Source of the DNA: an uncultured Treponema sp. | GTDB lineage: Bacteria > Spirochaetota > Spirochaetia > Treponematales > Treponemataceae | DNA: 64,000 bases | Reading direction: 5' to 3' | Assembly: GCF_945873775.1 (NCBI RefSeq) | Contig: NZ_CAMCEC010000003.1 | Span: forward strand, 62,001-126,000 | Part shown: positions 1-64,000 of the stretch, piece after piece | Layout: each line of letters opens with the position of its first letter | Position numbering within the stretch: position 1 is the stretch's first letter | The notes under the pieces: model-generated | What the model was told of the DNA's origin: nothing | Database searches by the model: none | The model's input: the letters and a program-made list of their open reading frames with translations, nothing else | Made by a program: the position numbers and the translations under genes

Positions 1-242
1 CCTTTTATAAAGACTTTTGCGATATATTCGCTCTTCGGAAATTTATTTTCTTTTTTTCCGAGCAGTTTGTCTTTGATTTTTGTTTCGGAATTTGAAACTG
101 CGGAAATTGTGCTTTTTGTGTTTTTGCTCAAAATGGAATTTGCTGTGTTAAAAATAAAAATTGCAGCCGCAAGAATAATTGTGCAGGCAAAAACGGCAAG
201 CCCTTTTTTTGAATAATTTTCTGTTGAAAACTTTATTTTCAT
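1..242 (-). CDS. Probable signal peptide peptidase SppA, N-terminal part only
   Basis: Only the first 80 codons lie in the window; the rest is beyond base 1. The start ATG (complement of 240-242) has a good GGAG ribosome binding site 7 bases upstream. The visible protein has a short basic N-terminus, one hydrophobic membrane segment at about residues 15-33 (LAVFACTIILAAAIFIF), a polar Ser/Lys-rich stretch, and then a motif YIAKVFIKG. That layout (N-terminal anchor, then a beta-strand of the form xIAxxxIxG) is how many bacterial SppA serine proteases begin. SppA degrades leftover signal peptides at the cytoplasmic membrane. The catalytic Ser and Lys would be outside the window, so the family call is an inference from a short stretch; another anchored membrane protein is possible. 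Confidence 0.42.
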   Translation of the reverse strand, partial: MKIKFSTENYSKKGLAVFACTIILAAAIFIFNTANSILSKNTKSTISAVSNSETKIKDKLLGKKENKFPKSEYIAKVFIK

Positions 243-271
243 TTTTTTCTCCAATAAAAAATAACTTTTAG

Positions 272-919
272 TTACGCTTCAAAATCCGCCGGAGTAAGAG
301 AGCCTGTTCTGAATGCTTCTTCTTTCAGCGCGTAATATGCGTTTGTAAATGACATTGCTTCGTAAGGCTTGACCCAAATCTGAAGAATAAAAAGTGTAAG
401 CATTGAAAGAAATTCCCAGCCCAAAAAACTTAGCGACATAAGAAACAAATCGCCTTTGTGATTCCGAGTGAGAACCTTGCTTATGTTCATGGCTTTTGAA
501 ACTGAAATTTTTGGATTTTCCGCCAGAACAAAAAACATCTGCGAGTACGAAAATGCTTTTACAATTCCCGGAAAAAAGAAAAGCAAGCTCCAAAGTCCGA
601 CCCATAAATAAAACCAAAGAAATCCGAAAAATGCTTTTAAGAAATGCGAAAAACTGTTTATAAAATCTGAAAATTCGGCTTTGTTTTTTGTGTTGTGAAT
701 CTGAATGAAAATTCTTAAAAATGCAAAAAAGAAAACACTATTTATAAAAGCGATTAGCAAAAATGAAATAAGCCCTGCAGTTCCGTCTAGGTTTTCCTGC
801 GGAAGTCCTGCCGCCATTGCTGTGATTGCCATTGTTACAGCAAACGCAATTATTGGAGTTTTCATTTTTCCTTTTAGCTGTTCACGTGCCTGATTTTTGT
901 AATTGATTCGTTCAAACAT
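272..919 (-). CDS. DUF975-family integral membrane protein
   Basis: A 215-residue polytopic membrane protein. The N-terminus carries the characteristic short amphipathic stretch MFERINYKNQAREQLKGK, then a hydrophobic segment at about 22-40, a second at 50-75, a strongly hydrophobic region at 93-125 (FLWFYLWVGLWSLLFFFPGIVKA), and further segments near 160-185. The sequence YSQMFFVLAENPKISVSKAM followed by a membrane-proximal helix is typical of DUF975 proteins, whose function is unknown. The start has an AGGAG site 6 bases upstream. It lies upstream of, and on the same strand as, the sppA-like gene (29-base gap), so the two are probably cotranscribed. No enzymatic motif is visible. Confidence 0.75.
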   Translation of the reverse strand: MFERINYKNQAREQLKGKMKTPIIAFAVTMAITAMAAGLPQENLDGTAGLISFLLIAFINSVFFFAFLRIFIQIHNTKNKAEFSDFINSFSHFLKAFFGFLWFYLWVGLWSLLFFFPGIVKAFSYSQMFFVLAENPKISVSKAMNISKVLTRNHKGDLFLMSLSFLGWEFLSMLTLFILQIWVKPYEAMSFTNAYYALKEEAFRTGSLTPADFEA

Positions 920-948
920 AAATTCTCCTGTAATGTTCTTTTTATAAT

Positions 949-1539
949 TTAATTATTTTTTTCAATTTGCGAAAGAAGTTCCGAATAATATTTTTCTTCT
1001 ATGCAGGATTTTTCGATTCCGCATTTTTCAAGAAGCTCAAATAAAATTTGCTGAACTTTTTTTACATCTTCGTCTTTTTTTGACGGCGAAAGAATTTCTA
1101 TTTCAAGAAAATCACCGAGCGGCGGAACATTGCAAAGCTCAAGAGTCGCCTTAAGCTGAATGTTTTCAATTGAAGTTGGAAGTTTCAGTTCCCAGTCCAT
1201 GACTTCCTTGTGTTTTTTTAGCGCAACTTTTAATCCTGCGTCGCAAAAAAATTGTTCCAAAGGCGCAGAAGATAAAAGTTCTGTTTCAAGCTCCTCATTT
1301 AATTCTGTGCTGGAATTTTCGGACGCGCTTTTAATTTCTTTCCGTTTGTAAGTGAGAATGAAGCGGGTTTCTTTTCCGCATTTTTCTTTTCTGATTCTAA
1401 TTTTGATTTTTGGATTCAGAGGGCTTTCGTAGTAAATGTCGTCCCGCAAAACTTCATGCTTGAATTCAGCGAAAGAATTTAATTTTTTTATAAGCTCATC
1501 TTTTTTGTAAACGTGGGCTTTGATTTCAATTTCATTCAT
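949..1539 (-). CDS. CYTH-domain protein (class IV adenylate cyclase / triphosphatase-like)
   Basis: A 196-residue protein that is a single CYTH triphosphate-tunnel domain. Seen in the sequence: the N-terminal ExEIKA signature (NEIEIKAHV), DDIYYE at about 34-39, KIRIRKE near 46-52, FILTYKRKE near 61-69, and the C-terminal EEKYYSELL. These charged residues line the beta-barrel tunnel in the family and bind a triphosphate with a divalent metal. Known members make cyclic AMP (CyaB), or hydrolyse thiamine triphosphate or polyphosphate; sequence alone does not decide between these. The gene starts 78 bases from the rimP operon promoter and is divergent from it. It has no Shine-Dalgarno: an extended -10 (TGC-TAGAAT) ends six bases before the ATG, so the mRNA may be leaderless. 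Confidence 0.8.
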   Translation of the reverse strand: MNEIEIKAHVYKKDELIKKLNSFAEFKHEVLRDDIYYESPLNPKIKIRIRKEKCGKETRFILTYKRKEIKSASENSSTELNEELETELLSSAPLEQFFCDAGLKVALKKHKEVMDWELKLPTSIENIQLKATLELCNVPPLGDFLEIEILSPSKKDEDVKKVQQILFELLEKCGIEKSCIEEKYYSELLSQIEKNN

Positions 1540-1545
1540 CAGATT

Positions 1546-1554
1546 ATTCTAGCA
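1546..1554 (-). promoter_or_regulatory. Extended -10 promoter of the CYTH gene, leaderless spacing
   Basis: On the minus strand the sequence reads TGC-TAGAAT, then AATCTG, then ATG. The -10 hexamer ends six bases before the start codon, which puts the predicted transcription start on the A of ATG. No convincing -35 at 17-bp spacing and no Shine-Dalgarno are visible. Confidence 0.5.
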
Positions 1555-1616
1555 CATTTGTATTCAAATAGAAAAGAATTTGTTTGGAAAGTTTTTCCAG
1601 AATGCGTTTTTGTTTA

Positions 1617-1645
1617 TTGACAATGTTGGTTTGATATGATAATAT
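1617..1645 (+). promoter_or_regulatory. Sigma-70 promoter of the rimP-nusA-infB operon
   Basis: TTGACA at 1617-1622 (perfect consensus), a 17-bp spacer, and TAATAT at 1640-1645. Transcription would start near 1652, giving a leader of about 95 bases before the rimP start, with two hairpins inside it. Confidence 0.8.
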
Positions 1646-1675
1646 TATTTTACATTTTGATTATCCTTGAAAATT

Positions 1676-1702
1676 GAGCCGCAACAAAGGCTCTTTTTTT
1701 TT
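1676..1702 (+). terminator. Leader terminator 1 (attenuator-like) upstream of rimP
   Basis: GAGCC at 1676-1680 pairs with GGCTC at 1689-1693 around an eight-base loop, followed by nine T. It sits about 25 bases downstream of the predicted transcription start, so it would stop transcripts before rimP unless it is bypassed. No gene on the plus strand precedes it. Confidence 0.6.
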
Positions 1703-1710
1703 AGTCTGAA

Positions 1711-1735
1711 ATGCTTTTCGTTAAGCGTGTTTTTT
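1711..1735 (+). terminator. Leader terminator 2 (attenuator-like) upstream of rimP
   Basis: ATGCTT at 1711-1716 pairs with AAGCGT at 1723-1728 (one G-U) around TTCGTT; after one G comes a run of six T (1730-1735), directly abutting the rimP Shine-Dalgarno AGAGG (1736-1740). It is weaker than terminator 1. It could also mask or expose the ribosome binding site. Confidence 0.42.
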
Positions 1736-1746
1736 AGAGGTTTGAC

Positions 1747-2214
1747 TTGGAGTATAGTTCTTTCGAGAATATTCCGTATTTTAATGAGTGTTCCGCTGTG
1801 ATGTCTGCGGAAGGTTTTAAGCTGGTGGAACTTCATGTTGTTCCGCAGAATGGCAAAGTTAATGTTTCTGCTGTCATAGCTTCGGCGGATTCTAAAAAAG
1901 ACATCGGTGTTTCAGATTGCGCAAAAGCACATCGCGCGTTGTTTTCAGAAATGGTTAAAATCCTCGGAAAAAATGAAGACGATATTTCTATGGAAATGTG
2001 TTCGCCGGGAATTGAACGCACTTTAAGAAATGCGGCTGAATTTGAGATTTTTATAGGAAGAGAAGTCCGCGTCTGGGATAAAAACATAAACGACTGGGTT
2101 TGCGGAAAAATAAAATCTTCAGATAAAAATCAAGTTACATTGGAAATAGAAGGCGGCGGCGAAAAGTCTGTTGCCTATGCTGATATTGCTAAAGCAAAAT
2201 TTTTACATTTATAA
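1747..2214 (+). CDS. rimP: Ribosome maturation factor RimP
   Basis: A 155-residue RimP homologue, needed for assembly of the 30S subunit. The N-terminal alpha/beta domain shows GFKLVELHVV and a long central helix (CAKAHRALFSEMVKIL), followed by the family signature SPGIERTLRN near residue 85; the C-terminal SH3-like barrel contains GREVRVWD and the terminal strand AKAKFLHL. The start is taken as TTG at 1747, because an AGAGG site lies six bases upstream and the next in-frame ATG (1801) would remove the first helix of the domain. It is followed after 11 bases by nusA, the conserved bacterial order. Confidence 0.9.
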   Translation: MEYSSFENIPYFNECSAVMSAEGFKLVELHVVPQNGKVNVSAVIASADSKKDIGVSDCAKAHRALFSEMVKILGKNEDDISMEMCSPGIERTLRNAAEFEIFIGREVRVWDKNINDWVCGKIKSSDKNQVTLEIEGGGEKSVAYADIAKAKFLHL

Positions 2215-2225
2215 GGGGGCTTGTT

Positions 2226-3680
2226 ATGTCAGAAATGGCAGATGCAATCCGTGCGCTTTCTGCAGAAAAAGGAATTGATGAATCTTCAATCAGGCAGACT
2301 ATAGAAAGAATGATTCTTGCGGCGTATCAAAAATCATTCGGAAAAGGCTACGACAACTGCATTGTGAAATTTGCAGATGATATGTCGGATGTGAATGTCT
2401 ATGCGCGCAAAACTGTTGTTGACGGAGTTTATGATCCTGTTATTGAAATTGAGCTTGAAGAAGCGCAGAAGCTTGCTCCAGAAGCCGTGATTCATGACAC
2501 TCTTGATATTCCGCTTGATCCAAAACGCGATTTTGAACGCGGCGCAGTTTCAGTTGGAAAGCAGGAAGCCCACAAGGATTTGAATGAAAATTCAAGCAAA
2601 AAGCTTCTTGATGAATACAAGGAAAAAATCGGACAGATTATAATCGGATATTACCAGCGCGAGCATAAAGGAAACATTTATGTTGAGCTTGGAAAAGTTG
2701 AAGGCGTGCTTCCTGTAAAATATCAGAGTCCACGCGAAGTTTATGAAAAGAACGACAGAATCAGGGCTTTGGTAAAAGATGTAAAAAAAGTTCCCTCCGG
2801 AATTCAGGTTGTGCTTAGCCGCACAGATGAAAATTTTGTAAAAAGCATTCTTGAGCTTGAAGTTCCAGAAATTCAGGATAATACGATTGTTGTAAAAAGC
2901 ATTTCGCGCGAGCCTGGCTATAGAACAAAGATTGCCGTGGCTTCAAACAAAATCGATGTAGATCCTGTTGGCGCTTGCGTTGGCTTGAAAGGTGTCCGCA
3001 TTCAGAATGTAATCCGCGAACTTGAAGGCGAAAAAATCGATGTTTTGCGCTATGACGAAGATCCTCATGTGTTTATAAAAAATGCGCTTTCGCCTGCTGA
3101 AGTAAAGCAAGTTGTAATTAAAGATGCTGAAAAAAGAGAGGCGCTTGCGGTTGTTTCCGATGAAAATTTCTCTATTGCAATTGGAAAACAGGGCTTGAAT
3201 GTCCGCCTTGCAAACCGTCTTTGCAACTGGTCAATCGATGTAAAAACCGAAGCTATGGTTACAGACGAAGATCTTGTTGAAAATGACACAAGAAGGGCTG
3301 CGGAAGAACTCTTTGGCGGTTCAGAAAATGAATCTTACGAGGAAATTCTTACAGTTGCTCAGCTTCCAGGTGTTGACCAGCGTGTTGCGGAAATTCTTAA
3401 GGAAGCCGGCTATGATGATATAGAAGTTTTCGTTTCGTCTTATGAAAGCGGAGCGTTGAATGGACTTGACGGCGTAACAAAAGAGCAGCTTGATGAAGTT
3501 TATTCAATTATAAATGAAAACGTTGAATTTGAAGATGAGGAAGAACCGCAGCAGACAGCAGATTCAGCAGAGGAAGATTCAGAAGAAGAATATTTCTGTC
3601 CTGAGTGCGGCGAAAAAATTACACCGGATATGACAAGATGTCCAAAATGCGGTGTTGAATTCTCATTTGAAGAAGAGTAA
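2226..3680 (+). CDS. nusA: Transcription termination/antitermination factor NusA with C-terminal zinc ribbon
   Basis: A 484-residue NusA that binds RNA polymerase and controls pausing, termination and antitermination. Domains in order: N-terminal polymerase-binding domain (1-125), S1 domain (about 135-200, with GKVEGVLPVKYQ), KH1 and KH2 (about 225-340, with GLKGVRIQNV and SIAIGKQGLNVRLA), a helix-hairpin-helix-like stretch (VAQLPGVDQRVAEIL) and an acidic linker. The last 27 residues hold four cysteines in a CPECG-x10-CPKCG arrangement (C458, C461, C472, C475), a rubredoxin-like zinc ribbon that standard NusA proteins lack. The start has a strong AAGGGGG site. The gene lies between rimP and infB. 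The two hairpins in the operon leader are plausible targets of NusA autocontrol (inference). Confidence 0.93.
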   Translation: MSEMADAIRALSAEKGIDESSIRQTIERMILAAYQKSFGKGYDNCIVKFADDMSDVNVYARKTVVDGVYDPVIEIELEEAQKLAPEAVIHDTLDIPLDPKRDFERGAVSVGKQEAHKDLNENSSKKLLDEYKEKIGQIIIGYYQREHKGNIYVELGKVEGVLPVKYQSPREVYEKNDRIRALVKDVKKVPSGIQVVLSRTDENFVKSILELEVPEIQDNTIVVKSISREPGYRTKIAVASNKIDVDPVGACVGLKGVRIQNVIRELEGEKIDVLRYDEDPHVFIKNALSPAEVKQVVIKDAEKREALAVVSDENFSIAIGKQGLNVRLANRLCNWSIDVKTEAMVTDEDLVENDTRRAAEELFGGSENESYEEILTVAQLPGVDQRVAEILKEAGYDDIEVFVSSYESGALNGLDGVTKEQLDEVYSIINENVEFEDEEEPQQTADSAEEDSEEEYFCPECGEKITPDMTRCPKCGVEFSFEEE

Positions 3681-3698
3681 GAGGTAATAGGATACAGT

Positions 3699-6434
3699 AT
3701 GGCAGATGAATCAGAGAAAAAGACAGGCGTAGTTTTAAATAAGCATGTACAGGACTCTCATCCTGCAGGGGAAGCCAGCCCAAAGCGGAAGATTGTTATA
3801 AAAAGAAAAGCTCCTTCTGCAGAGGCGGCAAAACAAGAACAGAAAAAAAGAATTCACGTAGTGTCTAAAAAGACTCCTGATTCATCTGTTAAAGCTGAGG
3901 ATGCAAAAACTGAAGTTCCTGTTTCTCAGGAAAAAACTGTTGCGGCAGAAGAAAAAAAGCCGGTTGCTCCTGTTGCCCAGCCTGCAAAGCCGCAGGTTCA
4001 GACTTTGGAATTTCCTAATGTTCGTCCAAATGTCAAGGCTGGAAATTTGAGCGGCGGAAGAAACCGTTATTCAAATAATGGAAATGGCCGCAGAGATGGC
4101 GGATTCACTGGAAGCCAGGCTAGAGAAAGCTATCAGAACCGCGAAAGACAAAATAATTTTAACCGTGGCAATCCACAGGGATCGAATTTTGGAAACCGCA
4201 ACGGTTCTTTCCGTGGAAATCCAAATGGCGGATTCAACAGAAACAACGGGCAGCCGGGCGGATTTAACCGTGGTCCAGGCGGCTTCAATAGAAATGGAAC
4301 TGGCGGCGGTTTCAATCGCGGACCAGGCGGATTCAACAGAAACAACGGACAGCCGGGCGGATTTAACCGTGGTCAAGGCGGCTTCAATCGCGGACCGGGA
4401 GGATTTGCTGGCGGAGCAGGCCGTCCGGGATTTGGCGGACCTCGTCCAGCTGGATTTGCAGATCCTTCAGCTATTGCAGGAAACAAAGCGCCGGCTAAAA
4501 AGCAATTTAAAGGAAAAAAGCAAGTTTATAATAGAAAAGATAAAGAAGATTTCTTTGACGAGGAAGAACTTTATCAGAACAAAAAGCATGATTCAACTCC
4601 GGCAAGCGTTGTTCCAGAGAAAATTGAAATCATGGAGACAATTTCCGTTTCAGATCTTGCCCGCAAAATGAATCTTAAGGCAAGCGAAATTATCGGCAAG
4701 CTTATGTCAATGGGAATGATGGTTACAATCAACCAGTCCATTGATTCTGACACAGCGACAATTCTTGCTTCTGAATATAACTGTCAGGTTCACCTTGTAA
4801 GCCTTTACGATGAAACTGTTATTGAAAGCGACAAGGGAAGCTCTGAAGGTGAGCGCACTCGTCCTCCGATTGTTACTGTCATGGGACACGTTGACCATGG
4901 AAAGACAAAAACTCTTGATGCAATCCGCAATGCTGATGTTGCTGCTGGAGAAGCTGGCGGAATCACACAGAAAATCGGTGCTTACCAGGTTTCAACTCCA
5001 AAAGGCGTAATTACTTTCCTTGATACTCCGGGACACGAGGCATTTACAATGATGCGCGCCCGCGGTGCACAGATTACAGATATTGTTGTTCTTGTTGTTG
5101 CGGCTGACGATGGCGTTATGCCTCAGACAATGGAAGCTATAAACCACGCAAAAGATGCAAAAGTTCCAATTATCGTTGCGGTCAACAAAATTGATAAGCC
5201 GGATGCAAATCCTGAAAAAGTTATGACGCAGCTTTCTGAGCTTGGGCTTACTCCTGAAGCTTGGGGCGGCGACACTCAATATGTAAATATTTCAGCATTG
5301 AAGCATCAGGGAATTGATGATTTGCTGGATGCGATTCTTATTCAGGCTGAAGTTCTTGAGCTTAAAGCGCAGTATGATTGCCGGGCTGAAGGAAAAGTTA
5401 TTGAAAGCCGCACTGACCAAGGCCGCGGTGTTGTTGCTTCTGTTGTTGTTCAGCGTGGAACTTTGCACATCGGCGATCCTTTGGTTGCAGGAATTTATTC
5501 AGGACGCGTTCGTGCAATTTTCAATGACCGCGGACAGAAAATTCAAGAGGCAACACCTTCAATGCCGGTGGAAGTTCTTGGACTTGAAGCTATGCCGAAT
5601 GCCGGAGATCCTATTCAGGTTACAGAAACTGAAAAAGATGCGCGCGCATTTGCCGCAAAACGCCAGGAACTCAAACGCTTTGAAGATGCAAAGGCTGTCA
5701 AGAAAGTTACGCTCGACAATTTGTATTCAACAATTGAAGCAAGCGAAGTCAAAGAGTTTAAAGTTATCATCAAGGCTGATTTGCAAGGTTCTGCGGAAGC
5801 TCTTAAAACTTCTCTTGAAAAACTCAGCACAAAGGAACTTAGGCTTGTTGTCATTCATTCAAGCGCGGGTGCAATCAACGAAAGCGATGTTACTTTGGCT
5901 GCCGCTGATGAAAATGCAATTATTATCGGATTCAATGTCCGCCCGACTCCAAAAGCAAAATCTTTGGCTGAACAGGAAAAAGTTGAAATCCGCAAGTATA
6001 ACATTATCTACAAGTGTGTTGAAGAAATTCAGCAGGCCATGGAAGGAATGCTTCAGCCTGATACAAAAGACGAAACAACAGGAACTGCGGAAGTTCGCAA
6101 CACTTTCAAAGTTCCAAAAATTGGCGTTATTGCCGGATGTTATGTTACAGATGGTGTTATCAAAAAAACTTGCAGCGTGAATGTTATCCGCGACGGCGTT
6201 GTTATTTACACTGGAAAAATTGCTTCTCTCAAAAGATTCAAGGACGATGCAAAAGAAGTTAAAGACGGATTTGAATGCGGTATCGGAATTGAAAACTGGC
6301 AGGATCTTCAGATTGGAGATCAGCTTGAGGCTTTTGAGACAATCGAAGTTAAACGCAAGCTCGGAAAAACTTTGGCAGATGAGCAGGCAGAAGCAGAAAA
6401 GAAAAATGCCGCTGCAGAAGTTTCCGCTGAATAA
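3699..6434 (+). CDS. infB: Translation initiation factor IF-2 with FNRG-repeat N-terminus
   Basis: A 911-residue IF-2, the GTPase that brings fMet-tRNA to the 30S subunit. The GTPase domain shows G1 GHVDHGKT (396-403), DTPGHEAF (from 442) and NKIDKP (from 496), followed by domain II and the C-terminal domains III/IV ending in [16 protein letters not shown]. The N-terminal 300 residues are low complexity: first Lys/Ala/Pro-rich, then at about 118-251 Gly/Asn/Arg/Phe-rich with seven GGFNR units. A 63-bp DNA segment is nearly duplicated with a 99-bp period here (see the repeat entry). The IF2_N-type helical domain ([21 protein letters not shown]) follows. The start has a GAGG site 12 bases upstream. 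rbfA follows after 11 bases. Confidence 0.95.
4227..4388 (+). repeat. Direct repeat inside infB (2 x 63 bp, period 99 bp)
   Basis: The segments 4227-4289 and 4326-4388 are identical except for two bases. The period of 99 bp equals 33 codons, so the frame is kept and each copy encodes [16 protein letters not shown] followed by a further GGFN unit. This looks like a recent in-frame duplication in a low-complexity region. Confidence 0.85.
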
Positions 6435-6445
6435 AAGGATTTGCA

Positions 6446-6850
6446 ATGGGACAGTATAGAATGGACAGGCTGGGCAACCAGCTTAGGGAAGAAATTGCAA
6501 CTCTCATAATGCGCCACGAAGTAAAAGATCCGCGTGTGAATGAATTTCTTACAATAAACCGTGTGGAAGTTGTAAAGGATTTATCATGCGCGAAAGTCTA
6601 TGTTTCATCTTTTTTGGATGACGCTTCTGTTGAACGCGGCGTAAAAGGCTTGCAAAGCGCGGCTGGATTTATTCAGTCTACAATCGCAAAAAAAGTTTCA
6701 ATCTATAGATTTCCAAAACTTACTTTTGTAGCAGATTTCAGCATGAAAGAAGGCTATAAAATGGTTCAAAAACTTAATGCGCTGGAAAATGAATCTAGGC
6801 AAGTTGAAATCAGCCAGAATGAGCAAAATGCCAGAGAAGACCAAGAATAA
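6446..6850 (+). CDS. rbfA: Ribosome-binding factor A
   Basis: A 134-residue RbfA, which binds the 30S subunit and helps 16S rRNA maturation. The single KH-like domain shows MDRLGNQLREEIATLI at the N-terminus, the conserved VKDPRVNEFLTINRVEV, a SCAKVYVSSF strand, and a helix around GLQSAAGFIQSTI before the C-terminal PKLTFVADFSM. The length is normal for the family. It lies in the usual infB-rbfA-truB order; its 3' end overlaps the start of the next gene by 23 bases, suggesting translational coupling. Confidence 0.92.
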   Translation: MGQYRMDRLGNQLREEIATLIMRHEVKDPRVNEFLTINRVEVVKDLSCAKVYVSSFLDDASVERGVKGLQSAAGFIQSTIAKKVSIYRFPKLTFVADFSMKEGYKMVQKLNALENESRQVEISQNEQNAREDQE

Positions 6851-8681
6851 AGTTTCCGGGGTTATGCTTTATGCAAAGACTCCGGGAATTACAAGTTTTT
6901 CTTCTCTTTGGAGCATAAAGCATGCCTTGAAAACTGAAAAGGTCGGGCATACTGGAACTTTGGATTCTTTTGCTGAAGGCTTGCTTGTTGTTTTGTCTGG
7001 CAATCTTACGCACCTTGTTCCTCATATAACTTCATTTACAAAAACTTATCGGGCTGTTGTTTGCTTCGGAAAAGAAACGGACACTCTTGACCCGACTGGC
7101 GATGTTGTAAAAACTGGTGTGGCGGCTTCTAAAGAGCAAATTGAAACTGTGCTGAAAAAATTTACTGGAGCAGTTCTTCAAGTTCCGCCTGTTTATTCTG
7201 CGCTTCATGTTGACGGAAAACGCGCAAGCGATCTTGTCCGCGGCGGAAATGAAATTCGGCTTGAAAGCAGGCAAGTTTTTATTTACAAAAATGAACTTCT
7301 TGATTTTAAAGAGCCTTCAGAAAATGACGCTTGCTCTTACGCACTGCTTGAAATTGTCTGCTCAAAAGGAACTTACATCCGCGCGCTTGCCAGAGACATT
7401 GCCTCTAGCCTTGGAACTTGCGCCCATTTATGCGCTTTGAGGCGGACTAAAGTCGGACCGTTTGAATTAAAAGATGCGGCGTGTTTTTGCGAGCTAAAAG
7501 AATTTTCAATAGAAAACGGAATTCAAAATGCGATTTATTTTCAAAAGGAAAAAGAGAAAATCCATCTTCCGTTTGAACAAAAAATAAAAAAACGCCGTGA
7601 AGATTCAGCTGAAAAAATTCAAGACATAAGAAATCACTTTTTGCTTTTTTCTCAAAAACTGGCGTCTCTTTGCGGTTTTAGCTGCGATATTTTAAAGCCT
7701 GAATTTGAAAAGTCATATTTGAATGGCCGTCCGCTTTCACAGAAAATGTTTGACATTGCAAGCTGCGGAAATGTTGAAAATGAAATTGCGGTTTTTTATT
7801 CGTCTGGAACTTTCGCCGGAATAATTTGCAAAAACAAGGATTCAAGACTTTCTTATGGTTTTGTTGTTCCGCCTGAAAAAAAGGAATTCAAAATTTTTTC
7901 TTGGAATGAATTTTGCAGTTTGAATTTTCCGATTGAATGGAAATCAAAAGGCTGCGCTCTCACGGTCGGAAGTTTTGAAGCTGTTCACGCAGGCCATGTT
8001 GCGCTTATAAAAACTGCTGTTGCTCAAAAAAATTTTGTTTCGGGAATTATAACTTTTTCCTCGCAGATAAAAAATGACGGAACTGGTTCAATTTTTACTC
8101 TTGAGCAGCGGCTGGAATTTTTCAAGGAGCTTGGGCTTGACTTTGCGGTTGTGATTGACTTCACGCAGGATTTTTCAAAAATTGAAGGAGATGATTTTAT
8201 TGAAACTTTGATTTCAGTTTGCGGAATGAAATTTCTTGTTGAAGGAAGCGATTTTAAATGCGGCTACAAAGGTTTGCTTAATATGGAAGAACTTGAAAAA
8301 ATTTCGCAGGAAAAAAACTTCCAGCTTTGCAAACAGGATTACGTTTTTTTTGAAGATGAAAAAATCAGTTCAAGCCGCATAAAAAAAGAAATTCTTGCAG
8401 GAAATTTTATATGCGTTCAGAAAATGCTTTTGCGCCCATTTGCTTTGGATGTCCGCGGAATTTCATTGAAAGAAAAATCAGCTGGAAATGAAAATTCGAT
8501 TTTTGAATTCCGCAATGAAAAAAATCAAGTTTTGCCAAAGAACGGAATTTACAAAGTTGCCGCGCTTAATTCTAACGGAAATGTTTTTCACACAACTCTT
8601 GAGATTGAAAATGAAAATCTTAGGATTGCGCTTCCAACGGCAGGAGTTGCAGAAAAAACAGTCGAGATAAAATTTTGCTGA
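6828..8681 (+). CDS. truB: Fusion protein: tRNA pseudouridine-55 synthase TruB + RibF-like FAD synthetase
   Basis: One open frame of 617 residues encodes two normally separate enzymes. Residues 1-240 are TruB: GHTGTLDSFAEGLL with the catalytic Asp46, KTYRAVVCFG, PVYSALHVDGKRA and KGTYIRALARDI. After a charged linker, residues 376-545 match the nucleotidyltransferase domain of RibF: GSFEAVHAGH (381-390, family GxFDGVHxGH), EFFKELGLDF, LVEGSDFKCGYK and ISSSRIKKEI. The tail (545-617) has LPKNGIYKVAAL like the flavokinase barrel, but the substrate motif GFPTAN is missing, so riboflavin kinase activity looks lost. The start is the ATG at 6828 (MPEKTK), inside rbfA; an upstream in-frame ATG at 6777 would add 17 residues. 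The sequence is continuous, so a misread stop would be needed to make two proteins. Confidence 0.88.
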   Translation: MPEKTKNKVSGVMLYAKTPGITSFSSLWSIKHALKTEKVGHTGTLDSFAEGLLVVLSGNLTHLVPHITSFTKTYRAVVCFGKETDTLDPTGDVVKTGVAASKEQIETVLKKFTGAVLQVPPVYSALHVDGKRASDLVRGGNEIRLESRQVFIYKNELLDFKEPSENDACSYALLEIVCSKGTYIRALARDIASSLGTCAHLCALRRTKVGPFELKDAACFCELKEFSIENGIQNAIYFQKEKEKIHLPFEQKIKKRREDSAEKIQDIRNHFLLFSQKLASLCGFSCDILKPEFEKSYLNGRPLSQKMFDIASCGNVENEIAVFYSSGTFAGIICKNKDSRLSYGFVVPPEKKEFKIFSWNEFCSLNFPIEWKSKGCALTVGSFEAVHAGHVALIKTAVAQKNFVSGIITFSSQIKNDGTGSIFTLEQRLEFFKELGLDFAVVIDFTQDFSKIEGDDFIETLISVCGMKFLVEGSDFKCGYKGLLNMEELEKISQEKNFQLCKQDYVFFEDEKISSSRIKKEILAGNFICVQKMLLRPFALDVRGISLKEKSAGNENSIFEFRNEKNQVLPKNGIYKVAALNSNGNVFHTTLEIENENLRIALPTAGVAEKTVEIKFC

Positions 8682-8712
8682 TTCGCAGAGAAGTTTGCCG
8701 CGCGGCTTAACA

Positions 8713-8740
8713 TTGACTTTTCTTTCTATATCAGTAAAAT
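8713..8740 (+). promoter_or_regulatory. Promoter of rpsO
   Basis: TTGACT at 8713-8718, a 16-bp spacer, and TAAAAT at 8735-8740. It lies in the 164-bp gap between the truB-ribF fusion and rpsO, giving a leader of about 100 bases. Confidence 0.6.
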
Positions 8741-8845
8741 GTAAAGCAGTTCATTCCGTTGTGATTTTGCTTGGAATACAAAGCGCCACTTTTGTTCCCT
8801 GTAAAAATCGAAGGACTGAAAAAAAATTTTTATCAGGAGTAAGAA

Positions 8846-9115
8846 ATGGCACTTACAAAAGAAACAACAGCGTCAATCGTTTCAAAATTTGGAGCAAACG
8901 CAAGCGACACTGGAAATTCAAATGTTCAAATTGCTTTGATGACAGAGCGCATTAAAGAGCTTACTGCTCACTGCAAAACTTTCCCGAAAGACACCTGCGC
9001 ACAGCGTGGTCTTTTAAAAGTTGTTGGTGCTCGCCGCAAGCTTTTGAAATATCTTAAACGCACAAATCTTGAAGGCTACCGCTCTCTTATAAAAGAGCTT
9101 GGAATCCGCAAGTAA
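8846..9115 (+). CDS. rpsO: 30S ribosomal protein S15
   Basis: An 89-residue S15, a primary binding protein of the 16S rRNA platform. Seen: the helical N-terminus MALTKETTASIVSKFG, the family core NSNVQIALMTERIKELTAHCKTFPKDTCAQRGLLK (here quoted only to place it; the usual HKKDHHSRRGL loop is FPKDTCAQRGL), and VGARRKLLKYLKR. The length is exactly typical. SD AGGAG sits 8 bases upstream. It has its own promoter and is followed by an intrinsic terminator and then pnp, the conserved rpsO-pnp pairing. Confidence 0.96.
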   Translation: MALTKETTASIVSKFGANASDTGNSNVQIALMTERIKELTAHCKTFPKDTCAQRGLLKVVGARRKLLKYLKRTNLEGYRSLIKELGIRK

Positions 9116-9139
9116 TTTTGCAGAAAAAATTGGATGATG

Positions 9140-9183
9140 ACGGCAGATGAATTCAAAAATGGATTTACTGCCGTTGTTTTTTT
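9140..9183 (+). terminator. Intrinsic terminator after rpsO
   Basis: ACGGCAG at 9140-9146 pairs with CTGCCGT at 9168-9174, followed by TG and eight T. The loop is 21 bases. Confidence 0.75.
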
Positions 9184-9185
9184 AA

Positions 9186-9237
9186 GGTGGATTCAAAAGA
9201 ATTTCCCTTTGAATATTCTGATAAGAGTCAGTCCACC
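9186..9237 (+). promoter_or_regulatory. Nested hairpins upstream of pnp
   Basis: GGTGGA (9186-9191) can pair with TCCACC (9232-9237), and inside it ATTCAAA (9191-9197) can pair with TTTGAAT (9208-9214). The element lies between the rpsO terminator and pnp. It has no T-run, so it is not a terminator; it is a candidate processing or autocontrol structure. A weak promoter TTGGGA-N16-GATAAT lies just downstream (9259-9286). Confidence 0.4.
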
Positions 9238-9321
9238 GATTATATGGATTTCTATAGATTGGGAATCGATGTAATCTGTGGATAATCAGAAGTTCATAAA
9301 AAGCATATTTAGGAAACTTTT

Positions 9322-11412
9322 ATGATACAAAGAGTAACCAAAAAAATTGGTGATCAGGAACTTATTCTTGAAACTGGAAAAATCGGAAAGCAGGCAAACG
9401 GCTGTGTTTATGCGCAGATTGGTGGAACTGCTGTAATTGCAACTGTCTGCGCTTCAAGCGAAGTAAAGGAAGGGCTTGACTTTGTTCCTGTAACAGTTGA
9501 GTACAACGAAAAATTTTATGCCGCAGGAAAAATTCCTGGCGGATTCGTAAAACGTGAAGGCCGTCCAAAGGACAAGGAAATTCTTGTAAGCCGTCTTATT
9601 GACCGCCCGATGCGTCCTCTTTTTGAAACATCTTTTGGCCGTGAAATTCAGATTGTTCCGACTTGCGTTTCTATTGACGGCGTGAATCCTCCAGACATTC
9701 TTGCAGTTCTTGCTTCGAGCGCGGCTGTTTCTATTTCTGACATTCCTTTCCACGGACCTGTTGCAGGTGTTCGCGTTGGATATTTGAATGGCGAGTACAT
9801 TTTGAATCCGACTTATGAGCAGATGGAAAAAATTCAGCTTGAAATTGTTGTTGCCGGAACTAAAGACGGATTTACAATGGTTGAAGGCGGTGCAAACGAA
9901 GTTTCAGAGGAAGTTATGCTTGGAGCTTTGGAAAAAGCGCAGGGATTTATTACCGATACGTGCTTGCTTCAGGAAGAACTTGTAAAGCTTGCCGGAAAAG
10001 AAAAACTTCCGCTTGCACCTCTTGATGTAAAACTAGAAAACGCAGATGCAATCAAAGCCGAAGCAATTCCTCTTATGCAGGAAGCTTGTTTCCAGAAAGG
10101 AAAAATGGCGCGCGGAAATGCGGTTAAGGCTGTAAAAGCTAAGATTGCAGAAAAATATTCAGAGCAGCTTGAAGATGAAATTCAGGCAAAATTGTTCAAC
10201 ACTTTGTTTGATGACATTCAGTATGATTTGCTTCGCTCAAGCATTCTTGAAAAAGGACTTCGCATTGACGGCCGCGGCACAGAAGATATTCGCCCGATTA
10301 CTTGCGAAGTAAATGTTCTTCCTCGTCCTCATGGTTCTGCTTTGTTTACCCGTGGCGAAACTCAGTCTTTGGCTGTAACAACTTTGGGAACTGCAATGGA
10401 CGAGCAGGTTTACGATGACATTGAAGGCGACAGAAGCGAAAACTTTATTCTTCATTATAATTTCCCTCCATATTCTGTTGGTGAAGTTGGAAAGCTTACA
10501 ACTGGCCGCCGTGAAATTGGACACGGAAATCTTGCGCGCCGTTCTTTAGCTCCGATGATTCCTTCAAGAAGCGAATTCCCTTATACAATCCGTGTTGTTT
10601 CTGAAATCATGGAATCTAACGGTTCTTCTTCACAGGCTTCAACTTGCGGCGGATGCTTGTCTTTGCTTGCTGCTGGTGTTCCTATGAAAAAAATGGTTGC
10701 AGGAATTGCAATGGGACTTATCACTGACGGACCGCAGTACAAAAAATATGCAATTCTCTCTGACATTTTGGGAGAAGAAGATCACCTTGGCGATATGGAC
10801 TTTAAGGTTGCTGGAACTCGCGATGGAATTACAGGATTCCAAATGGATATAAAAATTGCCGGCGTTTCCATGGATATTATGAGACGCGCCCTTGAACAGG
10901 CAAAACGCGGACGCAATCACATTCTTGACATAATGGAAAAATGCATCAGCAAGCCTCAGCCAATCAGCCCTTACGCTCCAAAAATTGAAACAATGAAAAT
11001 CGCTGTTGATAAAATCGGCGCTTTGATTGGACCAGGCGGAAAAAATGTAAAAGCTCTTTGTCAGCAGTACAATGTTACAATCAATACTGAAGATGACGGA
11101 ACTGTTACAATTTACGGCAAGTCTGGAGTTTCTACTGATGCTGCAAAAGCTGCTATCAAGGGAATCTGCGAAGATCCAGAGCCAGGCACAATTTATCAGG
11201 GAACTGTAAAGCGCATTATGGACTTTGGCGCGTTTATAGAAATTCTTCCGGGAAAAGAAGGACTTTGCCACATTTCAAAACTTTCAAGAAATCGTGTTGA
11301 AAAAGTAAGCGATGTTCTTAAGGAAGGCCAGGTTATTCCTGTAAAGCTGCTTGAAGTTGACAAAATGGGCCGCTTGAATTTGAGCTACATTGATGCAATT
11401 GAAAGCAAATAA
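9322..11412 (+). CDS. pnp: Polyribonucleotide nucleotidyltransferase (PNPase)
   Basis: A 696-residue PNPase, the phosphorolytic 3'-5' exoribonuclease of RNA decay. Domains in order: first RNase PH domain (1-140, with PGGFVKREGRPKDKEIL and SRLIDRPMRPLF), helical linker, second RNase PH domain (about 305-545, with LRIDGRGTEDIRPI, PRPHGSALFTRGETQSL, the phosphate-binding SSSQASTCGG and the metal-binding region MDFKVAGTRDGITGFQMDIK), KH domain (GALIGPGGKNVKAL) and S1 domain (GTVKRIMDFGAFIEILPGKEGL). All landmarks are intact and the length is normal. SD AGGA upstream of the ATG. Downstream of rpsO as in most bacteria; a terminator follows. Confidence 0.97.
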   Translation: MIQRVTKKIGDQELILETGKIGKQANGCVYAQIGGTAVIATVCASSEVKEGLDFVPVTVEYNEKFYAAGKIPGGFVKREGRPKDKEILVSRLIDRPMRPLFETSFGREIQIVPTCVSIDGVNPPDILAVLASSAAVSISDIPFHGPVAGVRVGYLNGEYILNPTYEQMEKIQLEIVVAGTKDGFTMVEGGANEVSEEVMLGALEKAQGFITDTCLLQEELVKLAGKEKLPLAPLDVKLENADAIKAEAIPLMQEACFQKGKMARGNAVKAVKAKIAEKYSEQLEDEIQAKLFNTLFDDIQYDLLRSSILEKGLRIDGRGTEDIRPITCEVNVLPRPHGSALFTRGETQSLAVTTLGTAMDEQVYDDIEGDRSENFILHYNFPPYSVGEVGKLTTGRREIGHGNLARRSLAPMIPSRSEFPYTIRVVSEIMESNGSSSQASTCGGCLSLLAAGVPMKKMVAGIAMGLITDGPQYKKYAILSDILGEEDHLGDMDFKVAGTRDGITGFQMDIKIAGVSMDIMRRALEQAKRGRNHILDIMEKCISKPQPISPYAPKIETMKIAVDKIGALIGPGGKNVKALCQQYNVTINTEDDGTVTIYGKSGVSTDAAKAAIKGICEDPEPGTIYQGTVKRIMDFGAFIEILPGKEGLCHISKLSRNRVEKVSDVLKEGQVIPVKLLEVDKMGRLNLSYIDAIESK

Positions 11413-11432
11413 GTTTATTTAACTTTATGTTG

Positions 11433-11467
11433 AATCCGTCTGTAAATTTGCAGGCGGATTTTTTTTT
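11433..11467 (+). terminator. Intrinsic terminator after pnp
   Basis: A ten-base stem: AATCCGTCTG (11433-11442) with CAGGCGGATT (11451-11460), one G-U pair, eight-base loop, followed by seven T. Confidence 0.85.
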
Positions 11468-11509
11468 GTTTTTGCGAAATTTCAATCTGATGCAAAACTT
11501 TTTGAAATT

Positions 11510-11518
11510 TGCTAAAAT
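11510..11518 (+). promoter_or_regulatory. Extended -10 promoter of the M16 peptidase gene, leaderless spacing
   Basis: TGC-TAAAAT, then six bases, then the ATG at 11525. No Shine-Dalgarno is present between them. The pnp terminator lies just upstream, so this gene needs its own promoter. Confidence 0.55.
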
Positions 11519-11524
11519 CATTTT

Positions 11525-12811
11525 ATGCCCGCAAAAAAACAAAATCTTTTAAATAACATAACGCTTATTACTCAGCCAGTTGCAAATTCAAAAGTTACAA
11601 CGTTTGGCTTTTACTTTTCAGTTGGAAGCCGTTTTGAAAATGAAGGTGAGCATGGAATCAGCCATTTTACCGAGCACATGATTTTTAAAGGAACAAAAAC
11701 AAAATCGAACCGGGACATATCTCTTATCTTTGACAGAATGGGCGGAATTTTCAATGCTTTTACCGAGCGCGAAAATGTAGGCGTTTACTGCACTGTTCCT
11801 TCTGAAAATTTGGAAAATTACAAAACGGCATTGGAAACTCTTTGCGATTTGAGTTCGAATTGCACTTTTCCGCCTGAAGAAATGGAAAAAGAGCGCGGTG
11901 TTGTTCAAAGTGAAATTCTTGCTGTTTTGGACGATCCTGATGATTCTGCAATGGATGAAGTTGCGTCTTGTGTTTGGCCGAACCAAAAACTTAGCCTTGC
12001 GATAACTGGAACTTCTGATGATGTTGATTCAATTACGCGGGAGCAGATGGTTGACTGGTATAAAAAGTATTTTGCGGAAGGCGAGCTTGTTGTAATTGTT
12101 TGCGGAAAAATTTTTGAAGACATTCTTGTTGAAACTTTGCAGAAACTTCCGCAGCATAAGCCCTCGCAGGAATTTTTTAAGCATCTTCATTTTCCAGAAA
12201 AAGTTGTCTGGAACACAGAGAACAGGATTTTAAAAGCTAAATTTAATCAGACGCAAATTTTTTCTTTGTATCCGCTTTCTTCAAACCTTTCCTTCAAGGA
12301 TTACATTTCACTTTTGATTTTTAATTCTGCCGCCGGAGAAACTATGAGCAGCCGCCTTTTTTCTTCGCTTCGTGAAAAATCCGGACTTTGCTATTCAGTT
12401 GGAAGTTTTTACACGACTTATGAAAATGCAGGACTTTGGTGCGCTTATGCTGTTTGTGAAAAAACAAAAGCTGAAGAAGTCTATAAAAAACTTTCAGAAG
12501 AAATTTCGGGATTTGTTGAAAATCAAATTTCAGATGAGGAAATTGAAATTTCAAAAGAGCGTTTGTGCGGCTCAGAAATTCTTGGAGAAACTAGAACTGC
12601 GTTTTTGATGCAGCGGCTTTGGAATTTTTATTCAATGGGATTTCCGCTTTGCGAAACTGAAGAAATTCTGAATAGTATACGTTCAGCTGAAAAAAATGAT
12701 ATAATCAGTTTTATAAAAAATCTTTTGAATGAAGAAAAAAAATCATCGCTTGTTTACGGACCTGCGCTTTCTTCAAAACAAAAAAAGGAAATATTATGCT
12801 GGAAAAAATAA
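11525..12811 (+). CDS. M16-family zinc peptidase (insulinase-like)
   Basis: A 428-residue protein of the M16 (pitrilysin/processing-peptidase) family. The inverted zinc motif HFTEH is at residues 47-51 and the downstream acidic ligand region [13 protein letters not shown] near 120-132 is present, so the N-terminal half looks catalytic. The C-terminal half has the non-catalytic M16 fold, including [31 protein letters not shown]. No signal peptide is visible, so it is probably cytoplasmic, degrading peptides. The size matches single-unit bacterial M16 enzymes that work as dimers. Its 3' end overlaps dut by 16 bases. Confidence 0.9.
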
Positions 12812-13239
12812 ATTTAAAAATTGTTGCGCAAAAAAATGCTGTTGTGCCTGCTTATAAAACCGAAGGTTCCGCCGGCGCTGATGTTTGCGCTTTGCTGGAT
12901 GCTCCGATTGTTCTTAAGCAAGGCGAGCGTGCCTTGATTCCTACAGGCTTGATTTTTGAAATTCCTGCTGGCTATGAAATTCAGGTTCGTCCAAGAAGCG
13001 GGCTTGCTTTAAAAAATGGCGTTACTGTTTTAAATTCGCCTGGAACTATTGACAGTGATTACCGCGGAGAACTTAAAATTATTCTTGCTAATTTTGGACA
13101 GGAAGATTTTACCGTGAACAGCGGAGATAGAATCGCCCAGATTGTAATTTCTTTAGTTACAACAGCGAATTTTATTTCTGTAAATTCTATTTCTGAAACT
13201 TTGCGTGGAGCTGGAGGCTTCGGAAGCACTGGTGTCTAA
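12796..13239 (+). CDS. dut: dUTP diphosphatase (dUTPase)
   Basis: A 147-residue homotrimeric dUTPase that hydrolyses dUTP to dUMP, keeping uracil out of DNA and feeding dTMP synthesis. All five motifs are visible: AGADVCAL (1), [10 protein letters not shown] (2), [10 protein letters not shown] (3), GDRIAQIVI (4) and [10 protein letters not shown] (5) at the C-terminus. SD AAGGA precedes the ATG, which lies inside the end of the M16 gene, so translation is likely coupled. lptF follows within a few bases. Confidence 0.96.
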
Positions 13240-13244
13240 TATTG

Positions 13245-14588
13245 ATGTTGGCAAAAAAAATTTTTGAATTTATTTACAATAAAATAGACTCGGCAGTTGT
13301 TTTTGCTAGAAAGCAATTCGCTTTTTCTTTTCTTTTTTTTAAACGGAAATTTAAGAAATTAAAACATTTTGAGTTTCAAAGAAAAATTTACACAGCTGGA
13401 TTTTCAATTGGAAGAAAAATTAATTGTGTAAAAACTCAGGCTTTTTTTGCAAAGAAAATCTTCAAGCTGAATTCTGTAAAATCGAATATTTTAGTGCGCT
13501 ACATTGCAAAGGAACTTTTGCTTTACTTTTTGATTTGCTTTGTTTTTTTCTTTGTCGTGTTTTTTGTAAATCAAATTCTTTTGCTTGCTGAAACTATTTT
13601 AAAGAAAAGAGTTCCTGTGAATTCTGTTTTAAAGCTGATTTTATATTGCTTGCCAAATGTGATTTCCCAGTCTGCGCCGTTTGCAACTCTTGTTGGATTT
13701 TTGATGTGCCTTGGCAGACTTGTTACTGACAATGAAATTTTGATTTTCCGGGCAAGCGGCCAGCGTTACAGTTTGATTTTAAAATCTGTTTTGGCAATGG
13801 GACTTTTGATTTCAGTTTTTAGTTTTATTATGAATGATTATTTTCTTCCGATTGGAACTTTAAAATACAACCGGCTTTTCAAACAAATTATTGTGTCAAA
13901 CCCTGCAATCGAGCTTGAATCAAAGTCAATAAAAAGAATGAATGATTCAACTTTAGTAATTGGAAATGTCAGCAAAAATAATGTTTCTGATATTGTTTTG
14001 TTTGACTCGGAAAAAGACGGTGTTCAGCGTATTATAATGGCTGGAAATTCCGACGTGAAAAAATCTTCAACTCCTGGCGTAATTATGCAGCTTGATATGA
14101 ACAGTCCGATTGTCTTGAGCCTTGATAAATCAAAAACAGAAAACTATGAATCTATTTCAGCTGAAAAACTGAGGCTGAATATTTTTGAAGATTCTATTAT
14201 CTCTTCTAGCAACGGAACTTCGCCGCGTGAAATGACATCGTGGGATTTGATAAAGCGAATAAAAAAAATGAAGCAGGAAAATTCTTCAACGAAAAAAAGA
14301 TTAAACACTTTTATACTTGAATGCAATAAAAAATTTTCAGTTCCTTTTGGATCATTTTTTTTCGCATTGTTAGCTTTTCCTCTTGCATTAATTTTCGGAA
14401 AAAAAGACGGTCAGACACTTGGACTTATATTTGGAATAATACTTTCAGTTCTTTACTGGTCGGCAACAATAATCGGACAGATGTTCGGAATCCGCGGAGG
14501 CTACAACGGATTTTGGATGATGTGGACTCCTAATTTTGTAATAGGAATTTTAGGAATCATTCTTTACATAAGGCTCAAGAAAAAATGA
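13245..14588 (+). CDS. LptF/LptG-family permease (YjgP/YjgQ), N-terminally extended
   Basis: A 447-residue inner-membrane protein of the YjgP/YjgQ family. The family core begins at about residue 80 with LVRYIAKELLLYFLICFVFF; membrane segments follow near 85-110, 135-160 and 175-200, then a periplasmic beta domain (about 205-345) and three C-terminal segments ending in YIRLKKK. LptF and LptG form the permease of the lipid-export ABC machine LptB2FG in LPS bacteria. An N-terminal extension of about 80 basic, Phe/Lys-rich residues precedes the core and is unusual. The start is the ATG at 13245; a TTG three bases earlier is possible. It overlaps the next gene by four bases (ATGA). Confidence 0.82.
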   Translation: MLAKKIFEFIYNKIDSAVVFARKQFAFSFLFFKRKFKKLKHFEFQRKIYTAGFSIGRKINCVKTQAFFAKKIFKLNSVKSNILVRYIAKELLLYFLICFVFFFVVFFVNQILLLAETILKKRVPVNSVLKLILYCLPNVISQSAPFATLVGFLMCLGRLVTDNEILIFRASGQRYSLILKSVLAMGLLISVFSFIMNDYFLPIGTLKYNRLFKQIIVSNPAIELESKSIKRMNDSTLVIGNVSKNNVSDIVLFDSEKDGVQRIIMAGNSDVKKSSTPGVIMQLDMNSPIVLSLDKSKTENYESISAEKLRLNIFEDSIISSSNGTSPREMTSWDLIKRIKKMKQENSSTKKRLNTFILECNKKFSVPFGSFFFALLAFPLALIFGKKDGQTLGLIFGIILSVLYWSATIIGQMFGIRGGYNGFWMMWTPNFVIGILGIILYIRLKKK

Positions 14589-15655
14589 AACTTGTTTTTT
14601 ATATGCTCAAGCGTTTCTTTCCAGTTTTTATTGGCGCGGTTATGTTTTTTGTTCTTGTTCTTTGCCTCACAGATTTGTTTATGAATCTTTGGAATTATAT
14701 TTCAAAAAATGTTTCATCGCGCGATGTTGCTTTGATTCTTATTTATTATATTCCAAAAGCGGTCTGGTATGCTGTTCCGATTGCAATGCTTTTTGCGACG
14801 GCCTATATGCTCAGTGATTTTTATGCGCGGAATGAATTGCTTGCGGTTTTTGCATCTGGAATTTCACTTTTTAAGTTTTCGGTTCCGTTGCTTGCTGTTG
14901 CTGTTGCAATGAGTTTTGCTCTTTTCATTTTTGAGGACAATATTGTTGTTCCGACATTTTCAAAAAAAACGCAGTTGCAGGAATCAGTTTTGTCAAAAGA
15001 AAAATCTTTGAACAACAGCAAAATTGTAATTATGGCGGAAGGCGGAAATGTAATTTACAAAGCGGATTTTTTCAACAACAAGGCGGAATCTCTTTCAAAA
15101 CTTTATGTTCTTTTTAGAACTGAAGACAAAAAGCCTGATGCGGTTGTCTATGCTCAAAAAGCTTTTTGGAAAAATAATTCTTGGAAACTTGAAAATGCTG
15201 TGGAATATAAATTTCAAGATGAAAATTTTTTAGCTTGCGTTTTGGAAAAAAGATTAGAAGAACGTCTTTTGGAACCTCCAGAAACTTTCAGAAATAATAC
15301 AATTTCTGTTGAACGGGTAAACACGAAAGAAGCTAGAGAATATATAGAGCATCTTGAAAAAGCCGGACTTCCGAGCGCAGAAGAAAAATCTGTTTATTAT
15401 AAAAAATATTCGTTTCCTTTTGTTGTTTTTATTGTTGTTTTTTTAGCGATTGGACTTAGCGGGAAAACTCGTAAAAATGTTTTGCTTGTGAGCCTTGCAA
15501 TGAGCATAACGGCAGTCGTTCTTTTTTATGTCCTTCAAATGATTACGATGCTCATGGCAAAATTTCAAGCTATTCCGCCTTTGTTTGGAGCATGGAGTCC
15601 GGTTGTGCTTTTTATAATTATCAGCTGTGTTTTGTTGAAATATGCTAAAACTTAA
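14585..15655 (+). CDS. LptF/LptG-family permease (YjgP/YjgQ), second subunit
   Basis: A 356-residue membrane protein of normal family length. Residues 1-30 (KLVFYMLKRFFPVFIGAVMFFVLV) start the first membrane segment; others lie near 50-75 and 95-118, a soluble periplasmic domain covers about 120-265, and three membrane segments finish the protein (FPFVVFIVVFLAIGLSG, VLLVSLAMSITAVVLFYV, WSPVVLFIIISCVLL). It is coupled by an ATGA overlap to the preceding paralogue, so the two are likely a heterodimeric permease. Treponemes are generally held to lack LPS, so the exported lipid is unknown. Confidence 0.85.
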   Translation: MKLVFYMLKRFFPVFIGAVMFFVLVLCLTDLFMNLWNYISKNVSSRDVALILIYYIPKAVWYAVPIAMLFATAYMLSDFYARNELLAVFASGISLFKFSVPLLAVAVAMSFALFIFEDNIVVPTFSKKTQLQESVLSKEKSLNNSKIVIMAEGGNVIYKADFFNNKAESLSKLYVLFRTEDKKPDAVVYAQKAFWKNNSWKLENAVEYKFQDENFLACVLEKRLEERLLEPPETFRNNTISVERVNTKEAREYIEHLEKAGLPSAEEKSVYYKKYSFPFVVFIVVFLAIGLSGKTRKNVLLVSLAMSITAVVLFYVLQMITMLMAKFQAIPPLFGAWSPVVLFIIISCVLLKYAKT

Positions 15656-15681
15656 AAATTTGAAAAATGAGGCAAAGTATT

Positions 15682-16818
15682 ATGATAAAAAATTTTTTTG
15701 AAATTCATCACGAAGATAAAAATTCCTGTGCTCGGACTGGAGTTGTTCATTTGGCGCATGGAGATGTTCAGACTCCTGTTTTTATGCCGGTTGGAACAAA
15801 AGGAACTGTAAAGGCTTTGACAAAAGATGATTTGGAAGAAATCGGATTTGAAATTATTCTTGCAAACACTTACCATCTTTATCTTCGCCCCGGTGCTGAC
15901 ATTGTTTCCGAAGCTGGCGGACTTCACGGATTTACAAAGTGGAACAAAAATTTTCTGACGGATTCTGGCGGATTTCAAGTGTGGTCTCTTTCAAATCTTC
16001 GGAAAATTGAAAATGAAGGAGTTGCATTTAGAAGCACGATTGATGGCAGCAAGCATTTTTTCACTCCAGAAAATGTTGTTCAAACTCAAGTAAAACTTAA
16101 CAGCGATATTCAAATGCAGCTTGATGTTTGCTCTGGATATGGCGTTGAAAGGCGTGAGGCTGAACGTGCTTTCCGCTTGTCTTCAGATTGGGCTGTGCGT
16201 GCGATAAAAGAATGGAAGTTTCATTCTGAAAATGGATACAAAGGAATTTTATTTCCTATTGTCCAGGGAAATTTTTTTGATGACCTTAGAAAAGAAAGCG
16301 CGGAATTTGTAGATTCTCTTGGAACTCCGGGACTTGCGATTGGCGGATTAAGTGTTGGTGAGCCTGCTGATGTTTTCGTTGAAAAGTTGAAATATACAGT
16401 TCAGTTTCTTTCAAAAAGCAAGCCTCGGTATGTTATGGGAATTGGAACTCCTGAATATATTCTTGACGCAGTTTCAAATGGAATTGATATGTTTGACTGT
16501 GTTCAGCCTACGCGCATTGCCCGGCATGGACTTTATTTTCATCACAAAGGAATGCTTTCAATTAAGCAAAAAAGATTTGAACGTGATTTTTCTGCGCTTG
16601 ATTCTGAATGCAATTGCAAAGTCTGCAAAACTTATTCGCGTGCATATTTGCGGCATATTTTCCGCGAGCAGGAAATTCTTTCTTCTATGCTGGCAAGCTA
16701 CCACAATCTTTATTTTTTGCACAATATGATTTTAGAAATCCGCTCTGCAATTGAAAATGATAAATTTGAAGAATACAAAAAAAATTTCCTTGATAATTTT
16801 CATTCAAATGAACTTTGA
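15682..16818 (+). CDS. tgt: Queuine tRNA-ribosyltransferase
   Basis: A 378-residue TGT, which exchanges guanine-34 for the queuosine precursor in Asp, Asn, His and Tyr tRNAs. Seen: TPVFMPVGTKGTVKAL, the catalytic-region TDSGGFQVWSL, QLDVCSGYG, GLAIGGLSVGEP, MGIGTPEYILDAVSNGIDMFDCVQPTR (the second catalytic Asp is in DCVQPTR), and the zinc site CNCKVCKTYSRAYLRH. The start is the ATG at 15682 because a GAGG lies nine bases upstream; an earlier ATG at 15667 would add five residues. It is 26 bases downstream of the lptG-like gene and probably in the same operon. Confidence 0.96.
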   Translation: MIKNFFEIHHEDKNSCARTGVVHLAHGDVQTPVFMPVGTKGTVKALTKDDLEEIGFEIILANTYHLYLRPGADIVSEAGGLHGFTKWNKNFLTDSGGFQVWSLSNLRKIENEGVAFRSTIDGSKHFFTPENVVQTQVKLNSDIQMQLDVCSGYGVERREAERAFRLSSDWAVRAIKEWKFHSENGYKGILFPIVQGNFFDDLRKESAEFVDSLGTPGLAIGGLSVGEPADVFVEKLKYTVQFLSKSKPRYVMGIGTPEYILDAVSNGIDMFDCVQPTRIARHGLYFHHKGMLSIKQKRFERDFSALDSECNCKVCKTYSRAYLRHIFREQEILSSMLASYHNLYFLHNMILEIRSAIENDKFEEYKKNFLDNFHSNEL

Positions 16819-16852
16819 TGCCGATAATTAAAAAGATTTGTCTGGAGAAAAA

Positions 16853-18541
16853 ATGAAGAGAAAATTTTTGCTCGCTGCTGTTTCATTGATTTTTATTTTT
16901 GCATGGTCTCAAGAATCTTCCGCGCCAGAAGTTATTGAAAATATTTTGTCTGAATCTGAAAATTCCCAATCGGAAATTTCTGCGCCAGATGAAATTATTT
17001 CAGAAGAAACTTCCCAAAATTCGGAAACAGAAATTCCAGATGTTTCTCTTCCTGAAAATGCTGTTCCAGAAATTCAGAACGAGGCAGAATCAGAAAATTA
17101 TGATGCGATTTCTGGAAGCCAGCCTTCAGAAAATATAAAGTTTAAATATACAAGAGAGAAAATTTATCCAGCAGATGCTCGTCCCAAAAAACATGACAGC
17201 TCAAAAAATTATATTGACCGTTCCAAGGATTATGAAAAAAATTGCAATGACATTTTAAAATACGGACTTGAAGGTCAGATTACAGAACTTATTGATGAGC
17301 TTACAAAAAATCAGGACAATCGTTTTGTTGATGGAATTTATGATTTGTTTCAGGAAACAAAAAGTGTTGCTGTTAAAGAAAAAATTCTTGATTACTTCAC
17401 AAAGTTAAAAGATCCTTGCCTTGCTTCTTATGCGGTCGAAATTATAAATGATCCTTACGATGAAAAAAAATCGATTGTTGAAAAATGCTTTAAATATGTT
17501 TCCGAAGCTGATATAAAAGATGCGAATCCGGGACTTGTTGATTTGGTTGATAAGGAGGAAGATGCATATTTTACGGGAGCGCTTTCTGCATTGGGCGAAA
17601 CAGGTGGAAAAGAAGAAGCTCTTTTTCTTGCGGATTATCTTGACCGTGATGATTTGAATGTTTCCCAGAGGCAAGCTCTCATGCGTGTTCTTGGAAGAAT
17701 CAAGGCTGTTGAAACTTGGCAAAAGATTTCAGAAATTGCAAAAGACGAAAATGAAAACACTTTTGTTAGAATGTATGCTGCGGAAGCGATTGGTGCAATG
17801 GAAAAGCCTGAATCAGAAGATATTCTTGTGGAATTGTTTGAGTCAAATGATCCGAATCTTAGAACTTACGTTATAAAAGGAATTTCATATTTCAACGACA
17901 AAAAGTCTTCAGATTTAATTACGCAGGCGTTGCGTGATTCTCAGTATAAAGTCCGGCTTGAAGCAGTTTCCGCAGTTGGAAAAAATAGAATTGACAAAGC
18001 TGTTCCTTTTTTGATTTTCAGATGCAAAGATAAAGACGAGCAGAAGCAAGTAAAGGAGAAATGTTATTCTGTAATTGCGGATTTAAATACTTCTGACGGA
18101 AACGATTATTTAATCAGTGTTTTAAAAGACAAAAAAATTGGCGATGCTACAAAGGCGAAGGTTTCTGCGGCATTGCTGGAATATAATCATGCAGGAACAA
18201 AAGAAGTTATAGAACTTGCTCGTTCAACATTGAAGAGCGACATTCAGAAAAATTTACGTTATGCGTTGGGAAAGGAATTTGCAAAATATGATCGTTCCGA
18301 ATTTGCTGATATTTGCGCGGAATATATTGCGAGCGATGATGTTGCAACTCAAGGCACGGGTCTTGATATTTGGGCGAAAGGAAGATACTCAAGCGTAAAA
18401 TCCGCCGTTGAAGAAATTGCAAAAGATGCCGAAGAAGAAGTTTTGCCAGAAGAAACAGAAAAACCTAAAGGTTATCAGTTTGGAGCAAAAAAGAAAAATG
18501 CAAATGCAAAAAAAGCAAAACGGATTTTGGAGCAATCTTAA
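16853..18541 (+). CDS. Secreted HEAT-repeat protein
   Basis: A 562-residue exported protein. Residues 1-20 are a signal peptide (MKRKFLLAAVSLIFIFAWSQ). A Ser/Glu-rich low-complexity stretch follows to about 95. From about 120 to 530 the protein is a run of paired helices of about 30 residues with the HEAT/PBS-lyase pattern, for example VRMYAAEAIGAMEKPESEDILVEL and KVRLEAVSAVGKNRIDKAVPFL (fragments quoted to place them). The C-terminus is very Lys/Glu-rich. Such repeats make extended scaffolds; no enzyme motif is visible. GGAG lies five bases before the chosen ATG. It is the last gene of the block and is convergent with recQ, with three bases between the stop codons. Confidence 0.72.
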   Translation: MKRKFLLAAVSLIFIFAWSQESSAPEVIENILSESENSQSEISAPDEIISEETSQNSETEIPDVSLPENAVPEIQNEAESENYDAISGSQPSENIKFKYTREKIYPADARPKKHDSSKNYIDRSKDYEKNCNDILKYGLEGQITELIDELTKNQDNRFVDGIYDLFQETKSVAVKEKILDYFTKLKDPCLASYAVEIINDPYDEKKSIVEKCFKYVSEADIKDANPGLVDLVDKEEDAYFTGALSALGETGGKEEALFLADYLDRDDLNVSQRQALMRVLGRIKAVETWQKISEIAKDENENTFVRMYAAEAIGAMEKPESEDILVELFESNDPNLRTYVIKGISYFNDKKSSDLITQALRDSQYKVRLEAVSAVGKNRIDKAVPFLIFRCKDKDEQKQVKEKCYSVIADLNTSDGNDYLISVLKDKKIGDATKAKVSAALLEYNHAGTKEVIELARSTLKSDIQKNLRYALGKEFAKYDRSEFADICAEYIASDDVATQGTGLDIWAKGRYSSVKSAVEEIAKDAEEEVLPEETEKPKGYQFGAKKKNANAKKAKRILEQS

Positions 18542-18544
18542 AAA

Positions 18545-20107
18545 TTACTGCGCGTTTTCTTTTATTATTTTCAAGATAAAGTATCCGAATTTTTCAGCTT
18601 TTATTTCTCCTATTCCGTAGCAGCTTGTAAGCTCTTTTATGTTTGAAGGTTTCTTTTGCGCGATGTCAAAAAGTGTTTTGTCTCCAAAAATAACATAAGG
18701 CGGAACATTCAATTCTTCTGCCGCCTTTTTTCTCCAACCGCGCAATTTTTCTGATAAAATTTTTTCATTGTTTTCCAAAGTGTCAGAAACAAAAAGTTCT
18801 CCTGTAGATTTTTTTGATGGTTTTGGAAAACTTTGGATTTTTTTATGAAGAATTGCACGAGGCTGATTGTAGTTTATTTTTTTTGATGCGCATATATCAC
18901 AGCAATTTTCTGAAGAAACGCAGTCTTGCCTTGCATCTGAATAGCTTTCCCCAAAGTAAGATAAGAGCGCTTGCCGTCTGCAAACAGAATTTTCGCAGTA
19001 GTTTATCATTCCTTGCAAAAGATTTTCTGATTTAGCAGAATCAAAATTGTCTTTGAAAAAATATCTGATTTTGTGAATGTCTCCTGCGCTGTATAAAAGC
19101 AAAGCTTCGGCTTCCAATCCGTCACGTCCTGCACGTCCGATTTCCTGATAATATTGCTCTATGGATTTTGGCATGTCAAAGTGAATTACAAAGCGAACGT
19201 CAGGTTTGTTAATTCCCATTCCAAATGCAACTGTGGCAACCATAATGTCGGCTTTGTCTGAAATAAAGTCCTGCTGATTTTTTGCCCGCTGCGCATCGTT
19301 AAGTCCGGCGTGATAACTCAATGCTTTTATTCCATTTAAGTGCAGTTCTTGCGCAACTAAATCAACTTGCTTTCTTGAAAAGCAATAAATTATTCCGCTT
19401 TGGTTCGGATGATTTTCTATGAAGTTGAGAACCTGTTCTATCGGCTTGTCTTTTTTTATTACTTGAAGAAAAATATTCGGTCTGTTAAAACTTGCCATAA
19501 ATATTTCAGGATTTTCCATCCGCAAATTTTTTATAATATCAGCTTGGACTTGCTTTGTTGCAGTTGCCGTGAGCGCAAGAAAAACTGCTTTTGGAAACTG
19601 ATTTCTTATATGAGTTATTTCCATGTAGTCCGGGCGGAAGTCGTGTCCCCATTCGCTTATGCAGTGCGCCTCGTCGATTGCAATGCAGTCAACAGAACTT
19701 TTTGATTCTTGAAGCAGCCTTATCATCCTTCCTGAATTCAATCCTTCTGGCGAAACATAAAGAAGCTTGATTTTTCCAGATAAAATTTTTTCACAGCATT
19801 TTTGATAATAGTTTCTTTCAAGAGATGAATTTAAACAGACAGCAGAAATTCCATAGGATTCGAGTTGCGCCACTTGATCTTGCATTAACGCAATTAATGG
19901 TGAAACAACAACTGTAATTCCCGGAAGAATAAGAGCCGGAATTTCATAGCATAAAGATTTTCCGCCTCCAGTTGGCATGACTGCAAGCGTGTCGCGTCCG
20001 TCCAAAACATTTTGAATTATTTTTCTTTGCATCGGTCTGAATGATTCATAGCCAAAAACTGATTTTAAAATATCTTCTGGTGTTCTGTCGAATAATGTGT
20101 AGTCCAT
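18545..20107 (-). CDS. recQ: ATP-dependent DNA helicase RecQ
   Basis: A 520-residue RecQ helicase, which unwinds DNA 3'-5' in recombination and repair. Motifs: FRPMQRKII (motif 0), MPTGGGKSLCYEIPA (I), VVSPLIALMQDQV (Ia), AIDEAHCISEWGHDFRPDY (II plus aromatic loop), LTATAT (III), GIIYCFSRK (IV), VATVAFGMGINKPDVRFV (V) and QEIGRAGRDG (VI). The RQC zinc site has CENSVCRRQ and CCDIC. A single C-terminal HRDC domain (about 445-515, LRGWRKKAAEELNVPPYVIF) ends the protein. The ATG at 20107 has an AGGA site; an upstream extension of 37 residues in frame has no homology and is rejected. Confidence 0.95.
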   Translation of the reverse strand: MDYTLFDRTPEDILKSVFGYESFRPMQRKIIQNVLDGRDTLAVMPTGGGKSLCYEIPALILPGITVVVSPLIALMQDQVAQLESYGISAVCLNSSLERNYYQKCCEKILSGKIKLLYVSPEGLNSGRMIRLLQESKSSVDCIAIDEAHCISEWGHDFRPDYMEITHIRNQFPKAVFLALTATATKQVQADIIKNLRMENPEIFMASFNRPNIFLQVIKKDKPIEQVLNFIENHPNQSGIIYCFSRKQVDLVAQELHLNGIKALSYHAGLNDAQRAKNQQDFISDKADIMVATVAFGMGINKPDVRFVIHFDMPKSIEQYYQEIGRAGRDGLEAEALLLYSAGDIHKIRYFFKDNFDSAKSENLLQGMINYCENSVCRRQALLSYFGESYSDARQDCVSSENCCDICASKKINYNQPRAILHKKIQSFPKPSKKSTGELFVSDTLENNEKILSEKLRGWRKKAAEELNVPPYVIFGDKTLFDIAQKKPSNIKELTSCYGIGEIKAEKFGYFILKIIKENAQ

Positions 20108-20274
20108 AGATGGTTCCTGAAAAAATAATGAGTTTTGCAACGCGAATTGAAATGAAATGTTTTTTATAGATTCATACAAATGATTATACAAAAATGATTC
20201 CAAAAATAAAACCTCCATTTTTTTTCTGCTTGAAAGGAAATTTTAAAAGCCAAACAACTTCTGAAAACTTTCTC

Positions 20275-20303
20275 TTGATTTTATTTTTATTTTTTGATAT
20301 AGT
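20275..20303 (+). promoter_or_regulatory. Promoter of tRNA-Leu
   Basis: TTGATT at 20275-20280, a 17-bp spacer, and TATAGT at 20298-20303, twelve bases before the mature tRNA 5' end. Confidence 0.7.
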
Positions 20304-20314
20304 ATTTATCACTT

Positions 20315-20397
20315 GCCGGCTTGGTGGAATGGTAGACACGAAAGACTCAAAATCTTTTGCGCGCGAGCGTGTCAGAGTTCAAGTCTCTGAGCCGGTA
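20315..20397 (+). tRNA. tRNA-Leu (anticodon CAA)
   Basis: An 83-base class II tRNA. The acceptor GCCGGCT pairs with AGCCGGT (first pair G-U), the D-arm contains TGGTGGAATGGTAGACAC, the anticodon stem AAAGA/TCTTT encloses CTCAAAA with anticodon CAA, a long variable arm (GCGCGCGAGCGTG region) follows, and the T-arm is TCAGAGTTCAAGTCTCTGA. The CCA end is not encoded. Confidence 0.95.
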
Positions 20398-20403
20398 TCT
20401 TTT

Positions 20404-20430
20404 AGACCGAATTTTGTTCGGTCTTTTTTT
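20404..20430 (+). terminator. Terminator after tRNA-Leu
   Basis: AGACCGA (20404-20410) pairs with TCGGTCT (20418-20424), followed by a run of T to 20430. The T-run overlaps the stop codon of the convergent comM gene. Confidence 0.88.
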
Positions 20431-21994
20431 ATGCCAAAAGACTCATTGCACCTGCTGGCTTTTTAAATTTCACAGCTTCCTCCATTGCTTCTTTTCCGAT
20501 TATATTTTCTTCCTTCATATCAGAAATTGTCCTTGCAATTTTTATGCAGCTTGAAACGGACCTTGGTGAAAACTCATAAGTTTCTGTTGCCTCGTCTAAA
20601 ATTTTTTTTGCGTCCAAATCCATTTTGCAAAATTCTTTTATTTCCGATGGCGACAGTCTTGAATTTCTTTTTCCACGTTTGCGCTGAATTTTTATTGCCG
20701 CTGCAATTTCTTTTCGCAGTTCTGATGTTGAAATGTTTTGCGATAAATCTGATTTTTCTATTGAAACTTTTTCAACCTGAATGCTTAAGTCGATTCTGTC
20801 TAAAAGCGGCGCGGAAATTTTTTTCCAATATTGTTCAACAGAGCGGGCAGAACACAAGCAAAGTTTTTCCTTTGAACCGTAGTTTCCGCAGGGGCACGGA
20901 TTCATTGACATTAAAAGCTGAAAATTTGCCGGAAAAATTGTTGAGCGTCCAGCTCTGCTTAAAGTTATGCTTCCTGTTTCAAGCGGGACCCTTAAAATCT
21001 GAAGAACTGATGTTCTGAATTCCGCAGCTTCATCTAAAAAAAGAGTTCCGTTATGCGCAAGTGAAATTTCTCCTGGGCTGCAATGAATTCCACCGCCGCA
21101 CATTCCTTCTATTGTAGATGTTTGATGTGGCTGCCTGAACGGAGCTTTTTTTATTACTCTTGTTCCGGCCTGAAGAATTCCTGCAATCGAATAAATTCGA
21201 GTTACGCTTTGACTTTCTTCCTTTGTGAGCAATGGAACTAATGCGGGGAATCTTTGCAGCGAAAGCGTTTTTCCGCAGCCCGGAGGACCGAACGCAAGCA
21301 AGTTGTGTTTTCCAGCCGCTGCAATTTGCAAACCTCTTACAAGTTCTTTTTGTCCGCAAATTTCTTTAAATTCAAATTCTTCCGGCGGAAAAAGAATTCC
21401 ATTTATTTCAACTGCGTCTTTTATTGTGCTTCCATTTTTTTCTTCAATGTGCGAAGTTTTATAATCAGAAAATGATTCGGGATTTTTTAACGCATTGAAA
21501 GCTTCTGTTAAATTTTCCGCGCCAAAAATTTTCATTGTGCGAATTTCTCTTGCTTCTTCCGCATTTGCAGCAGGAACAATGCAGTATCTTATTCCGCTAG
21601 CATAAGCAGTTGCCGCCGCCGCATGAATAGCTTTTACCGGACGTATATTTCCGTTCAGTTCAAGTTCGCCGATTACAAGAATCGGTTCCATTTGAAACGC
21701 AGAATTTTCATTTTCTAAATTTTCTTTTGCTGACAAAACTGCAAGAGCAATCGCAAGATCAAAGCCGGCTCCTTCTTTTTTCAAATCAGCAGGAGAAAGA
21801 CTTATAAGAACTCGTTCAGGCGGAAACAAAAGCCCTGAATTTATAATTGCGCTTTTCATTCTTTCTCGCGATTCTTTTACCGCATTGTCCGCAAGTCCGA
21901 CTATATCAACGGCAGGAATTCCGCGGCGCAAATCAACTTCAACTGTAACAAGATTTCCTTCGTAACCGAAAGGCGAAAAACAAAAAATTCTCAT
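20429..21994 (-). CDS. comM: YifB/ComM-family Mg-chelatase-like AAA+ ATPase
   Basis: A 521-residue member of the YifB/ComM family. The N-terminal Lon-protease-like (ChlI) domain spans about 1-165 (VTVEVDLRRGIPAVDIVGLADNAVKESRER is its landmark), followed by the AAA+ module with Walker A FGPPGCGKT, Walker B TLFLDEAAEF and the Mg-chelatase C-terminal domain (SCIKIARTISDM). ComM in naturally competent bacteria is a hexameric branch-migration helicase that helps integrate incoming DNA; in non-competent species the role is less clear. The start is the ATG at 21994 with GGAG six bases upstream. The cysteine cluster PCPCGNYG is also the usual one. Confidence 0.92.
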   Translation of the reverse strand: MRIFCFSPFGYEGNLVTVEVDLRRGIPAVDIVGLADNAVKESRERMKSAIINSGLLFPPERVLISLSPADLKKEGAGFDLAIALAVLSAKENLENENSAFQMEPILVIGELELNGNIRPVKAIHAAAATAYASGIRYCIVPAANAEEAREIRTMKIFGAENLTEAFNALKNPESFSDYKTSHIEEKNGSTIKDAVEINGILFPPEEFEFKEICGQKELVRGLQIAAAGKHNLLAFGPPGCGKTLSLQRFPALVPLLTKEESQSVTRIYSIAGILQAGTRVIKKAPFRQPHQTSTIEGMCGGGIHCSPGEISLAHNGTLFLDEAAEFRTSVLQILRVPLETGSITLSRAGRSTIFPANFQLLMSMNPCPCGNYGSKEKLCLCSARSVEQYWKKISAPLLDRIDLSIQVEKVSIEKSDLSQNISTSELRKEIAAAIKIQRKRGKRNSRLSPSEIKEFCKMDLDAKKILDEATETYEFSPRSVSSCIKIARTISDMKEENIIGKEAMEEAVKFKKPAGAMSLLA

Positions 21995-22091
21995 GTTTAC
22001 TCCAAATAAAAAATTCAAGAATTAAAAACTTTATTATGAAAAAAATAAAAAAAATGCCGCAAATCAAAAAAATTTGATAAAATGCTTTTCT

Positions 22092-23282
22092 ATGGAAATT
22101 ACAGTTTTATGCAAAGTCGTTGATAATTTTGGCGACATCGGAGTTGTTTTTCGTTTATGCCGCGCGCTTTCCGAGCTGAAAAAAAATCTTGAAATCCGGC
22201 TTGTTGTAAGCAATCTTGATTCCTTTGCAAAAATTTCAAAAGACATAGATTCCGCAAAAACATTTCAGGAATTCTGCGGATGGAAAATTTTTGACTGGAA
22301 CGACAATGAGCTTTGCAAAAAAGAATTTTCAATAAATCCGCCGGAATTTATTTTGGAATGTTTTCAATGCGGACGCCCGGAATGGCTTGAAGAAATTTTA
22401 TTTTCGCCGCAGTTCAATTTAAATGTTCAAATTGTGAATGTTGAATATTTGACGGCTGAATCTTGGGCTGATGATTTTCATCTGTTAAAAAGCGGCACGC
22501 GTTCTGCAAAAATAAAAAAAATAAATTTCATGCCGGGATTTACAAAAAAAACTGGCGGCTTGATTTTGGATAAAAATTTCATGCGCTGCCTTTCCGAAAA
22601 AAAATATGCCTTGAATCTTGTAAAACAAAATCTTGATAAAAAAATTCTTTCCGAAGATTTTTCTACTTCATTTAAAATTCTTATTTTTTCGTATCCAAAA
22701 AATTTTGATTTTCTAGCTTCTGCAATAAAAGAATTTTCTCTTTTAAAAAAAGTTCTTGTTTTTGTTGCGCCCGGAGCTGGAGCGGATTCAGCAAAAAATT
22801 CCTTGGAAAAATTCAATGTCGATTTTATTTGCCTTCCGTTTATGCAGCAGGAAGTTTGGGACGCTTTTTTGTCGCTTATGGATTTTTCTTTTGTGCGCGG
22901 AGAAGATTCGTTTAGCCGCTGCTGTCTTTTGGGAAATCCGTTTGTATGGAACATTTATCCGCAGGAAGAAGAATTTCATATTGTAAAGTTGAATGCGTTT
23001 TTGCAAAGAATAAAAATTCCGCAGATTGAAAAATTTTCTTTTTTGTACAACAGAAATTTTGAAGTCAGCTGCTGTCCGGAAGCTTTGGAAATTCTTGAAG
23101 AAAAAAAACTTCCATCTGAACCTGAAAAAATAAATTCAGAAATGAAAACTGAAATTCTTTCCTTGTTGAAAAATTCTGAAAATTTGAAACCGGAATTTAA
23201 AAAGTTTTCCAATGAAATTTTAAAGAACGGAAATCTTGCGGAAAATCTTTTGAATTTCCTTGAAACAAAAATTCCGCGCTAA
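22092..23282 (+). CDS. earP: EF-P arginine-32 rhamnosyltransferase EarP
   Basis: A 396-residue GT-B glycosyltransferase of the EarP family, which transfers rhamnose from dTDP-rhamnose to Arg32 of elongation factor P. Seen: the N-terminal signature VVDNFGDIGV with Asp11 and Asp15, the ECFQCGRPEW segment, LNVEYLTAESWA-like region (VNVEYLTAESWADDF), FMPGFTKKTGGLI, and the donor-site segment FVRGEDSFSR with Glu271; these correspond to the residues known to matter in the family. The next gene is efp and its loop carries Arg32, which independently supports the assignment. No Shine-Dalgarno is visible; TAAAAT ends eight bases before the ATG. Genes for dTDP-rhamnose synthesis are not in this window. 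Confidence 0.93.
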   Translation: MEITVLCKVVDNFGDIGVVFRLCRALSELKKNLEIRLVVSNLDSFAKISKDIDSAKTFQEFCGWKIFDWNDNELCKKEFSINPPEFILECFQCGRPEWLEEILFSPQFNLNVQIVNVEYLTAESWADDFHLLKSGTRSAKIKKINFMPGFTKKTGGLILDKNFMRCLSEKKYALNLVKQNLDKKILSEDFSTSFKILIFSYPKNFDFLASAIKEFSLLKKVLVFVAPGAGADSAKNSLEKFNVDFICLPFMQQEVWDAFLSLMDFSFVRGEDSFSRCCLLGNPFVWNIYPQEEEFHIVKLNAFLQRIKIPQIEKFSFLYNRNFEVSCCPEALEILEEKKLPSEPEKINSEMKTEILSLLKNSENLKPEFKKFSNEILKNGNLAENLLNFLETKIPR

Positions 23283-23313
23283 AGCAAATTTATTTTGCCT
23301 GCGTTTTGAAATG

Positions 23314-23342
23314 TTGCAATTTTATTTCAGTTCATATATAAT
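23314..23342 (+). promoter_or_regulatory. Promoter of efp
   Basis: TTGCAA at 23314-23319, 17-bp spacer, TATAAT at 23337-23342. The efp start is 33 bases downstream with an AAGGAAG site, so efp has its own conventional promoter although it follows earP. Confidence 0.78.
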
Positions 23343-23375
23343 CGAATAGCAAGTTTATTATCAAGGAAGTTTATT

Positions 23376-23948
23376 ATGTTATCAACAAACGAAATTAAAG
23401 TTGGAACAGCTTTTATGTTTGAAGGCTCTCCTTTTATTGTTCAGAAAATGCTTGGTCAGAAAGCCGGACGTCAGGGAATTACAGTAAAGCTTCGTGTAAA
23501 AAATATTGTTACAGGCGGAACTCAGGATTTGGGTCTTGATGCTGGTGAAAAATTTGACGATGTTGACCTTGTAGAAAAAAATGTAAAGCTTTCTTATATC
23601 GATGGTGATGACTTTCACTTTATGGATCAGGAAACTTACGAAGACGTTATGCTTTCTAAGGAAGATTTGGGAGACAACGCTGGATACATTTCTCCAGATG
23701 ATGATTATGATGTAACAATCACATATTATGAAGGAAAGCCAGTTGGCGTAAAGCTTCCTATTAACGTTGTTCGCGTAATTACATACTGCGAGCCAGGAAT
23801 CAAAGGAGACACTTCTGGAAAATCTTTGAAGCCTGCAACTCTTGATACGGGAATGGAAGTAAGAGTTCCTTTGTTCTGCAACACAGATGATAAAATCGTA
23901 ATCGACACAAGAGATGGTTCATTTGTAGAAAGAGCAAAAGACAAATAA
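23376..23948 (+). CDS. efp: Elongation factor P (Arg32 type)
   Basis: A 190-residue EF-P, which binds between the P and E sites and rescues ribosomes stalled on polyproline. The three beta-barrel domains are all present. The modification loop reads GQKAGRQG, with arginine exactly at residue 32 in place of the lysine used by the EpmA system, matching the neighbouring EarP. The C-terminal domain ends VDTRDGSFVERA-like (IDTRDGSFVERAKDK). Length is typical. A 10-bp hairpin without a T-run (TTCCAAAGGA at 23956-23965 with TCCTTTGGAA at 23977-23986) lies between efp and tRNA-Arg, so the tRNA may be cut from the same transcript. Confidence 0.97.
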   Translation: MLSTNEIKVGTAFMFEGSPFIVQKMLGQKAGRQGITVKLRVKNIVTGGTQDLGLDAGEKFDDVDLVEKNVKLSYIDGDDFHFMDQETYEDVMLSKEDLGDNAGYISPDDDYDVTITYYEGKPVGVKLPINVVRVITYCEPGIKGDTSGKSLKPATLDTGMEVRVPLFCNTDDKIVIDTRDGSFVERAKDK

Positions 23949-23992
23949 TTTGTTTTTCCAAAGGACTGATTTTCTTTCCTTTGGAATGCCAT

Positions 23993-24067
23993 GACCCCCT
24001 AGCTCACTATGGATAGAGCGACAGCCTCCTAAGCTGTAGGTAGCGAGTTCGAACCCCGCGAGGGTCA
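23993..24067 (+). tRNA. tRNA-Arg (anticodon CCU)
   Basis: A 75-base tRNA. The anticodon stem ACAGC/GCTGT encloses CTCCTAA with anticodon CCT, reading the AGG codon. The D-arm is GCTC-ACTATGGATA-GAGC and the T-loop is TTCGAAC. The acceptor GACCCCC pairs with GAGGGTC with one C-A mismatch (positions 6-67), and the T-stem has an A-C mismatch. CCA is not encoded. No separate promoter is obvious. Confidence 0.9.
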
Positions 24068-24088
24068 AAGATATGCTTTTAAGATTCA

Positions 24089-24112
24089 AGGCAGTTTTAC
24101 GCTGCCTTTTTT
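24089..24112 (+). terminator. Terminator after tRNA-Arg
   Basis: AGGCAG (24089-24094) pairs with CTGCCT (24102-24107) around seven bases, followed by a run of T. Confidence 0.75.
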
Positions 24113-24202
24113 GTTTTTAAATCAAGTTTTTATAAAATTCAATTGATAAGAAAAAATTATAGATTTTGCAAAATTAATATAAACTTCTTTTTCTTGTCTC
24201 TA

Positions 24203-24231
24203 TTGAAAATCATCAGAAAAAAAAGTATATT
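24203..24231 (+). promoter_or_regulatory. Promoter of pckG
   Basis: TTGAAA at 24203-24208, a 17-bp spacer, and TATATT at 24226-24231. The leader is about 60 bases and ends in GGAG seven bases before the ATG at 24298. Confidence 0.7.
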
Positions 24232-24297
24232 TATTCTATATGGAATCAGAAGGCTTAAAGCTATTTCAATTCTGACTCTAAGCATAGGAGTAATCGA

Positions 24298-26151
24298 ATG
24301 ACAGTTAATGACATCAAACATGCCAAAATCAAGGCATGGATTGAAGAATGTGTTAAGATGTGTGAGCCGGACAATGTTGTTGTTTGCGATGGTTCTACAG
24401 CCGAATATGACCGCCTTATGAAAAAATGCGTAGATGCAGGTCTTGCAACTCCGCTTGCCAAAAAGCCCAACAGCTTCCTTTTCCGCTCTCTTCCGAGTGA
24501 TGTTGCCCGTGTTGAGTCACGCACGTTCATTTCTTCTGTAAAGGAAGAGGATGCCGGTCCTACAAACCACTGGATCGATCCTAAAGAGCTCAAGGCTACA
24601 ATGAAAGGCCTTTACACAGGATGTATGCACGGACGCACAATGTACGTCATTCCGTTCTGCATGGGACCTCTCGGCTCACCGATCGCAAAATACGGAATCG
24701 AGCTTACAGACTCTGAATACGTTGTTCTTAACATGGACATTATGACACGCGCCGGCGAAAAAGTTTGGGAATACTTCGGTACAGACGGAGACTTTGTTCC
24801 ATGTCTTCACTCAGTCGGAAAGCCGCTCAACAACGGCGAGAAAGACAACGGTGTCTGGCCTTGCGCAGATGTTGAGCACAAATACATCAGCCAGTTCCCG
24901 GAAGAACGCCTTATCTGGTCTTATGGTTCCGGATACGGCGGAAACGCTCTTCTTGGAAAGAAATGTTTCGCTCTCCGCATTGCAACTGTAATTGCACGCG
25001 AAGAAGGCTGGCTTGCTGAGCACATGCTTATCCTTAAGCTTACAAACCCTGAAGGAGAAGTTAAATACGTTACTGGCGCATTCCCTTCTGCATGTGGAAA
25101 AACAAACCTTGCAATGCTTATTCCTACAATTCCTGGCTGGAAAGTTGAGACAGTCGGTGATGATATTGCATGGATGAAATTCGGAAAAGATGGTCGTCTT
25201 TACGCTATCAACCCGGAAGCAGGATTCTTTGGCGTTGCTCCGGGAACATCTGCTGAATCTAACAAGAACGCTCTTGAAGCTGCTTCAAAGAACACAATCT
25301 TCACAAACTGTGCTCTTACAGAAGACGGAGATGTCTGGTGGGAAGGAATCGGTTATCCAGCAAAAGGCAAGCTTGTTGACTGGAAAGGAAACACACGCGA
25401 CGCTCTTCCAAAAGACAAGTCTCCTAAGGGTGAAGAATTCGCTCATCCGAACGCACGCTTTACAGCACCTGCAAAACAGTGTCCTTGTATCGCTTCTGAC
25501 TGGGAGTCCCCTGAAGGTGTACCAATCAGCGCAATCCTGTTCGGTGGACGCCGCCCGTCAACTGTTCCGCTCGTACACCAGAGCCGCAACTGGAATCACG
25601 GTGTATTCCTTGGATCTATCGTAGGTTCAGAAATCACAGCCGCTTCTACAATCGATGCTTCTCAGGTTGGAAAAATCCGCCGCGACCCATTCGCAATTCT
25701 TCCATTCTGCGGATACAACATGGGCGACTACTTCCAGCACTGGATCGACGTTGGCAACGCTGCTGCTGACAAGGACAAACTTCCTAAGATTTTCTATGTA
25801 AACTGGTTCCGCAAGGACGAAAACAACAAGGATCTGCCAGGCGGATTCATGTGGCCGGGATACGGCGACAACAGCCGCGTTCTTGCATGGATTTTTGACC
25901 GCTGCGACGGAAAAGACAACTACGTTGACACACCAATCGGATTCATGCCAAAAGAAGGTGCTCTCAACCTTGACGGTCTTGCAGACGTTTACAAGGCTCA
26001 GATTCCTGCAATCACAGCAGTTGACAAGGAAGGCTGGCTCAAGGAATGTAAAGACATCCGCGAAAACCACTATCCAAAGTTCGGCAAACATCTTCCAAAA
26101 GAACTTTCAGCTTGCTTGGATGATTTGGAATCACGTCTTAACAAAGCATAA
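24298..26151 (+). CDS. pckG: Phosphoenolpyruvate carboxykinase (GTP)
   Basis: A 617-residue GTP-type PEPCK, interconverting oxaloacetate + GTP and PEP + CO2 + GDP. Seen: [13 protein letters not shown] in the substrate region, the kinase-1a P-loop [13 protein letters not shown] (residues 262-274, reactive Cys266 and Lys268), the metal-binding [24 protein letters not shown], and the guanine-binding FVNWFRKDE-like segment ([12 protein letters not shown]). Length matches GTP-type enzymes. The codons are visibly richer in C-ending synonyms (aac, ttc, tac, atc) than in the neighbours, which in a low-GC genome suggests strong expression. In succinate-forming gut treponemes this enzyme is expected to run in the carboxylating direction (inference). 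Own promoter and strong terminator; not in an operon. Confidence 0.97.
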
Positions 26152-26162
26152 CAACCATGCTA

Positions 26163-26180
26163 GTTTGCTGAAAGGCAAAC
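26163..26180 (+). repeat. Small hairpin repeat, partial copy
   Basis: GTTTGC (26163-26168) and GCAAAC (26175-26180) enclose TGAAAG and are followed by GATAGG. The arrangement resembles the longer hairpin at 48166-48187 (GTTTGC-GAAA-GCAAAC then GATAAG), also just after a stop codon. Too few copies are in the window to define a family. Confidence 0.4.
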
Positions 26181-26190
26181 GATAGGTCTA

Positions 26191-26221
26191 TCCCGCTGGA
26201 ATTTCTTCTGGCGGGATTTTT
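26191..26221 (+). terminator. Terminator after pckG
   Basis: An 11-base stem: TCCCGCTGGAA (26191-26201) with TTCTGGCGGGA (26206-26216), two wobble pairs, four-base loop, followed by five T. Confidence 0.88.
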
Positions 26222-26247
26222 CGTTTTCTTTGTGTTTTATTATACCG

Positions 26248-26275
26248 TTGCAATATTTATGTTTCGTGTTATAAT
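26248..26275 (+). promoter_or_regulatory. Promoter of the NlpC/P60 lipoprotein gene
   Basis: TTGCAA at 26248-26253, a 16-bp spacer, and TATAAT at 26270-26275. In the following leader CCCC at 26303-26306 could pair with part of a run of six G (26325-26330) that forms the Shine-Dalgarno. Confidence 0.6.
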
Positions 26276-26335
26276 AAACCATTCAAATCTTAATTTTATC
26301 AACCCCGTAAAATACTATACACGAGGGGGGTAGAA

Positions 26336-26881
26336 ATGAAAAGCAAATTTATATTTGCTCCTTTTTTGTTCTGTTTTGCCATTGTGTTTGTTTCCTGCAA
26401 TTTTAACAATGATTCCGATGATACTACTGAAATAGACTGCCCTGCGGAAATTGCTTCCCGCGCGTTCCGATTTGCTGAATTGTACAAAGATTCTGATACG
26501 GTTTATGAGCTGGGCGGTCAAGCTCCAGTCCGTTCCGCTATTGCCATAGACTGCTCGGGGCTTGTCGTGATGTGCTACAAGTACGCAATGGTCGATACAA
26601 AATATTCTTTGCCTGTTTCGGACATGACGGCGGCTTATATGTGCGAAAGTGCTTCGTCTCACGTTTCTCTGGAGCAAATGCGGCAGGGCGATTTGATTTT
26701 CATGGGCGAGGCGGATTCTTCCATTGTGTCGCATATCGCGCTTTTTGACCGACTGGAAAACGGCAATGTCTATTTTATCGACAGCACGGAAAAAGACGAC
26801 ATCAGCGGTGTTACTTGCCGATATTATGCCGCCACTGATTCGCGCTTTAAGTCGTTCGGCGTGATGAGAATTCAATATTGA
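26336..26881 (+). CDS. NlpC/P60-family lipoprotein (probable cell-wall endopeptidase)
   Basis: A 181-residue predicted lipoprotein. Residues 1-20 are a signal peptide ending in the lipobox VSC (Cys20 or so), followed by a short acidic linker. The rest is an NlpC/P60 domain: catalytic Cys73 in IDCSGLVVMCY, the conserved QGDLIFMGE turn, and His133 in VSHIALF. Known members cut peptide crosslinks of peptidoglycan, so this one should act in the periplasm, anchored in a membrane. Its base composition is visibly G+C-richer than flanking genes, which could mean transfer. The Shine-Dalgarno is a GAGGGGGG run, eight bases before the ATG. It is monocistronic. Confidence 0.85.
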   Translation: MKSKFIFAPFLFCFAIVFVSCNFNNDSDDTTEIDCPAEIASRAFRFAELYKDSDTVYELGGQAPVRSAIAIDCSGLVVMCYKYAMVDTKYSLPVSDMTAAYMCESASSHVSLEQMRQGDLIFMGEADSSIVSHIALFDRLENGNVYFIDSTEKDDISGVTCRYYAATDSRFKSFGVMRIQY

Positions 26882-27008
26882 TGGAAAACAAATTCTTCAG
26901 ATTCCGCTGGAATTTTTTTCAATATGATTTTTTTGAAAAATAGGCACTCTTTCAATTTTAAATTTTACTGCTCTTAACTTTTTGCTTTAAATTCGTGGTG
27001 TTTTTCTG

Positions 27009-27014
27009 TATAAT
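27009..27014 (+). promoter_or_regulatory. -10 element of the Na/Pi symporter gene, leaderless spacing
   Basis: TATAAT ends six bases before the ATG at 27021; TTTAAA at 26986-26991 (17-bp spacer) is a weak -35. No Shine-Dalgarno lies in between. Confidence 0.55.
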
Positions 27015-27020
27015 CGGCTT

Positions 27021-28685
27021 ATGAGCATTTCGAGTATATTGTCTATATTCCTTCAGTTTTTTGGCAGTCTTTGTTTTCTTCTTTTTGGAATGAAAATGAT
27101 GAGCGATGGAATCCAGAAGTCTGCGGGAGATAAACTTCAGGCTGCTCTTCATCTTATGACAGGAAACCGTTTTACCGGATTTTTTACAGGCTGTTTTTTG
27201 ACTATGATAATTCAGTCTTCCGGGGCTACAACTGTCATGGTTGTTTCTTTTGTAAACGCCGGGCTTATCGAGCTAAGCAAGTCGATTGCCGTGATTTTGG
27301 GTGCGAATGTTGGAACAACGATAACGGCTTGGATTGTTGCTATATTCGGCTTTAATTTTCAAATTTCAGCATTTGCAATTCCGCTTTTTGGCATTGGCTA
27401 TCTTTTTACAGTTATAAAGAAAATAAGAAATCCGGGGCTTGGCCAGGCCATTATGGGATTTGGAATTCTTTTTATTGCGTTGCAGTGGCTTTCAAGCACA
27501 ATTTCGCTTAATTCAGGCTCAATGAATTTTCTTCCTGCCTTGCAAGACAAAGGAATTTTTAGCTATCTTATTGCTTTTGTAATCGGAATTTTTGTTACTG
27601 CAATGATTCATTCTTCTTCCGCTATGACGGCGATTGTAATTACAATGGCATACAACCAGATTCTTACTTGGCAATTTTCCGCGGCAATTATAATCGGAAG
27701 CAACGTCGGTTCGACTATAGATTCTGTTATGGCTTCGTTCGGGGCAAACGCAAATGCAAAGCGCACAATGCTTGTTCATGTTTTGTTTAATTCGTTTACA
27801 GCAATTGTCGCCTTGATTTTTATAAAGCCGTTTACGCAGTTTGTGGATTTAATTGTTCCGGGAACTGTTACAGAAAATATTACAATGCACATAGCGATGC
27901 TTCATTCAATGTTCAACATAATCGGCTCGCTTTTCTTTATGCCGTTTGTGAATCCTCTTTGCAAGCTTACGCATATTCTTATAAAAGACGACAAAACTTC
28001 ACTTCCTTCTATATATAAGTTTGAATTTCCTGAACGCGCCGCGCATGAGTCTCCTACAATTCCTGTTGTTTCAGCGCAAATGGAAGTAAGGCGTATGGCT
28101 GATATTTCTGTGCAGATGTTTGACAGGCTTCAGTACGGGCTTACTGATTTGTCCGGGCGTTTTGCTGTGGATCATTACGACAATCTTGTGCGCGAAGAAG
28201 ATTACCTTGACCAGATGCAGGAACAGCTTACAAAGTATCTTTTAAAATGCGCCCAGCTTGATATTGATGACAAGCTCCGTGAAAATATCAATGTAATGAT
28301 TTCGATTACAGGTGAACTTGAATCTATGTCTGATGATTGTTTGAGCATCGGCGTTTATCTAAAGCGCATAACAGAAAAGCATTACGTATTTAAGAAAGAA
28401 GATTTTGACCGCCTGATTCCTTATCTTGAGCTTGCACGGCAGCTGCTTCAGTTTATTTACAAAAATATCAACAAGGCTCTTTCAAAAGAACAGCTTGATT
28501 TTGCGAATGAACTTGAATCCCAGATTGACGCAGAACGCAAAGCCTTGAAAAAAATAGCGCGCAAACGACTTGAAGATGGTGCGGATGTAAAGGCCGAGCT
28601 TTTGTACATGGATTTAGTGCGCCAGATAGAAAAAATAGGCGACCGTTGCTTTAACATTGCCGAACAGCTTGCACTTACAAAATAA
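27021..28685 (+). CDS. Na/Pi-cotransporter family protein with PhoU-like domain
   Basis: A 554-residue membrane protein of the NptA/SLC34-like family, importing phosphate with sodium. The membrane part (1-310) has two inverted repeats with the diagnostic motifs QSSGATTVMVVSFVNAG and HSSSAMTAIVITMA, plus GANVGTTITAW and GSNVGSTIDSV. The C-terminal 200 residues (about 345-550) are soluble and helical, matching a PhoU-like regulatory domain (RRMADISVQMFDRL, EKIGDRCFNIAEQL). It is transcribed alone. A hairpin after it is oriented for the opposite strand. Confidence 0.92.
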   Translation: MSISSILSIFLQFFGSLCFLLFGMKMMSDGIQKSAGDKLQAALHLMTGNRFTGFFTGCFLTMIIQSSGATTVMVVSFVNAGLIELSKSIAVILGANVGTTITAWIVAIFGFNFQISAFAIPLFGIGYLFTVIKKIRNPGLGQAIMGFGILFIALQWLSSTISLNSGSMNFLPALQDKGIFSYLIAFVIGIFVTAMIHSSSAMTAIVITMAYNQILTWQFSAAIIIGSNVGSTIDSVMASFGANANAKRTMLVHVLFNSFTAIVALIFIKPFTQFVDLIVPGTVTENITMHIAMLHSMFNIIGSLFFMPFVNPLCKLTHILIKDDKTSLPSIYKFEFPERAAHESPTIPVVSAQMEVRRMADISVQMFDRLQYGLTDLSGRFAVDHYDNLVREEDYLDQMQEQLTKYLLKCAQLDIDDKLRENINVMISITGELESMSDDCLSIGVYLKRITEKHYVFKKEDFDRLIPYLELARQLLQFIYKNINKALSKEQLDFANELESQIDAERKALKKIARKRLEDGADVKAELLYMDLVRQIEKIGDRCFNIAEQLALTK

Positions 28686-28740
28686 AAAAGGCTGCCTAAG
28701 AACATTATGAAGTTTAATTCATTATGCGTTTTTGGCAGCC
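28683..28740 (-). terminator. Terminator of the small lipoprotein gene (minus strand)
   Basis: On the minus strand GGCTGCC (28734-28740) pairs with GGCAGCC (28690-28696), with a 37-base loop, followed by six T and ATT. A very similar stem with TTTTTTATT ends the hpf gene at 29624-29649. Confidence 0.65.
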
Positions 28741-28766
28741 AATTTGCTATAAATAAATTTTAGTTA

Positions 28767-29081
28767 TTATTTATAGCTGATAGCAATTCCGCTCATGTTG
28801 TAACTGTTGAATGTAAAAATAAGGAACACTGTTTTCTTTGCGTCAACTTTTACATTTACAACGTCATCGCATTCAGGGTACTTTTTCTTTGCTTCTGCAT
28901 AAAGCTTGCTGTAGCCAGAATTTGTGGCTGAAGATTTTACTTCTACACGTCCAAGAACTTCATAGCTTTGCGCATCACCTGGAAAAGCTCCTGCATCACT
29001 AAGTGGTGTCATAGAAATGCAGCCTGTTAGTGTTGCCGCTAAAATCAGCATAGACAACAATAAACCTACTCCTTTTTTCAT
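28767..29081 (-). CDS. Small lipoprotein, candidate phase-variable (TRL-like)
   Basis: A 104-residue predicted lipoprotein. The signal peptide MKKGVGLLLSMLILAATLTGC ends in a clear lipobox LTGC at residues 18-21. The mature part of about 84 residues contains SYEVLGRVEVKSSATNSGYS, a helix KLYAEAKKKYPECDDVVNVKVD and a hydrophobic strand FLIFTFNSY. This resembles small TRL-like lipoproteins, whose function is unknown; I hold the family name loosely. The start has a textbook GGAGG site. Its promoter contains a run of eight G between -35 and -10 (see 29110-29137), suggesting on/off switching of this surface or periplasmic protein. Confidence 0.78.
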   Translation of the reverse strand: MKKGVGLLLSMLILAATLTGCISMTPLSDAGAFPGDAQSYEVLGRVEVKSSATNSGYSKLYAEAKKKYPECDDVVNVKVDAKKTVFLIFTFNSYNMSGIAISYK

Positions 29082-29109
29082 ATTTACCTCCAGAAAAATG
29101 GGATATTTT

Positions 29110-29137
29110 ATTGTACCCCCCCCGGGGATTCTGTCAA
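29110..29137 (-). promoter_or_regulatory. Promoter with G8 tract in the spacer (candidate phase-variable)
   Basis: On the minus strand: TTGACA (29132-29137), a 16-bp spacer made of GAATCCCC followed by eight G (29116-29123), then TACAAT (29110-29115). The start codon is 28 bases downstream behind GGAGG. Gain of one G by slippage would give the optimal 17-bp spacer and loss of one would give 15 bp. Confidence 0.8.
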
Positions 29138-29163
29138 GTGTTTTTTATAAAAAAAACTTTTCT

Positions 29164-29192
29164 TTGCTTTTTGGAATATTCCGTAGTATAAT
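29164..29192 (+). promoter_or_regulatory. Promoter of hpf
   Basis: TTGCTT at 29164-29169, 17-bp spacer, perfect TATAAT at 29187-29192; the leader is about 65 bases and ends in AGGAG before the ATG at 29266. Confidence 0.75.
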
Positions 29193-29265
29193 ATTAGTGT
29201 AATCTTAAAAAGATTGCGGCGGCAGTTTGCTGCGGAATTTAAATATATTTATTAGGAGAAAAACT

Positions 29266-29556
29266 ATGACAAAATCAATATCTGCACAGGGCTTTACTTT
29301 GGATTCAGACCAGACAGCTCTTATCAACAAAAAACTGGAGCGCATAAGCTACGCTGAAAATCTTATCGTTGACTTGATTATGCACGTAAAGGAAGATAAA
29401 AAATTCTATTTTGATACAACTGTTAACTTTAGATGGGGCGGAAATGCTCATGTTACAGGCGATGACTTTGACTTTGCGGCTGCGCTCAACAAAATGATGG
29501 ATGTCCTTGATACAAAAATCAAGAAAGAAAAAGATAAGGTTCAGGAAAAAAAATAA
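29266..29556 (+). CDS. hpf: Ribosome hibernation promoting factor (short HPF/RaiA family)
   Basis: A 96-residue S30AE-family protein, which sits in the mRNA/tRNA channel of the 30S subunit and inactivates ribosomes in stationary phase. Seen: the N-terminal strand SISAQGFTLDSD, helix ALINKKLERISY, LIVDLIMHVKEDKKFYFDTTVNF, and the second helix DDFDFAAALNKMMDVLDTKIKKEKDKV. There is no long C-terminal dimerisation domain, so it is the short form. The ATG at 29266 has AGGAG seven bases upstream. It converges on rpoN; hpf and rpoN neighbour each other in many bacteria, though there usually on one strand. Confidence 0.9.
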   Translation: MTKSISAQGFTLDSDQTALINKKLERISYAENLIVDLIMHVKEDKKFYFDTTVNFRWGGNAHVTGDDFDFAAALNKMMDVLDTKIKKEKDKVQEKK

Positions 29557-29623
29557 TTTTTCTTTTAAGGAAAGAATCTTTTTCAAAAAAGTAGTTTCTT
29601 TATTTGAACTTTAAAACAATTCG

Positions 29624-29649
29624 GGCTGTCTAAAATGGCAGCCTTTTTT
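29624..29649 (+). terminator. Terminator after hpf
   Basis: GGCTGTC (29624-29630) pairs with GGCAGCC (29637-29643) with one G-U pair and a six-base loop, followed by six T. It overlaps the end of the convergent rpoN by two bases. Confidence 0.8.
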
Positions 29650-31081
29650 ATTGCCTGTTGTATGAAGAATCTATGCTGAGTCTGCTTCTGTATTTTGCAA
29701 CTGTTCTGCGCGCAATTTTTATTCCAGATTTTTCTAGCTCTTCTGAAAGTTTTTGGTCGCTCATTTTTTTTCCGACGGAAGAGTTCAATATTTTTTTTAG
29801 CTCTGCTATTGCTTTGTCTTGGCTTATTGTTTTGTTTTTTTTGCTTGCGGCGTTTGTGAAAAAATATTTTATGTCAAAAAGTCCCCATTCACATTGAAGA
29901 AATTTGCTGTTTGCCATTCGTGAAATTGTTGTTTCGTGGACTTTAAGTTTGTCCGCAATGTCTTGCTGTCTTAAAGGAACCAAGTTGCCTTGTCCGTAAA
30001 GAAAAAAATCAGTTTGAATCCGCACAATTTCTATGCAGGCCTTTAAAAGCGTGCTTTGCCTGAATTCCAAAGTATCTAAAAAATCTTTTGCTTTTTTTAT
30101 TTCAGTTTTTATTGATGAAGAATTTTTTGCATTGTTTTTTGCAAGCTTTAAAAATTCCGGGTTTATTGAAATTTGCGGGAAGTTGTCTTTTGCAAGCCTC
30201 ACGTTCCAGGAATTTTTTCCGTTCGTAACAATGTTATCTTCAATTTGATTTTCTTGAAATCCTTCTTGAATTTTTTCCACGTAGACATCAGGAGAAATAA
30301 AATGAATTTCTTTTGTGCTGAAATTTCGCGCAGGAAAAGGATCTAGCGTCCGTATAAAATTAATTGCTTTTTCCACATCTTGAATTGTAGGATTTAAATT
30401 TAGATACTTTTCATTTTGGGAATTTGCAAAAAGTTTTTTCTGTTCTAAAAGATATTCTTGAATTTTCTGGAGAACTTTTTCAGGACGAGGCGGATCAAGG
30501 AATTTTAGTTTTCCGTCTAAAATAAAAATTGCAAGAAGCGGCGCATTTTCTTTTTGTTCTGCCTGCACAAGCAAGCTTTCTTCTGTGTTTGTAACGCACA
30601 CTCCGCAAGGCTCTAGCTGTCTTACAATTCCAATGCATTTTTCCAAAAGCCCCGGCGTTTGCAGTTTGTCTTTTTTGTCAAGAAGTGAAATTGGCGCAAG
30701 AATATAAAATCCTTTTGCGTCAAGATTGTAAATGAGTTTTTCGCATAAAGTTTTTTCAGTTGCGCCAAGACGCATTGCATTCAGCTGGGACAAAAGATGT
30801 TCCTGCAAAGATTCACGTTCATCCGCTTTTGCTTCAAGTGCCGCCTGAAAATTTTCACTTGCTTCTTCGCCGCTTGCAGTTGCTGATGATACTTTTGTTC
30901 CGTCCCAGTTTGATCTGTCTTTTGTTATGACCAGCGCAGGATTTTCTTCCGCAGCTTTATAGATTTCTTCAGTCAAATCTTTTGAGTTCATGGCTAAAAG
31001 TTTTAATGCCTGAATTTGCTTTTGGCTCATTATTTGAATTTGAGACTGAATCTGTCTTTGCTGAAATTCTAATCCTGTCAT
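29648..31081 (-). CDS. rpoN: RNA polymerase sigma-54 factor
   Basis: A 477-residue sigma-54. Region I at the N-terminus is Gln-rich (FQQRQIQSQIQIMSQKQIQAL), followed by the core-binding domain and the C-terminal DNA-binding domain with the helix-turn-helix VHETTISRMANSKFL near 390 and the RpoN box ARRTVAKYR about 15 residues from the end. Sigma-54 reads -24/-12 promoters and needs AAA+ activators, none of which is in this window. The gene has no Shine-Dalgarno: TTGAAT-N17-TATAAT ends six bases before the ATG, so its mRNA looks leaderless. Confidence 0.95.
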   Translation of the reverse strand: MTGLEFQQRQIQSQIQIMSQKQIQALKLLAMNSKDLTEEIYKAAEENPALVITKDRSNWDGTKVSSATASGEEASENFQAALEAKADERESLQEHLLSQLNAMRLGATEKTLCEKLIYNLDAKGFYILAPISLLDKKDKLQTPGLLEKCIGIVRQLEPCGVCVTNTEESLLVQAEQKENAPLLAIFILDGKLKFLDPPRPEKVLQKIQEYLLEQKKLFANSQNEKYLNLNPTIQDVEKAINFIRTLDPFPARNFSTKEIHFISPDVYVEKIQEGFQENQIEDNIVTNGKNSWNVRLAKDNFPQISINPEFLKLAKNNAKNSSSIKTEIKKAKDFLDTLEFRQSTLLKACIEIVRIQTDFFLYGQGNLVPLRQQDIADKLKVHETTISRMANSKFLQCEWGLFDIKYFFTNAASKKNKTISQDKAIAELKKILNSSVGKKMSDQKLSEELEKSGIKIARRTVAKYRSRLSIDSSYNRQ

Positions 31082-31087
31082 TGCTTA

Positions 31088-31116
31088 ATTATAATTTCAA
31101 TTTGCAGAAAATTCAA
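31088..31116 (-). promoter_or_regulatory. Promoter of rpoN, leaderless spacing
   Basis: Minus strand: TTGAAT (31111-31116), 17-bp spacer, TATAAT (31088-31093), then TAAGCA and the ATG at 31081. The predicted transcription start is the A of the ATG. Confidence 0.72.
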
Positions 31117-31178
31117 TTTTGCTTTTGAGCTTGCCAAATCTTTTGTTTTCTCTTATGGCTAAAACTGAAAAATATCTA

Positions 31179-31184
31179 TATAAT
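31179..31184 (+). promoter_or_regulatory. -10 element of the DUF1015 gene, leaderless spacing
   Basis: TATAAT, then six T, then the ATG at 31191. There is no Shine-Dalgarno; the 17-bp upstream hexamer TGGCTA is a poor -35. Confidence 0.5.
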
Positions 31185-31190
31185 TTTTTT

Positions 31191-32510
31191 ATGGAAAATT
31201 TTGAGCAGTTTGGAATACAAATCCCAGAAATTCTTTTGCCTAGAAAAAAGGATTTAAAGACTTGGTGCGTTGTGGCGTGCGATCAGTATACGCAGGATTT
31301 TGATTATTGGAAAAAAACACAAGAAATTGCTGGTGATTCTTCTTCAACTTTGAATTTGATTTTGCCGGAAATTTTTCTTTCTTCTCCAGATAAAAAAGAG
31401 CGAATAGAAAAAATCCGCCAGACAATGAAAAAATATCTTGATGAAAATATTTTTGATTCGCCTGAAAAAGAATTTATTTATGTTGAACGAAAAACTTGCT
31501 ACGGAAGAATTCGCCGCGGTCTTGTTGTTGCGATTGATTTGGAAACTTATGAATGGAAGCCGTTTTCAAAAAGTTTAATCCGTGCCACGGAAGCTACTAT
31601 TCCAGAAAGAATTCCAGTACGAAAAGAAATTAGAAAAGACGCGCCGCTTGAGCTTCCTCACATTATGCTTTTGGTAAACGATCCTGAACATTGTCTTATA
31701 GAACAGGCTGGCAGTGAGGCTAAAAAAAATCCGCCGGTTTATGACGGAGACTTGATGATGAATGCCGGGCATATTTCAGGCTGGGCTGTAAAATCAAAAG
31801 AGGCATTTGAAAAAATTTTTTCTGCGCTTGAAAAATTAAAAAGAGAAAATTCTGACGGCGATGGAAATTCTTTTTTGTTTGCTGTTGGAGACGGAAATCA
31901 TTCTTTGGCAACTGCAAAAGCTGTTTGGGATGAATGCAAAAATTCTGATTCGCCAGATTTAAATGCGCGCTATGCTCTTGTTGAAATTGTAAATATTTAT
32001 GATTTTGGTTTGACTTTCGAGCCGATCCATCGTGTGCTTTTTAATTGCAATGCTTTCAAATTGATTTCTTTTTTAAATGAAAAACTTAACGGAGAACTTG
32101 TAGAAGAAACAAGTGAAACTTCTTTGGAAAAAAATGTAAAAAATTTCAAGGCAGATTTTGGCTTTGTTTTTAAGGAAAATGAAAAGCAAAAATATTTCAG
32201 AATAAAAACAAAAATTCAAGAGCTTGCAGTCAGCCGTCTTCAGCCGTTGCTTGATGAATTTATTTCCTGTAACAAAGAAATTGAAATTGACTACATTCAT
32301 GGTAATGAAGAAGTTTTTAGGCTTGGCGCGCAGAAAAACGCAGTTGCAATTCTTCTTCCTCCAATTGCGAAAGATTCGTTCTTTGAAACAATTTCTATCC
32401 GCGGACCTTTGCCTCGAAAAAGTTTCAGCATGGGAGAAGCCAGCGAAAAAAGATTCTATCTTGAGTGCCGAAAACTTTTTTCAGCCGATAGACTTTCAGT
32501 TAATCCTTAA
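31191..32510 (+). CDS. DUF1015-family protein
   Basis: A 439-residue cytoplasmic protein that is DUF1015 over its whole length. Family landmarks seen: the N-terminal Trp/Cys-rich CVVACDQYTQDFDYW, YGRIRRGLVVAIDLE, the RATEATIPERIPVR segment, ELPHIMLLVND, and FAVGDGNHSLATAKAVW, which looks like an active-site loop (GDGNHS). The biochemical role of the family is not established; the conserved residues suggest an enzyme. The ATG at 31191 is preferred over upstream in-frame starts because the homology begins there and the promoter -10 lies between them. It precedes lysC by 14 bases but lysC has its own -10. Confidence 0.85.
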   Translation: MENFEQFGIQIPEILLPRKKDLKTWCVVACDQYTQDFDYWKKTQEIAGDSSSTLNLILPEIFLSSPDKKERIEKIRQTMKKYLDENIFDSPEKEFIYVERKTCYGRIRRGLVVAIDLETYEWKPFSKSLIRATEATIPERIPVRKEIRKDAPLELPHIMLLVNDPEHCLIEQAGSEAKKNPPVYDGDLMMNAGHISGWAVKSKEAFEKIFSALEKLKRENSDGDGNSFLFAVGDGNHSLATAKAVWDECKNSDSPDLNARYALVEIVNIYDFGLTFEPIHRVLFNCNAFKLISFLNEKLNGELVEETSETSLEKNVKNFKADFGFVFKENEKQKYFRIKTKIQELAVSRLQPLLDEFISCNKEIEIDYIHGNEEVFRLGAQKNAVAILLPPIAKDSFFETISIRGPLPRKSFSMGEASEKRFYLECRKLFSADRLSVNP

Positions 32511-32517
32511 GTATAAT
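32489..32517 (+). promoter_or_regulatory. Promoter of lysC, near-leaderless spacing
   Basis: TAGACT (32489-32494), 17-bp spacer, TATAAT (32512-32517), then seven bases to the ATG at 32525. It overlaps the end of the DUF1015 gene. Confidence 0.6.
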
Positions 32518-32524
32518 CGTTGCT

Positions 32525-33850
32525 ATGATCGTAATGAAATTTGGCGGAAGCTCAGTTGCAAACGCTGACCGCATTAAACATGTAGCCGAAATAATTCAGG
32601 CATATAAGGATGAACGTCCCGTTGTTGTTTTAAGCGCAATGGGAGACACAACAGATCATCTTCTTGAAGCTGCTGACATGGCAGTTAAGGGAACTGTTGA
32701 CATTGAAAAAATTGAAAAGCTTCATATTGAAACAGAACAAAAACTTGGTGTTTCTGTTCCAGAAATAAAAGAATTGCTTGCTGAATTGAAAACGCTTCTT
32801 ACTGGAATAAGCATGCTGCATGAACTTACAAAACGCACCAGAGATTATCTTGTGTCTTTTGGCGAACGTATGTCCGTGCGCATGATGTCAGCTTATCTTT
32901 GTTCTCTTGGAACTGAAGCGAAAGCATTTGATTCTTGGGACATTGGATTTGTGAGCGATTCAAATTATATGGCGGCTGAACTTCTGGATGAAGTCTGGCA
33001 AAATATTCCGAAGCATCTTGACGGATATAAAAATGGAACATCAGATGAAATTCCTATAGTAACTGGTTTCATTGCTAAAGATAAAAACGGAATCATAACA
33101 ACTCTGGGACGCGGCGGAAGCGACTTGAGCGCAACAATGATTGGCGCGGCAATGCGGGCAAAAGAAATTCAGACTTGGAAAGATGTTGACGGAATTATGA
33201 CAACAGATCCTCGCATTGTAAAAGAAGCCCGCCCTGTTGACGAAGTAACTTATGAAGAAGCTCAGGAACTTGCAATGTTCGGAAGCCAGGTTCTTCATCC
33301 GCGCAGCATGATTCCTTGCAGAAAAACAGGAACTCCTGTCCGCGTAAAAAACAGCTACAACATAAAAAGCCGCGGAACTCTTATTGTTGAAGAGCACACT
33401 GGAATTCGTCCTCTTGTTACAGCAATTACAAAAGTAAAAAATGTAACGCTCATAGATATTCAGTCTAGCCGTATGCTTGGGGCTGCCGGATTTCTTGCGC
33501 ATATTTTCAATCAGTTTTTAAAATGGAATATCAGCATTGACGTGATTGCGACTTCCGAAGTTTCTGTAAGCTTGACTGTAGATGGAAAAACAGATTTGGC
33601 AGGACTTATTGAAGATTTAAAGCGAGTTGCTGATGTCAACGTTAAAACAGGCAAGGCTATTGTTACAATAATTTGCGACGCTTCAAGATCCAGCGTGATT
33701 ATTGCAAAGGCATTTGACGGACTTTCAAAAGAAGGAATAAATGTTCAGATGATAAGCCAAGGAGCAAGCAAAGTTAACATAAGCATGCTTGTAGATACAG
33801 AGCAGGCAGATAAAACTGTTGAAGCAATTCATTCAGTTCTTTTTGCCTGA
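32525..33850 (+). CDS. lysC: Aspartate kinase
   Basis: A 441-residue monofunctional aspartokinase, phosphorylating aspartate as the first step to lysine (diaminopimelate), threonine and methionine. Kinase motifs: MKFGGSSV at the N-terminus, FGERMSVRMMSAYL, the nucleotide-binding TLGRGGSDLSATMIGAAM, and WKDVDGIMTTDPRIV. Two ACT regulatory domains follow (about 300-440), with SRMLGAAGFLAHIF and ISQGASKVNISMLV, so feedback control by an end product is expected. dapB follows 18 bases downstream, giving a small lysine/DAP unit. Confidence 0.95.
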   Translation: MIVMKFGGSSVANADRIKHVAEIIQAYKDERPVVVLSAMGDTTDHLLEAADMAVKGTVDIEKIEKLHIETEQKLGVSVPEIKELLAELKTLLTGISMLHELTKRTRDYLVSFGERMSVRMMSAYLCSLGTEAKAFDSWDIGFVSDSNYMAAELLDEVWQNIPKHLDGYKNGTSDEIPIVTGFIAKDKNGIITTLGRGGSDLSATMIGAAMRAKEIQTWKDVDGIMTTDPRIVKEARPVDEVTYEEAQELAMFGSQVLHPRSMIPCRKTGTPVRVKNSYNIKSRGTLIVEEHTGIRPLVTAITKVKNVTLIDIQSSRMLGAAGFLAHIFNQFLKWNISIDVIATSEVSVSLTVDGKTDLAGLIEDLKRVADVNVKTGKAIVTIICDASRSSVIIAKAFDGLSKEGINVQMISQGASKVNISMLVDTEQADKTVEAIHSVLFA

Positions 33851-33868
33851 TTTTTGGGAGGATTAATA

Positions 33869-34660
33869 ATGAAAATTGCATTGGTTGGATATGGAAAAAT
33901 GGGACACATGCTTGAGCAGTCCGCATTGTCGCTTGGACATTCAGTTGTGTCTACAATCGATGTTTTTGCGCCAGATGCCAAAGTGAAAATTTCCGCAGGG
34001 GACAGCAAGGCTCTTGCAGATGCAGTTGACTCTAGCGGCGCAGATGGAATAATTGAATTTACTCATCCGTCTTCTGTTCTTGAAAATATAAAGACGCTTC
34101 TTCCTTTGAAAATTCCTATGGTGGTTGGAACTACAGGCTGGAATGACAAAAAAGATGAAGTTGCTTCTCTTGCTGCAAAGTGCGGCGGAACAATTATGAC
34201 AAGTGCGAATTTTTCCATTGGCGTTAATATTCTTTATAAAATTGTAGAAGATGCCGCTCGTCTTGCAAATAAATTTTCTGAGTATGACGCTGCGATTTGG
34301 GAAATGCATCACAATCAAAAAGCTGATAGTCCTTCTGGAACTGCGCTTGAAATTGCAAATCATTTGCTTTCTGAATTCAAAAGAAAAAATTCAATTGTAA
34401 CAAATGAGTTCAAGGAAAAGCCTTTGCCGAGCCAGCTTCATGTTTCTTCTACGAGATGCGGTTCAGTGCCGGGAACACATAAAGTTTTCTTTGACTGCGA
34501 AGCTGATACAATTGAAATTACGCACACAGCAAGAAGCCGCAAGGGATTTGCAAACGGAGCAGTTCACGCTTTGGAAAATCTTTCTTCCATGTTGAAAGAA
34601 GGCAGACTAAAGCCCGGCGCATTATACGGCATGAATGATGTTTTTCCTGAATTGTTTTAA
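33869..34660 (+). CDS. dapB: 4-hydroxy-tetrahydrodipicolinate reductase
   Basis: A 263-residue DapB, reducing hydroxytetrahydrodipicolinate in DAP/lysine synthesis. The Rossmann motif is VGYGKMGHML; VVGTTGWNDKK lies at the nucleotide site; the substrate signature WEMHHNQKADSPSGTA contains the catalytic His-His and Lys; TARSRKGFANGAVHALE is the C-terminal signature. The start is the ATG at 33869 with GGGAGGA eight bases upstream; a TTG 15 bases earlier is not supported. Paired with lysC. Confidence 0.96.
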   Translation: MKIALVGYGKMGHMLEQSALSLGHSVVSTIDVFAPDAKVKISAGDSKALADAVDSSGADGIIEFTHPSSVLENIKTLLPLKIPMVVGTTGWNDKKDEVASLAAKCGGTIMTSANFSIGVNILYKIVEDAARLANKFSEYDAAIWEMHHNQKADSPSGTALEIANHLLSEFKRKNSIVTNEFKEKPLPSQLHVSSTRCGSVPGTHKVFFDCEADTIEITHTARSRKGFANGAVHALENLSSMLKEGRLKPGALYGMNDVFPELF

Positions 34661-34707
34661 AACTTTAAGGTAATTTTTTTTCATAAATCAGCCGATAAAC
34701 TAACGGT

Positions 34708-35580
34708 ATGATTATGACTAAAAAATTTGAATATAGAAAAAATATTTTGTTTCTTTCAATTCTTTTTTTGACTGTCTGTTTTTCTTTTGCAGAAACTCAT
34801 ACAGTCGAAAAGGGAGAAACTTATTATTCAATCAGCCGCAAATATGGAATTTCTGTGGATCAGCTTTGCGCTGTAAATAATCTTACAGTAAACGATGTTT
34901 TAAAAGTTGGACAGAAACTTTCAATTCCAGAAAAAAACACTGAAAAAAATTCTTTGCCTTCAGTTTCATCTTCGAAAAATCCATCTAATGCAGAAAGAAA
35001 ATTTGACACATACACAGTTCAAAAAGGCGATACTTTTTATAGAATTGCAAAAGTGAATGGAATTTCTGTTGAAGAACTCAAGTCCTTGAATAATCTTGAT
35101 TCCGATACAGTTTTAAAAGCCGGACAGCGTCTGAAAATTCCTGTTACAATTGTTGATACTTCGGCATCTCTTCCTAGCTTGCCTTCAAGTGATCCTCGCA
35201 AATATTCAGAGAAAAAAGGCGATTCAAGTTTGACTTGGCCTGTAAAAAATCCGACTGTAACTTACATGAACGGAAAAGTCAGCGGCGTTCAGCTTAGCGC
35301 GCAGAAAAATGAAAGCGTAACTGCAATCCGCGCGGGAACGGTTATGTATGTTGGAAACTACAGAGGCTACGGGCAAGTTGTTTTTGTTCAGGCGAAAACT
35401 GGGCACATTTATGTTTATTCAGGGCTCGGCTCTATAAAAGTCCGCAAAGGCGATTATGTTGTGTTTGGCGATTCTTTGGGAACAGCGGGAACAGACAGCA
35501 TAAAAGGCACAACGCAGATTTGCCTTATGGTTTTTCAAAAGTCAAATCCTATTGATCCTGCAAAGGCTCCAAGAGGCTAG
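34708..35580 (+). CDS. Exported LysM-LysM-LytM protein with degenerate M23 domain
   Basis: A 290-residue exported protein. A signal peptide or anchor spans about 14-30 (NILFLSILFLTVCFSFA). Two LysM domains bind peptidoglycan (HTVEKGETYYSISRKYGISV at 31-50 and the second starting YTVQKGDTFYRIAKVNGISV near 103). The C-terminal 100 residues follow the M23/LytM fold: VTAIRAGTVMYVGNYRGYGQVVFVQ and VRKGDYVVFGDSLGTAG. The metal ligands of active M23 enzymes (HxxxD, and HxH in YxHLS and LHFE) are replaced (YVYSGLG, ICLMVFQ), so it should be catalytically dead and act, like EnvC or NlpD, as a regulator of amidases or cell separation (inference). Confidence 0.85.
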   Translation: MIMTKKFEYRKNILFLSILFLTVCFSFAETHTVEKGETYYSISRKYGISVDQLCAVNNLTVNDVLKVGQKLSIPEKNTEKNSLPSVSSSKNPSNAERKFDTYTVQKGDTFYRIAKVNGISVEELKSLNNLDSDTVLKAGQRLKIPVTIVDTSASLPSLPSSDPRKYSEKKGDSSLTWPVKNPTVTYMNGKVSGVQLSAQKNESVTAIRAGTVMYVGNYRGYGQVVFVQAKTGHIYVYSGLGSIKVRKGDYVVFGDSLGTAGTDSIKGTTQICLMVFQKSNPIDPAKAPRG

Positions 35581-35602
35581 CTTTATTCGCCTGCCTCTTT
35601 TT
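35571..35602 (+). terminator. Terminator overlapping the stop of the LysM/LytM gene
   Basis: AAGAGGC (35571-35577) pairs with GCCTCTT (35593-35599), 15-base loop, followed by T. The 5' arm is in the last codons. Confidence 0.55.
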
Positions 35603-35612
35603 AAAACTAAAA

Positions 35613-36968
35613 CTATAGCTTGTCGAGCATTGTCTTTTTTATTCTGTGCATAAAAAATGCAGAAAGGCTGATTGCAAAAATTTCAGCAACAAGAAAGCAG
35701 AACCAGACGTTTTCAAGTTTTCCAGTGCGCGAAAGAAAATACGCCACAGGAAGCAAAACAACTATCTGTCTTACAAAAGAAACAGTCATGCTTAAAAAAG
35801 ATTTTCCTAAAGCTTGAAAAGTTGATCCAAATGTAATTGCGATTGCCGCTCCAATAAAACTTGGCGCGATAATTCTCATTGCCGTGCATCCGATTCCAAG
35901 CATGTGTTCGCTTGCCTTGAAAAGCATTAAAAGTTCCGCTGGAAAAAGTTCAAAAATTACAATGCCGAATATCATAATTGAAACTGCAATTAAAATTGTT
36001 GACTTTACAGTTTTCTTGATCCGCTCTGCGTTTCCTGCTCCGTAGTTGTATGAAACAATCGGAACCATTCCAGTTGTAAGTCCGAATACTGGCATAAAGA
36101 TAAAGCTATTCAGTTTAAAATAAACTCCATAGACTGCGATTGCTGTTGCGGAAAAAGTTCCAAGAATTAAATTCATTCCGTAAGTTGTAACAGAATTTAT
36201 AGACTGAAGAAGAATTGAAGGAATTCCGATTTTATAAATCTGGCCGATTATCAGAGAGTTCGGTTTGAATCCTTTTAGTTTAAAATGTATGTCAGGATTT
36301 TTTTTCAGATTGAAATAAAGCGAAACTGCCGCAGAAAAAATTTGCCCGATGACTGTTGCCCATGCCGCGCCTGCCATTCCCATTTTAGGAAAAGGACCGA
36401 TTCCAAAAATCATAAGAGGGTCAAGAATTATATTTGTGATTGCTCCAACAAGCTGTGTTATCATCGTGTAAAATGTTCTTCCTGTTGCCTGCAAAAGTCT
36501 GTCCGACATTGTTGAAACAAAAAGCGCGAACGATGCCATTGTTATTATTTTTAAATATTCGCTTCCGAATTGAATAATCTGTCCATCGCTAGTCTGTGTT
36601 TTTAAATAAGGCTTTGTAAAAAGAAATCCAAGAATAAAAAAAACAATAAAACTACAAACTGAAAGGAAGAGTCCGTTCATGGCGATTTTGTTTACGGCAT
36701 CGCTGTCTTTTTGTCCAAGCTTCATTGCTAGAAGCGCATTTACACCGATTGCTGTTCCTATTGAAACTGCAATCATCAGTGTTTGAACAGGAAATGCAAG
36801 CGATATGGCAGTCAGCGCATTTTCATTTATCTGCGCAACAAAAATGCTGTCAACGATATTGTAGCACGCCATTACCAGCATTGAAAGCATAATTGGCAAT
36901 GACATATTTAAAAGAAGTTTTGTTACAGGCATTACGCCCATTTTGTTTTCTCTGATATTTTCTGACAT
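35613..36968 (-). CDS. MATE-family efflux transporter (first copy)
   Basis: A 451-residue MATE transporter with about 12 membrane helices, exporting cationic compounds with sodium or protons. Family features: LLLNMSLPIMLSMLVMACYNIVDSIFVA at the N-terminus, FPVQTLMIAVSIGTAIGVNALLA, DRLLQATGRTFYTMITQLVGAITNIILDPLMIFG (placed here only), GMVPIVSYNYGAGN and FQALGKSFLSM. It belongs to the NorM/DinF-like bacterial group. The upstream promoter TTGATA-N17-TAACAT ends six bases before the ATG, with no Shine-Dalgarno. It is only distantly similar to the second MATE gene at 40874. Confidence 0.92.
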   Translation of the reverse strand: MSENIRENKMGVMPVTKLLLNMSLPIMLSMLVMACYNIVDSIFVAQINENALTAISLAFPVQTLMIAVSIGTAIGVNALLAMKLGQKDSDAVNKIAMNGLFLSVCSFIVFFILGFLFTKPYLKTQTSDGQIIQFGSEYLKIITMASFALFVSTMSDRLLQATGRTFYTMITQLVGAITNIILDPLMIFGIGPFPKMGMAGAAWATVIGQIFSAAVSLYFNLKKNPDIHFKLKGFKPNSLIIGQIYKIGIPSILLQSINSVTTYGMNLILGTFSATAIAVYGVYFKLNSFIFMPVFGLTTGMVPIVSYNYGAGNAERIKKTVKSTILIAVSIMIFGIVIFELFPAELLMLFKASEHMLGIGCTAMRIIAPSFIGAAIAITFGSTFQALGKSFLSMTVSFVRQIVVLLPVAYFLSRTGKLENVWFCFLVAEIFAISLSAFFMHRIKKTMLDKL

Positions 36969-36974
36969 TCGCCA

Positions 36975-37003
36975 ATGTTATATTAAATTGTTTTTTTTAT
37001 CAA
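36975..37003 (-). promoter_or_regulatory. Promoter of the first MATE gene, leaderless spacing
   Basis: Minus strand: TTGATA (36998-37003), 17-bp spacer, TAACAT (36975-36980), then TGGCGA and the ATG at 36968. Confidence 0.55.
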
Positions 37004-37017
37004 TTAGTATTTTTGCT

Positions 37018-37668
37018 TTAGAACAATTCTGCCTGAATCGGATTTCTTTTGATTTTGTTCATTGAAAAATTTTTTTGCCTGTCCATTGTGTCGCTTATTA
37101 TCCGCTTGAAAATTTCCATGCACAGCCTTGCATCGTCGTTTGCGCGGTGAGCGGCTTTTGCTTCTATTCCGAATCTTTTTGCTAGGCTTTGAAGTTTGTA
37201 CTGGCCTTTTTCCTGTTCCTTTATGAAATCAGGATACGCCCATCTTGAGGCATTCAATGTGTCTATGCAGACGTTTGGAAGTTCTGGATGATTAAATCTT
37301 TTTAGCTCTGAATTTACAAAGCCCAAGTCAAACTGCGCGTTGTGCGCTACAAGAACTGTTTCTTTTCCACCTAAAAAATTTAAAAACTGCGGGACGGCTT
37401 CTTTTGCGTCTGGACAGCATGAAATCATTTCGTCTGTAATGTGTGTAAGGTCTTTTATGAACTGAGGAAGTTCTATTGGCGGCTTTATTAAAATATCAAA
37501 CGGTTCTCCGATAAGTCCGTCGCAGTTGAATTTTACAGCGCCGATTTCTATTATGAATTCTTTTTCAGCTTTTAATCCTGTGGTCTCTGTGTCAAATGCT
37601 ACAAAAGTTTTTCCTGAATAAAATTCTTTTGCGAGATTTCTAAAACTGTTGAAGATTTTAAATGCCAT
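37018..37668 (-). CDS. DEDDh 3'-5' exonuclease (DNA polymerase III epsilon-like)
   Basis: A 216-residue DnaQ-like exonuclease. The DEDDh motifs are complete: FVAFDTETTG (ExoI, Asp and Glu), VAHNAQFDLGF (ExoII) and AAHRANDDARLC (ExoIII with His and Asp). The rest matches PolC/epsilon-type domains, and the C-terminus IQAELF resembles a beta-clamp binding motif (QxxLF), which would tether it to the replication sliding clamp. A stand-alone proofreader or repair exonuclease is likely. It follows the pgm terminator; no separate promoter or good Shine-Dalgarno is visible. Confidence 0.88.
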   Translation of the reverse strand: MAFKIFNSFRNLAKEFYSGKTFVAFDTETTGLKAEKEFIIEIGAVKFNCDGLIGEPFDILIKPPIELPQFIKDLTHITDEMISCCPDAKEAVPQFLNFLGGKETVLVAHNAQFDLGFVNSELKRFNHPELPNVCIDTLNASRWAYPDFIKEQEKGQYKLQSLAKRFGIEAKAAHRANDDARLCMEIFKRIISDTMDRQKNFSMNKIKRNPIQAELF

Positions 37669-37674
37669 AAGTTG

Positions 37675-37710
37675 AAAAAAAACGGCATCCGCAAAATCAT
37701 TACGGATACC
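37675..37710 (-). terminator. Terminator after the phosphosugar mutase gene (minus strand)
   Basis: Minus strand: GGTATCCG (37703-37710) pairs with CGGATGCC (37684-37691) with one wobble, followed by G and eight T. Confidence 0.8.
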
Positions 37711-37729
37711 ATTGTTGTTTTTTTTAGAT

Positions 37730-39511
37730 TCAGCCTGCTGCGTTAAGAACTGCGTTTATTTCTTCTGAAATATCTGAGCAGAGTTTGTCGGCGGCTTTCT
37801 TTGCTTCTTCCAAGGCTTCGTCTGTTTTTGCAGAAACAGGAACTGTGCTGTTTATGTAGAACTTAATCTTTGGTTCTGTTCCGCTTGGACGCGCGCTTAC
37901 AATTGTTCCGCCTTCAAGAACGAACTGAAGAACATTGCTCTTTGGCCACGGAAGACTTTCTTTTACAGACGGATTTGCTGGATCAAAAGCAACCTGCTGC
38001 TGGATGTCGCGGATTTTTACAACTTTCTTTCCGCCAAGAGAAGTAAGTCCTTCTGTGCGGAGCTTTGTCATGATTCCGCCCATGATTTTTGGACCTTGTA
38101 CTCCAGGGAAGTATTTGCTGATTGCGCGGTCTTCAAAAAGTCCGTATTCCTTGTACATATCGTTCAAATGTTCAAGAAGCGATTTTCCTTTGCTTGCCCA
38201 GTAAAGAGTCATTTCTGCGCACATTGCGGCAGCCGAAATTCCGTCCTTGTCGCGTACTTCTGTTTCTACAAGATAACCGTAGCTTTCTTCAAGTCCGAAT
38301 ACGTAGTTTCCGCTTCCGTCTTTTTCCATCTGGCCTTCATCATAAGCAATCCACTTGAAGCCTGTAAGACATTCTTTTACAACTACGTTGTATTTTTTTG
38401 CAATTGAATCAACGAAAGGTGAAGTTACGATTGAACGGATAAGAACTGGTTTTTCCGGCATCTTGTTGAATTCTTTTTTTGAAAGAAGAACATAGTCTGC
38501 AAGAAGCGCGCCCATCTGGTTTCCTGAAACAAGAACGTATTTTCCGTTTTTGTCTGGGAATGCAGTTCCGAATCTGTCTGCGTCCGGGTCTGTTGCCATT
38601 ACAACATCAGCTTTTTCTTTTTCTGCAAGTTCAACTGCCATTTTAAGTGCTGGAGCTTCTTCTGGGTTTGGCTTTTCTACTGTCGGGAAGTCGCCGTTTC
38701 CTTCACGCTGTTCTGGAACTGTGATTACATTCAGTCCAAGGTCTCCAAGAACTTTTTCAACGTGCATTGCGCCTGTTCCGTGGAGCGGAGTGTATACAAC
38801 TTTTACGCTGCTTGCTTTTTCTTTTATAAGCTCAGGACGATAGAGGTTTGACTTTATCATTGCCTGGAATTTGTCATCAATTTCCTTGTCTATTAAAACA
38901 ATTTTTCCTGACTTTACAGCTTCGTCTTTTTCGATAAGCTTTACTTCTTTTACTGCGTTGACTTCATCGATAATTCCCTTGTCATGTGGTTCAACAACCT
39001 GCGCGCCGTCGTCCCAGTAAGCTTTGTAGCCGTTGTACTGTGGTGGATTGTGGCTTGCAGTTACAACAACGCCAGTTTTGCATCCAAGAATTCTGATTGC
39101 ATAAGAAAGTTCTGGAGTAGGGCGAAGCGAAGTGAAAAGGTATGCTTTGATTCCGTTCGCTGCAAAAACTCTTGCGGTGATGTCAGAAAATTTATCGTGG
39201 TTGTGGCGGCTGTCATAAGCAACACATGCGCTCAATGTGCCGTTTTTTGCTTCTTCTGGAAATGCCTTGATTAAATAGTTTGCAAGACCTTGAGTTGCTT
39301 TTGAAATGTTGAGTGTGTTCATGCGGTTTGTTCCGCCGCCCATTACGCCGCGAAGTCCGCCTGTTCCAAATTCAAGGCTCTGATAGAAACGGTCTTCCAG
39401 TTCAGCCATGTCTTTTTTTGCAACTAAATCTTCAACTTCCTTGCGGAAAGAATCGTCTTTTTCTTCTGCAATATATTTTGCAGCTCTTTCAAGTATTTCT
39501 TTCTCTTCCAT
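37730..39511 (-). CDS. Phosphoglucomutase/phosphomannomutase family enzyme
   Basis: A 593-residue alpha-D-phosphohexomutase, interconverting hexose 1- and 6-phosphates. The four active-site loops are visible: the phosphoserine loop VVVTASHNPPQYNGYKAY, the metal loop ATDPDADRFG, the sugar loop GLEESYGYLV, and the phosphate loop ARPSGTEPKIKFYI. GTGGLRGVMGGGTNRMN near residue 50 is typical of the long PGM/PMM (phosphopentomutase-like) subgroup of about 570-600 residues. Codon choice is somewhat richer in optimal codons than neighbours, fitting a central glycolytic or glycogen role. SD AAGGAAG is present. Confidence 0.94.
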   Translation of the reverse strand: MEEKEILERAAKYIAEEKDDSFRKEVEDLVAKKDMAELEDRFYQSLEFGTGGLRGVMGGGTNRMNTLNISKATQGLANYLIKAFPEEAKNGTLSACVAYDSRHNHDKFSDITARVFAANGIKAYLFTSLRPTPELSYAIRILGCKTGVVVTASHNPPQYNGYKAYWDDGAQVVEPHDKGIIDEVNAVKEVKLIEKDEAVKSGKIVLIDKEIDDKFQAMIKSNLYRPELIKEKASSVKVVYTPLHGTGAMHVEKVLGDLGLNVITVPEQREGNGDFPTVEKPNPEEAPALKMAVELAEKEKADVVMATDPDADRFGTAFPDKNGKYVLVSGNQMGALLADYVLLSKKEFNKMPEKPVLIRSIVTSPFVDSIAKKYNVVVKECLTGFKWIAYDEGQMEKDGSGNYVFGLEESYGYLVETEVRDKDGISAAAMCAEMTLYWASKGKSLLEHLNDMYKEYGLFEDRAISKYFPGVQGPKIMGGIMTKLRTEGLTSLGGKKVVKIRDIQQQVAFDPANPSVKESLPWPKSNVLQFVLEGGTIVSARPSGTEPKIKFYINSTVPVSAKTDEALEEAKKAADKLCSDISEEINAVLNAAG

Positions 39512-39570
39512 AATATCTGCTTCCTTTTATTGAAAAATTAACTAAGTCTAACATAGTTGATTTTTTTTTT

Positions 39571-40770
39571 CTATAGCTCTGATTCTTTGCTCAAAAGTTT
39601 TTCAAGTGTTTGGGAACATCCAAGCTCTTTAAACAAACTTTTCATTCTGATTTTTGCTTCCTGGCTTTTTAAATTGCCTGACTGTTTTTTTACAGCGCGG
39701 ATTAAAATGTTTTTTGGAGTGTGGCTCATGTCGATGAATTCCAAAAGCTGAACTGTGTATCCGCATTGCTCAAGAAGTTCTGCACGGATTGCATCAGTTG
39801 CAATTGCTGCAAGCCGTTCACGTAAAATTCCAAATCTTTCAATTGAAGCGAACGGACTTTCTGATTTGATTTTTTGTTTTTCGAGCTGGCTGTTTATTTC
39901 GTGTTGGCAGCAAGGAACTGAAAGAATTGCTTTTGCATTATGTTTAACCGCATAGTCGAGCGCGAAGTCTGTTGCTGTGTCGCAGGCGTGAAGTGTAATT
40001 ATGATGTCTGGAGTTTTTTCAGATGAATAGTCTGCAATGTTTCCCACTTTGAATTCAAGATTTTTGCATCCAAGTTTTTTTGCAAGCGAATCGCAGTTTT
40101 TTATTACGTCTTCTTTTAAATCAAGTCCTGTTATGCAGACAGGAATTTTTTTCAGTTCAGTCAAAAAATAATAAACTGCAAAAGTTAAATAAGATTTTCC
40201 TGAGCCGAAGTCAACAATTCTTAGCGGATTTCCCTGACTGTAAGAAGCTCCATTTAGATTTTCAATGTTTTCAATTATGTCGTTTATAAATTCGAGGAAT
40301 CTGTTTATTTGCCGGAATTTGTCATATTTTTGCGCGACAACTTTTCCGTCTTTTGTCATAACTCCAAGTTCAACTAAAAACGGAACTGGAATTCCTTCTT
40401 GCAAAATATAATTTTTTATTCGGTTGAAATTATTTGAAAACTTTTGTTCCGCTGAAAAATTTTTTGCTGCTTTTCTGAAAACTTTTATTTCGCCTTTTTT
40501 ATTTGCCATTGTTGTAATTTCTTCTGTATCCGTTTTTACAATGCAATTTTTAAAAGCTGTTCCTGCGTGCTTTTCAATAAATTCCCGCGCTTGCTCTGCA
40601 GTGAAACTTTTTTGAAACGCCTGCTTTTCTGTAAAAAATTCAGGTTGAAATTCATTTTGCTTTTTTGCGGAAGGAGATGGGTTTTTCCAGATCCGGATTT
40701 TTATATAAGGCTTGCCAAAAATTTCCGGGCAAGTTTTTGATGGCTTTGAAAATACTGCGCTTAAAATCAT
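39571..40770 (-). CDS. SAM-dependent methyltransferase (METTL25/GSTCD-like)
   Basis: A 399-residue protein with an N-terminal region of unknown fold (1-165) and a class I methyltransferase domain. Motif I is IVDFGSGKSYLTFAVYYFL, the acidic residue of motif II is in ITGLDLKEDVI, motif IV is IIITLHACDTATDFAL, and SVPCCQHEI follows. The combination GSGKSYLTFA with THAxDTATDxA and PCCQHE is typical of a family found in bacteria and eukaryotes whose substrate is unknown. It is not in an operon with pgm (59-base gap). An extended -10 (TGC-TAATAT) ends six bases before the ATG. Confidence 0.82.
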   Translation of the reverse strand: MILSAVFSKPSKTCPEIFGKPYIKIRIWKNPSPSAKKQNEFQPEFFTEKQAFQKSFTAEQAREFIEKHAGTAFKNCIVKTDTEEITTMANKKGEIKVFRKAAKNFSAEQKFSNNFNRIKNYILQEGIPVPFLVELGVMTKDGKVVAQKYDKFRQINRFLEFINDIIENIENLNGASYSQGNPLRIVDFGSGKSYLTFAVYYFLTELKKIPVCITGLDLKEDVIKNCDSLAKKLGCKNLEFKVGNIADYSSEKTPDIIITLHACDTATDFALDYAVKHNAKAILSVPCCQHEINSQLEKQKIKSESPFASIERFGILRERLAAIATDAIRAELLEQCGYTVQLLEFIDMSHTPKNILIRAVKKQSGNLKSQEAKIRMKSLFKELGCSQTLEKLLSKESEL

Positions 40771-40776
40771 ATTTTT

Positions 40777-40785
40777 ATATTAGCA
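40777..40785 (-). promoter_or_regulatory. Extended -10 promoter of the methyltransferase gene, leaderless spacing
   Basis: Minus strand: TGC-TAATAT, then AAAAAT, then the ATG at 40770. No Shine-Dalgarno. Confidence 0.55.
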
Positions 40786-40873
40786 CAAACATTTGTTTTT
40801 GAGGATAGCGCATTTTTTATGACCTTTACATTTTTATTATAAATGATATATTTCTACAGAAAGGGTTACAAAG

Positions 40874-42226
40874 ATGTCAGTTAAAAAAGATTTTTCTGAA
40901 GGTCCGCTTTTAAAAAATATTTTGATTTTCAGTTTGCCTCTAATTTTTACAAATCTTCTCCAGACTTTTTTCAATATGACTGATATTGCGGTTTTGGGAC
41001 GTTTTGCAAGTCCGTCTTCTGTTGGCTCGGTTGGTTCTACGGTAATTCTTGTTTTTTTATGCACAGGAATTCTTATTGGATTTGGTTCTGGCGTTAACGT
41101 CATTGTGGCGTTTTTTATAGGCGCAAAAAATGACAACGACATTTGCGAAACTGTTCATACTTCCGCGGTTGTTTGCCTTGTTGCGGGATTCATTGTCGGT
41201 GCCGCCGGAATAATTTTTTCCCGTTCCGTTTTGAACTTGATGAGCACAAAGCCAGTTCTTATTGAAGACGCGGTTTTGTACTTTAGAATTTACATGGTTG
41301 GACTTCCTGCTCTTGCTTTTTATAATTTCGGAAATGGAATTCTTAGCGCGGAAGGAGATACAAAGTCGCCTTTGCTTTTTCTTTTTATTTCTGGAATTTT
41401 CAATGTTGTGCTGGATTTGCTTTTGGTTATTCATTTTAAAATGGATATTGCCGGAGTTGCAATTGCAAGCGTTGTCGCGCTTTATGTTTCAGCATTTCTT
41501 GTTTTTATAAAACTGCACAGAAAAAATGATTCTCTTGCGCTGCGTTTTTCCAAGCTTAAAGTCAATAAATCGAAATTTGTTCGGCTTTTAAAAATTGGAA
41601 TTCCTGCTGGAATGCAAAATGCGATTTTTGGATTTGCAAATCTTTTTATTCAGATTGGAGTTAATTCTTTTGACGCTTCTATGGTTGTTGCAAATTCCGC
41701 AGCTTCAAATTCAGATCCGCTTGTCTATAATGTTATGAGCGCATTTTATGTGGCTTGCTCAACTTTTATAGGCCAGAATTATGGAGCTGGAAAAAAATCC
41801 AGAGTTTTAAAAAGCTATTTTATAAGTCTTGCGTGCTCGTTCTTTTTTGCGTTGTTCTTAGGTCTTTTGCTTTTTGCGTTTGGAAGAAATTTTATTTCGA
41901 TTTTTATTTCAGATCCTGCGATTGTGGAACTTGGAATGAAGCGGCTTTCGATAATGGCTTGCTCTTATTGCATTTCAGCATTTATGGATTGCACTATTGC
42001 GGCTTCACGCGGACTTGGTCAGACTTCCGTTCCGACTGTAATTGTTATTCTTGGTTCATGTGTTTTTAGAATCGCATGGATTTTTACCGTGTTTGCATAT
42101 TTTAAAACAATTGAATCTCTTTATTTGCTTTTTGCTTTTTCCTGGACGATTACCGCTGCGGCAGAAATTTTTTATTTTGCAAAACTTTACAAACAGAAGT
42201 TTTCAGTTTCCGCATTAAAAGCGTAG
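40874..42226 (+). CDS. MATE-family efflux transporter (second copy)
   Basis: A 450-residue, 12-helix MATE transporter. Family features: FSLPLIFTNLLQTFFNMTDIAVLG, GSGVNVIVAFFIGAKN, FGNGILSAEGDTKSPL, CSTFIGQNYGAGKKSRVLKSYF and CTIAASRGLGQTSVP. Like the copy at 35613 it should export organic cations or other toxic compounds, but the sequences differ throughout, so this is not a recent duplication. A GAAAGGG site lies about 8 bases before the ATG. It is transcribed alone, convergent with nothing, and precedes parA by 89 bases. Confidence 0.92.
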   Translation: MSVKKDFSEGPLLKNILIFSLPLIFTNLLQTFFNMTDIAVLGRFASPSSVGSVGSTVILVFLCTGILIGFGSGVNVIVAFFIGAKNDNDICETVHTSAVVCLVAGFIVGAAGIIFSRSVLNLMSTKPVLIEDAVLYFRIYMVGLPALAFYNFGNGILSAEGDTKSPLLFLFISGIFNVVLDLLLVIHFKMDIAGVAIASVVALYVSAFLVFIKLHRKNDSLALRFSKLKVNKSKFVRLLKIGIPAGMQNAIFGFANLFIQIGVNSFDASMVVANSAASNSDPLVYNVMSAFYVACSTFIGQNYGAGKKSRVLKSYFISLACSFFFALFLGLLLFAFGRNFISIFISDPAIVELGMKRLSIMACSYCISAFMDCTIAASRGLGQTSVPTVIVILGSCVFRIAWIFTVFAYFKTIESLYLLFAFSWTITAAAEIFYFAKLYKQKFSVSALKA

Positions 42227-42277
42227 CAATAAATTTTTTTTCAATTTTATCGGAAGTTTGAAACTGGCGCATATTAA

Positions 42278-42306
42278 TTGAAAATTATTACTATATAATC
42301 TATAAT
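42278..42306 (+). promoter_or_regulatory. Promoter of parA-parB, near-leaderless spacing
   Basis: TTGAAA (42278-42283), 17-bp spacer, perfect TATAAT (42301-42306), then nine bases (GGTTTAATC) and the ATG at 42316. No Shine-Dalgarno. A second TATAAT lies at 42294-42299. Confidence 0.72.
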
Positions 42307-42315
42307 GGTTTAATC

Positions 42316-43071
42316 ATGGGAAAGGTATTTGTTTTTGTTAATCAGAAAGGTGGCGTTGGCAAGACTACATCTGCTATAAATATCGGGGCGTATATTGCTG
42401 TTGGCGGAAAAAAAGTTCTGCTTGTTGATTTTGACAGCCAGGGAAATATGTCTAGTGGCGTTGGAGTCAGCAAAAAAAAGCCTACTATTTATGAGCTCCT
42501 TGCCGGTCAGTCCACTATTGACGAAACTATAAAACATTCTGGTGTAAAAAATCTTGATGTCATAAGCGCGTCTATTGATTTGTCTGGCGCGGCGATTGAA
42601 CTTGTAGATCAGGAAAACCGCGAATACTTTTTAAAAAACGCCCTTGCTCCTGTCCGTGAAAAATACGATTACATTCTGATTGACTGTCCGCCTTCCCTTG
42701 GAATTCTTACATTGAACGGACTTGCCGCCGCAGATGCTGTTCTTGTTCCTATGCAGTGCGAATATTTTGCGCTTGAAGGAATCACTCTTCTTTTGCAGAC
42801 AGTAAAAAAAGTTCAGGAAAGCATAAATAAAAATCTTGTAATCGGCGGAATATTTTTTACGATGTATGATTCCAGAACTCGTCTTGCGCAAGATGTTGTT
42901 ATGCAAGTAAAAAGCTATTTCAAAGATGTTGTTTTCAATACAATTATTCCGCGCAATGTAAGGCTTTCAGAAGCGCCTTCACATGGCGAGCCGATTTGCA
43001 TTTATGATCCGAATTGTGTTGGCGCAAAAAGCTATCAGAGACTTGCAGAAGAGGTAATCAGCCGTGGCTAA
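42316..43071 (+). CDS. parA: Chromosome partitioning ATPase ParA (Soj)
   Basis: A 251-residue ParA/Soj ATPase. The deviant Walker A KGGVGKTT lies at residues 11-18 with the signature Lys11; Walker A' is VLLVDFDSQGN and Walker B is YILIDCPPSLG. There is no N-terminal DNA-binding extension, so it is the chromosomal (Soj) type that binds DNA non-specifically and, with ParB-parS, segregates origins. It overlaps parB by eight bases. No parS site, replication origin or gid genes are in this window, so the locus is not necessarily next to the origin. Confidence 0.95.
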   Translation: MGKVFVFVNQKGGVGKTTSAINIGAYIAVGGKKVLLVDFDSQGNMSSGVGVSKKKPTIYELLAGQSTIDETIKHSGVKNLDVISASIDLSGAAIELVDQENREYFLKNALAPVREKYDYILIDCPPSLGILTLNGLAAADAVLVPMQCEYFALEGITLLLQTVKKVQESINKNLVIGGIFFTMYDSRTRLAQDVVMQVKSYFKDVVFNTIIPRNVRLSEAPSHGEPICIYDPNCVGAKSYQRLAEEVISRG

Positions 43072-44017
43072 ACATCAGGGATTGGGAAAAGGTCTTGGCG
43101 CCTTGATGCAGGAAGCTGATTTGTCCGAGGAAGTTTCCGAAAATGGAGTTCAGCTTAAGGAAAGTGCGTCTCCTGTAAATTTAGATCTTCCGGCTGGAAT
43201 TTCTTCTGACGAAAACGGAACGCTTTGGGTTGACCCGGCTCTTTTAAAGCCAAATCCTCGTCAGCCGCGAACTTACTTTGATGATGAAAAACTTGCTGAG
43301 CTTACAGAGTCAGTGCGCAAGGAAGGAATTCTTTCGCCAGTTATAATAGAAGATGCAAACGACGGAACATTTTTTATCATTGCTGGTGAACGCCGTACCC
43401 GCGCAGCCAAAGCCGCAGGCCTTAAAAAAATTCCTGTTCAGCTTAGAAAATATTCAGAGCAAAGAAAACTTGAAGTTGCGCTTATAGAAAATATTCAGCG
43501 TACAGATTTGAATGCGTTGGAAGAAGCCCAGGCTTATTATGATTTGATGGAGCTTGGAAACTTGACGCAGGATCAGGTTGCGGAGCGTGTTGGAAAAAAC
43601 AGATCTACTGTTGCAAACTGCCTTCGTCTTTTAAAGCTTCCGGAAGATATTCAAAAAGCTCTTGTTACAGATTCAATTTCTTCTGGACACGCGCGCGCCA
43701 TTTTGAGCTTGGAAAATGATTCTGACAAGCGGATTCTTTTTGGAAAAATAATTGGACAGGGACTTTCTGTAAGGCAGTCTGAAAATATCGCCAAGGAAAT
43801 GAAAAGCGGAATTCCTTCAGCTGCAAAAACTGATTTTAAACCAGAACAAAAAAAAGATCCGAATCTTGCAGCTCTTGAGCAAAAGCTTATTGAGCGGCTT
43901 GGAACAAAAGTTCAGTTGAAAGGCGGATTCAGCAAGGGAACAATTTCTATAAATTATTTTTCTTCTGAAGATTTGGACCGCATTTTTAATTTGATTGTGC
44001 CAGACGCAAACTTGTAG
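43064..44017 (+). CDS. parB: Chromosome partitioning protein ParB (Spo0J)
   Basis: A 317-residue ParB. It starts with GTG inside parA behind an AGAGG site. The N-terminal KHQGLGKGLGALM is the usual ParA-stimulating peptide. The CTPase domain carries PNPRQPRTYFDDEKLAELTESV (placed only), GILSPVII, and the arginine patch AGERRTRAAKAAG. The helix-turn-helix that reads parS is around LTQDQVAERVGKNRSTVANCLRLL. The C-terminal dimerisation domain ends DLDRIFNLIV. Both proteins should be made in a fixed ratio because of the translational overlap. Confidence 0.95.
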   Translation: MAKHQGLGKGLGALMQEADLSEEVSENGVQLKESASPVNLDLPAGISSDENGTLWVDPALLKPNPRQPRTYFDDEKLAELTESVRKEGILSPVIIEDANDGTFFIIAGERRTRAAKAAGLKKIPVQLRKYSEQRKLEVALIENIQRTDLNALEEAQAYYDLMELGNLTQDQVAERVGKNRSTVANCLRLLKLPEDIQKALVTDSISSGHARAILSLENDSDKRILFGKIIGQGLSVRQSENIAKEMKSGIPSAAKTDFKPEQKKDPNLAALEQKLIERLGTKVQLKGGFSKGTISINYFSSEDLDRIFNLIVPDANL

Positions 44018-44044
44018 TTTTGCTAAAATTATTTCTTGATAAAA

Positions 44045-45214
44045 ATGTCTGCAAAAAAACAAAACAGGAAAAGAACTGCAAAAAAAAGAACTCCTCGTAA
44101 AAAAAAGCCAAAGATAATTCTTGACAATAAAAGTGTTATGCTTTTGTCTGCATCGATTATTTTTTTGTGCGCAGTTTTTCTTTCCATGGCTTTTGTTTTT
44201 TCATCTCCCAAAAAAGAAAAGCAGCCAAATGCTACAAATGTTGAGCAGCCAGTTTTGCATCAGGAACAAAAAGTCAAGTCTGCTGAAAAAAATAAAATTT
44301 CAGAAAATGTAAACCAGCCGAAAAAGGTTCAGCCTGAAAAAAAGGAAACTGTTAAAAAGCCAGTTGAGATTCAGCCTGAAGTAAAAAAAGTTCCAGTTGA
44401 GAAAAAAACTGAAGAGAAAAAGCCGCAGCCAATTTCCAAGCCGGAAGTAAAAAAAGAAGAACCTAAAATTGCTTCTGTGAATCCGCCTGCAAAAAAAACT
44501 GAAGAAATAAAAATTGAAAAATATTCAATTCCGCCTGCAAAAAATGGAGCGACGCTTGTTTTTATAATTGATGACGGCGGATACGACACTTACAATTTAA
44601 AGCTTTACACAAGTCTTCCTTTTCCAATTGCGATTGCGGTTCTTCCAAAGCTTGCGCATTCAAAAGACTGTGCAGCTATCGTAAGAAATTCGGGACAGGA
44701 ACTTATGCTTCATCAGCCAATGCAAGCCCAGAATTTAAAGCTTAATCCAGGTGAAGGCGCGATTTTGCCCGATATGTCTTTGAGCGAAGTTTATAAACAG
44801 GTTTCAGAAAATATTGCGGAAATCGGACCAATAAAAGGTCTTAACAATCATGAAGGTTCTCTTATAACTTGCGATGTTATGAAAATTGGTGCGGTTCTTG
44901 ATGCGGTTCTTGACAATGGAATTTTCTTTGTGGATTCCAGAACTTCCGCGCAGACAAAAGCTCCTCAAGCCGCATTGGAACGAGACATGAAAATTCTTGA
45001 GCGTGATGTTTTTATAGACGACATAATTTCTAAAGATGAAATGCTTGCTCAAATTTACCGCGGACTTGGAATTGCAAATAAAAATGGAAAAGTTATAATG
45101 ATTGGCCACGTTGATAAATCTGCAAAAATTCTTCCGCAGCTTTTAAATGATATGTATCCATATTTAAAGCAGAAAGGATACAAGTTCGCTTTTCCTTCGC
45201 AGATTCAAAAATAA
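44045..45214 (+). CDS. Divergent polysaccharide deacetylase (YibQ/DUF610 family), membrane-anchored
   Basis: A 389-residue exported protein. A very basic N-terminus (KKRTPRKKKPK) precedes one membrane segment at about 36-57, then a long Lys/Pro/Glu-rich spacer (60-165) that could cross the periplasm, and the catalytic-type domain: LVFIIDDGGYDTYNL, IAIAVLPKLAHSKD, MLHQPMQAQN, GLNNHEGSLIT and FFVDSRTSA. In the divergent deacetylase family the carbohydrate substrate is unknown. Alternative start: TTG at 44036, which lies exactly six bases after an extended -10 (TGC-TAAAAT, 44021-44029) and would make a leaderless start. It follows parB by 27 bases. Confidence 0.82.
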   Translation: MSAKKQNRKRTAKKRTPRKKKPKIILDNKSVMLLSASIIFLCAVFLSMAFVFSSPKKEKQPNATNVEQPVLHQEQKVKSAEKNKISENVNQPKKVQPEKKETVKKPVEIQPEVKKVPVEKKTEEKKPQPISKPEVKKEEPKIASVNPPAKKTEEIKIEKYSIPPAKNGATLVFIIDDGGYDTYNLKLYTSLPFPIAIAVLPKLAHSKDCAAIVRNSGQELMLHQPMQAQNLKLNPGEGAILPDMSLSEVYKQVSENIAEIGPIKGLNNHEGSLITCDVMKIGAVLDAVLDNGIFFVDSRTSAQTKAPQAALERDMKILERDVFIDDIISKDEMLAQIYRGLGIANKNGKVIMIGHVDKSAKILPQLLNDMYPYLKQKGYKFAFPSQIQK

Positions 45215-45246
45215 CTTTACTTGGAATGTAATGTATTGGAGTATAT

Positions 45247-46284
45247 ATGAAAGTTCTTGGAATAGAATCTTCTTGTGATGAAACTGCCTGCGCAATTGTT
45301 GAAGACGGCAGAAAAATTTTAAGCAATGTTGTTGCAACGCAAATTCCTTTTCATCAGATTTATAAAGGCGTTGTGCCAGAAATTGCAAGCCGCAAGCATG
45401 CTGAATGGATTCTTCCAGTTGTAAGACAAAGCCTTGAAGAAGCTCATTTGAATCTTGATGAAGTTGATGCGATTGCCGCTACAAATCGTCCAGGGCTTAT
45501 GGGCGCGCTCTTGGTTGGACTTACTTTTGGAAAAACTTTGGCATGGGCTTCTGGCAAACCTTTTATCGCTGTAAACCACATGCTTGGACACATGTATGCT
45601 GCTCATCTTGAAAATGACATTCCTTATCCGTACATTGGGCTTTTGGTTTCCGGCGGACACAGCATTATTTCAAAAGTGAATGGCTTTGACGACTTGGAAA
45701 TTTTAGGAACTACAATTGATGACAGCGTTGGAGAAGCGTTTGACAAGGTTGCAAAATATTATGACTTGGGTTATCCGGGAGGAGTTATAATTGACAGGCT
45801 TGCTAAAAACGGAAATCCAGATGCGTTCAGTTTTCCTCTTCCAAAACTTGATAAAGGAGAACATCGTTATGATGTTTCTTTCAGCGGACTAAAAACTGCC
45901 GTAATCCATCAGGCTGATATGTTTTTAAATTCAGGATTTGAAAAGTCAGTTGAAAATATCGCGGCGTCTTTTCAGGAAACTGCTTGCAGAACTTTGGTTT
46001 CAAGATTGCTTAGGGCGGTGGAAGACACAGGGCTAAAAACTGTTGTTGCAGGCGGAGGTGTTGCTGCAAATTCACGGCTTAGGGCAATGCTTGCTGAACA
46101 TAAAGAAATAAACTGCATTTTTCCTCCTTTAAAATTATGCGGAGACAATGGCGCGATGATTGCCGGCGTTGCGTATCATTTTCTTAAGCGAGGAGAAACT
46201 AGTCCGCTGAATACAACAGCTTGTGCAAGGATTCCGCAGTTTAAAAGAGGACTTGCAAATCTTGAAGCATTTGGAAGAAGATAA
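45247..46284 (+). CDS. tsaD: tRNA threonylcarbamoyladenosine biosynthesis protein TsaD
   Basis: A 345-residue TsaD/Kae1/Gcp ATPase, which transfers the threonylcarbamoyl group to A37 of ANN-reading tRNAs together with TsaB and TsaE. Seen: GIESSCDETACAIV, ATNRPGLMGALLVG, the metal-binding HMLGHMYAAH (His111 and His115), LLVSGGHSII, TIDDSVGEAFDKVAKYYDLGYPGG (placed only) and VAGGGVAANSRLR. Length is normal. TTGGAG precedes the ATG by six bases. Confidence 0.96.
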   Translation: MKVLGIESSCDETACAIVEDGRKILSNVVATQIPFHQIYKGVVPEIASRKHAEWILPVVRQSLEEAHLNLDEVDAIAATNRPGLMGALLVGLTFGKTLAWASGKPFIAVNHMLGHMYAAHLENDIPYPYIGLLVSGGHSIISKVNGFDDLEILGTTIDDSVGEAFDKVAKYYDLGYPGGVIIDRLAKNGNPDAFSFPLPKLDKGEHRYDVSFSGLKTAVIHQADMFLNSGFEKSVENIAASFQETACRTLVSRLLRAVEDTGLKTVVAGGGVAANSRLRAMLAEHKEINCIFPPLKLCGDNGAMIAGVAYHFLKRGETSPLNTTACARIPQFKRGLANLEAFGRR

Positions 46285-46329
46285 ATTCGTACGCTGAAAT
46301 TCAGTTTGTCTTTTAAAAACGCTCTGACT

Positions 46330-46357
46330 TTTACAAATCTGTATATTTTTGTATAAT
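46330..46357 (+). promoter_or_regulatory. Promoter of ilvD
   Basis: TTTACA (46330-46335), 16-bp spacer, TATAAT (46352-46357). The leader is about 100 bases, without an obvious leader peptide or riboswitch, and ends in a GAGG site. Confidence 0.65.
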
Positions 46358-46463
46358 AGAAATTAGTTTCAAAAATCGTTTGGCTTTTGAAGCTCTTTTA
46401 TATAGAAAAATACATTTTAAAACTTTTGATTTTTAAAGAAAGTTTTTATACCGAGGTTCGACT

Positions 46464-48155
46464 ATGACAAAAAAATCTGACAATGCCTGCAGGGGAACAG
46501 CACGCGCGCCGCACCGTTCTCTTTTTTATGCTTCCGGCTACACTGATGAGGAATTGGATCAGCCGCTGGTTGGTGTTATTTGCGCAAAAAATGAACTTAT
46601 TCCGGGGCATATTGAGCTTGATCGGATTGCGGAGGCTGTTAAGGCCGGCGTCAGGATGGCTGGTGGAACTCCGATTGAATTTCCGGCGATTGGCGTTTGC
46701 GACGGAATTGCGATGGGCCACGAGGGAATGAAATATTCGCTTGTTACACGCGAGCTTATTGCCGACAGCGTTGAATGTGTTGCAAAGGCTCATCAGTTTG
46801 ACGCTCTGGTTATGATTCCAAACTGCGACAAGATTGTTCCGGGAATGCTTATGGCTGCCGCTCGTCTTGATTTGCCGACTGTTTTTGTTTCCGGCGGTCC
46901 GATGATGCCGGGGCATCTTCCGGGAAACGATGCTTCAAATCCTTATTCCGGCAAAAATCTTTCGCTTACAGATATGTTCGAGGCTGTCGGCGGTCTTGCT
47001 GTCGGAAAAATCACTGAGGAGCAGCTTAAGGAAATGGAGCACAGGGCTTGTCCGGGTTGCGGCGCTTGTTCTGGAATGTTCACTGCAAACTCAATGAACT
47101 GTCTGACTGAAGTTTTGGGACTTGGTCTTCCTGGAAACGGAACAATTCCTGCTGTTACCGGTGAACGAATTGCTCTTGCAAAGCACGCTGGTATGGCTGT
47201 TATGAATTTGTATAAGAAAGGAATTACTGCCCGCCAGATGATGACAGGTGAGAATTTCCGCAATGCGCTTACAGCGGATATGGCGCTCGGATGTTCTTCC
47301 AACACAATGCTGCACGTTCCTGCGATTGCGCACGAAGCTGGAATTGACATTGACCTGCACGAAGTTAATAAAATTTCAGAAAGAACTCCGAACCTTTGCC
47401 ATCTTGCACCGGCAGGACACACTTTTATGTGCGAGCTTGATGATGCCGGCGGTGTTCAGGCTGTTCTTGCTGAACTTGCAAAAAAGAATCTTATAAATAC
47501 ATCTTTGATTACCGCTACAGGAAAAACAATCGCCGAAAATATTAAAGGCGTAAAAAACAGGAATCCTGAAATCCTGCGCCCGATTGAAAATCCGTTCAGC
47601 GACAACGGCGGAATTGCGATTTTGTTCGGAAATCTTGCGCCAAACGGAACTGTTGTAAAACGTTCAGCTTGCGCCCCGGAACTTATGCACCATACAGGTC
47701 CGGCCCGCGTGTTCAACGACGAAAGCGAGGCGATGGAGGCTGTTCAAAAGTCAAAGATTAAGCCGGGCGATGTTGTAGTAATCCGCTACGAAGGTCCAAA
47801 AGGCGGTCCTGGAATGCGTGAAATGCTTGCGGTTACAGCGGCACTTGCAGGTCAGGGCTTGGACAAGCAGGTTGCGCTCATTACAGATGGACGTTTCAGC
47901 GGAGCTACACGTGGCGCGTCGTTGGGACATTGTTCACCGGAAGCGGCTGTTGGCGGTCCGATTGCGCTTGTTGAAGAAGGCGACAAAATCACTTTGGACA
48001 TAAACAACTACAAAATCCATCTTGAAGTAAGCGACGAGGAACTTGCCGCCCGAAAAGCAAAATGGGTTGCCCCGGAGCCAAAAGTAAAAACCGGCTATCT
48101 TGCCCGCTACGCTAAGCTGGTAAGCAGCGCAGACAAAGGCGCGATATTACAGTAG
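46464..48155 (+). CDS. ilvD: Dihydroxy-acid dehydratase
   Basis: A 563-residue IlvD, dehydrating dihydroxy-isovalerate and -methylvalerate in valine, isoleucine and (via valine) leucine and pantothenate synthesis. Iron-sulphur ligands are seen in [12 protein letters not shown] and [19 protein letters not shown]; the mechanistic Lys/metal region and the C-terminal [22 protein letters not shown] contain the conserved Ser. The gene is visibly richer in G+C than its neighbours. A 150-bp gap with small repeats separates it from ilvB. Confidence 0.95.
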
Positions 48156-48165
48156 AATAATTGTG

Positions 48166-48274
48166 CGAGTTTGCGAAAGCAAACTCGATAAGTAGCCGTA
48201 GGCTACGACCGGATAAGGGAGCTATTTTACAATAACCAGTGTTCTGCGAGTTTGCCGTAAGACTACGATTTTTC
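48166..48274 (+). repeat. Hairpin repeats between ilvD and ilvB
   Basis: CGAGTTTGC (48166-48174), GAAA, GCAAACTCG (48179-48187) is a perfect 9-bp stem with a GAAA tetraloop. It is followed by GTAGCC-GTA-GGCTAC (48192-48206), a 6-bp stem. A shortened copy (about 48246-48272) joins TGCGAGTTTGC to CGTAAGACTACGA, as if the middle had been deleted. A related hairpin follows pckG at 26163. Confidence 0.6.
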
Positions 48275-48306
48275 AGTAAATAAAAAAATAAAAGGAATAT
48301 TAAGAA

Positions 48307-50040
48307 ATGAAAATTACAGGTTCACAAGTTGTTATAGAATGTCTTATAGAGCAGGGAGTTGATACTGTTTTCGGTTATCCAGGCGGAAACATTCTTAACA
48401 TTTATGATGCTCTTTATAAAAATTCAGGCAGAATAAATCATATATTGACTGCGCATGAACAAGGTGCTGCTCATGCTGCGGATGGATATGCGCGTGCAAC
48501 TGGAAAAGTTGGAGTGTGCATGGCAACAAGCGGTCCGGGTGCTACAAATCTTGTTACAGGAATTGCAACTGCATATATGGATTCAAGTCCGATTGTTGCA
48601 ATTACTTGCAATGTTCCAAACAATCTTTTGGGAAAAGATACGTTTCAGGAAATTGACATTACAGGCGTGACTATGCCGATTACAAAGCAAAACTTCATGG
48701 TTCGCGATGTAAAGGATTTGGCAAAGACTATCCGCGAGGCATTTTTTATTGCAAAGACCGGTCGTCCTGGCCCTGTTCTGATTGATATTTTAAAAGATGT
48801 TACTGCTGCGGAAGTTGAATTTGAGCCGCTTTCAAAAGAAAATGAAAGAAACGGTATTCTCATAGAAAATCATTCAAATTTAAAAAGAATCGCTGAAATA
48901 AATATTCCTTCAGAAGAAAATATAAAAAAAGTTGCAGAGCTGATAAATAATTCAGAACGCCCTTTTATTTATGCTGGCGGCGGAATTGGAATAAGCGGCG
49001 CAGAAAAAGAACTTCTTGAGCTTGCGGAAAAAGCAAATATTCCTGTAAGTGAAAGTCTTATGGCCCGCTCATCGTTCCCGGCAAATCATCCGCTATGCAC
49101 TTGGATGATTGGAATGCACGGAACAAAAGCAAGCAACATGGGCGTTACAGAGTGCGACCTTTTGATTTCTCTTGGCTCAAGATTCAGCGACCGTGTTATT
49201 TTGGATTCTTCTAAATTTGCGCAGAATGCAAAAGTTGTCCATATTGATATTGACCCTGCGGAAATTAATAAAAATATTCCGGCTTACACATCGCTTGTTG
49301 GAGATTTAAAGCAAATCCTTAGCCGCCTTATTCCTTCCGTTGAAAAAAAAGAACGCAAGGAATGGATTGATCAAATTCAGGCATGGAAAAAAGAATATCC
49401 TGAATGCTACGACAAAAAGCCAGAGCATTCCATAAATCCAAAATTTATCTGCGAATGTATAAACAAAATTGCAGGTGAAAATACATTTATCACAACTGAA
49501 GTTGGTCAGCATCAAATGTGGACAGCTCAGTTTTATCCGTTCACAAAGCCTAGAACTTTTATAACTTCCGGCGGATTGGGAACAATGGGATTTGGAACTG
49601 GAGCTGCAATGGGAGTTCAGTTTGCGGACAAAAATAATCGCGTTGTGCATATTGCAGGCGATGGCTCGTTCCGCATGAACTGCAATGAGCTTGCGACAAT
49701 TCAGCATTATAATCTTCCGATTGTAATTATTGTTGTGAACAACCACGCGCTTGGAAATGTAAGAATGTGGCAACGTCTTTTCTACGGAAAAAGATTCAGC
49801 CAGACAACTCTTGACTTTGGACCGAACTGGTGCAAACTTGCTGATGCTTACGGAATTAAAGGCTACAAGGCGAGCAATGCAAAGGAATTTGAAAAAGTTT
49901 TCAAGGAAGCTTTTGACGCAAAAAAGCCGGCAGTAATCGATGCTGAAGTTGACATTGACGAAATGGTTCTCCCTATGGTTCCAGGCGGAAAACCGATTTA
50001 CGACATGATTATGAAACTCAGCGAAGAGGTTATGAACTGA
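48307..50040 (+). CDS. ilvB: Acetolactate synthase large subunit
   Basis: A 577-residue thiamine-diphosphate enzyme making acetolactate or acetohydroxybutyrate for branched-chain amino acids. Seen: VFGYPGGNILNIYDAL, the catalytic glutamate in HEQGAAHAADGYARATG, SGPGATNLVTGIATAYMDS, IDIDPAEINKN in the FAD/central domain, and the ThDP motif GDGSFRMNCNELATIQHYNLPIVIIVVNN (placed only). It resembles the biosynthetic, FAD-containing IlvB class. The small regulatory subunit gene ilvN, usually immediately downstream, is not here; a PilZ gene follows after one base. SD AAGGA is present. Confidence 0.95.
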   Translation: MKITGSQVVIECLIEQGVDTVFGYPGGNILNIYDALYKNSGRINHILTAHEQGAAHAADGYARATGKVGVCMATSGPGATNLVTGIATAYMDSSPIVAITCNVPNNLLGKDTFQEIDITGVTMPITKQNFMVRDVKDLAKTIREAFFIAKTGRPGPVLIDILKDVTAAEVEFEPLSKENERNGILIENHSNLKRIAEINIPSEENIKKVAELINNSERPFIYAGGGIGISGAEKELLELAEKANIPVSESLMARSSFPANHPLCTWMIGMHGTKASNMGVTECDLLISLGSRFSDRVILDSSKFAQNAKVVHIDIDPAEINKNIPAYTSLVGDLKQILSRLIPSVEKKERKEWIDQIQAWKKEYPECYDKKPEHSINPKFICECINKIAGENTFITTEVGQHQMWTAQFYPFTKPRTFITSGGLGTMGFGTGAAMGVQFADKNNRVVHIAGDGSFRMNCNELATIQHYNLPIVIIVVNNHALGNVRMWQRLFYGKRFSQTTLDFGPNWCKLADAYGIKGYKASNAKEFEKVFKEAFDAKKPAVIDAEVDIDEMVLPMVPGGKPIYDMIMKLSEEVMN

Positions 50041-50041
50041 T

Positions 50042-50431
50042 ATGAAAAAGGAGCTCAGAGGGGAAGAGCGTTTTAATGAAATTGGGCGTATTGATTGTGA
50101 ACGTATCTGCGCCTTGCCCGGAGTCCTTGAAGATATAAGCATGTCTGGATTCAGTGCGCATTTTCCAAATCCTGTCTTTGTAGATGCGGAAGATGAATAT
50201 ACTGTATTTATAACTTTTTCACGGCAGGATTTTTCACGTCCGCTAGAATTTGTCTGTGTTCCAAAATGGAAAAACGAAGACGAAAGTGAAACTGAAATTG
50301 GATTTAAGATTTTGCGTTCTCCGGATTCTCCTGTATTGGCTTCCTTTATAAACAGCCTTCAGGAAAATTCCGAGGAAAATCCTGATCTTGCCGATATGAT
50401 TATTTCTCCAGAAGCGGAATTTGTAGAATGA
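50042..50431 (+). CDS. PilZ-domain protein
   Basis: A 129-residue protein that is almost only a PilZ domain. The c-di-GMP binding motif can be read as RGEERFNEIGR at the N-terminus (RxxxR-like) and DISMSGFSAHF (D/NxSxxG) near residue 31. A beta-barrel of normal length follows (YTVFITFSRQDF, FVCVPKWKNEDESETEIGFKIL), then an acidic C-terminal tail. It starts one base after the ilvB stop and its stop overlaps the next ATG, so it is translationally coupled on both sides. The AAAGGAG-like site (AAAAAGGAGC) lies inside its first codons; upstream GAGG is in the ilvB end. Function beyond c-di-GMP binding is not evident. Confidence 0.85.
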   Translation: MKKELRGEERFNEIGRIDCERICALPGVLEDISMSGFSAHFPNPVFVDAEDEYTVFITFSRQDFSRPLEFVCVPKWKNEDESETEIGFKILRSPDSPVLASFINSLQENSEENPDLADMIISPEAEFVE

Positions 50432-51411
50432 GCATTTCAATAGAAAAAATTTCAGGCGCGGCGTTTATTCCTTTTCCAGAAATGGATGGAATTTTAAAGG
50501 ACGAGCTAAAAGAACGTTTTTCTGTTTCTATGGAAAATGCTATTTCTTACGGGGAACTTCTTTACATTCCTGACTACAGCGCAAAAAATTCTGACGGAGC
50601 TTTTAAAGTTCCTTACTTTTGCAGAAGCGCAATGCTTGAGCCTTTCATTTTGAAATTTGATTCAATTGGAGAAGCCGCTGTTGAACTGAAAAAAATTCAA
50701 CGTTCCTGGGCTTCATGCAGTTCAACTTGTTTTAGAAGAGCCGCATTGATTCAGGAAAAACTTCCGTATATAAATTTCAAGCCTAAAAATTTTCCTGTAA
50801 AACTTCCTGCATCAGAAATTGGACTTTTCTGTTTGCTTGATAAATGCGAGATGATTGCTTCCGCAAAAACTTCCAGTCCGCTTCCTGCAGGAAAAATTTC
50901 ATTTATAGAAGATCACGAAAATCCTCCAAGCCGTGCGTATTTAAAAATTCAGGAAAGCCTTTCTGTTGCAGACAGCATTTTTGGCTGCGGACTTCCTTCT
51001 GCTTCTTCAAGGTGCTTTGAAGCTGGAGCGTGTCCCGGCGGCTGGACTTACGTTCTTGTGAATTTAGGCGCAAAAGTTTTTGCAGTTGACAGAAGCGAGC
51101 TTGTTCCGTCTTTAATGAAAAATCCGCTTGTGGAATTTTTGGCGCATGATGCTTTTACATTGAAGCCTGAATCTCTTGGAGAATTTGACTGGGTTTTCAG
51201 CGACGTGATTTGCTACCCTGAACGTCTTCTTGAATGGATAAAAATGTGGCTTGAAAGCGGAAAAACTAAAAAGATGATTTGCACAATAAAAATGCAGGGA
51301 AAAGCTGACTGGAATCTGATTTCAAAGTTTGAAGAAATTCCAGACAGTAAAGTTTTGCATTTGAATTATAATAAGCACGAACTGACTTTTATACATTGCC
51401 AGAACGACTGA
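50428..51411 (+). CDS. RlmM-like / FtsJ-family rRNA 2'-O-methyltransferase
   Basis: A 327-residue protein with an N-terminal RNA-binding-like part and a C-terminal FtsJ methyltransferase fold. The SAM motif is CFEAGACPGGWTYVLVNLGAKVFAVDRSEL (placed only). The K-D-K-E catalytic tetrad of 2'-O-methyltransferases can be assigned: Lys in YLKIQESL, Asp in WVFSDVI, Lys in CTIKMQG and Glu in KHELTF. RlmM modifies C2498 of 23S rRNA; this protein is most like that group, but the exact target is an inference. It overlaps the PilZ gene by four bases (ATGA). Confidence 0.82.
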   Translation: MSISIEKISGAAFIPFPEMDGILKDELKERFSVSMENAISYGELLYIPDYSAKNSDGAFKVPYFCRSAMLEPFILKFDSIGEAAVELKKIQRSWASCSSTCFRRAALIQEKLPYINFKPKNFPVKLPASEIGLFCLLDKCEMIASAKTSSPLPAGKISFIEDHENPPSRAYLKIQESLSVADSIFGCGLPSASSRCFEAGACPGGWTYVLVNLGAKVFAVDRSELVPSLMKNPLVEFLAHDAFTLKPESLGEFDWVFSDVICYPERLLEWIKMWLESGKTKKMICTIKMQGKADWNLISKFEEIPDSKVLHLNYNKHELTFIHCQND

Positions 51412-51425
51412 AAGAATTTTGAAAT

Positions 51426-51848
51426 TTATTTTATCATAAGAATTGTTCCAGCCGTCAAAAGAGCCATTCCTGCCAATGTTCTTGCCGTGAACTGTTCATG
51501 CAAAAAAACAAACGCAAGAATTAATGTAAGCACAACACTCATTTTGTCGATTGGAACAACTTTTGAAGCTTCACCGATTTGCAGCGCCTTATAATAGCAT
51601 AGCCAGGAAGCTCCCGTTGCAAGCCCAGAAAGAATTAAAAATATCCAGCTTCTTTTGTTTATTTCGGAAATGCCAGATTGCGCGCTTGTTACAAACACCA
51701 TGAGCCAAGACATTGCAAGAACAACCGCAGTTCTTATTGCTGTTGCAAGATTTGAGTTTACGCCGTCAATTCCTATTTTTGCAAGAATTGAAGTTAGCGC
51801 GGCAAATACAGAAGATAAGATTGCAAAAATTAACCACATAATTTTCAT
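51426..51848 (-). CDS. EamA-domain membrane protein (half-size DMT transporter)
   Basis: A 140-residue protein with five hydrophobic segments: IMWLIFAILSSVFAALTSILA, TAIRTAVVLAMSWLMVFV, SWIFLILSGLATGASWLCYY, VPIDKMSVVLTLILAFVFLHE and the last LAGMALLTAGTILMI. The FLHE motif before the last helix is typical of EamA domains. With one EamA unit it must dimerise to form a drug/metabolite-type transporter. The ATG at 51848 sits at the end of the T-run of the terminator of the upstream ABC gene, and no separate promoter is visible, so expression may depend on readthrough. ATG at 51839 is an alternative. Confidence 0.8.
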   Translation of the reverse strand: MKIMWLIFAILSSVFAALTSILAKIGIDGVNSNLATAIRTAVVLAMSWLMVFVTSAQSGISEINKRSWIFLILSGLATGASWLCYYKALQIGEASKVVPIDKMSVVLTLILAFVFLHEQFTARTLAGMALLTAGTILMIK

Positions 51849-51886
51849 TAAAAAAAAGAGACTGCTTGTAAAAAGCAATCTCTTTT
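51849..51886 (-). terminator. Terminator after the substrate-binding protein gene
   Basis: GAGACTGCTT pairs with AAGCAATCTC with one mismatch; on the minus strand it is followed by TTTTTTTT (51849-51856). The plus strand also ends in T, so it could work both ways. Confidence 0.72.
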
Positions 51887-51907
51887 TAGTTTCCTTTTTG
51901 TTTTTTA

Positions 51908-52744
51908 TTAAAGTTTTCCGCCTTCAACTACAAGAGCGTCTGCGTCAGAATCTGCTCCATAAGTTGAACGAAGAGTCGCTTCATAGTCAGCATGGAAAAA
52001 GTTTTCTTTTCCGAGTTCTACGATTTCATTGTTTAGCCATTCAAGAAGGCTTGAGTTTCCTTTTTGAACTGCGGCAGCGATTGTGTCAAGTTCACCAAGA
52101 CTTTCAATTCCAACTTTGTATCCAGGATTTTCCAAAGCCCAGGCAAGAACTTCTGTGTTGTCTGTTGACATTCCGGCTCCTCTTCCGTCAAGCAGGGCGG
52201 CGTAGGCTTCTGCATACTGGTCGAATTTTAAAAGCTCAACTTCTGGATAATTTTTTGTAAAATAAGTTTCAGCTGTAGTTCCTTTGCTGATTATAAGTTT
52301 TTTTCCAATCAAGTCTTCAGGCTTTGTAACGAGAGCTGATTCCGGGGAAACAACTCCAAGCGCAACCTTCATGTAAGGAAGCGCAAAGTCAACTTTTTCT
52401 GCACGTTCTGGAGTTACTGTAAAGTTTGCAAGAACAATGTCAACTTTTCCTGTAACAAGAAATTCAACGCGGCTTGCGGCTTCAACTGGAACGTACTTTA
52501 CTTTTACGCCAAGATCTTTTGCGATGCGGTTGCCAAAGTAAACATCGTATCCTTGGTACTCGCCGTATTCATCAACATATCCAAAAGGCTTTTTGTCGCT
52601 GAAAACTGCTATTTTTATTTCTCCGCTTTTCTTTATCTGCTCAACAGTTCTTGCGGAAGTTTTATTTTCTTTTGTGCAGGCTGAAAATAAAGCAAGGATT
52701 GCTGCAATTCCGGCGGCAAGAATAGTTCCGTTTTTTGTTTTCAT
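51908..52744 (-). CDS. Polar amino-acid ABC transporter, substrate-binding lipoprotein
   Basis: A 278-residue type II periplasmic binding protein (family 3). The signal peptide ends with lipobox FSAC at about residue 23, so it is a lipoprotein. Core motifs: IKIAVFSDKKPFGYVDEYGEYQGYDV, VEFLVTGKVDIVLANFTVTPERAEKVDFALPY (placed only), SKGTTAETYF and GMSTDNTEVLAWA. Members bind cystine, glutamine, arginine and similar amino acids; the ligand here is not determined. It has its own promoter (52775-52803) and an AGAGG site, and lies downstream of the transporter genes. Confidence 0.92.
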   Translation of the reverse strand: MKTKNGTILAAGIAAILALFSACTKENKTSARTVEQIKKSGEIKIAVFSDKKPFGYVDEYGEYQGYDVYFGNRIAKDLGVKVKYVPVEAASRVEFLVTGKVDIVLANFTVTPERAEKVDFALPYMKVALGVVSPESALVTKPEDLIGKKLIISKGTTAETYFTKNYPEVELLKFDQYAEAYAALLDGRGAGMSTDNTEVLAWALENPGYKVGIESLGELDTIAAAVQKGNSSLLEWLNNEIVELGKENFFHADYEATLRSTYGADSDADALVVEGGKL

Positions 52745-52774
52745 AGTTCTACCTCTTTTGTTTAAGATAGAATA

Positions 52775-52803
52775 AACATACTTGTTTGATAGGAAAATGT
52801 CAA
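52775..52803 (-). promoter_or_regulatory. Promoter of the substrate-binding protein gene
   Basis: Minus strand: perfect TTGACA (52798-52803), 17-bp spacer, TATGTT (52775-52780). A separate promoter here would allow the binding protein to be made in excess over the membrane parts. Confidence 0.65.
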
Positions 52804-52811
52804 GCGCAATT

Positions 52812-53564
52812 TCAATTATTTTTTACTTTGTCAAACATAAAGGCTTTTAGGAATTTTCTAGCGCGTTCAGTTTTTGGATTGTTGAAAAACTGTTCCGGCT
52901 TTGATATTTCTACAATTTTTCCTTCATCAATGAAAACAATTCTGTCCGCAACTGCACGGGCAAATTCAAGCTGATGGGTTACAATTACCATTGTGCGCCC
53001 TTCTTTTGCAAGGTTTACCATTACGTCCAAAACTTCCCGCACCATTTCCGGGTCAAGAGCAGCTGTAACTTCATCAAACAAAAGAACTTCTGGATGCATG
53101 CAAAGCGCGCGTACAATTGCAACTCTCTGTTTTTGTCCGCCGGAAAGTTCTCTTGGATATGAATCTTTTTTTTCAAGAAGTCCGACTCTTTCAAGCCAAA
53201 GTTCTGCTTCTTTTTTTACGTCATCAGAATTTCTTCCCTGCGCTTTTACAGGTCCAAGCAAAATATTTTTTTCAACAGTTAAATGCGGAAACAAATCGTA
53301 GCTTTGAAAAACCATTCCGATTTTTTGGCGGATTAAATGCATATTCTTTTTTCTATTGCTGATTATTTCGCCGTCCAAAAGAATTTCGCCTTGCTGAATT
53401 TCTTCAAGTCCGTTTATGCATCTTAAGAGCGTGCTTTTTCCGCAGCCGGAAGGTCCTAAAATTACTACGACTTCTCCGCGCTCAACTTCAAGCGAAACTC
53501 CATTTAGAATTCCTCCGACTTTTGGAAATTCTTTTTTTATGTCTTTTATTTCTAGCAAGCTCAT
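52812..53564 (-). CDS. Polar amino-acid ABC transporter, ATP-binding protein
   Basis: A 250-residue ABC ATPase of the GlnQ/HisP group. Walker A is GPSGCGKSTLL, the Q-loop lies in GMVFQSYDLFPHLTV, the signature is ELSGGQKQRVAIVRAL, Walker B is LLFDEVTAALDPEM and the switch is VTHQLEFARAV. The GGAG site is seven bases upstream. It follows the second permease by 17 bases and belongs to the same operon. Confidence 0.96.
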   Translation of the reverse strand: MSLLEIKDIKKEFPKVGGILNGVSLEVERGEVVVILGPSGCGKSTLLRCINGLEEIQQGEILLDGEIISNRKKNMHLIRQKIGMVFQSYDLFPHLTVEKNILLGPVKAQGRNSDDVKKEAELWLERVGLLEKKDSYPRELSGGQKQRVAIVRALCMHPEVLLFDEVTAALDPEMVREVLDVMVNLAKEGRTMVIVTHQLEFARAVADRIVFIDEGKIVEISKPEQFFNNPKTERARKFLKAFMFDKVKNN

Positions 53565-53581
53565 TTTTTTACTCCAAAGTT

Positions 53582-54286
53582 TTAATTGTCTTTTTGACGT
53601 TTTTCAAGTTTTCCTGCAAGAATTGAAAGCGGCCAGCAGACTATAAAGTACATGAAAAAAATAACAGCGTAGACTGCGATTGCGGCTGTGGGAACTGTAA
53701 GCCGGCTTGCGTCAATTATTTGCTGACCGATTTTTACAACTTCGATTACACCGACAAAAACTACAATTGAAGTTGTCTTTATCATTCTTGTTATTAAGTT
53801 CATGGCAAGCGGAATAAGCCGGCGCAAAGTCTGTGGAATAATTACGTAAATGTAAATCTGCTTTTCGTTAAGTCCGATTGATTTTGCGCTTTCGTATTGA
53901 TGACGCGGAATGCTTTCAAGCGCGCCTCTTACAAGGTCTCCCATTTCCGCCGTTCCCCAAAGCGTGAATACAAGAACAGATGCCGCCTCTCCGCTGATTG
54001 AAATTCCGAATGCCCGCGTAAGTCCGAAGTACGCCAGAAAAAGCAAAACAAGCTGAGGCATAATGCGCATAAACTCAAGATAAATTTTGCAGGCAATCTG
54101 AAGCGGTTTTATTTTTACAGTCATAAGCGCGCCAAGCAAGAAGCCAAGTATAATTGAAAAAACTACGGAAACTGCCGCAATTTCAATTGTAACAAGAAGT
54201 CCCTGCAAAAGACGCAGAAAATTTTTCCCCATGAAAATTACGCTGAATGAATTTGTAATTGAATCAAGCATTTCCGAACTGTGCAT
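53582..54286 (-). CDS. Polar amino-acid ABC transporter, permease 2
   Basis: A 234-residue membrane permease of the HisMQ/GlnP type. The family EAA-like loop is GALESIPRHQYESAKSIGLNEKQIYIYVIIPQTLRRLIP (placed only), with five membrane helices. The ATG at 54286 is preferred because AAGGAAGC precedes it; an earlier TTG at 54307 would remove that spacing. It overlaps the first permease by 23 bases. A heterodimer of the two permeases is expected. Confidence 0.92.
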   Translation of the reverse strand: MHSSEMLDSITNSFSVIFMGKNFLRLLQGLLVTIEIAAVSVVFSIILGFLLGALMTVKIKPLQIACKIYLEFMRIMPQLVLLFLAYFGLTRAFGISISGEAASVLVFTLWGTAEMGDLVRGALESIPRHQYESAKSIGLNEKQIYIYVIIPQTLRRLIPLAMNLITRMIKTTSIVVFVGVIEVVKIGQQIIDASRLTVPTAAIAVYAVIFFMYFIVCWPLSILAGKLEKRQKDN

Positions 54287-54926
54287 AGCGGAGCTTCCTT
54301 TCTGCAAATGAACTTAAAATTGTTATTGGCAAAAGCAAAATAAAATATGAAATCACCAAAAGAAAAAGCGCTTCTTCTGTTTTGTAGTAAAGCCCGATTA
54401 AATCCTTTGCAATGTACATAAGATCTGCGAGGGCGACTGCACTGAACATTGAAGTTTCTTTTATAAGGAACATTGTGTTTGCGCAAATTCCCGGTATTGA
54501 AACTGAAAATGCCTGCGGAAGAATTACAAAGCGCACAATCTGAAATTCTGTAAGCCCAATGCATCTTCCTGATTCAAGTTGAACTCTTCCGACTGTTTCA
54601 AGGGAGCTTCTGAATGTTTCTGCCATGTAGCTTCCGCCTAAAAAAGTCAAGCCGATAATTCCGCATTGCTCAGAAGAAAGTTTTATTCCCATTTTTGGAA
54701 AAGCGAAATATAAAAAAAACAATTGGATTAACAATGGCGTGTTCCGTGAAAGTTCTGTGTACGCTTTTACAATTTCTTTTGCAACAGGAATTTTCCAATA
54801 GCGGATTACGGCGCAAAAAAGTCCAAGCGCAATCGAAAGAACAACTCCTGCAAGTCCAGCTTTTAAAGTTAGAATCGCAGCTTTTTCGTACAGAGGAATC
54901 ACTTGATGAATAAAGCCAAAGTCCAT
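54264..54926 (-). CDS. Polar amino-acid ABC transporter, permease 1
   Basis: A 220-residue permease of the same family. Helices begin at about residue 15 (AILTLKAGLAGVVLSIALGLFCAVI); ELSRNTPLLIQLFFLYFAFP and ETFRSSLETVGRVQLESGRCIGLTEFQI carry the family motifs (fragments). The start is the ATG at 54926: the sequence TTGACC-N17-TAGACT lies immediately upstream and an AGGA is in front of the ATG, so the earlier in-frame TTG at 54965 is really the -35 element. First gene of the transport operon. Confidence 0.9.
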   Translation of the reverse strand: MDFGFIHQVIPLYEKAAILTLKAGLAGVVLSIALGLFCAVIRYWKIPVAKEIVKAYTELSRNTPLLIQLFFLYFAFPKMGIKLSSEQCGIIGLTFLGGSYMAETFRSSLETVGRVQLESGRCIGLTEFQIVRFVILPQAFSVSIPGICANTMFLIKETSMFSAVALADLMYIAKDLIGLYYKTEEALFLLVISYFILLLPITILSSFAERKLRYAQFGNA

Positions 54927-54936
54927 AATTCCTATA

Positions 54937-54965
54937 AGTCTAATTGGAAAAGAAATATTGGTCAA
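54937..54965 (-). promoter_or_regulatory. Promoter of the amino-acid ABC operon
   Basis: Minus strand: TTGACC (54960-54965), 17-bp spacer, TAGACT (54937-54942), ten bases before the ATG. Confidence 0.62.
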
Positions 54966-54995
54966 CAGACTTTTGCTTTAAAAATTTCCACTGAA

Positions 54996-56219
54996 CTATT
55001 TATCCATGATTGTGATTTCAACGCGGCGGTTTCTTGCTTTGCCTTCTTCGGTTCTGTTGGTTGCGACTGGACGTTCCGCTCCAAAGCCTTGAGTGAACAC
55101 GTGGAATCTGTCCCGCACATTCAGTCCGATTAAATATTCTGCCACTGCGCTTGCTCTTTCTTCGCTTAGGATTTTCCGCATTTTTTCTGTTCCAGCAAGA
55201 GCTGTGTGCCCTGTAACTAAAATATCGTTGTCCGGCCAGTTTTCAAGAATTTTTGCAATCTGCTGAATTTTAAGTTTTTCACTTTCCAAAAGAACTGCGC
55301 TGTCCGGCTCAAACTGAATATTTTCTATTGCGATTGTAAGTCCTTTTTCATCTGGCTTTACGGTAACATTTTCAAGTCCAAGTTCTTTTATTTTTTTCTG
55401 CACGGAAGAAATATTTTCAGTTGTATTTGTCCTTGCGAATTCTGTAACTTCCGCATGGGCTGTTCCTCTGAATTCAAAAATGTTTCCGGCGGCAGTTTCT
55501 ATAAAAATTTTGAATGACTCTGAATAGTGATCAATCGCGCCTTTTTCATTGTCCCAAAAAATTGTCTCGTCGCTGAATCCACGAGTTGTAACTGGATAAT
55601 CATTAAGCTCGTAATTTTGAATCGGAGGATTTTCCATGTACATCGTGTAGCGGACTCTTATTTTATAAAGCCCGGAATTTTCATCGCGTCCTTCGTAAGT
55701 GTACTCAGCGTTGAAAGGAACTTTGTACGGCTTTTCAATTCCAAATCCTTTTCTTAAGTCGTGGGCTTCGTGTCCTTTTGCAGTCCATTTTTCTCCCGGC
55801 ACAATTTCTTTGTCTGGAAAAATCGGAACATCGCGCACGGTCGGCATAAAATATTCATCTGCAATTGTGTAAGTTCCGTTTTTGCTTCTTTTAAAAATGC
55901 TTTTGTAATCTTCGCCGTAAGAAAATTTTGCGCCTGTGTAAGTTCCTGTGGAATCTTCTGTTGTCATAAAAATGCAATCGTGAATTCCTTGTCCATCTTT
56001 TGTTACGTCTGTAATTTCCGCGGAAACTCTGTTTATGATTATTGAGTGATGGCTTTTGCGGTGATTTACAAAAATGTCTTCGTCAACTGTTGAAAGAATT
56101 CTGTAGCGGTCGCCTTTTTGATATTTAAATTCAAATTTTACGCCTTCCGAATTTTCCTGCGCAAAAAATAAAGATGCAAAAATTAGCAAAACTGAAATCA
56201 ATAAGATTTTTCTTTTCAT
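54996..56219 (-). CDS. OmpA-family cell-envelope protein
   Basis: A 407-residue exported protein. The signal peptide MKRKILLISVLLIFASLFFAQ is followed by a 270-residue domain rich in beta-strands that I do not recognise (KFEFKYQKGDRYRILSTV onward), then the C-terminal OmpA/MotB domain (about 300-405): IQFEPDSAVLLESEKLKIQQIA, VTGHTALAGTEKMRKILSEERA and GKARNRRVEITIM (fragments). That domain binds peptidoglycan through a conserved Asp and Arg. The first domain could be a barrel or periplasmic module. The -35 TTGAAA and -10 TATCAT end six bases before this ATG, so longer in-frame starts upstream are rejected. Confidence 0.87.
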   Translation of the reverse strand: MKRKILLISVLLIFASLFFAQENSEGVKFEFKYQKGDRYRILSTVDEDIFVNHRKSHHSIIINRVSAEITDVTKDGQGIHDCIFMTTEDSTGTYTGAKFSYGEDYKSIFKRSKNGTYTIADEYFMPTVRDVPIFPDKEIVPGEKWTAKGHEAHDLRKGFGIEKPYKVPFNAEYTYEGRDENSGLYKIRVRYTMYMENPPIQNYELNDYPVTTRGFSDETIFWDNEKGAIDHYSESFKIFIETAAGNIFEFRGTAHAEVTEFARTNTTENISSVQKKIKELGLENVTVKPDEKGLTIAIENIQFEPDSAVLLESEKLKIQQIAKILENWPDNDILVTGHTALAGTEKMRKILSEERASAVAEYLIGLNVRDRFHVFTQGFGAERPVATNRTEEGKARNRRVEITIMDK

Positions 56220-56225
56220 GCTGAT

Positions 56226-56254
56226 ATGATAAAATTGAATCATGGAAATTTCAA
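56226..56254 (-). promoter_or_regulatory. Promoter of the OmpA-family gene, leaderless, inside the divergent gene
   Basis: Minus strand: TTGAAA (56249-56254), 17-bp spacer, TATCAT (56226-56231), then ATCAGC and the ATG at 56219. The -35 lies within codons 3-5 of the divergent gene. Confidence 0.68.
56230..56235 (+). promoter_or_regulatory. -10 element of the PD-(D/E)XK gene, leaderless spacing
   Basis: TAAAAT, then TGAATC, then the ATG at 56242. It overlaps the -10 of the divergent promoter by two bases; TATGAT at 56225-56230 is an alternative. No clear -35. Confidence 0.5.
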
Positions 56255-56682
56255 CAGTGCAAGAACTTTTAAACGGAAAATTTATTTTTTGTGTTGCAAT
56301 GATTTGCATGATGCTGATTGGATTTGTTTTAGGCAGTCTTATACAAAAGCTAAAGAATTCTTCAGAATTTAAAAAGCAAAGAAAAGATGCCGTGAACAGA
56401 AGTCGCGCGGTTTTGGGCGGACAGTTCAGCGAGCAGCTCGCTCCATTTTTGCCTGGCTTTCCATGCAATCCGGGCGATGTGCGTTTTGTAGGCAAGCCAA
56501 TCGATTTTGTTGCTTTTCCTGGGAGCGCAGAAGGTGGCGATATAAAAGAAATTTATTTTATAGAAGTAAAGTCCGGTCAGAGCAAGCTAAGTCCGCGGGA
56601 AAAACAAATCAAGCTGGCAGTGGAGCAGGGCAGAGTAAAATATCTTGAATATAGAATTCCCGATGGAAACAACAAGCATTAA
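56242..56682 (+). CDS. Membrane-anchored Holliday-junction-resolvase-related endonuclease
   Basis: A 146-residue protein with one N-terminal membrane helix (FCVAMICMMLIGFVLGSLI, about 15-33), a basic coiled-coil-like stretch, and a PD-(D/E)XK nuclease-like domain: Asp in GKPIDFVAF and Glu-Val-Lys in YFIEVKSGQSKLSPREKQI. This matches the family annotated as endonuclease related to archaeal Holliday junction resolvases; whether it cuts DNA is not established. The membrane anchor is a family feature. It is divergent from the OmpA gene with 22 bases between the start codons and convergent with the GGDEF gene. Confidence 0.82.
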   Translation: MEISTVQELLNGKFIFCVAMICMMLIGFVLGSLIQKLKNSSEFKKQRKDAVNRSRAVLGGQFSEQLAPFLPGFPCNPGDVRFVGKPIDFVAFPGSAEGGDIKEIYFIEVKSGQSKLSPREKQIKLAVEQGRVKYLEYRIPDGNNKH

Positions 56683-56687
56683 AAATT

Positions 56688-58454
56688 CTAATTGCTAGTT
56701 TTGCTCAGGTTTTCTACAAGAAGTTTTTCGCATTGCTCTTTTGGCATTGGCTTTCCCAGCAGAAATCCTTGAATTGTGCGGCAGTTGAATTTCTGAATCA
56801 TTTTCAGCTGCTCTTCATTTTCAACGCCTTCAGCAATTGTGTTTAATCCCATTTTTGAAACAAGCGAAATAATGCTTTCCGTAAGGTTCGCTTCAAATCC
56901 GTCTTTTGCCGCAATGTTTGAAACAAACGACTTGTCAATCTTTAAAGTTGTAAGCGGCAGAAGCTGCAAATATCTTAAAGAAGAATATCCTGTTCCAAAG
57001 TCATCGAGAGAAAGTCCCACACCTTGCTCTCTTATTTTGTTCAGTTTGGATATTGTGTCTTCCACGTTGTCAATAAGAACGCCTTCTGTAATTTCAATTT
57101 CAAGATGCTTTTTGTCTATTCCGGATTTTTCAATTTTCTTAAACAGCTTTTCAATAAAATCTTCTTGAACAAACTGAACTGGAGAAACATTCACAGACAT
57201 TATTCCGTTGAAGCTGAATTTCATTTCCCATTCTTTTATTGTTGCGAGCGCAGTTGTCATAACCCAGTCTCCGAGCGGAACAACAAGATGAGTTTCCTCT
57301 GCGAGCGGAATGAACTGCTCAGGACTTATCCAGCCCAAGTCGCTGTCGTACCATCTAAGGAGCGCTTCAAATCCGCGCAGTTCTTTTGTCTTTGCGTCAA
57401 ATTGCGGCTGGTAATAAAGCTGAAAATTTCTGCTTGCCATTGCCTTTGACATTTTTGTTTCGATATTCAGCTTGCTTAGGAATTTTTCCTGCATGAGCGA
57501 ATGGAAACAGGCAACGTTGTTTTTGCCGTTTTTCTTTGCTTCGATTTTTGCCATGTCAGCGAACTTTAAAAGGTCTTCGGTTTTTTTTGAATCGTCTGGA
57601 AAGATTGAAATTCCGCCTGAAATTCCAATTCCTTCTGCATTTAAAAATCGAAGGGCTTTCTTTGAAATTTCTATAGCTTCATCGCGGTCTTTTATGTTTT
57701 TGTATAAAAGCACAAATTCATCTCCGCCGAACCTTGTCGCTGTAACTGTTTTTGATTCCATGAGTTTGAGGATTGTCGCAACTTGCTTTAAAAGCTCATC
57801 GCCTGCGTTGTGTCCTCTTGAGTCATTGATGTCTTTCATGTTGTCAATGTCAAACAAAAGAATTCCAAACTTTTCATTTTTTTCAGTCGCTTCTTTTATC
57901 TGAACTTTCATCATTGTAGAAAGCCATGCGCGGTTGTAAAGGTCTGTGAGAGAATCGTGGTATGCCGCAAACAAAAGCTGCTCGTTCAACTGCTGGATGT
58001 TTTTTAACTGCGAATCCAAATTCAGTCTGCTTGATTTTAACTGGCTTGTTACTTCCTCAAGTTTTTTGTTTTGTTCGCTCAATGCGGACTCGTATTCTTT
58101 TGCCTGCGAAACATTTGTAAGCGAAACCGCAACGTAATCGCCCGGCACGCATTTTGCCACAAGCTGAATCCATATAGAAAAATTATGAGAGTAAAAAGTT
58201 TCTTCAATTGTTTTTTTTGTTTTTATAGTTTCAACTGCCATGTCAAACCAGCTGATGTCTTGGCTGATTTTTTCCTTGAAGCTTGAAAACAGAACGCCTT
58301 CTTTTATAAAATTTTTTGTAAGGTTTCTAAAACATTCATTTACATAGACAATTGAAAAGTCCGTTATTTGTTCATCTTGCTTTACTGGAACTGCAATAAT
58401 AACCGCAGCCGGGATTGTGTCCAAAATAGTTTTATATTCAGAAAGTTCAAGCAT
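56688..58454 (-). CDS. PAS-GGDEF-EAL c-di-GMP signalling protein
   Basis: A 588-residue cytoplasmic protein. Residues 1-115 look like a PAS-type sensor, 120-160 a coiled coil, 165-320 a GGDEF domain and 335-580 an EAL domain. The GGDEF motif is intact (RFGGDEF, 243-247) with no RxxD inhibitory site in front of it. The EAL domain has EALLRW (363-368), NVSPVQF, EITEGVL, DDFGTGYSS and LKIDKSFV, the full set of metal and substrate residues, so both synthesis and breakdown of c-di-GMP are possible. Two PilZ proteins in this window (50042 and 61740) are candidate receivers. AAGGAA precedes the ATG. Confidence 0.95.
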   Translation of the reverse strand: MLELSEYKTILDTIPAAVIIAVPVKQDEQITDFSIVYVNECFRNLTKNFIKEGVLFSSFKEKISQDISWFDMAVETIKTKKTIEETFYSHNFSIWIQLVAKCVPGDYVAVSLTNVSQAKEYESALSEQNKKLEEVTSQLKSSRLNLDSQLKNIQQLNEQLLFAAYHDSLTDLYNRAWLSTMMKVQIKEATEKNEKFGILLFDIDNMKDINDSRGHNAGDELLKQVATILKLMESKTVTATRFGGDEFVLLYKNIKDRDEAIEISKKALRFLNAEGIGISGGISIFPDDSKKTEDLLKFADMAKIEAKKNGKNNVACFHSLMQEKFLSKLNIETKMSKAMASRNFQLYYQPQFDAKTKELRGFEALLRWYDSDLGWISPEQFIPLAEETHLVVPLGDWVMTTALATIKEWEMKFSFNGIMSVNVSPVQFVQEDFIEKLFKKIEKSGIDKKHLEIEITEGVLIDNVEDTISKLNKIREQGVGLSLDDFGTGYSSLRYLQLLPLTTLKIDKSFVSNIAAKDGFEANLTESIISLVSKMGLNTIAEGVENEEQLKMIQKFNCRTIQGFLLGKPMPKEQCEKLLVENLSKTSN

Positions 58455-58525
58455 AAAATTCCTTTACATTTTTTAATTGAAAGTGCTGAAAAAAACTTTT
58501 ACAAGTCTTTAACAGCATTAAAAAT

Positions 58526-60403
58526 TTATTCCCAGCCGAAAGTTGCAGGCGGCTTGTTTGTAAGATCAAAAAATATTGCGTCAACATAAGGCAGCTTGGA
58601 AATTTCCTGCACAATGTCCATAAGAAGATCCTGCGGAAGCTGTGCGAACCTTGCTGTCATTACGTCTTCTGAACAAAGCGGGCGCAAAACAAAACTGCAT
58701 CTTTTCTTTGATGAAGCATAAGGCAAGTTGATTGTAAGATGCTGGAAAATTTTATTGTACCATCCGCTTTTGTGAAGAGCCGTAAGAACTATGTCGTCGG
58801 CATCTCTTGTCTGGTCAAGCCGCTCTTTTGTGCAGTAGCCTTCCTGAAGCTTTAAGTCTTCATCTTTTACCGAAGGATTTTGCCACAAGCGGATTATCGT
58901 TCTGTTTATAAATGACGCGCTGTTTGTAATCTGGCTTGATGCGGCTTCAAGTTTTTCCCATTTTTTTGGAAGATGATAAAAGCCGTTTTCCATTTTTGCA
59001 AAACTGATTACAGACGGAAATCTGTAAGTGCGGAAGTCTCCTTGAACACCTACGGACTTTACAGGCAGAATGTATTTTTCAAGATTCGCAGAACATTTTG
59101 CGCAGAACATTTCAAGCTGGACTTTTGAAATTTCTTCCTGAGCTTTTTTAAATTCTTCTTTATCATTTTCCGGCATTGTTCCGTTGGAGCAAAGCACATT
59201 GATGCTTAATCCAGGTCCTGGGAAAGGATGGCGCATTACAAGCTCATCTTCAAGTCCAAGTTTTTTTCCAATCGCGCGAACTTCATCTTTGTACAAATCT
59301 TTTAGAGGCTCAATAATCAAGCCTTTTTCAATTAGCTTTTGTATTCCGTCTACGCGGTTATGATGAGTTTTTATTACATTTGAATTTTTTGTTCCGCCGC
59401 TTTCAATGATGTCCGGATACAAAGTTCCCTGCGCCAAAAGCCATTTGTCCTCATCAAGTTTCTGCTTTGCCACAACTTCATTGCGCACTGTAATAAAATT
59501 TTCACCAATCGCCATTCTTTTTTTCTGCGGGTCGGTAAGATTTTCTACAGCCTTTAAGAAACTTTTGCTTGCGTCTTCGACAATGAAATTTGAAAATCCG
59601 TGGCTTTTGTATGCCTCTTCAACTTTCTTGCTTTCATTCTTGCGCATAAAGCCGTTGTCTATATGAAGTCCCATAACTCTTTCCTGTCCCAAAGCTTTGT
59701 TTAAAAGTGCGAACGCTACAGTAGAATCAACTCCGCCGCTTAAAAAGAGAAGGACATTTTTATCGTTTGCCTGATTTCTTATTGAATCGATTATGTGGTT
59801 CAGAACTGTGTCCTGATCCCAGTTTTTTTCCATTCCGCAGAACTTTGCAAAGTTTTCAAGAATTTTATTTCCGCAAGGAGTGTCTTTTACTTCGCAGTGG
59901 AACTGAAGGCTGAATCGTTTTTTTTCAAGATTCTGAAGCGCGGCGAATTCGCAGTCCTTTGTAGAGCCGACAGTTTCAAATCCGTCTCCTGGTTTTACAA
60001 CAGCGTCCTGATGGCTCATCCAAACTTGCTGCGGACTTTCAATTTCTTCAAACAGCGGACAGTTTATATTTTTATTCAGTTCTAAAGTTGCAAATCCAAA
60101 TTCCCCGACCAAGGCTTTCTGTGCTTTTCCGTTGTAGCCGGTTTGAACTACATAATGTCCGTAGCAAAGACCGAGGATTGGAATATCAAGCTTAAGAATT
60201 TCAGAATTGAATTCAGGAGCATTTTTATCATAGATACTGGACGGACCTCCGCTAAGCACAATTCCTTTTGCATTTTTGAATGTTTCAAGCCCGGCGGAAG
60301 GCAAGGCGATTTCTGAATAATAACCCATCATGCGGAATCTTTTTGCAATAAGGTGGGCATACTGGCTTCCAAAATCTAAAACAACAATTTTTAAACGTTC
60401 CAT
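58526..60403 (-). CDS. guaA: GMP synthase (glutamine-hydrolysing), long form
   Basis: A 625-residue GMP synthase, about 100 residues longer than most bacterial ones. Glutaminase triad: Cys80 in GLCYGHY, His169 and Glu171 in QFHCEV (the usual Pro is Cys170). The ATP-PPase loop is LSGGVDST (221-228); XMP-binding signatures are HNRVDGIQ and RHPFPGPGL. The extra length lies in the C-terminal dimerisation domain (about 420-560), as in eukaryote-type enzymes, with GDFRTYRFPSV and a helical insert before the ending FGWE. It is monocistronic, with promoter TTGGCT-N17-TATAAT whose -10 ends eight bases before the ATG and no Shine-Dalgarno. Confidence 0.94.
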   Translation of the reverse strand: MERLKIVVLDFGSQYAHLIAKRFRMMGYYSEIALPSAGLETFKNAKGIVLSGGPSSIYDKNAPEFNSEILKLDIPILGLCYGHYVVQTGYNGKAQKALVGEFGFATLELNKNINCPLFEEIESPQQVWMSHQDAVVKPGDGFETVGSTKDCEFAALQNLEKKRFSLQFHCEVKDTPCGNKILENFAKFCGMEKNWDQDTVLNHIIDSIRNQANDKNVLLFLSGGVDSTVAFALLNKALGQERVMGLHIDNGFMRKNESKKVEEAYKSHGFSNFIVEDASKSFLKAVENLTDPQKKRMAIGENFITVRNEVVAKQKLDEDKWLLAQGTLYPDIIESGGTKNSNVIKTHHNRVDGIQKLIEKGLIIEPLKDLYKDEVRAIGKKLGLEDELVMRHPFPGPGLSINVLCSNGTMPENDKEEFKKAQEEISKVQLEMFCAKCSANLEKYILPVKSVGVQGDFRTYRFPSVISFAKMENGFYHLPKKWEKLEAASSQITNSASFINRTIIRLWQNPSVKDEDLKLQEGYCTKERLDQTRDADDIVLTALHKSGWYNKIFQHLTINLPYASSKKRCSFVLRPLCSEDVMTARFAQLPQDLLMDIVQEISKLPYVDAIFFDLTNKPPATFGWE

Positions 60404-60411
60404 GAAATATA

Positions 60412-60440
60412 ATTATACCTCATATCCAATTTTTAGCCAA
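60412..60440 (-). promoter_or_regulatory. Promoter of guaA, near-leaderless spacing
   Basis: Minus strand: TTGGCT (60435-60440), 17-bp spacer, TATAAT (60412-60417), then eight bases and the ATG at 60403. Confidence 0.65.
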
Positions 60441-60453
60441 GTTAAAAGGAATT

Positions 60454-61743
60454 TTATTCTATGGCTGAAAACGTTCTCTTAGAATATTTTCTTATTTGAC
60501 TAAGCGCCTTTACTCCGATTTTTGGATTTTTTTCTATGAGCTTTTGGAACACGGAGTAATGGATTTTTATGACTTTTGATTTTCCAATTGAAACTGCGTC
60601 TTCCTGCCGGTGCTTTTTTAAAAGACATTCGCCTTCGCCAAAAAATGCGCCTTGATTTAAAACCTGCCCTTCATTTTTGTGTATAAGCAAAATGCTTCCG
60701 CTCGCAATGTAAAAACAGAATTCGCTTTTTGAATTTTTTCTGTAAACAAAATTTCCGTCGTTGAAATTTAATGCGTGTGAATCTTTTTTAAGAAGAAAAT
60801 ACGGATTTATAAAAAGAAACCGTTTTATATTTGAAAAGAATTTTCCGTCTTGTTTTTCAGGCAGAAGATAAAGCTCGCACAAAAGCAACGTTTCAAAAAA
60901 CTGATAGACATAAAGCCACTGAGCAAAAAAGAAAAAAATTATAAAGAAAAAAAACACGCCCATGAGCATTACGATAATGTTGCTTAAAACTCCGTAGACC
61001 AGGTTGTAGCGGTTTATGTTTACAAACAGGTGAAAGACTTTTGTAAGAATCCAAAACGAAGCGCAGGTTCCTGCTGAAGACAAAATGCTTATTCCCCAGG
61101 ACGGATTTGTTCTGCTTCCGAATTTATACGTGAACGCCGTTGCTGCAAATAAAATTATAAACGGAACAAAACCAGCCGCTGTTTTGGAAATCAAATCTGC
61201 AATGTGATTTAACGGCTCAAGAATTCCGTAGAACCTTGGAACAAGCACGATTGTCTTTAAGCTGATTGCTATGAAAATTATCAGCGAAAATAAAATTACA
61301 AAAAGAGCTTCCCCGATGAAAACAAGAAATATATTTTTTACAGGACGCGACTTTGCATCTTTTCCAAAAATTCTTTTCAGTCCTACAATCACTGAGCTGA
61401 AAAATCTTCTTGACATCCAGACTACAGCCGCAATAATCACAACTTCAAAATTTGTAACAAGCTTAAGCGACTTTGGAAGCGAATCTTCAATGCTTATAAT
61501 CTGGCTTGAAAACGGACTTGAAGAAATTAGCGCGGAAACAGTTTCTGGGGAAGCGTGCAGAACTCTAAGAAGCACAACGCAAATAATCATGCTGATTGGA
61601 ACAACTGAAAGCAAAAATCCAAATGCGCAGGCAGAAGCGGAAGAAATCAAGTCGTTCGAAAAAAACAAACTTGAGCTTAAGTAAAGCGACTGCACAATGC
61701 TGAACAGCGAAATTTTTTTCAGCTGCTTTTTTTCTAAAGTCAT
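60454..61743 (-). CDS. YihY/BrkB-type membrane protein fused to a cyclic-nucleotide-binding domain
   Basis: A 429-residue protein. Residues 1-300 are a YihY/BrkB (formerly 'RNase BN') membrane module with about six hydrophobic segments (SASACAFGFLLSVVPISMIIC, VVIIAAVVWMSRRFFSSVIVGL and the following ones). Residues 310-425 read as a cNMP-binding (CAP-type) domain: SKSEFCFYIASGSILLIHKNEGQVLNQGAFFGEGECLL (placed only), with the phosphate-binding-cassette-like GAFFGEGECLL and a helix before the end. YihY proteins have no settled function. The start overlaps the stop of the upstream PilZ gene (ATGA), so the two proteins are translationally coupled. Confidence 0.8.
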   Translation of the reverse strand: MTLEKKQLKKISLFSIVQSLYLSSSLFFSNDLISSASACAFGFLLSVVPISMIICVVLLRVLHASPETVSALISSSPFSSQIISIEDSLPKSLKLVTNFEVVIIAAVVWMSRRFFSSVIVGLKRIFGKDAKSRPVKNIFLVFIGEALFVILFSLIIFIAISLKTIVLVPRFYGILEPLNHIADLISKTAAGFVPFIILFAATAFTYKFGSRTNPSWGISILSSAGTCASFWILTKVFHLFVNINRYNLVYGVLSNIIVMLMGVFFFFIIFFFFAQWLYVYQFFETLLLCELYLLPEKQDGKFFSNIKRFLFINPYFLLKKDSHALNFNDGNFVYRKNSKSEFCFYIASGSILLIHKNEGQVLNQGAFFGEGECLLKKHRQEDAVSIGKSKVIKIHYSVFQKLIEKNPKIGVKALSQIRKYSKRTFSAIE

Positions 61744-62639
61744 GAAAAGTTGTGTCCGGGCTGGCTTGAAAAAGTTGAAGGCTTGGACTTGGATTTTGTT
61801 TTTGCCGCAAAGTTGTAGTAGTCCATTTGCGCGTAGTCAGTGTCGTCCTTGCGTTCTTCGTTTATGGAAAGAATCATTTTGTCTTCAATTGTTTTAAAAA
61901 CATATTGGCGGATTTCATCTTTTACAGCTGAAGGAGTTTGCGGCGCAAGAAGAAGAACCCAAATTGTTCCTTGCTCTGTTTTTTTTACGGCAAAAATAAC
62001 GGCTTCTGTTACAACCTGCTTTGTTCCAAGCCTGAGCGTTACGTCCTGCAATATGTAGTTTTTTGCAATTATGAGGCTTTCAAGTCCGGCGGGAATTTTT
62101 ACAGCCATTCCAACGGAACTTAAGTCAAAAAGCTTGAGCTGGTGCATTTTGCTTCCGTGGTTCCAGAATAAAGCGGCGTCTTTGTCGTGCATTAAATTTG
62201 CCCGGATATACTGCCGTCTTCCTTTTGCATTTGTCTTGGTAAGAATATTTTGTATTCGCTCGGAAACTTTTTCTATTCCGTCTGAAAAATCAATTACGCT
62301 GTTTTCTGAATCTGAAAATTTCGAGAACAGTTCAATTTCATTTGGCTTTATTTTTTCGGAAATGACGGTCGCCTGAATTGTCTTGAGGCTTTCTTCCTTG
62401 TCGAAGCTGCGCAGAAAATTGAACCAGGCGCCTATTGAAAGCTGCGCATCAATGTTTATAAACAGAACAGAGCCGGGGTTTTTCCGCAGAAGATTTTTTG
62501 CGTCCCTGAAACTTTCGATAATGTAGACTTCATATTCTTTTTTCCGCAGGCTGCTTATAATGTCTTTTTTTATCGCATAAGCAGGATTCAAGAAGAATAT
62601 TTTTCTGCCATACATATCGAAGTCTGTCTGTTCTGCCAT
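61740..62639 (-). CDS. Two-domain protein: receiver-like N-terminus + PilZ
   Basis: A 299-residue cytoplasmic protein. Residues 8-130 fold like a response-regulator receiver (IFFLNPAYAIKKDIISSLRKKEYEVYIIESF, then VLFINID) but lack the Asp pair and the Lys of phosphorylatable receivers, so it is a pseudo-receiver. Residues 143-255 are a PilZ domain with RRQYIRANL (RxxxR) and DLSSVGMAV (D/NxSxxG), the c-di-GMP binding motifs. The C-terminus is Lys/Ser-rich and disordered. Promoter TTGCAA-N17-TATAAT (62660-62688) precedes an AGGA site. It is cotranscribed with the YihY-cNMP fusion, suggesting joint control by c-di-GMP and another nucleotide (inference). Confidence 0.82.
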   Translation of the reverse strand: MAEQTDFDMYGRKIFFLNPAYAIKKDIISSLRKKEYEVYIIESFRDAKNLLRKNPGSVLFINIDAQLSIGAWFNFLRSFDKEESLKTIQATVISEKIKPNEIELFSKFSDSENSVIDFSDGIEKVSERIQNILTKTNAKGRRQYIRANLMHDKDAALFWNHGSKMHQLKLFDLSSVGMAVKIPAGLESLIIAKNYILQDVTLRLGTKQVVTEAVIFAVKKTEQGTIWVLLLAPQTPSAVKDEIRQYVFKTIEDKMILSINEERKDDTDYAQMDYYNFAAKTKSKSKPSTFSSQPGHNFS

Positions 62640-62659
62640 TTATTCTGTCCTAGCTAGAT

Positions 62660-62688
62660 ATTATAAGCCTGCTTGCTGAATTTTGCAA
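62660..62688 (-). promoter_or_regulatory. Promoter of the PilZ-YihY operon
   Basis: Minus strand: TTGCAA (62683-62688), 17-bp spacer, TATAAT (62660-62665). An AGGA ribosome binding site lies downstream. Confidence 0.68.
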
Positions 62689-62776
62689 ATAACAAAACAG
62701 ACTTGCCATATCTATGCTTGATTTTTAGTCAATTTCGAGTTTTGAAAAAACGGTTTTTTAACTATCATTCCTATGC

Positions 62777-62811
62777 TGACAAGTTTGTCATTGCCGTGCT
62801 TGACACGGCAA
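62777..62811 (+). repeat. Two adjacent perfect palindromes downstream of asnS
   Basis: TGACAA-GT-TTGTCA (62777-62790) and directly next to it TTGCCGTG-CTTGA-CACGGCAA (62791-62811). No T-run follows on either strand. The second, in the context GTCATTGCC...GGCAATCT, resembles REP-like palindromes that occur many times between genes in other bacteria. Confidence 0.6.
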
Positions 62812-62845
62812 TCTACTGTAATTTTTCAATTGACTTAAAATTCTT

Positions 62846-64000
62846 TTAGAAATCTGCGAGTTTTGGTGCCCGTGGATAAGGAATTACGTCGCGGATATTT
62901 TCCATTCCTGTAACGTAACGGATAAGGCGTTCAAAGCCCAAACCAAATCCAGAGTGAGGAACTGTACCGAATCGGCGCAAATCAAGATACCACTGATAGT
63001 TTGACATATCCATCTTGCGTTCCTCGCACGCTTTCAGCAATTTTTCGTAGTTTTCTTCGCGTTCAGAACCGCCAATCAGTTCACCAATTCCAGGAACAAG
63101 AACATCAACGGCCTTTACAGTTTTTCCGTCGTCATTCTGTTTCATGTAGAAAGATTTTATTTCTTTTGGATAGTTAAAAACCATTACAGGGCAACCGAAA
63201 ATCTTTTCTGTAAGATAACGTTCATGTTCAGTTGCAATGTCGCAGCCCCAGTACGGCTTGAATTCAAATTTCGCTCCGTTCTTTTCTGCTTCCTCAAGTT
63301 TTGCAATCGCGTCTGTGTAAGAAATTCGCACGAACTTTGCTTTTGCGACTTTTTCAAGGCTTTCAATAAGACCTGACTGAATTCTTTTGTCAAAAAACTC
63401 CAAGTCTGAGCGGCATTTTGTTAAAGCCCAGTTCAAAAGATATTTTACAAAATCTTCCTGAATATCCATGTCGTCATCAAGGTCAAAGAACGCCATTTCC
63501 GGCTCAATCATCCAGAATTCTGCCAAGTGGCGCGGAGTATTTGAATTTTCTGCGCGGAAAGTCGGTCCAAAAGTGTAAACACGGCTTAATGCTGTTGCCA
63601 TTGTTTCTGCTTCAAGCTGACCGGAAACAGTGAGCGACGCTTTTTTACCGAAGAAATCTTTTGAATAGTCAACAATTTTGTGCGCGTCCTCAATTTTCAT
63701 TCCACCTGCGCCGGCTTTTACGCCAAGCTCAGCAATTTTTTCCATGGAAAGAGTTGTAACCTGAAACATTTCGCCTGCGCCTTCACAGTCAGAGCAAGTG
63801 ATTTCCGGTGCGTTGATGTACTGGAATCCGCGCTCCTGAAAAAACGAGTGAACGGCAAAAGCCATCTGGTTTCGCACACGGTAAACTGCGCCAAAAGTAT
63901 TTGTTCTGGCACGAAGATGAGCGTTTGTGCGAAGATATTCCATGGACATCCGGTTTTTCTGCAACGGATATTCTTCCGGATTGCAGGTGCCAAGACATTT
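62846..64000 (-). CDS. asnS: Asparaginyl-tRNA synthetase, C-terminal part
   Basis: 385 codons are in the window; the start and most of the anticodon-binding domain lie beyond base 64000. The class II core is complete. Motif 1 and its neighbourhood: [21 protein letters not shown]; motif 2: [27 protein letters not shown] (placed only); motif 3: [27 protein letters not shown] near the C-terminus. The sequence NTPRHLAEF(W)M and the inserted region [13 protein letters not shown] separate AsnRS from AspRS. The enzyme charges tRNA-Asn. Frame is open through the end of the window. Confidence 0.95.

Follow-up and report, generated by a model that had tools for sequence, protein, structure and literature searches.

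Organization of the fused gene

The question raised by the locus analysed here is what is made by a single reading frame in which tRNA pseudouridine synthase TruB continues into a RibF-like FAD synthetase without the flavokinase motif, and how FMN is then supplied to the cell. FMN is essential, and to our knowledge the riboflavin kinase of bacteria is assumed to be one family. The window, that is, the whole stretch of 64,000 nucleotides analysed, comes from an uncultured Treponema sp. As set out below, one chain probably combines a functional TruB with a monofunctional FAD synthetase, riboflavin being phosphorylated by a separate, so far unrecognised enzyme.

Translation of the open reading frames of the window gave an uninterrupted frame of 617 codons, in which both domains were found by Pfam, confirming the first-pass annotation that one frame joins TruB to FAD synthetase. 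The order of parts is TruB, a middle region, FAD_syn, and a short all-beta tail at the position of the RibF kinase. Starting from the alternative in-frame ATG of position 6777, the protein would have 634 aa instead. The gene, its neighbours and the N-terminal parts are as follows.

6446..6850, +, rbfA-like ORF, overlapping the start of the fusion (named by sequence look and gene order)
6828..8681, +, fused TruB/FAD-synthetase-type-II CDS, 617 aa (open frame, Pfam and NCBIfam)
6855..7502, +, TruB catalytic domain, aa 10-225 (TIGR00431 10-220, TruB_N 31-184, TruB_C_2 185-225)
6954..6965, +, GTLD motif of TruB (translation; invariant in alignment A1)
7503..7937, +, middle region, aa 226-370 (without Pfam match; NGRPL conserved in alignment A1)
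8846..9115, +, rpsO-like ORF downstream of the fusion (named by sequence look and gene order)

The TruB half passed the curated cut-off of TIGR00431 (226.5 vs 151.45 bits, NCBIfam), and TruB_N scored 152.8 bits (Pfam). The Asp of GTLD is presumably the catalytic residue, as in E. coli TruB. The middle region probably consists of a linker and the C-terminal (PUA-like) part of TruB itself. Before the internal in-frame ATG, GTG or TTG codons of residues 216-375, no Shine-Dalgarno-like string was found at any of the four. Comparison of the window with its close relative L041 indicated recent purifying substitution in all four parts (dN/dS 0.06, 0.23, 0.14 and 0.11, respectively). A PHROGs search gave no match.

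The fused gene lies between the rbfA-like and rpsO-like ORFs, and the fusion therefore joins two genes of the usual cluster; it would have arisen by the joining of two adjacent genes of nusA-infB-rbfA-truB-ribF-rpsO-pnp. Functionally there is nothing unusual in the fusion; its parts are known and their arrangement is new, and there is probably no functional link between the two activities.

Adenylyltransferase domain

The features of the RibF-like half are as follows.

7938..8432, +, FMN adenylyltransferase (FAD_syn) domain, aa 371-535 (PF06574 372-517; FAD-synthetase fold match)
7968..7997, +, GSFEAVHAGH, variant of the FDG-HxGH nucleotide-binding motif
8241..8264, +, EGSDFKCG, order-typical variant of G-x-[DN]-F-x-[FY]-G
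8364..8384, +, ISSSRIK motif
8433..8678, +, short all-beta C-terminal domain, aa 536-617, a riboflavin-kinase-barrel remnant without PTAN

FAD_syn (372-517) scored 96.7 bits (Pfam), and the NCBIfam cut-offs of both TIGR00083 ribF (77 vs 184.35 bits) and the RibF_rel FAD synthase NF045965 (111.7 vs 200 bits) were missed. GSFEAVHAGH and ISSSRIK, which the first-pass annotation had listed as kept, are both in the translation, as is the change from Asp-Gly to Glu-Ala that it had pointed out. The FMNAT motifs were scored against the consensus motifs in the accessible text of PMC2573891. Among the alignment rows listed, FDG-HxGH is intact in most order members, with FEA at the FDG position in the window and L041 and FDA in L043 and L044; throughout the order F-x-P-[HQ]-P has given way to other residues, Cys stands in place of [FY] in [DN]F-x-[FY]-G in most rows, and SSSxxR is retained in most rows. 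Of 20 further fused proteins, FEA was found in L217 (equal to L041), L227, L231 and L234, and the SSS motif matched the pattern used in 19, L223 being the exception. Glu-Ala is a subclade variant and not decay of a single copy, because it is shared by three fused relatives other than the near-identical L041/L217.

These replacements ([FY] to Cys in the fourth motif, FDG to FEA and the loss of F-x-P-[HQ]-P) raise the possibility that the RibF half has also lost FAD-synthetase activity and persists as a regulatory or structural appendage of TruB; in the same direction, RibF is wholly absent from some genomes (g17 and g23) and is therefore not indispensable in the order. We consider this improbable, as HxGH, GxDFxCG and SSSxI[RK] are fixed in nearly all relatives examined, the domain is under purifying selection, and it is the sole FAD_syn above the cut-off in the source genome, the two matches below the cut-off (L002 and L003) being cytidylyltransferase-like proteins of 131 and 130 aa. 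Among the other CTP_transf_like matches of the source genome, L002 and L003 were the ones read. Thus, of the suggestion that the domain now does something else, the motif changes stood and the change of function gained little from the relatives. We conclude that the domain is predicted to be a living, slightly unusual FMN adenylyltransferase converting FMN to FAD; the activity is not certain because FDG is FEA and F-x-P-[HQ]-P is lost order-wide.

As candidate replacement adenylyltransferases in the RibF-less genomes, g23 carries a NadR-like protein of 156 aa, and g17 a protein in which a CTP_transf-like domain is joined to the membrane domain Hpre_diP_synt_I (L191 1444-2469, G011). The latter fusion is a possible replacement FAD synthetase; the best NCBIfam match of its CTP_transf protein is the generic cyt_tran_rel, and its similarity to archaeal RibL is one that we take as a lead. 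The complete genome G012 is without any RibF, and no ribF is present between truB and rpsO (L148 7417-7700); its rib operon (L110) is preserved, as are RfuABCD-like genes (L125), and both carry an FMN riboswitch.

Remnant of the kinase domain

The C-terminal tail consists of 82 residues with an LPxxGxY stretch. No Flavokinase domain (PF01687) was detected by Pfam in the 617-aa frame, and neither GFPTAN nor PTAN occurs in the translation, in agreement with the loss of GFPTAN noted at first. A profile of 59 tails matched one of 15 riboflavin-kinase domains with an hhalign probability of 83.5 over the first 50 columns only. The AlphaFold models, built from 5 sequences, are of low confidence (mean pLDDT 43.9 for the full-length protein and 65.5 for 261 residues); the full-length model was too weak for use, and the tail blocks of the 261-residue model reached pLDDT 73-90. 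This predicted structure matches the C. ammoniagenes and T. maritima FAD synthetases (best Foldseek E 1.7e-12; VIA Z 11.4, rmsd 4.8, 230 aligned), the model aligning to residues 4-288 of the 338 of CaFADS. The other rows of the structure list had Z of about 6 or less, mostly over the barrel alone, and no reading was made of them. The accessible text of PMC2573891 places residues shaping the flavin pocket (C-terminal helix) beyond CaFADS residue 288, and the model, stopping there, is therefore without the part that holds this helix. The earlier description of the tail as a shrunken kinase barrel agrees with the absence of PF01687, the length of 82 residues and the 50-column profile match, and we infer that it is such a barrel without kinase activity.

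A tail that still phosphorylates riboflavin through an unorthodox active site, leaving the protein bifunctional, is unlikely. Many relatives keep the domain, in which an LPPxGxY stretch recurs, and it is under purifying selection (dN/dS 0.11), but PTAN is missing, the model is without the C-terminal part of the kinase, and plant FADS without PTAN had no kinase activity according to the accessible text of PMC2972280. Furthermore, three riboflavin makers with lumazine synthase (G219, G224 and G131) are without the C-terminal domain altogether, their RibFs ending 21-29 residues past the FAD_syn match.

Distribution of the fusion

The same fusion, which had been proposed as worth seeking in relatives, was found there. 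When 118 genomes of the genus were searched, 109 yielded FAD_syn matches, 114 in total; 49 were in frames of at least 590 aa, 48 in frames of 230-399 aa, 15 in frames below 230 aa and two in between. All 20 long frames fetched contain the TruB GTLD and extend through to the FAD_syn tail; among these 20, L217 appears to represent the same contig as the named locus L041. L041 has the same full-length frame and is 96% identical to the window, the four named relatives being 96, 58, 48 and 48% identical. Since long TruB-FAD_syn frames recur across the genus, the fused frame does not stem from a sequencing error.

A tree of 74 FAD_syn domains, with SH-aLRT as its only support measure, places 16 of the 17 fused rows in one clade (SH-aLRT 93). 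The remaining one, L214 of another genus, is placed elsewhere, and at least two changes are therefore needed. The statement that the two are separate neighbouring genes in other spirochaetes held true for L208 (G013, a single-contig genome of 1.14 Mb) and L210, in which truB and ribF are adjacent yet separate. Adenylyltransferase-only RibFs at L205, L206 and L207 lie outside the truB cluster, the gene of L207 following an NAD-synthetase-like ORF. No report of a TruB-RibF fusion was recognised in a literature search made mostly without subscription papers.

Riboflavin synthesis without a recognizable kinase

The assembly of the source genome (2.59 Mb, 99.88% complete) carries a cluster of ribD, ribE, ribBA and ribH on contig C27 (Pfam) and gave no match to PF01687. 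With PF01687 absent and one FAD_syn above the cut-off, a second RibF, one of three options offered in the first-pass annotation, is excluded for this assembly, and another way of making FMN became the best supported of the three.

The same pattern extends over the order. Among the 241 genomes of the order sample, PF06574 was found in 227, PF01687 in seven and lumazine synthase (PF00885) in 53, including the source genome. None of the 53 carries a flavokinase, the single-contig genomes G012, G128 and G179 included. Zero overlap of 53 and seven genomes in 241 is not statistically unusual (probability 0.17); the telling point is not the zero overlap itself but that 53 of 53 riboflavin makers are without a recognizable kinase. 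The archaeal riboflavin kinase PF01982 was found in none of 116 genomes, a sample that may omit some RibF-less ones; of the known genomes serving as controls, 10 of 14 were matched by PF01687 and 4 of 14 by PF01982. PF01687 was found in 167 of the 247 genomes of the phylum sample, order members included, and the kinase model therefore works on spirochaetes. In the class sample it was found in 50 of 394 genomes, mostly of one family, f13.

The neighbourhoods were also inspected. No kinase was noticed by eye beside ribF in the adenylyltransferase-only genomes G219, G224 and G131. Clustering of the ORFs at 35 loci with rib genes or an FMN riboswitch showed no kinase to recur widely: only ribD/E/BA/H were widely shared, followed by RfuABCD-like genes at 3-5 loci. 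A thiD-like ORF was present at three of the 35. No report of an alternative bacterial riboflavin kinase was recognised in the literature search, mostly without subscription papers.

The loss of the kinase itself is already known for T. pallidum (2010). The new point is that it extends to nearly all of the order and occurs side by side with riboflavin synthesis, and an unrecognised riboflavin kinase or another route to FMN is therefore required. One such route would use no riboflavin kinase, FMN being imported ready-made or recycled from FAD. Operons that resemble RfuABCD and are controlled by FMN riboswitches exist in the order, and Ftp of T. pallidum is reported to hydrolyse periplasmic FAD to FMN and AMP (PMC4767422, accessible text). 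Against this route, T. pallidum RfuA binds riboflavin (PMC4418817, accessible text), and 53 of the 241 genomes, the source genome among them, keep lumazine synthase; to synthesize riboflavin and leave it unconverted would be pointless. We regard the route by import or recycling as improbable.

The reading that we prefer is a chain acting both as tRNA pseudouridine-55 synthase and as FMN adenylyltransferase, in a cell that would make its own riboflavin and depend on a separate, so far unrecognised riboflavin kinase for FMN; the absence of known kinases points to this enzyme. In the wider version of this proposal, the chances are about even that most of the class, riboflavin makers included, relies on a riboflavin kinase that is yet to be discovered and has no relation to either PF01687 or PF01982. 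A bolder and less likely idea, that FMN is made directly, the phosphate not being lost in the lumazine synthase and riboflavin synthase steps, is very improbable. A large spirochaete order without the known kinase, some members of which make riboflavin, turns a detail of 'RibF' annotation into a concrete pathway gap, and its genomes with rib genes and without the kinase offer a direct way to seek the missing enzyme.

Flavokinase-bearing exceptions

Among the order members with PF01687, G059 (L128 163-9177) carries, as one of the rare second RibFs, a type I protein whose kinase domain is intact. Its gene follows those for an aldehyde dehydrogenase, a glycine-reductase B subunit, a DeoC/LacD aldolase, a Zn-alcohol dehydrogenase and an amino-acid-type permease. 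Aldolase, dehydrogenase, permease and RibF also occur as a similar set in G558 (L202 70-4082); only RibF and a truncated aldolase are left, side by side, in G043; and the RibF neighbours of G028 and G142 differ from the G059 set. The type I copies of L126-L129 carry a changed SSSxxR motif. The PF01687 match of G057 lies near a contig end and may be contamination. In G217, a 105-codon frame with GMPTAG and the C-terminal flavokinase half (L131 3232-3549) adjoins a flavin-reductase-like ORF on a 4.4-kb contig, and may be a fragment or a contaminant contig.

The G059 set resembles the reported fin riboflavin-degradation cluster of Clostridium scindens; in the accessible text of the preprint (PMC12934955), the finB, C, D, G and HI neighbourhood is riboflavin-induced and the word 'Treponema' is absent. 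Judging from gene order, the flavokinase, where present, may act in breakdown or salvage and not in supplying the cofactor. In G678, the 567-aa protein encoded at L197 3843-5546 (-) joins an amino-acid-type permease to a flavokinase domain, suggesting that riboflavin may be carried by this permease. Stand-alone riboflavin kinase genes were observed in family f13 at L199 3406-4216, L200 and L204; that of L199 overlaps a PNPOx-like gene, and a similar-looking ORF lies near those of L200 and L204.

Comparison with known systems

Kinase-less RibF is described in the accessible text of Yruela et al. (2010, PMC2972280) as FADS-type II, with T. pallidum having type II only and T. denticola both type I and type II. 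The window protein shares with it the FMNAT module with HxGH and SSSxxR (here SSSRIK, fitting SSS-x-x-[RK], within a FAD_syn domain of predicted activity) and the short C-terminal module without PTAN (82 residues, no PF01687 match). It differs in being fused to TruB, in the Cys of the fourth FMNAT motif and in FEA for FDG in its subclade, and the type occurs here in riboflavin-making genomes. With TruB tRNA pseudouridine-55 synthase (TIGR00431) it has the whole catalytic domain and the GTLD motif in common, but bears a second enzyme at the C-terminus. The bifunctional RibF (TIGR00083; CaFADS and TmFADS) has the same FMNAT fold and the same RibF-like order of two modules, whereas the window protein is without the Flavokinase domain and falls below the TIGR00083 cut-off. 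Plants have a separate known kinase (FHy/RFK). Plant AtRibF1/2, as described in the accessible text of PMC2972280, combine the same FMNAT module with a short C-terminal module without kinase activity, but are not fused to TruB.

Follow-up and report, generated by a model that had tools for sequence, protein, structure and literature searches.

G-tract promoter spacers in uncultured treponemes: a lipoprotein promoter probably subject to slippage-driven spacing change, and a recurrent promoter class

Promoters in which a homopolymer lies between the -35 and -10 elements have been known as switches from single genes. In Neisseria meningitidis a poly-G run in the spacer of the porA promoter sets the level of expression through its effect on spacing (PMC3639595, PMC7864442), and in Treponema pallidum the promoter of tp0126, which encodes an OmpW homologue, has a poly-G run in its spacer and is transcribed best at a spacing of 17 (PMC7864442). 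Most of the T. pallidum poly-G tracts of at least eight residues that have been tested vary in length, and those of the tpr genes are variable in vivo; at tprE/G/J, tracts of eight or fewer residues are permissive for transcription, and at tprL a tract of 7-11 residues, mostly nine, covers part of the -10 element and leaves the spacing unchanged (PMC7864442). Treponema goes unmentioned in Orsi et al. 2010 on homopolymeric tracts.

We describe here a promoter of this general kind in an uncultured Treponema, situated upstream of a small lipoprotein gene, and a class of similar promoters in its genome, genus and family. We consider it likely, with a probability of roughly 0.8, that this promoter works by slippage-driven changes in the distance between its -35 and -10 elements, and that it belongs to a class, spread across the genus and family, whose target genes mostly encode lipoproteins or other exported proteins.

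The promoter and the lipoprotein gene

The DNA analysed (the window) covers 64 kb of a draft genome of 2.59 Mb (G000). Direct reading of the minus strand from 29137 to 29110 gives TTGACA-GAATCCCC-GGGGGGGG-TACAAT, in which GGGGGGGG is a run of eight G residues preceded directly by C4. The features of the locus are as follows.

29132..29137, minus strand: -35 element TTGACA (sequence reading and promoter scan)
29116..29131, minus strand: 16-bp spacer, GAATCCCCGGGGGGGG (sequence reading and promoter scan)
29116..29123, minus strand: G8 homopolymer adjoining the -10 element; C3G9 in G238 and C3G8 in G198 (sequence and relatives)
29110..29115, minus strand: -10 element TACAAT (sequence reading and promoter scan)
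29087..29091, minus strand: Shine-Dalgarno sequence GGAGG (direct reading)
28767..29081, minus strand: open reading frame of a 104-residue lipoprotein with lipobox TLTGC, ATG at 29081 (open reading frame list and lipobox)
28683..28740, minus strand: putative terminator, an inverted repeat GGCTGCC / GGCAGCC followed by a T-run (direct reading)

The sequence bears out what the first-pass annotation had claimed of this promoter, namely a TTGACA/TACAAT pair with a 16-bp spacer containing G8; it conforms to the consensus at 11 of 12 positions and is the top promoter-like match between 26 and 32 kb. The G8 homopolymer falls exactly within the spacer, as had been proposed, and abuts the -10 element; it is indeed the longest G or C homopolymer of the window, being the sole run of either base that reaches seven. 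Taken alone, a single G8 in 64 kb is just mildly unusual. The predicted geometry is a spacer of 15 bp with G7, 16 bp with G8 and 17 bp with G9, so that the earlier statement about gaining or losing one G holds as a matter of geometry and single-unit steps straddle the 17-bp optimum.

The -10 element lies 28 bp from the start of the lipoprotein gene, and both the GGAGG site and the clean lipobox noted previously are present. The N-terminus consists of a signal sequence with the lipobox, from which an envelope location is predicted. A Pfam comparison of the 104-residue protein found no family, and its NCBIfam matches, which include the Leptospira LIC11742 and LIC20211 lipoproteins, are all below threshold; single-sequence structure prediction gives a mean pLDDT of 52. 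The gene is a lone one, flanked by a convergent gene for a 554-residue membrane protein (27021..28685) and a divergent gene for an S30AE-family ribosome-associated protein. The putative terminator would be common to the lipoprotein gene and the convergent gene, and is missing from an automated scan because its loop is long.

The two nearest relatives both carry the promoter. In G238 the protein is 100% identical and the flanks are 99.4% identical, with C3G9 in place of C4G8, a change that leaves the spacer at 16 bp; in G198 the protein is 98% identical and the tract is C3G8 with a 15-bp spacer. An orthologue with 65% identity in G176 has G8 and a spacer of 14 bp, and that in G174 has G9, a spacer of 18 bp and a TTGACT box. 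Among orthologues at a greater distance, nine (L002, L004, L005, L007, L008, L225, L226, L227 and L233) have a homopolymer at the same position, consisting of T8-T10 followed by G or A, with TATAGT as the -10 element and a spacer that is mostly 16 bp. Several other orthologues lack any homopolymer.

A recurrent promoter class and its target genes

The genome has 60 G tracts of eight or more residues, where order 1-4 Markov models, fitted to the window only and so using its composition, predict 0-5 per 2.59 Mb. Ten of these tracts fall wholly within the interval that separates TTGACA from TAnnnT, and we estimate roughly that fewer than one would do so by chance, since promoter-like spacers make up much less than 0.1% of both strands together. 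The arrangement of TTGACA, G-run and TAnnnT is never produced by the Markov models, as against 11 instances recovered from the genome with the genus pattern search, and a pattern search of this genome gives nine matches, whereas the reversed control gives none. In two more promoters the spacer run is C8-C9. The promoter described here is one of about ten with a G tract in the spacer in this genome, in addition to the two with C tracts.

Across the genus, a search for G-runs of at least six in this arrangement finds matches in 92 of 200 genomes, with up to 20 per genome and one reversed-control match; the equivalent pattern with a C-run, included as a control, occurs in just 15 of the 200. The G pattern is present in 70 of 393 genomes in a sample of the phylum, representing 24 of 168 genera, again with one control match. 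Among the matches listed from 84,980 species genomes, the architecture is also seen in gut Clostridia and in other metagenome-assembled genomes, often several times per genome and often before genes for exported proteins; the pattern used there favoured spacers of 16 bp or less, and spacing in that set is uninterpretable. These listed matches include TTGACA-G8/9-TAnAAT arrangements from uncultured Clostridia of the gut and from other phyla (L105-L183); metagenome-assembled genomes of SIG415, CALVYR and Caccopulliclostridium have several each. In the phylum sample, genomes of the genus labelled g51 (G482, G539, G546, G523, G511 and others) have up to 11 matches each with G7 or more, mostly G9, with frequent ACC or TACC flanks, a spacer that is usually 19 bp and weak -10 boxes (TAGnnT), possibly representing another type of site.

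The class within the genus has a characteristic shape. Among 150 listed promoters the mode is G9 (72), 132 have G8-G10 and shorter runs hardly occur; spacers are mostly 15-19 bp, with an overall scatter from 13 to 19 bp, and the length of the flank does not compensate for that of the tract (rho -0.02). In a set of 96 promoters there is little information beyond the -35 TTGACAA, the -10 TAnAAT, the run itself, A-rich positions 5' of the -35 element and a C before the run, which fits a homopolymer retained for itself and not a protein-binding site. Poly-T tracts were considered as a general promoter feature of the genus, and in the strict form TTGACA/T8/G-TAnnnT, present in just 8 of 59 genomes, they are not general; 12 of the 14 strict T-tract promoters found elsewhere drive lipoproteins or other exported proteins. 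Lipoprotein promoters with a C8-C12 run in the spacer (TTGACA-Cn-GATGTAAAAT) are seen at L047 and L050, and at L311-L313 of G238.

The genes under these promoters are strongly biased towards exported products. By a crude rule that accepts either a lipobox or a hydrophobic N-terminus, 83 of 90 first open reading frames downstream look exported. After clustering, this is true of 42 of 49 protein clusters, compared with 15 of 54 window genes scored by an almost identical rule (p about 3e-9), and 25 of the 49 clusters are lipoprotein-like as against 5 of the 54 (p about 3e-6). The lipoprotein enrichment is if anything understated, because the export rule gives false positives in the background set. 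In the genome under study the targets are lipoproteins, together with one protein that resembles a beta-barrel (L015) and one that resembles a sensor (L019). On contig C38, TACAAC follows each of two similar G9 tracts (L061 and L062), which lie 45 bp upstream of genes for a small cupin-like protein and a large membrane protein, which are possibly surface polysaccharide genes.

Other G and C tracts in the genome have different settings. Poly-G lies early in the coding sequence of three lipoprotein genes at L034 (C9:53428), L015 (C1:161724) and L018 (C2:175612), which are assembled out of frame, such that the signal-peptide reading frame stops just past the tract and a long open frame goes on in another frame; these are candidate translational switches in the OFF state. 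The coding poly-G tracts at L024 and L056 are in frame. A repeated element with G8-G9 followed by TAGTGGAATGG...TTTTCAT or close variants occurs in at least seven places (L016, L020, L023, L052, L054, L055 and L058), each run being at the end of a short frame whose stop is set by the run length. At L025 (C5:65870-65892), G8 and C8 are arranged palindromically around AAGCCTT, apparently as a small repeat element.

Tract-length differences and alternative explanations

Tract length differs between related genomes, both at the locus itself among three species and among close copies elsewhere, although the genomes compared belong to separate species with a nucleotide identity of about 95%, and run lengths in draft assemblies may be off by one. 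The near-complete genome of G238 contains three promoter copies, 97.7-99.1% identical over 311-324 bp, with runs of C12, C10 and C9 and spacers of 17, 14 and 13 bp respectively. Orthologous promoters in G357 and G396 have G12 and G9 and show no other gap over 327 bp; in both G164 and G131, paralogues differ by one G. In 25 pairs the rate of insertions and deletions in the spacer is 4.5 times that in the flanks (14 events in 354 nt versus 58 in 6556 nt), with a binomial p of 1.5e-5 that should not be taken at face value, as pairs share sequences and some were picked for differing. Nine G-tract pairs between this genome and G198 or G238, picked only for having the promoter, contain four spacer insertions or deletions, a modest excess.

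There are several other readings to weigh. That the arrangement is a chance juxtaposition or an assembly artefact at a single locus is very improbable: one G8 per 64 kb is not rare alone, but recurrence across the genome and the genus with negligible control matches refutes chance for the class, and the same kind of tract is found at the locus in three separate genomes. A different proposal is that the tract is a static spacer element whose rigid geometry gives the promoter a fixed strength, with no switching. Several orthologous promoters with about 95% identity do share one length (L015/L243 and L043/L247), which is what this would predict. However, a fixed geometry is hard to square with spacers scattered from 13 to 19 bp in which flank and run vary without compensation, with near-identical copies that differ chiefly in the tract, or with runs whose base changes while the homopolymer stays, and the strong bias to exported proteins also argues against it; we regard it as unlikely.

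The G run could instead be an operator for a DNA-binding regulator, with the promoters forming a regulon and tract length being incidental. Regulators of the CsoR/RcnR family bind G-tract sites, two PF02583 proteins are encoded in this genome, and the C3-4/G8-9 sequence gives partial symmetry at the locus and at some sister promoters; the constant TACC flank and fixed spacing of the g51 tracts also speak for this reading. Nevertheless, the regions upstream of both csoR-like genes are without a G tract, the 96 promoters have low information around the tract and no conserved flanking dyad, neither run length nor 5' flank is constant, and other promoters of this kind have a T or C run at that position. 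We therefore consider an operator improbable.

Proposed mechanism and relation to known systems

The preferred reading remains that of phase variation, which the first-pass annotation had suggested and which is supported by the existence of the class in the genome and genus, the peaked length distribution, the bias to exported proteins and the length differences between copies; for this particular locus we infer it. The promoter would be of the sigma-70 type, with a G tract prone to slippage determining its spacer length. As the DNA is replicated, slipped-strand mispairing would add or remove G residues and so shift the distance between the -35 and -10 elements from the present 16 bp, with 15 and 17 bp each one step away. 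Such a shift is predicted to alter the strength of transcription of the small lipoprotein, and populations with mixed expression could result, with a possible role at the cell surface. More generally, random change in tract length probably acts as a switch that turns envelope genes up or down in these bacteria, as it is known to do in T. pallidum.

A broader proposal, to which we would give about even odds, is that in treponemes and their relatives spacer homopolymers, mostly of G and sometimes of C or T, constitute a dispersed switchboard that has evolved repeatedly. As many as about 20 promoters per genome, each slipping independently, would set lipoprotein and outer-membrane composition in host-associated commensals and in pathogens, and the same architecture would have arisen in several gut Clostridia. 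What is new relative to the single genes described previously is that one promoter design recurs, mostly with lipoproteins as its targets, in many treponemes other than that of syphilis, and the interest lies in its scale and its targets. If correct, it would offer a cultivable or genetically simpler system for testing how treponemes diversify their envelopes, and a sequence rule with which to predict switching genes.

The first-pass analogy with T. pallidum needs refining. The precedent that matches is tp0126, with poly-G in the spacer and an optimum of 17; at tprL the tract leaves the spacing unchanged, and tprE/G/J illustrate permissive tracts of up to eight. The tprE/G/J and tprL promoters resemble the one described here in having poly-G at envelope genes, although the tprL tract occupies part of the -10 element whereas ours lies in the spacer. 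The likeness to tp0126 extends to the envelope nature of the product, and L015 likewise encodes an outer-membrane-type protein; the difference is that the gene here encodes a small lipoprotein with no family match and is under one of about ten such promoters, most of which have a consensus TTGACA. With porA the common feature is poly-G in the spacer and, at porA, a level of expression that shifts with spacing, although the organism and gene are unrelated and porA is a single locus encoding a porin. Because the geometry is the same as that of tp0126 and porA, at 16 bp now and 17 or 15 bp after one step, the promoter most likely works through slippage that alters its spacing.
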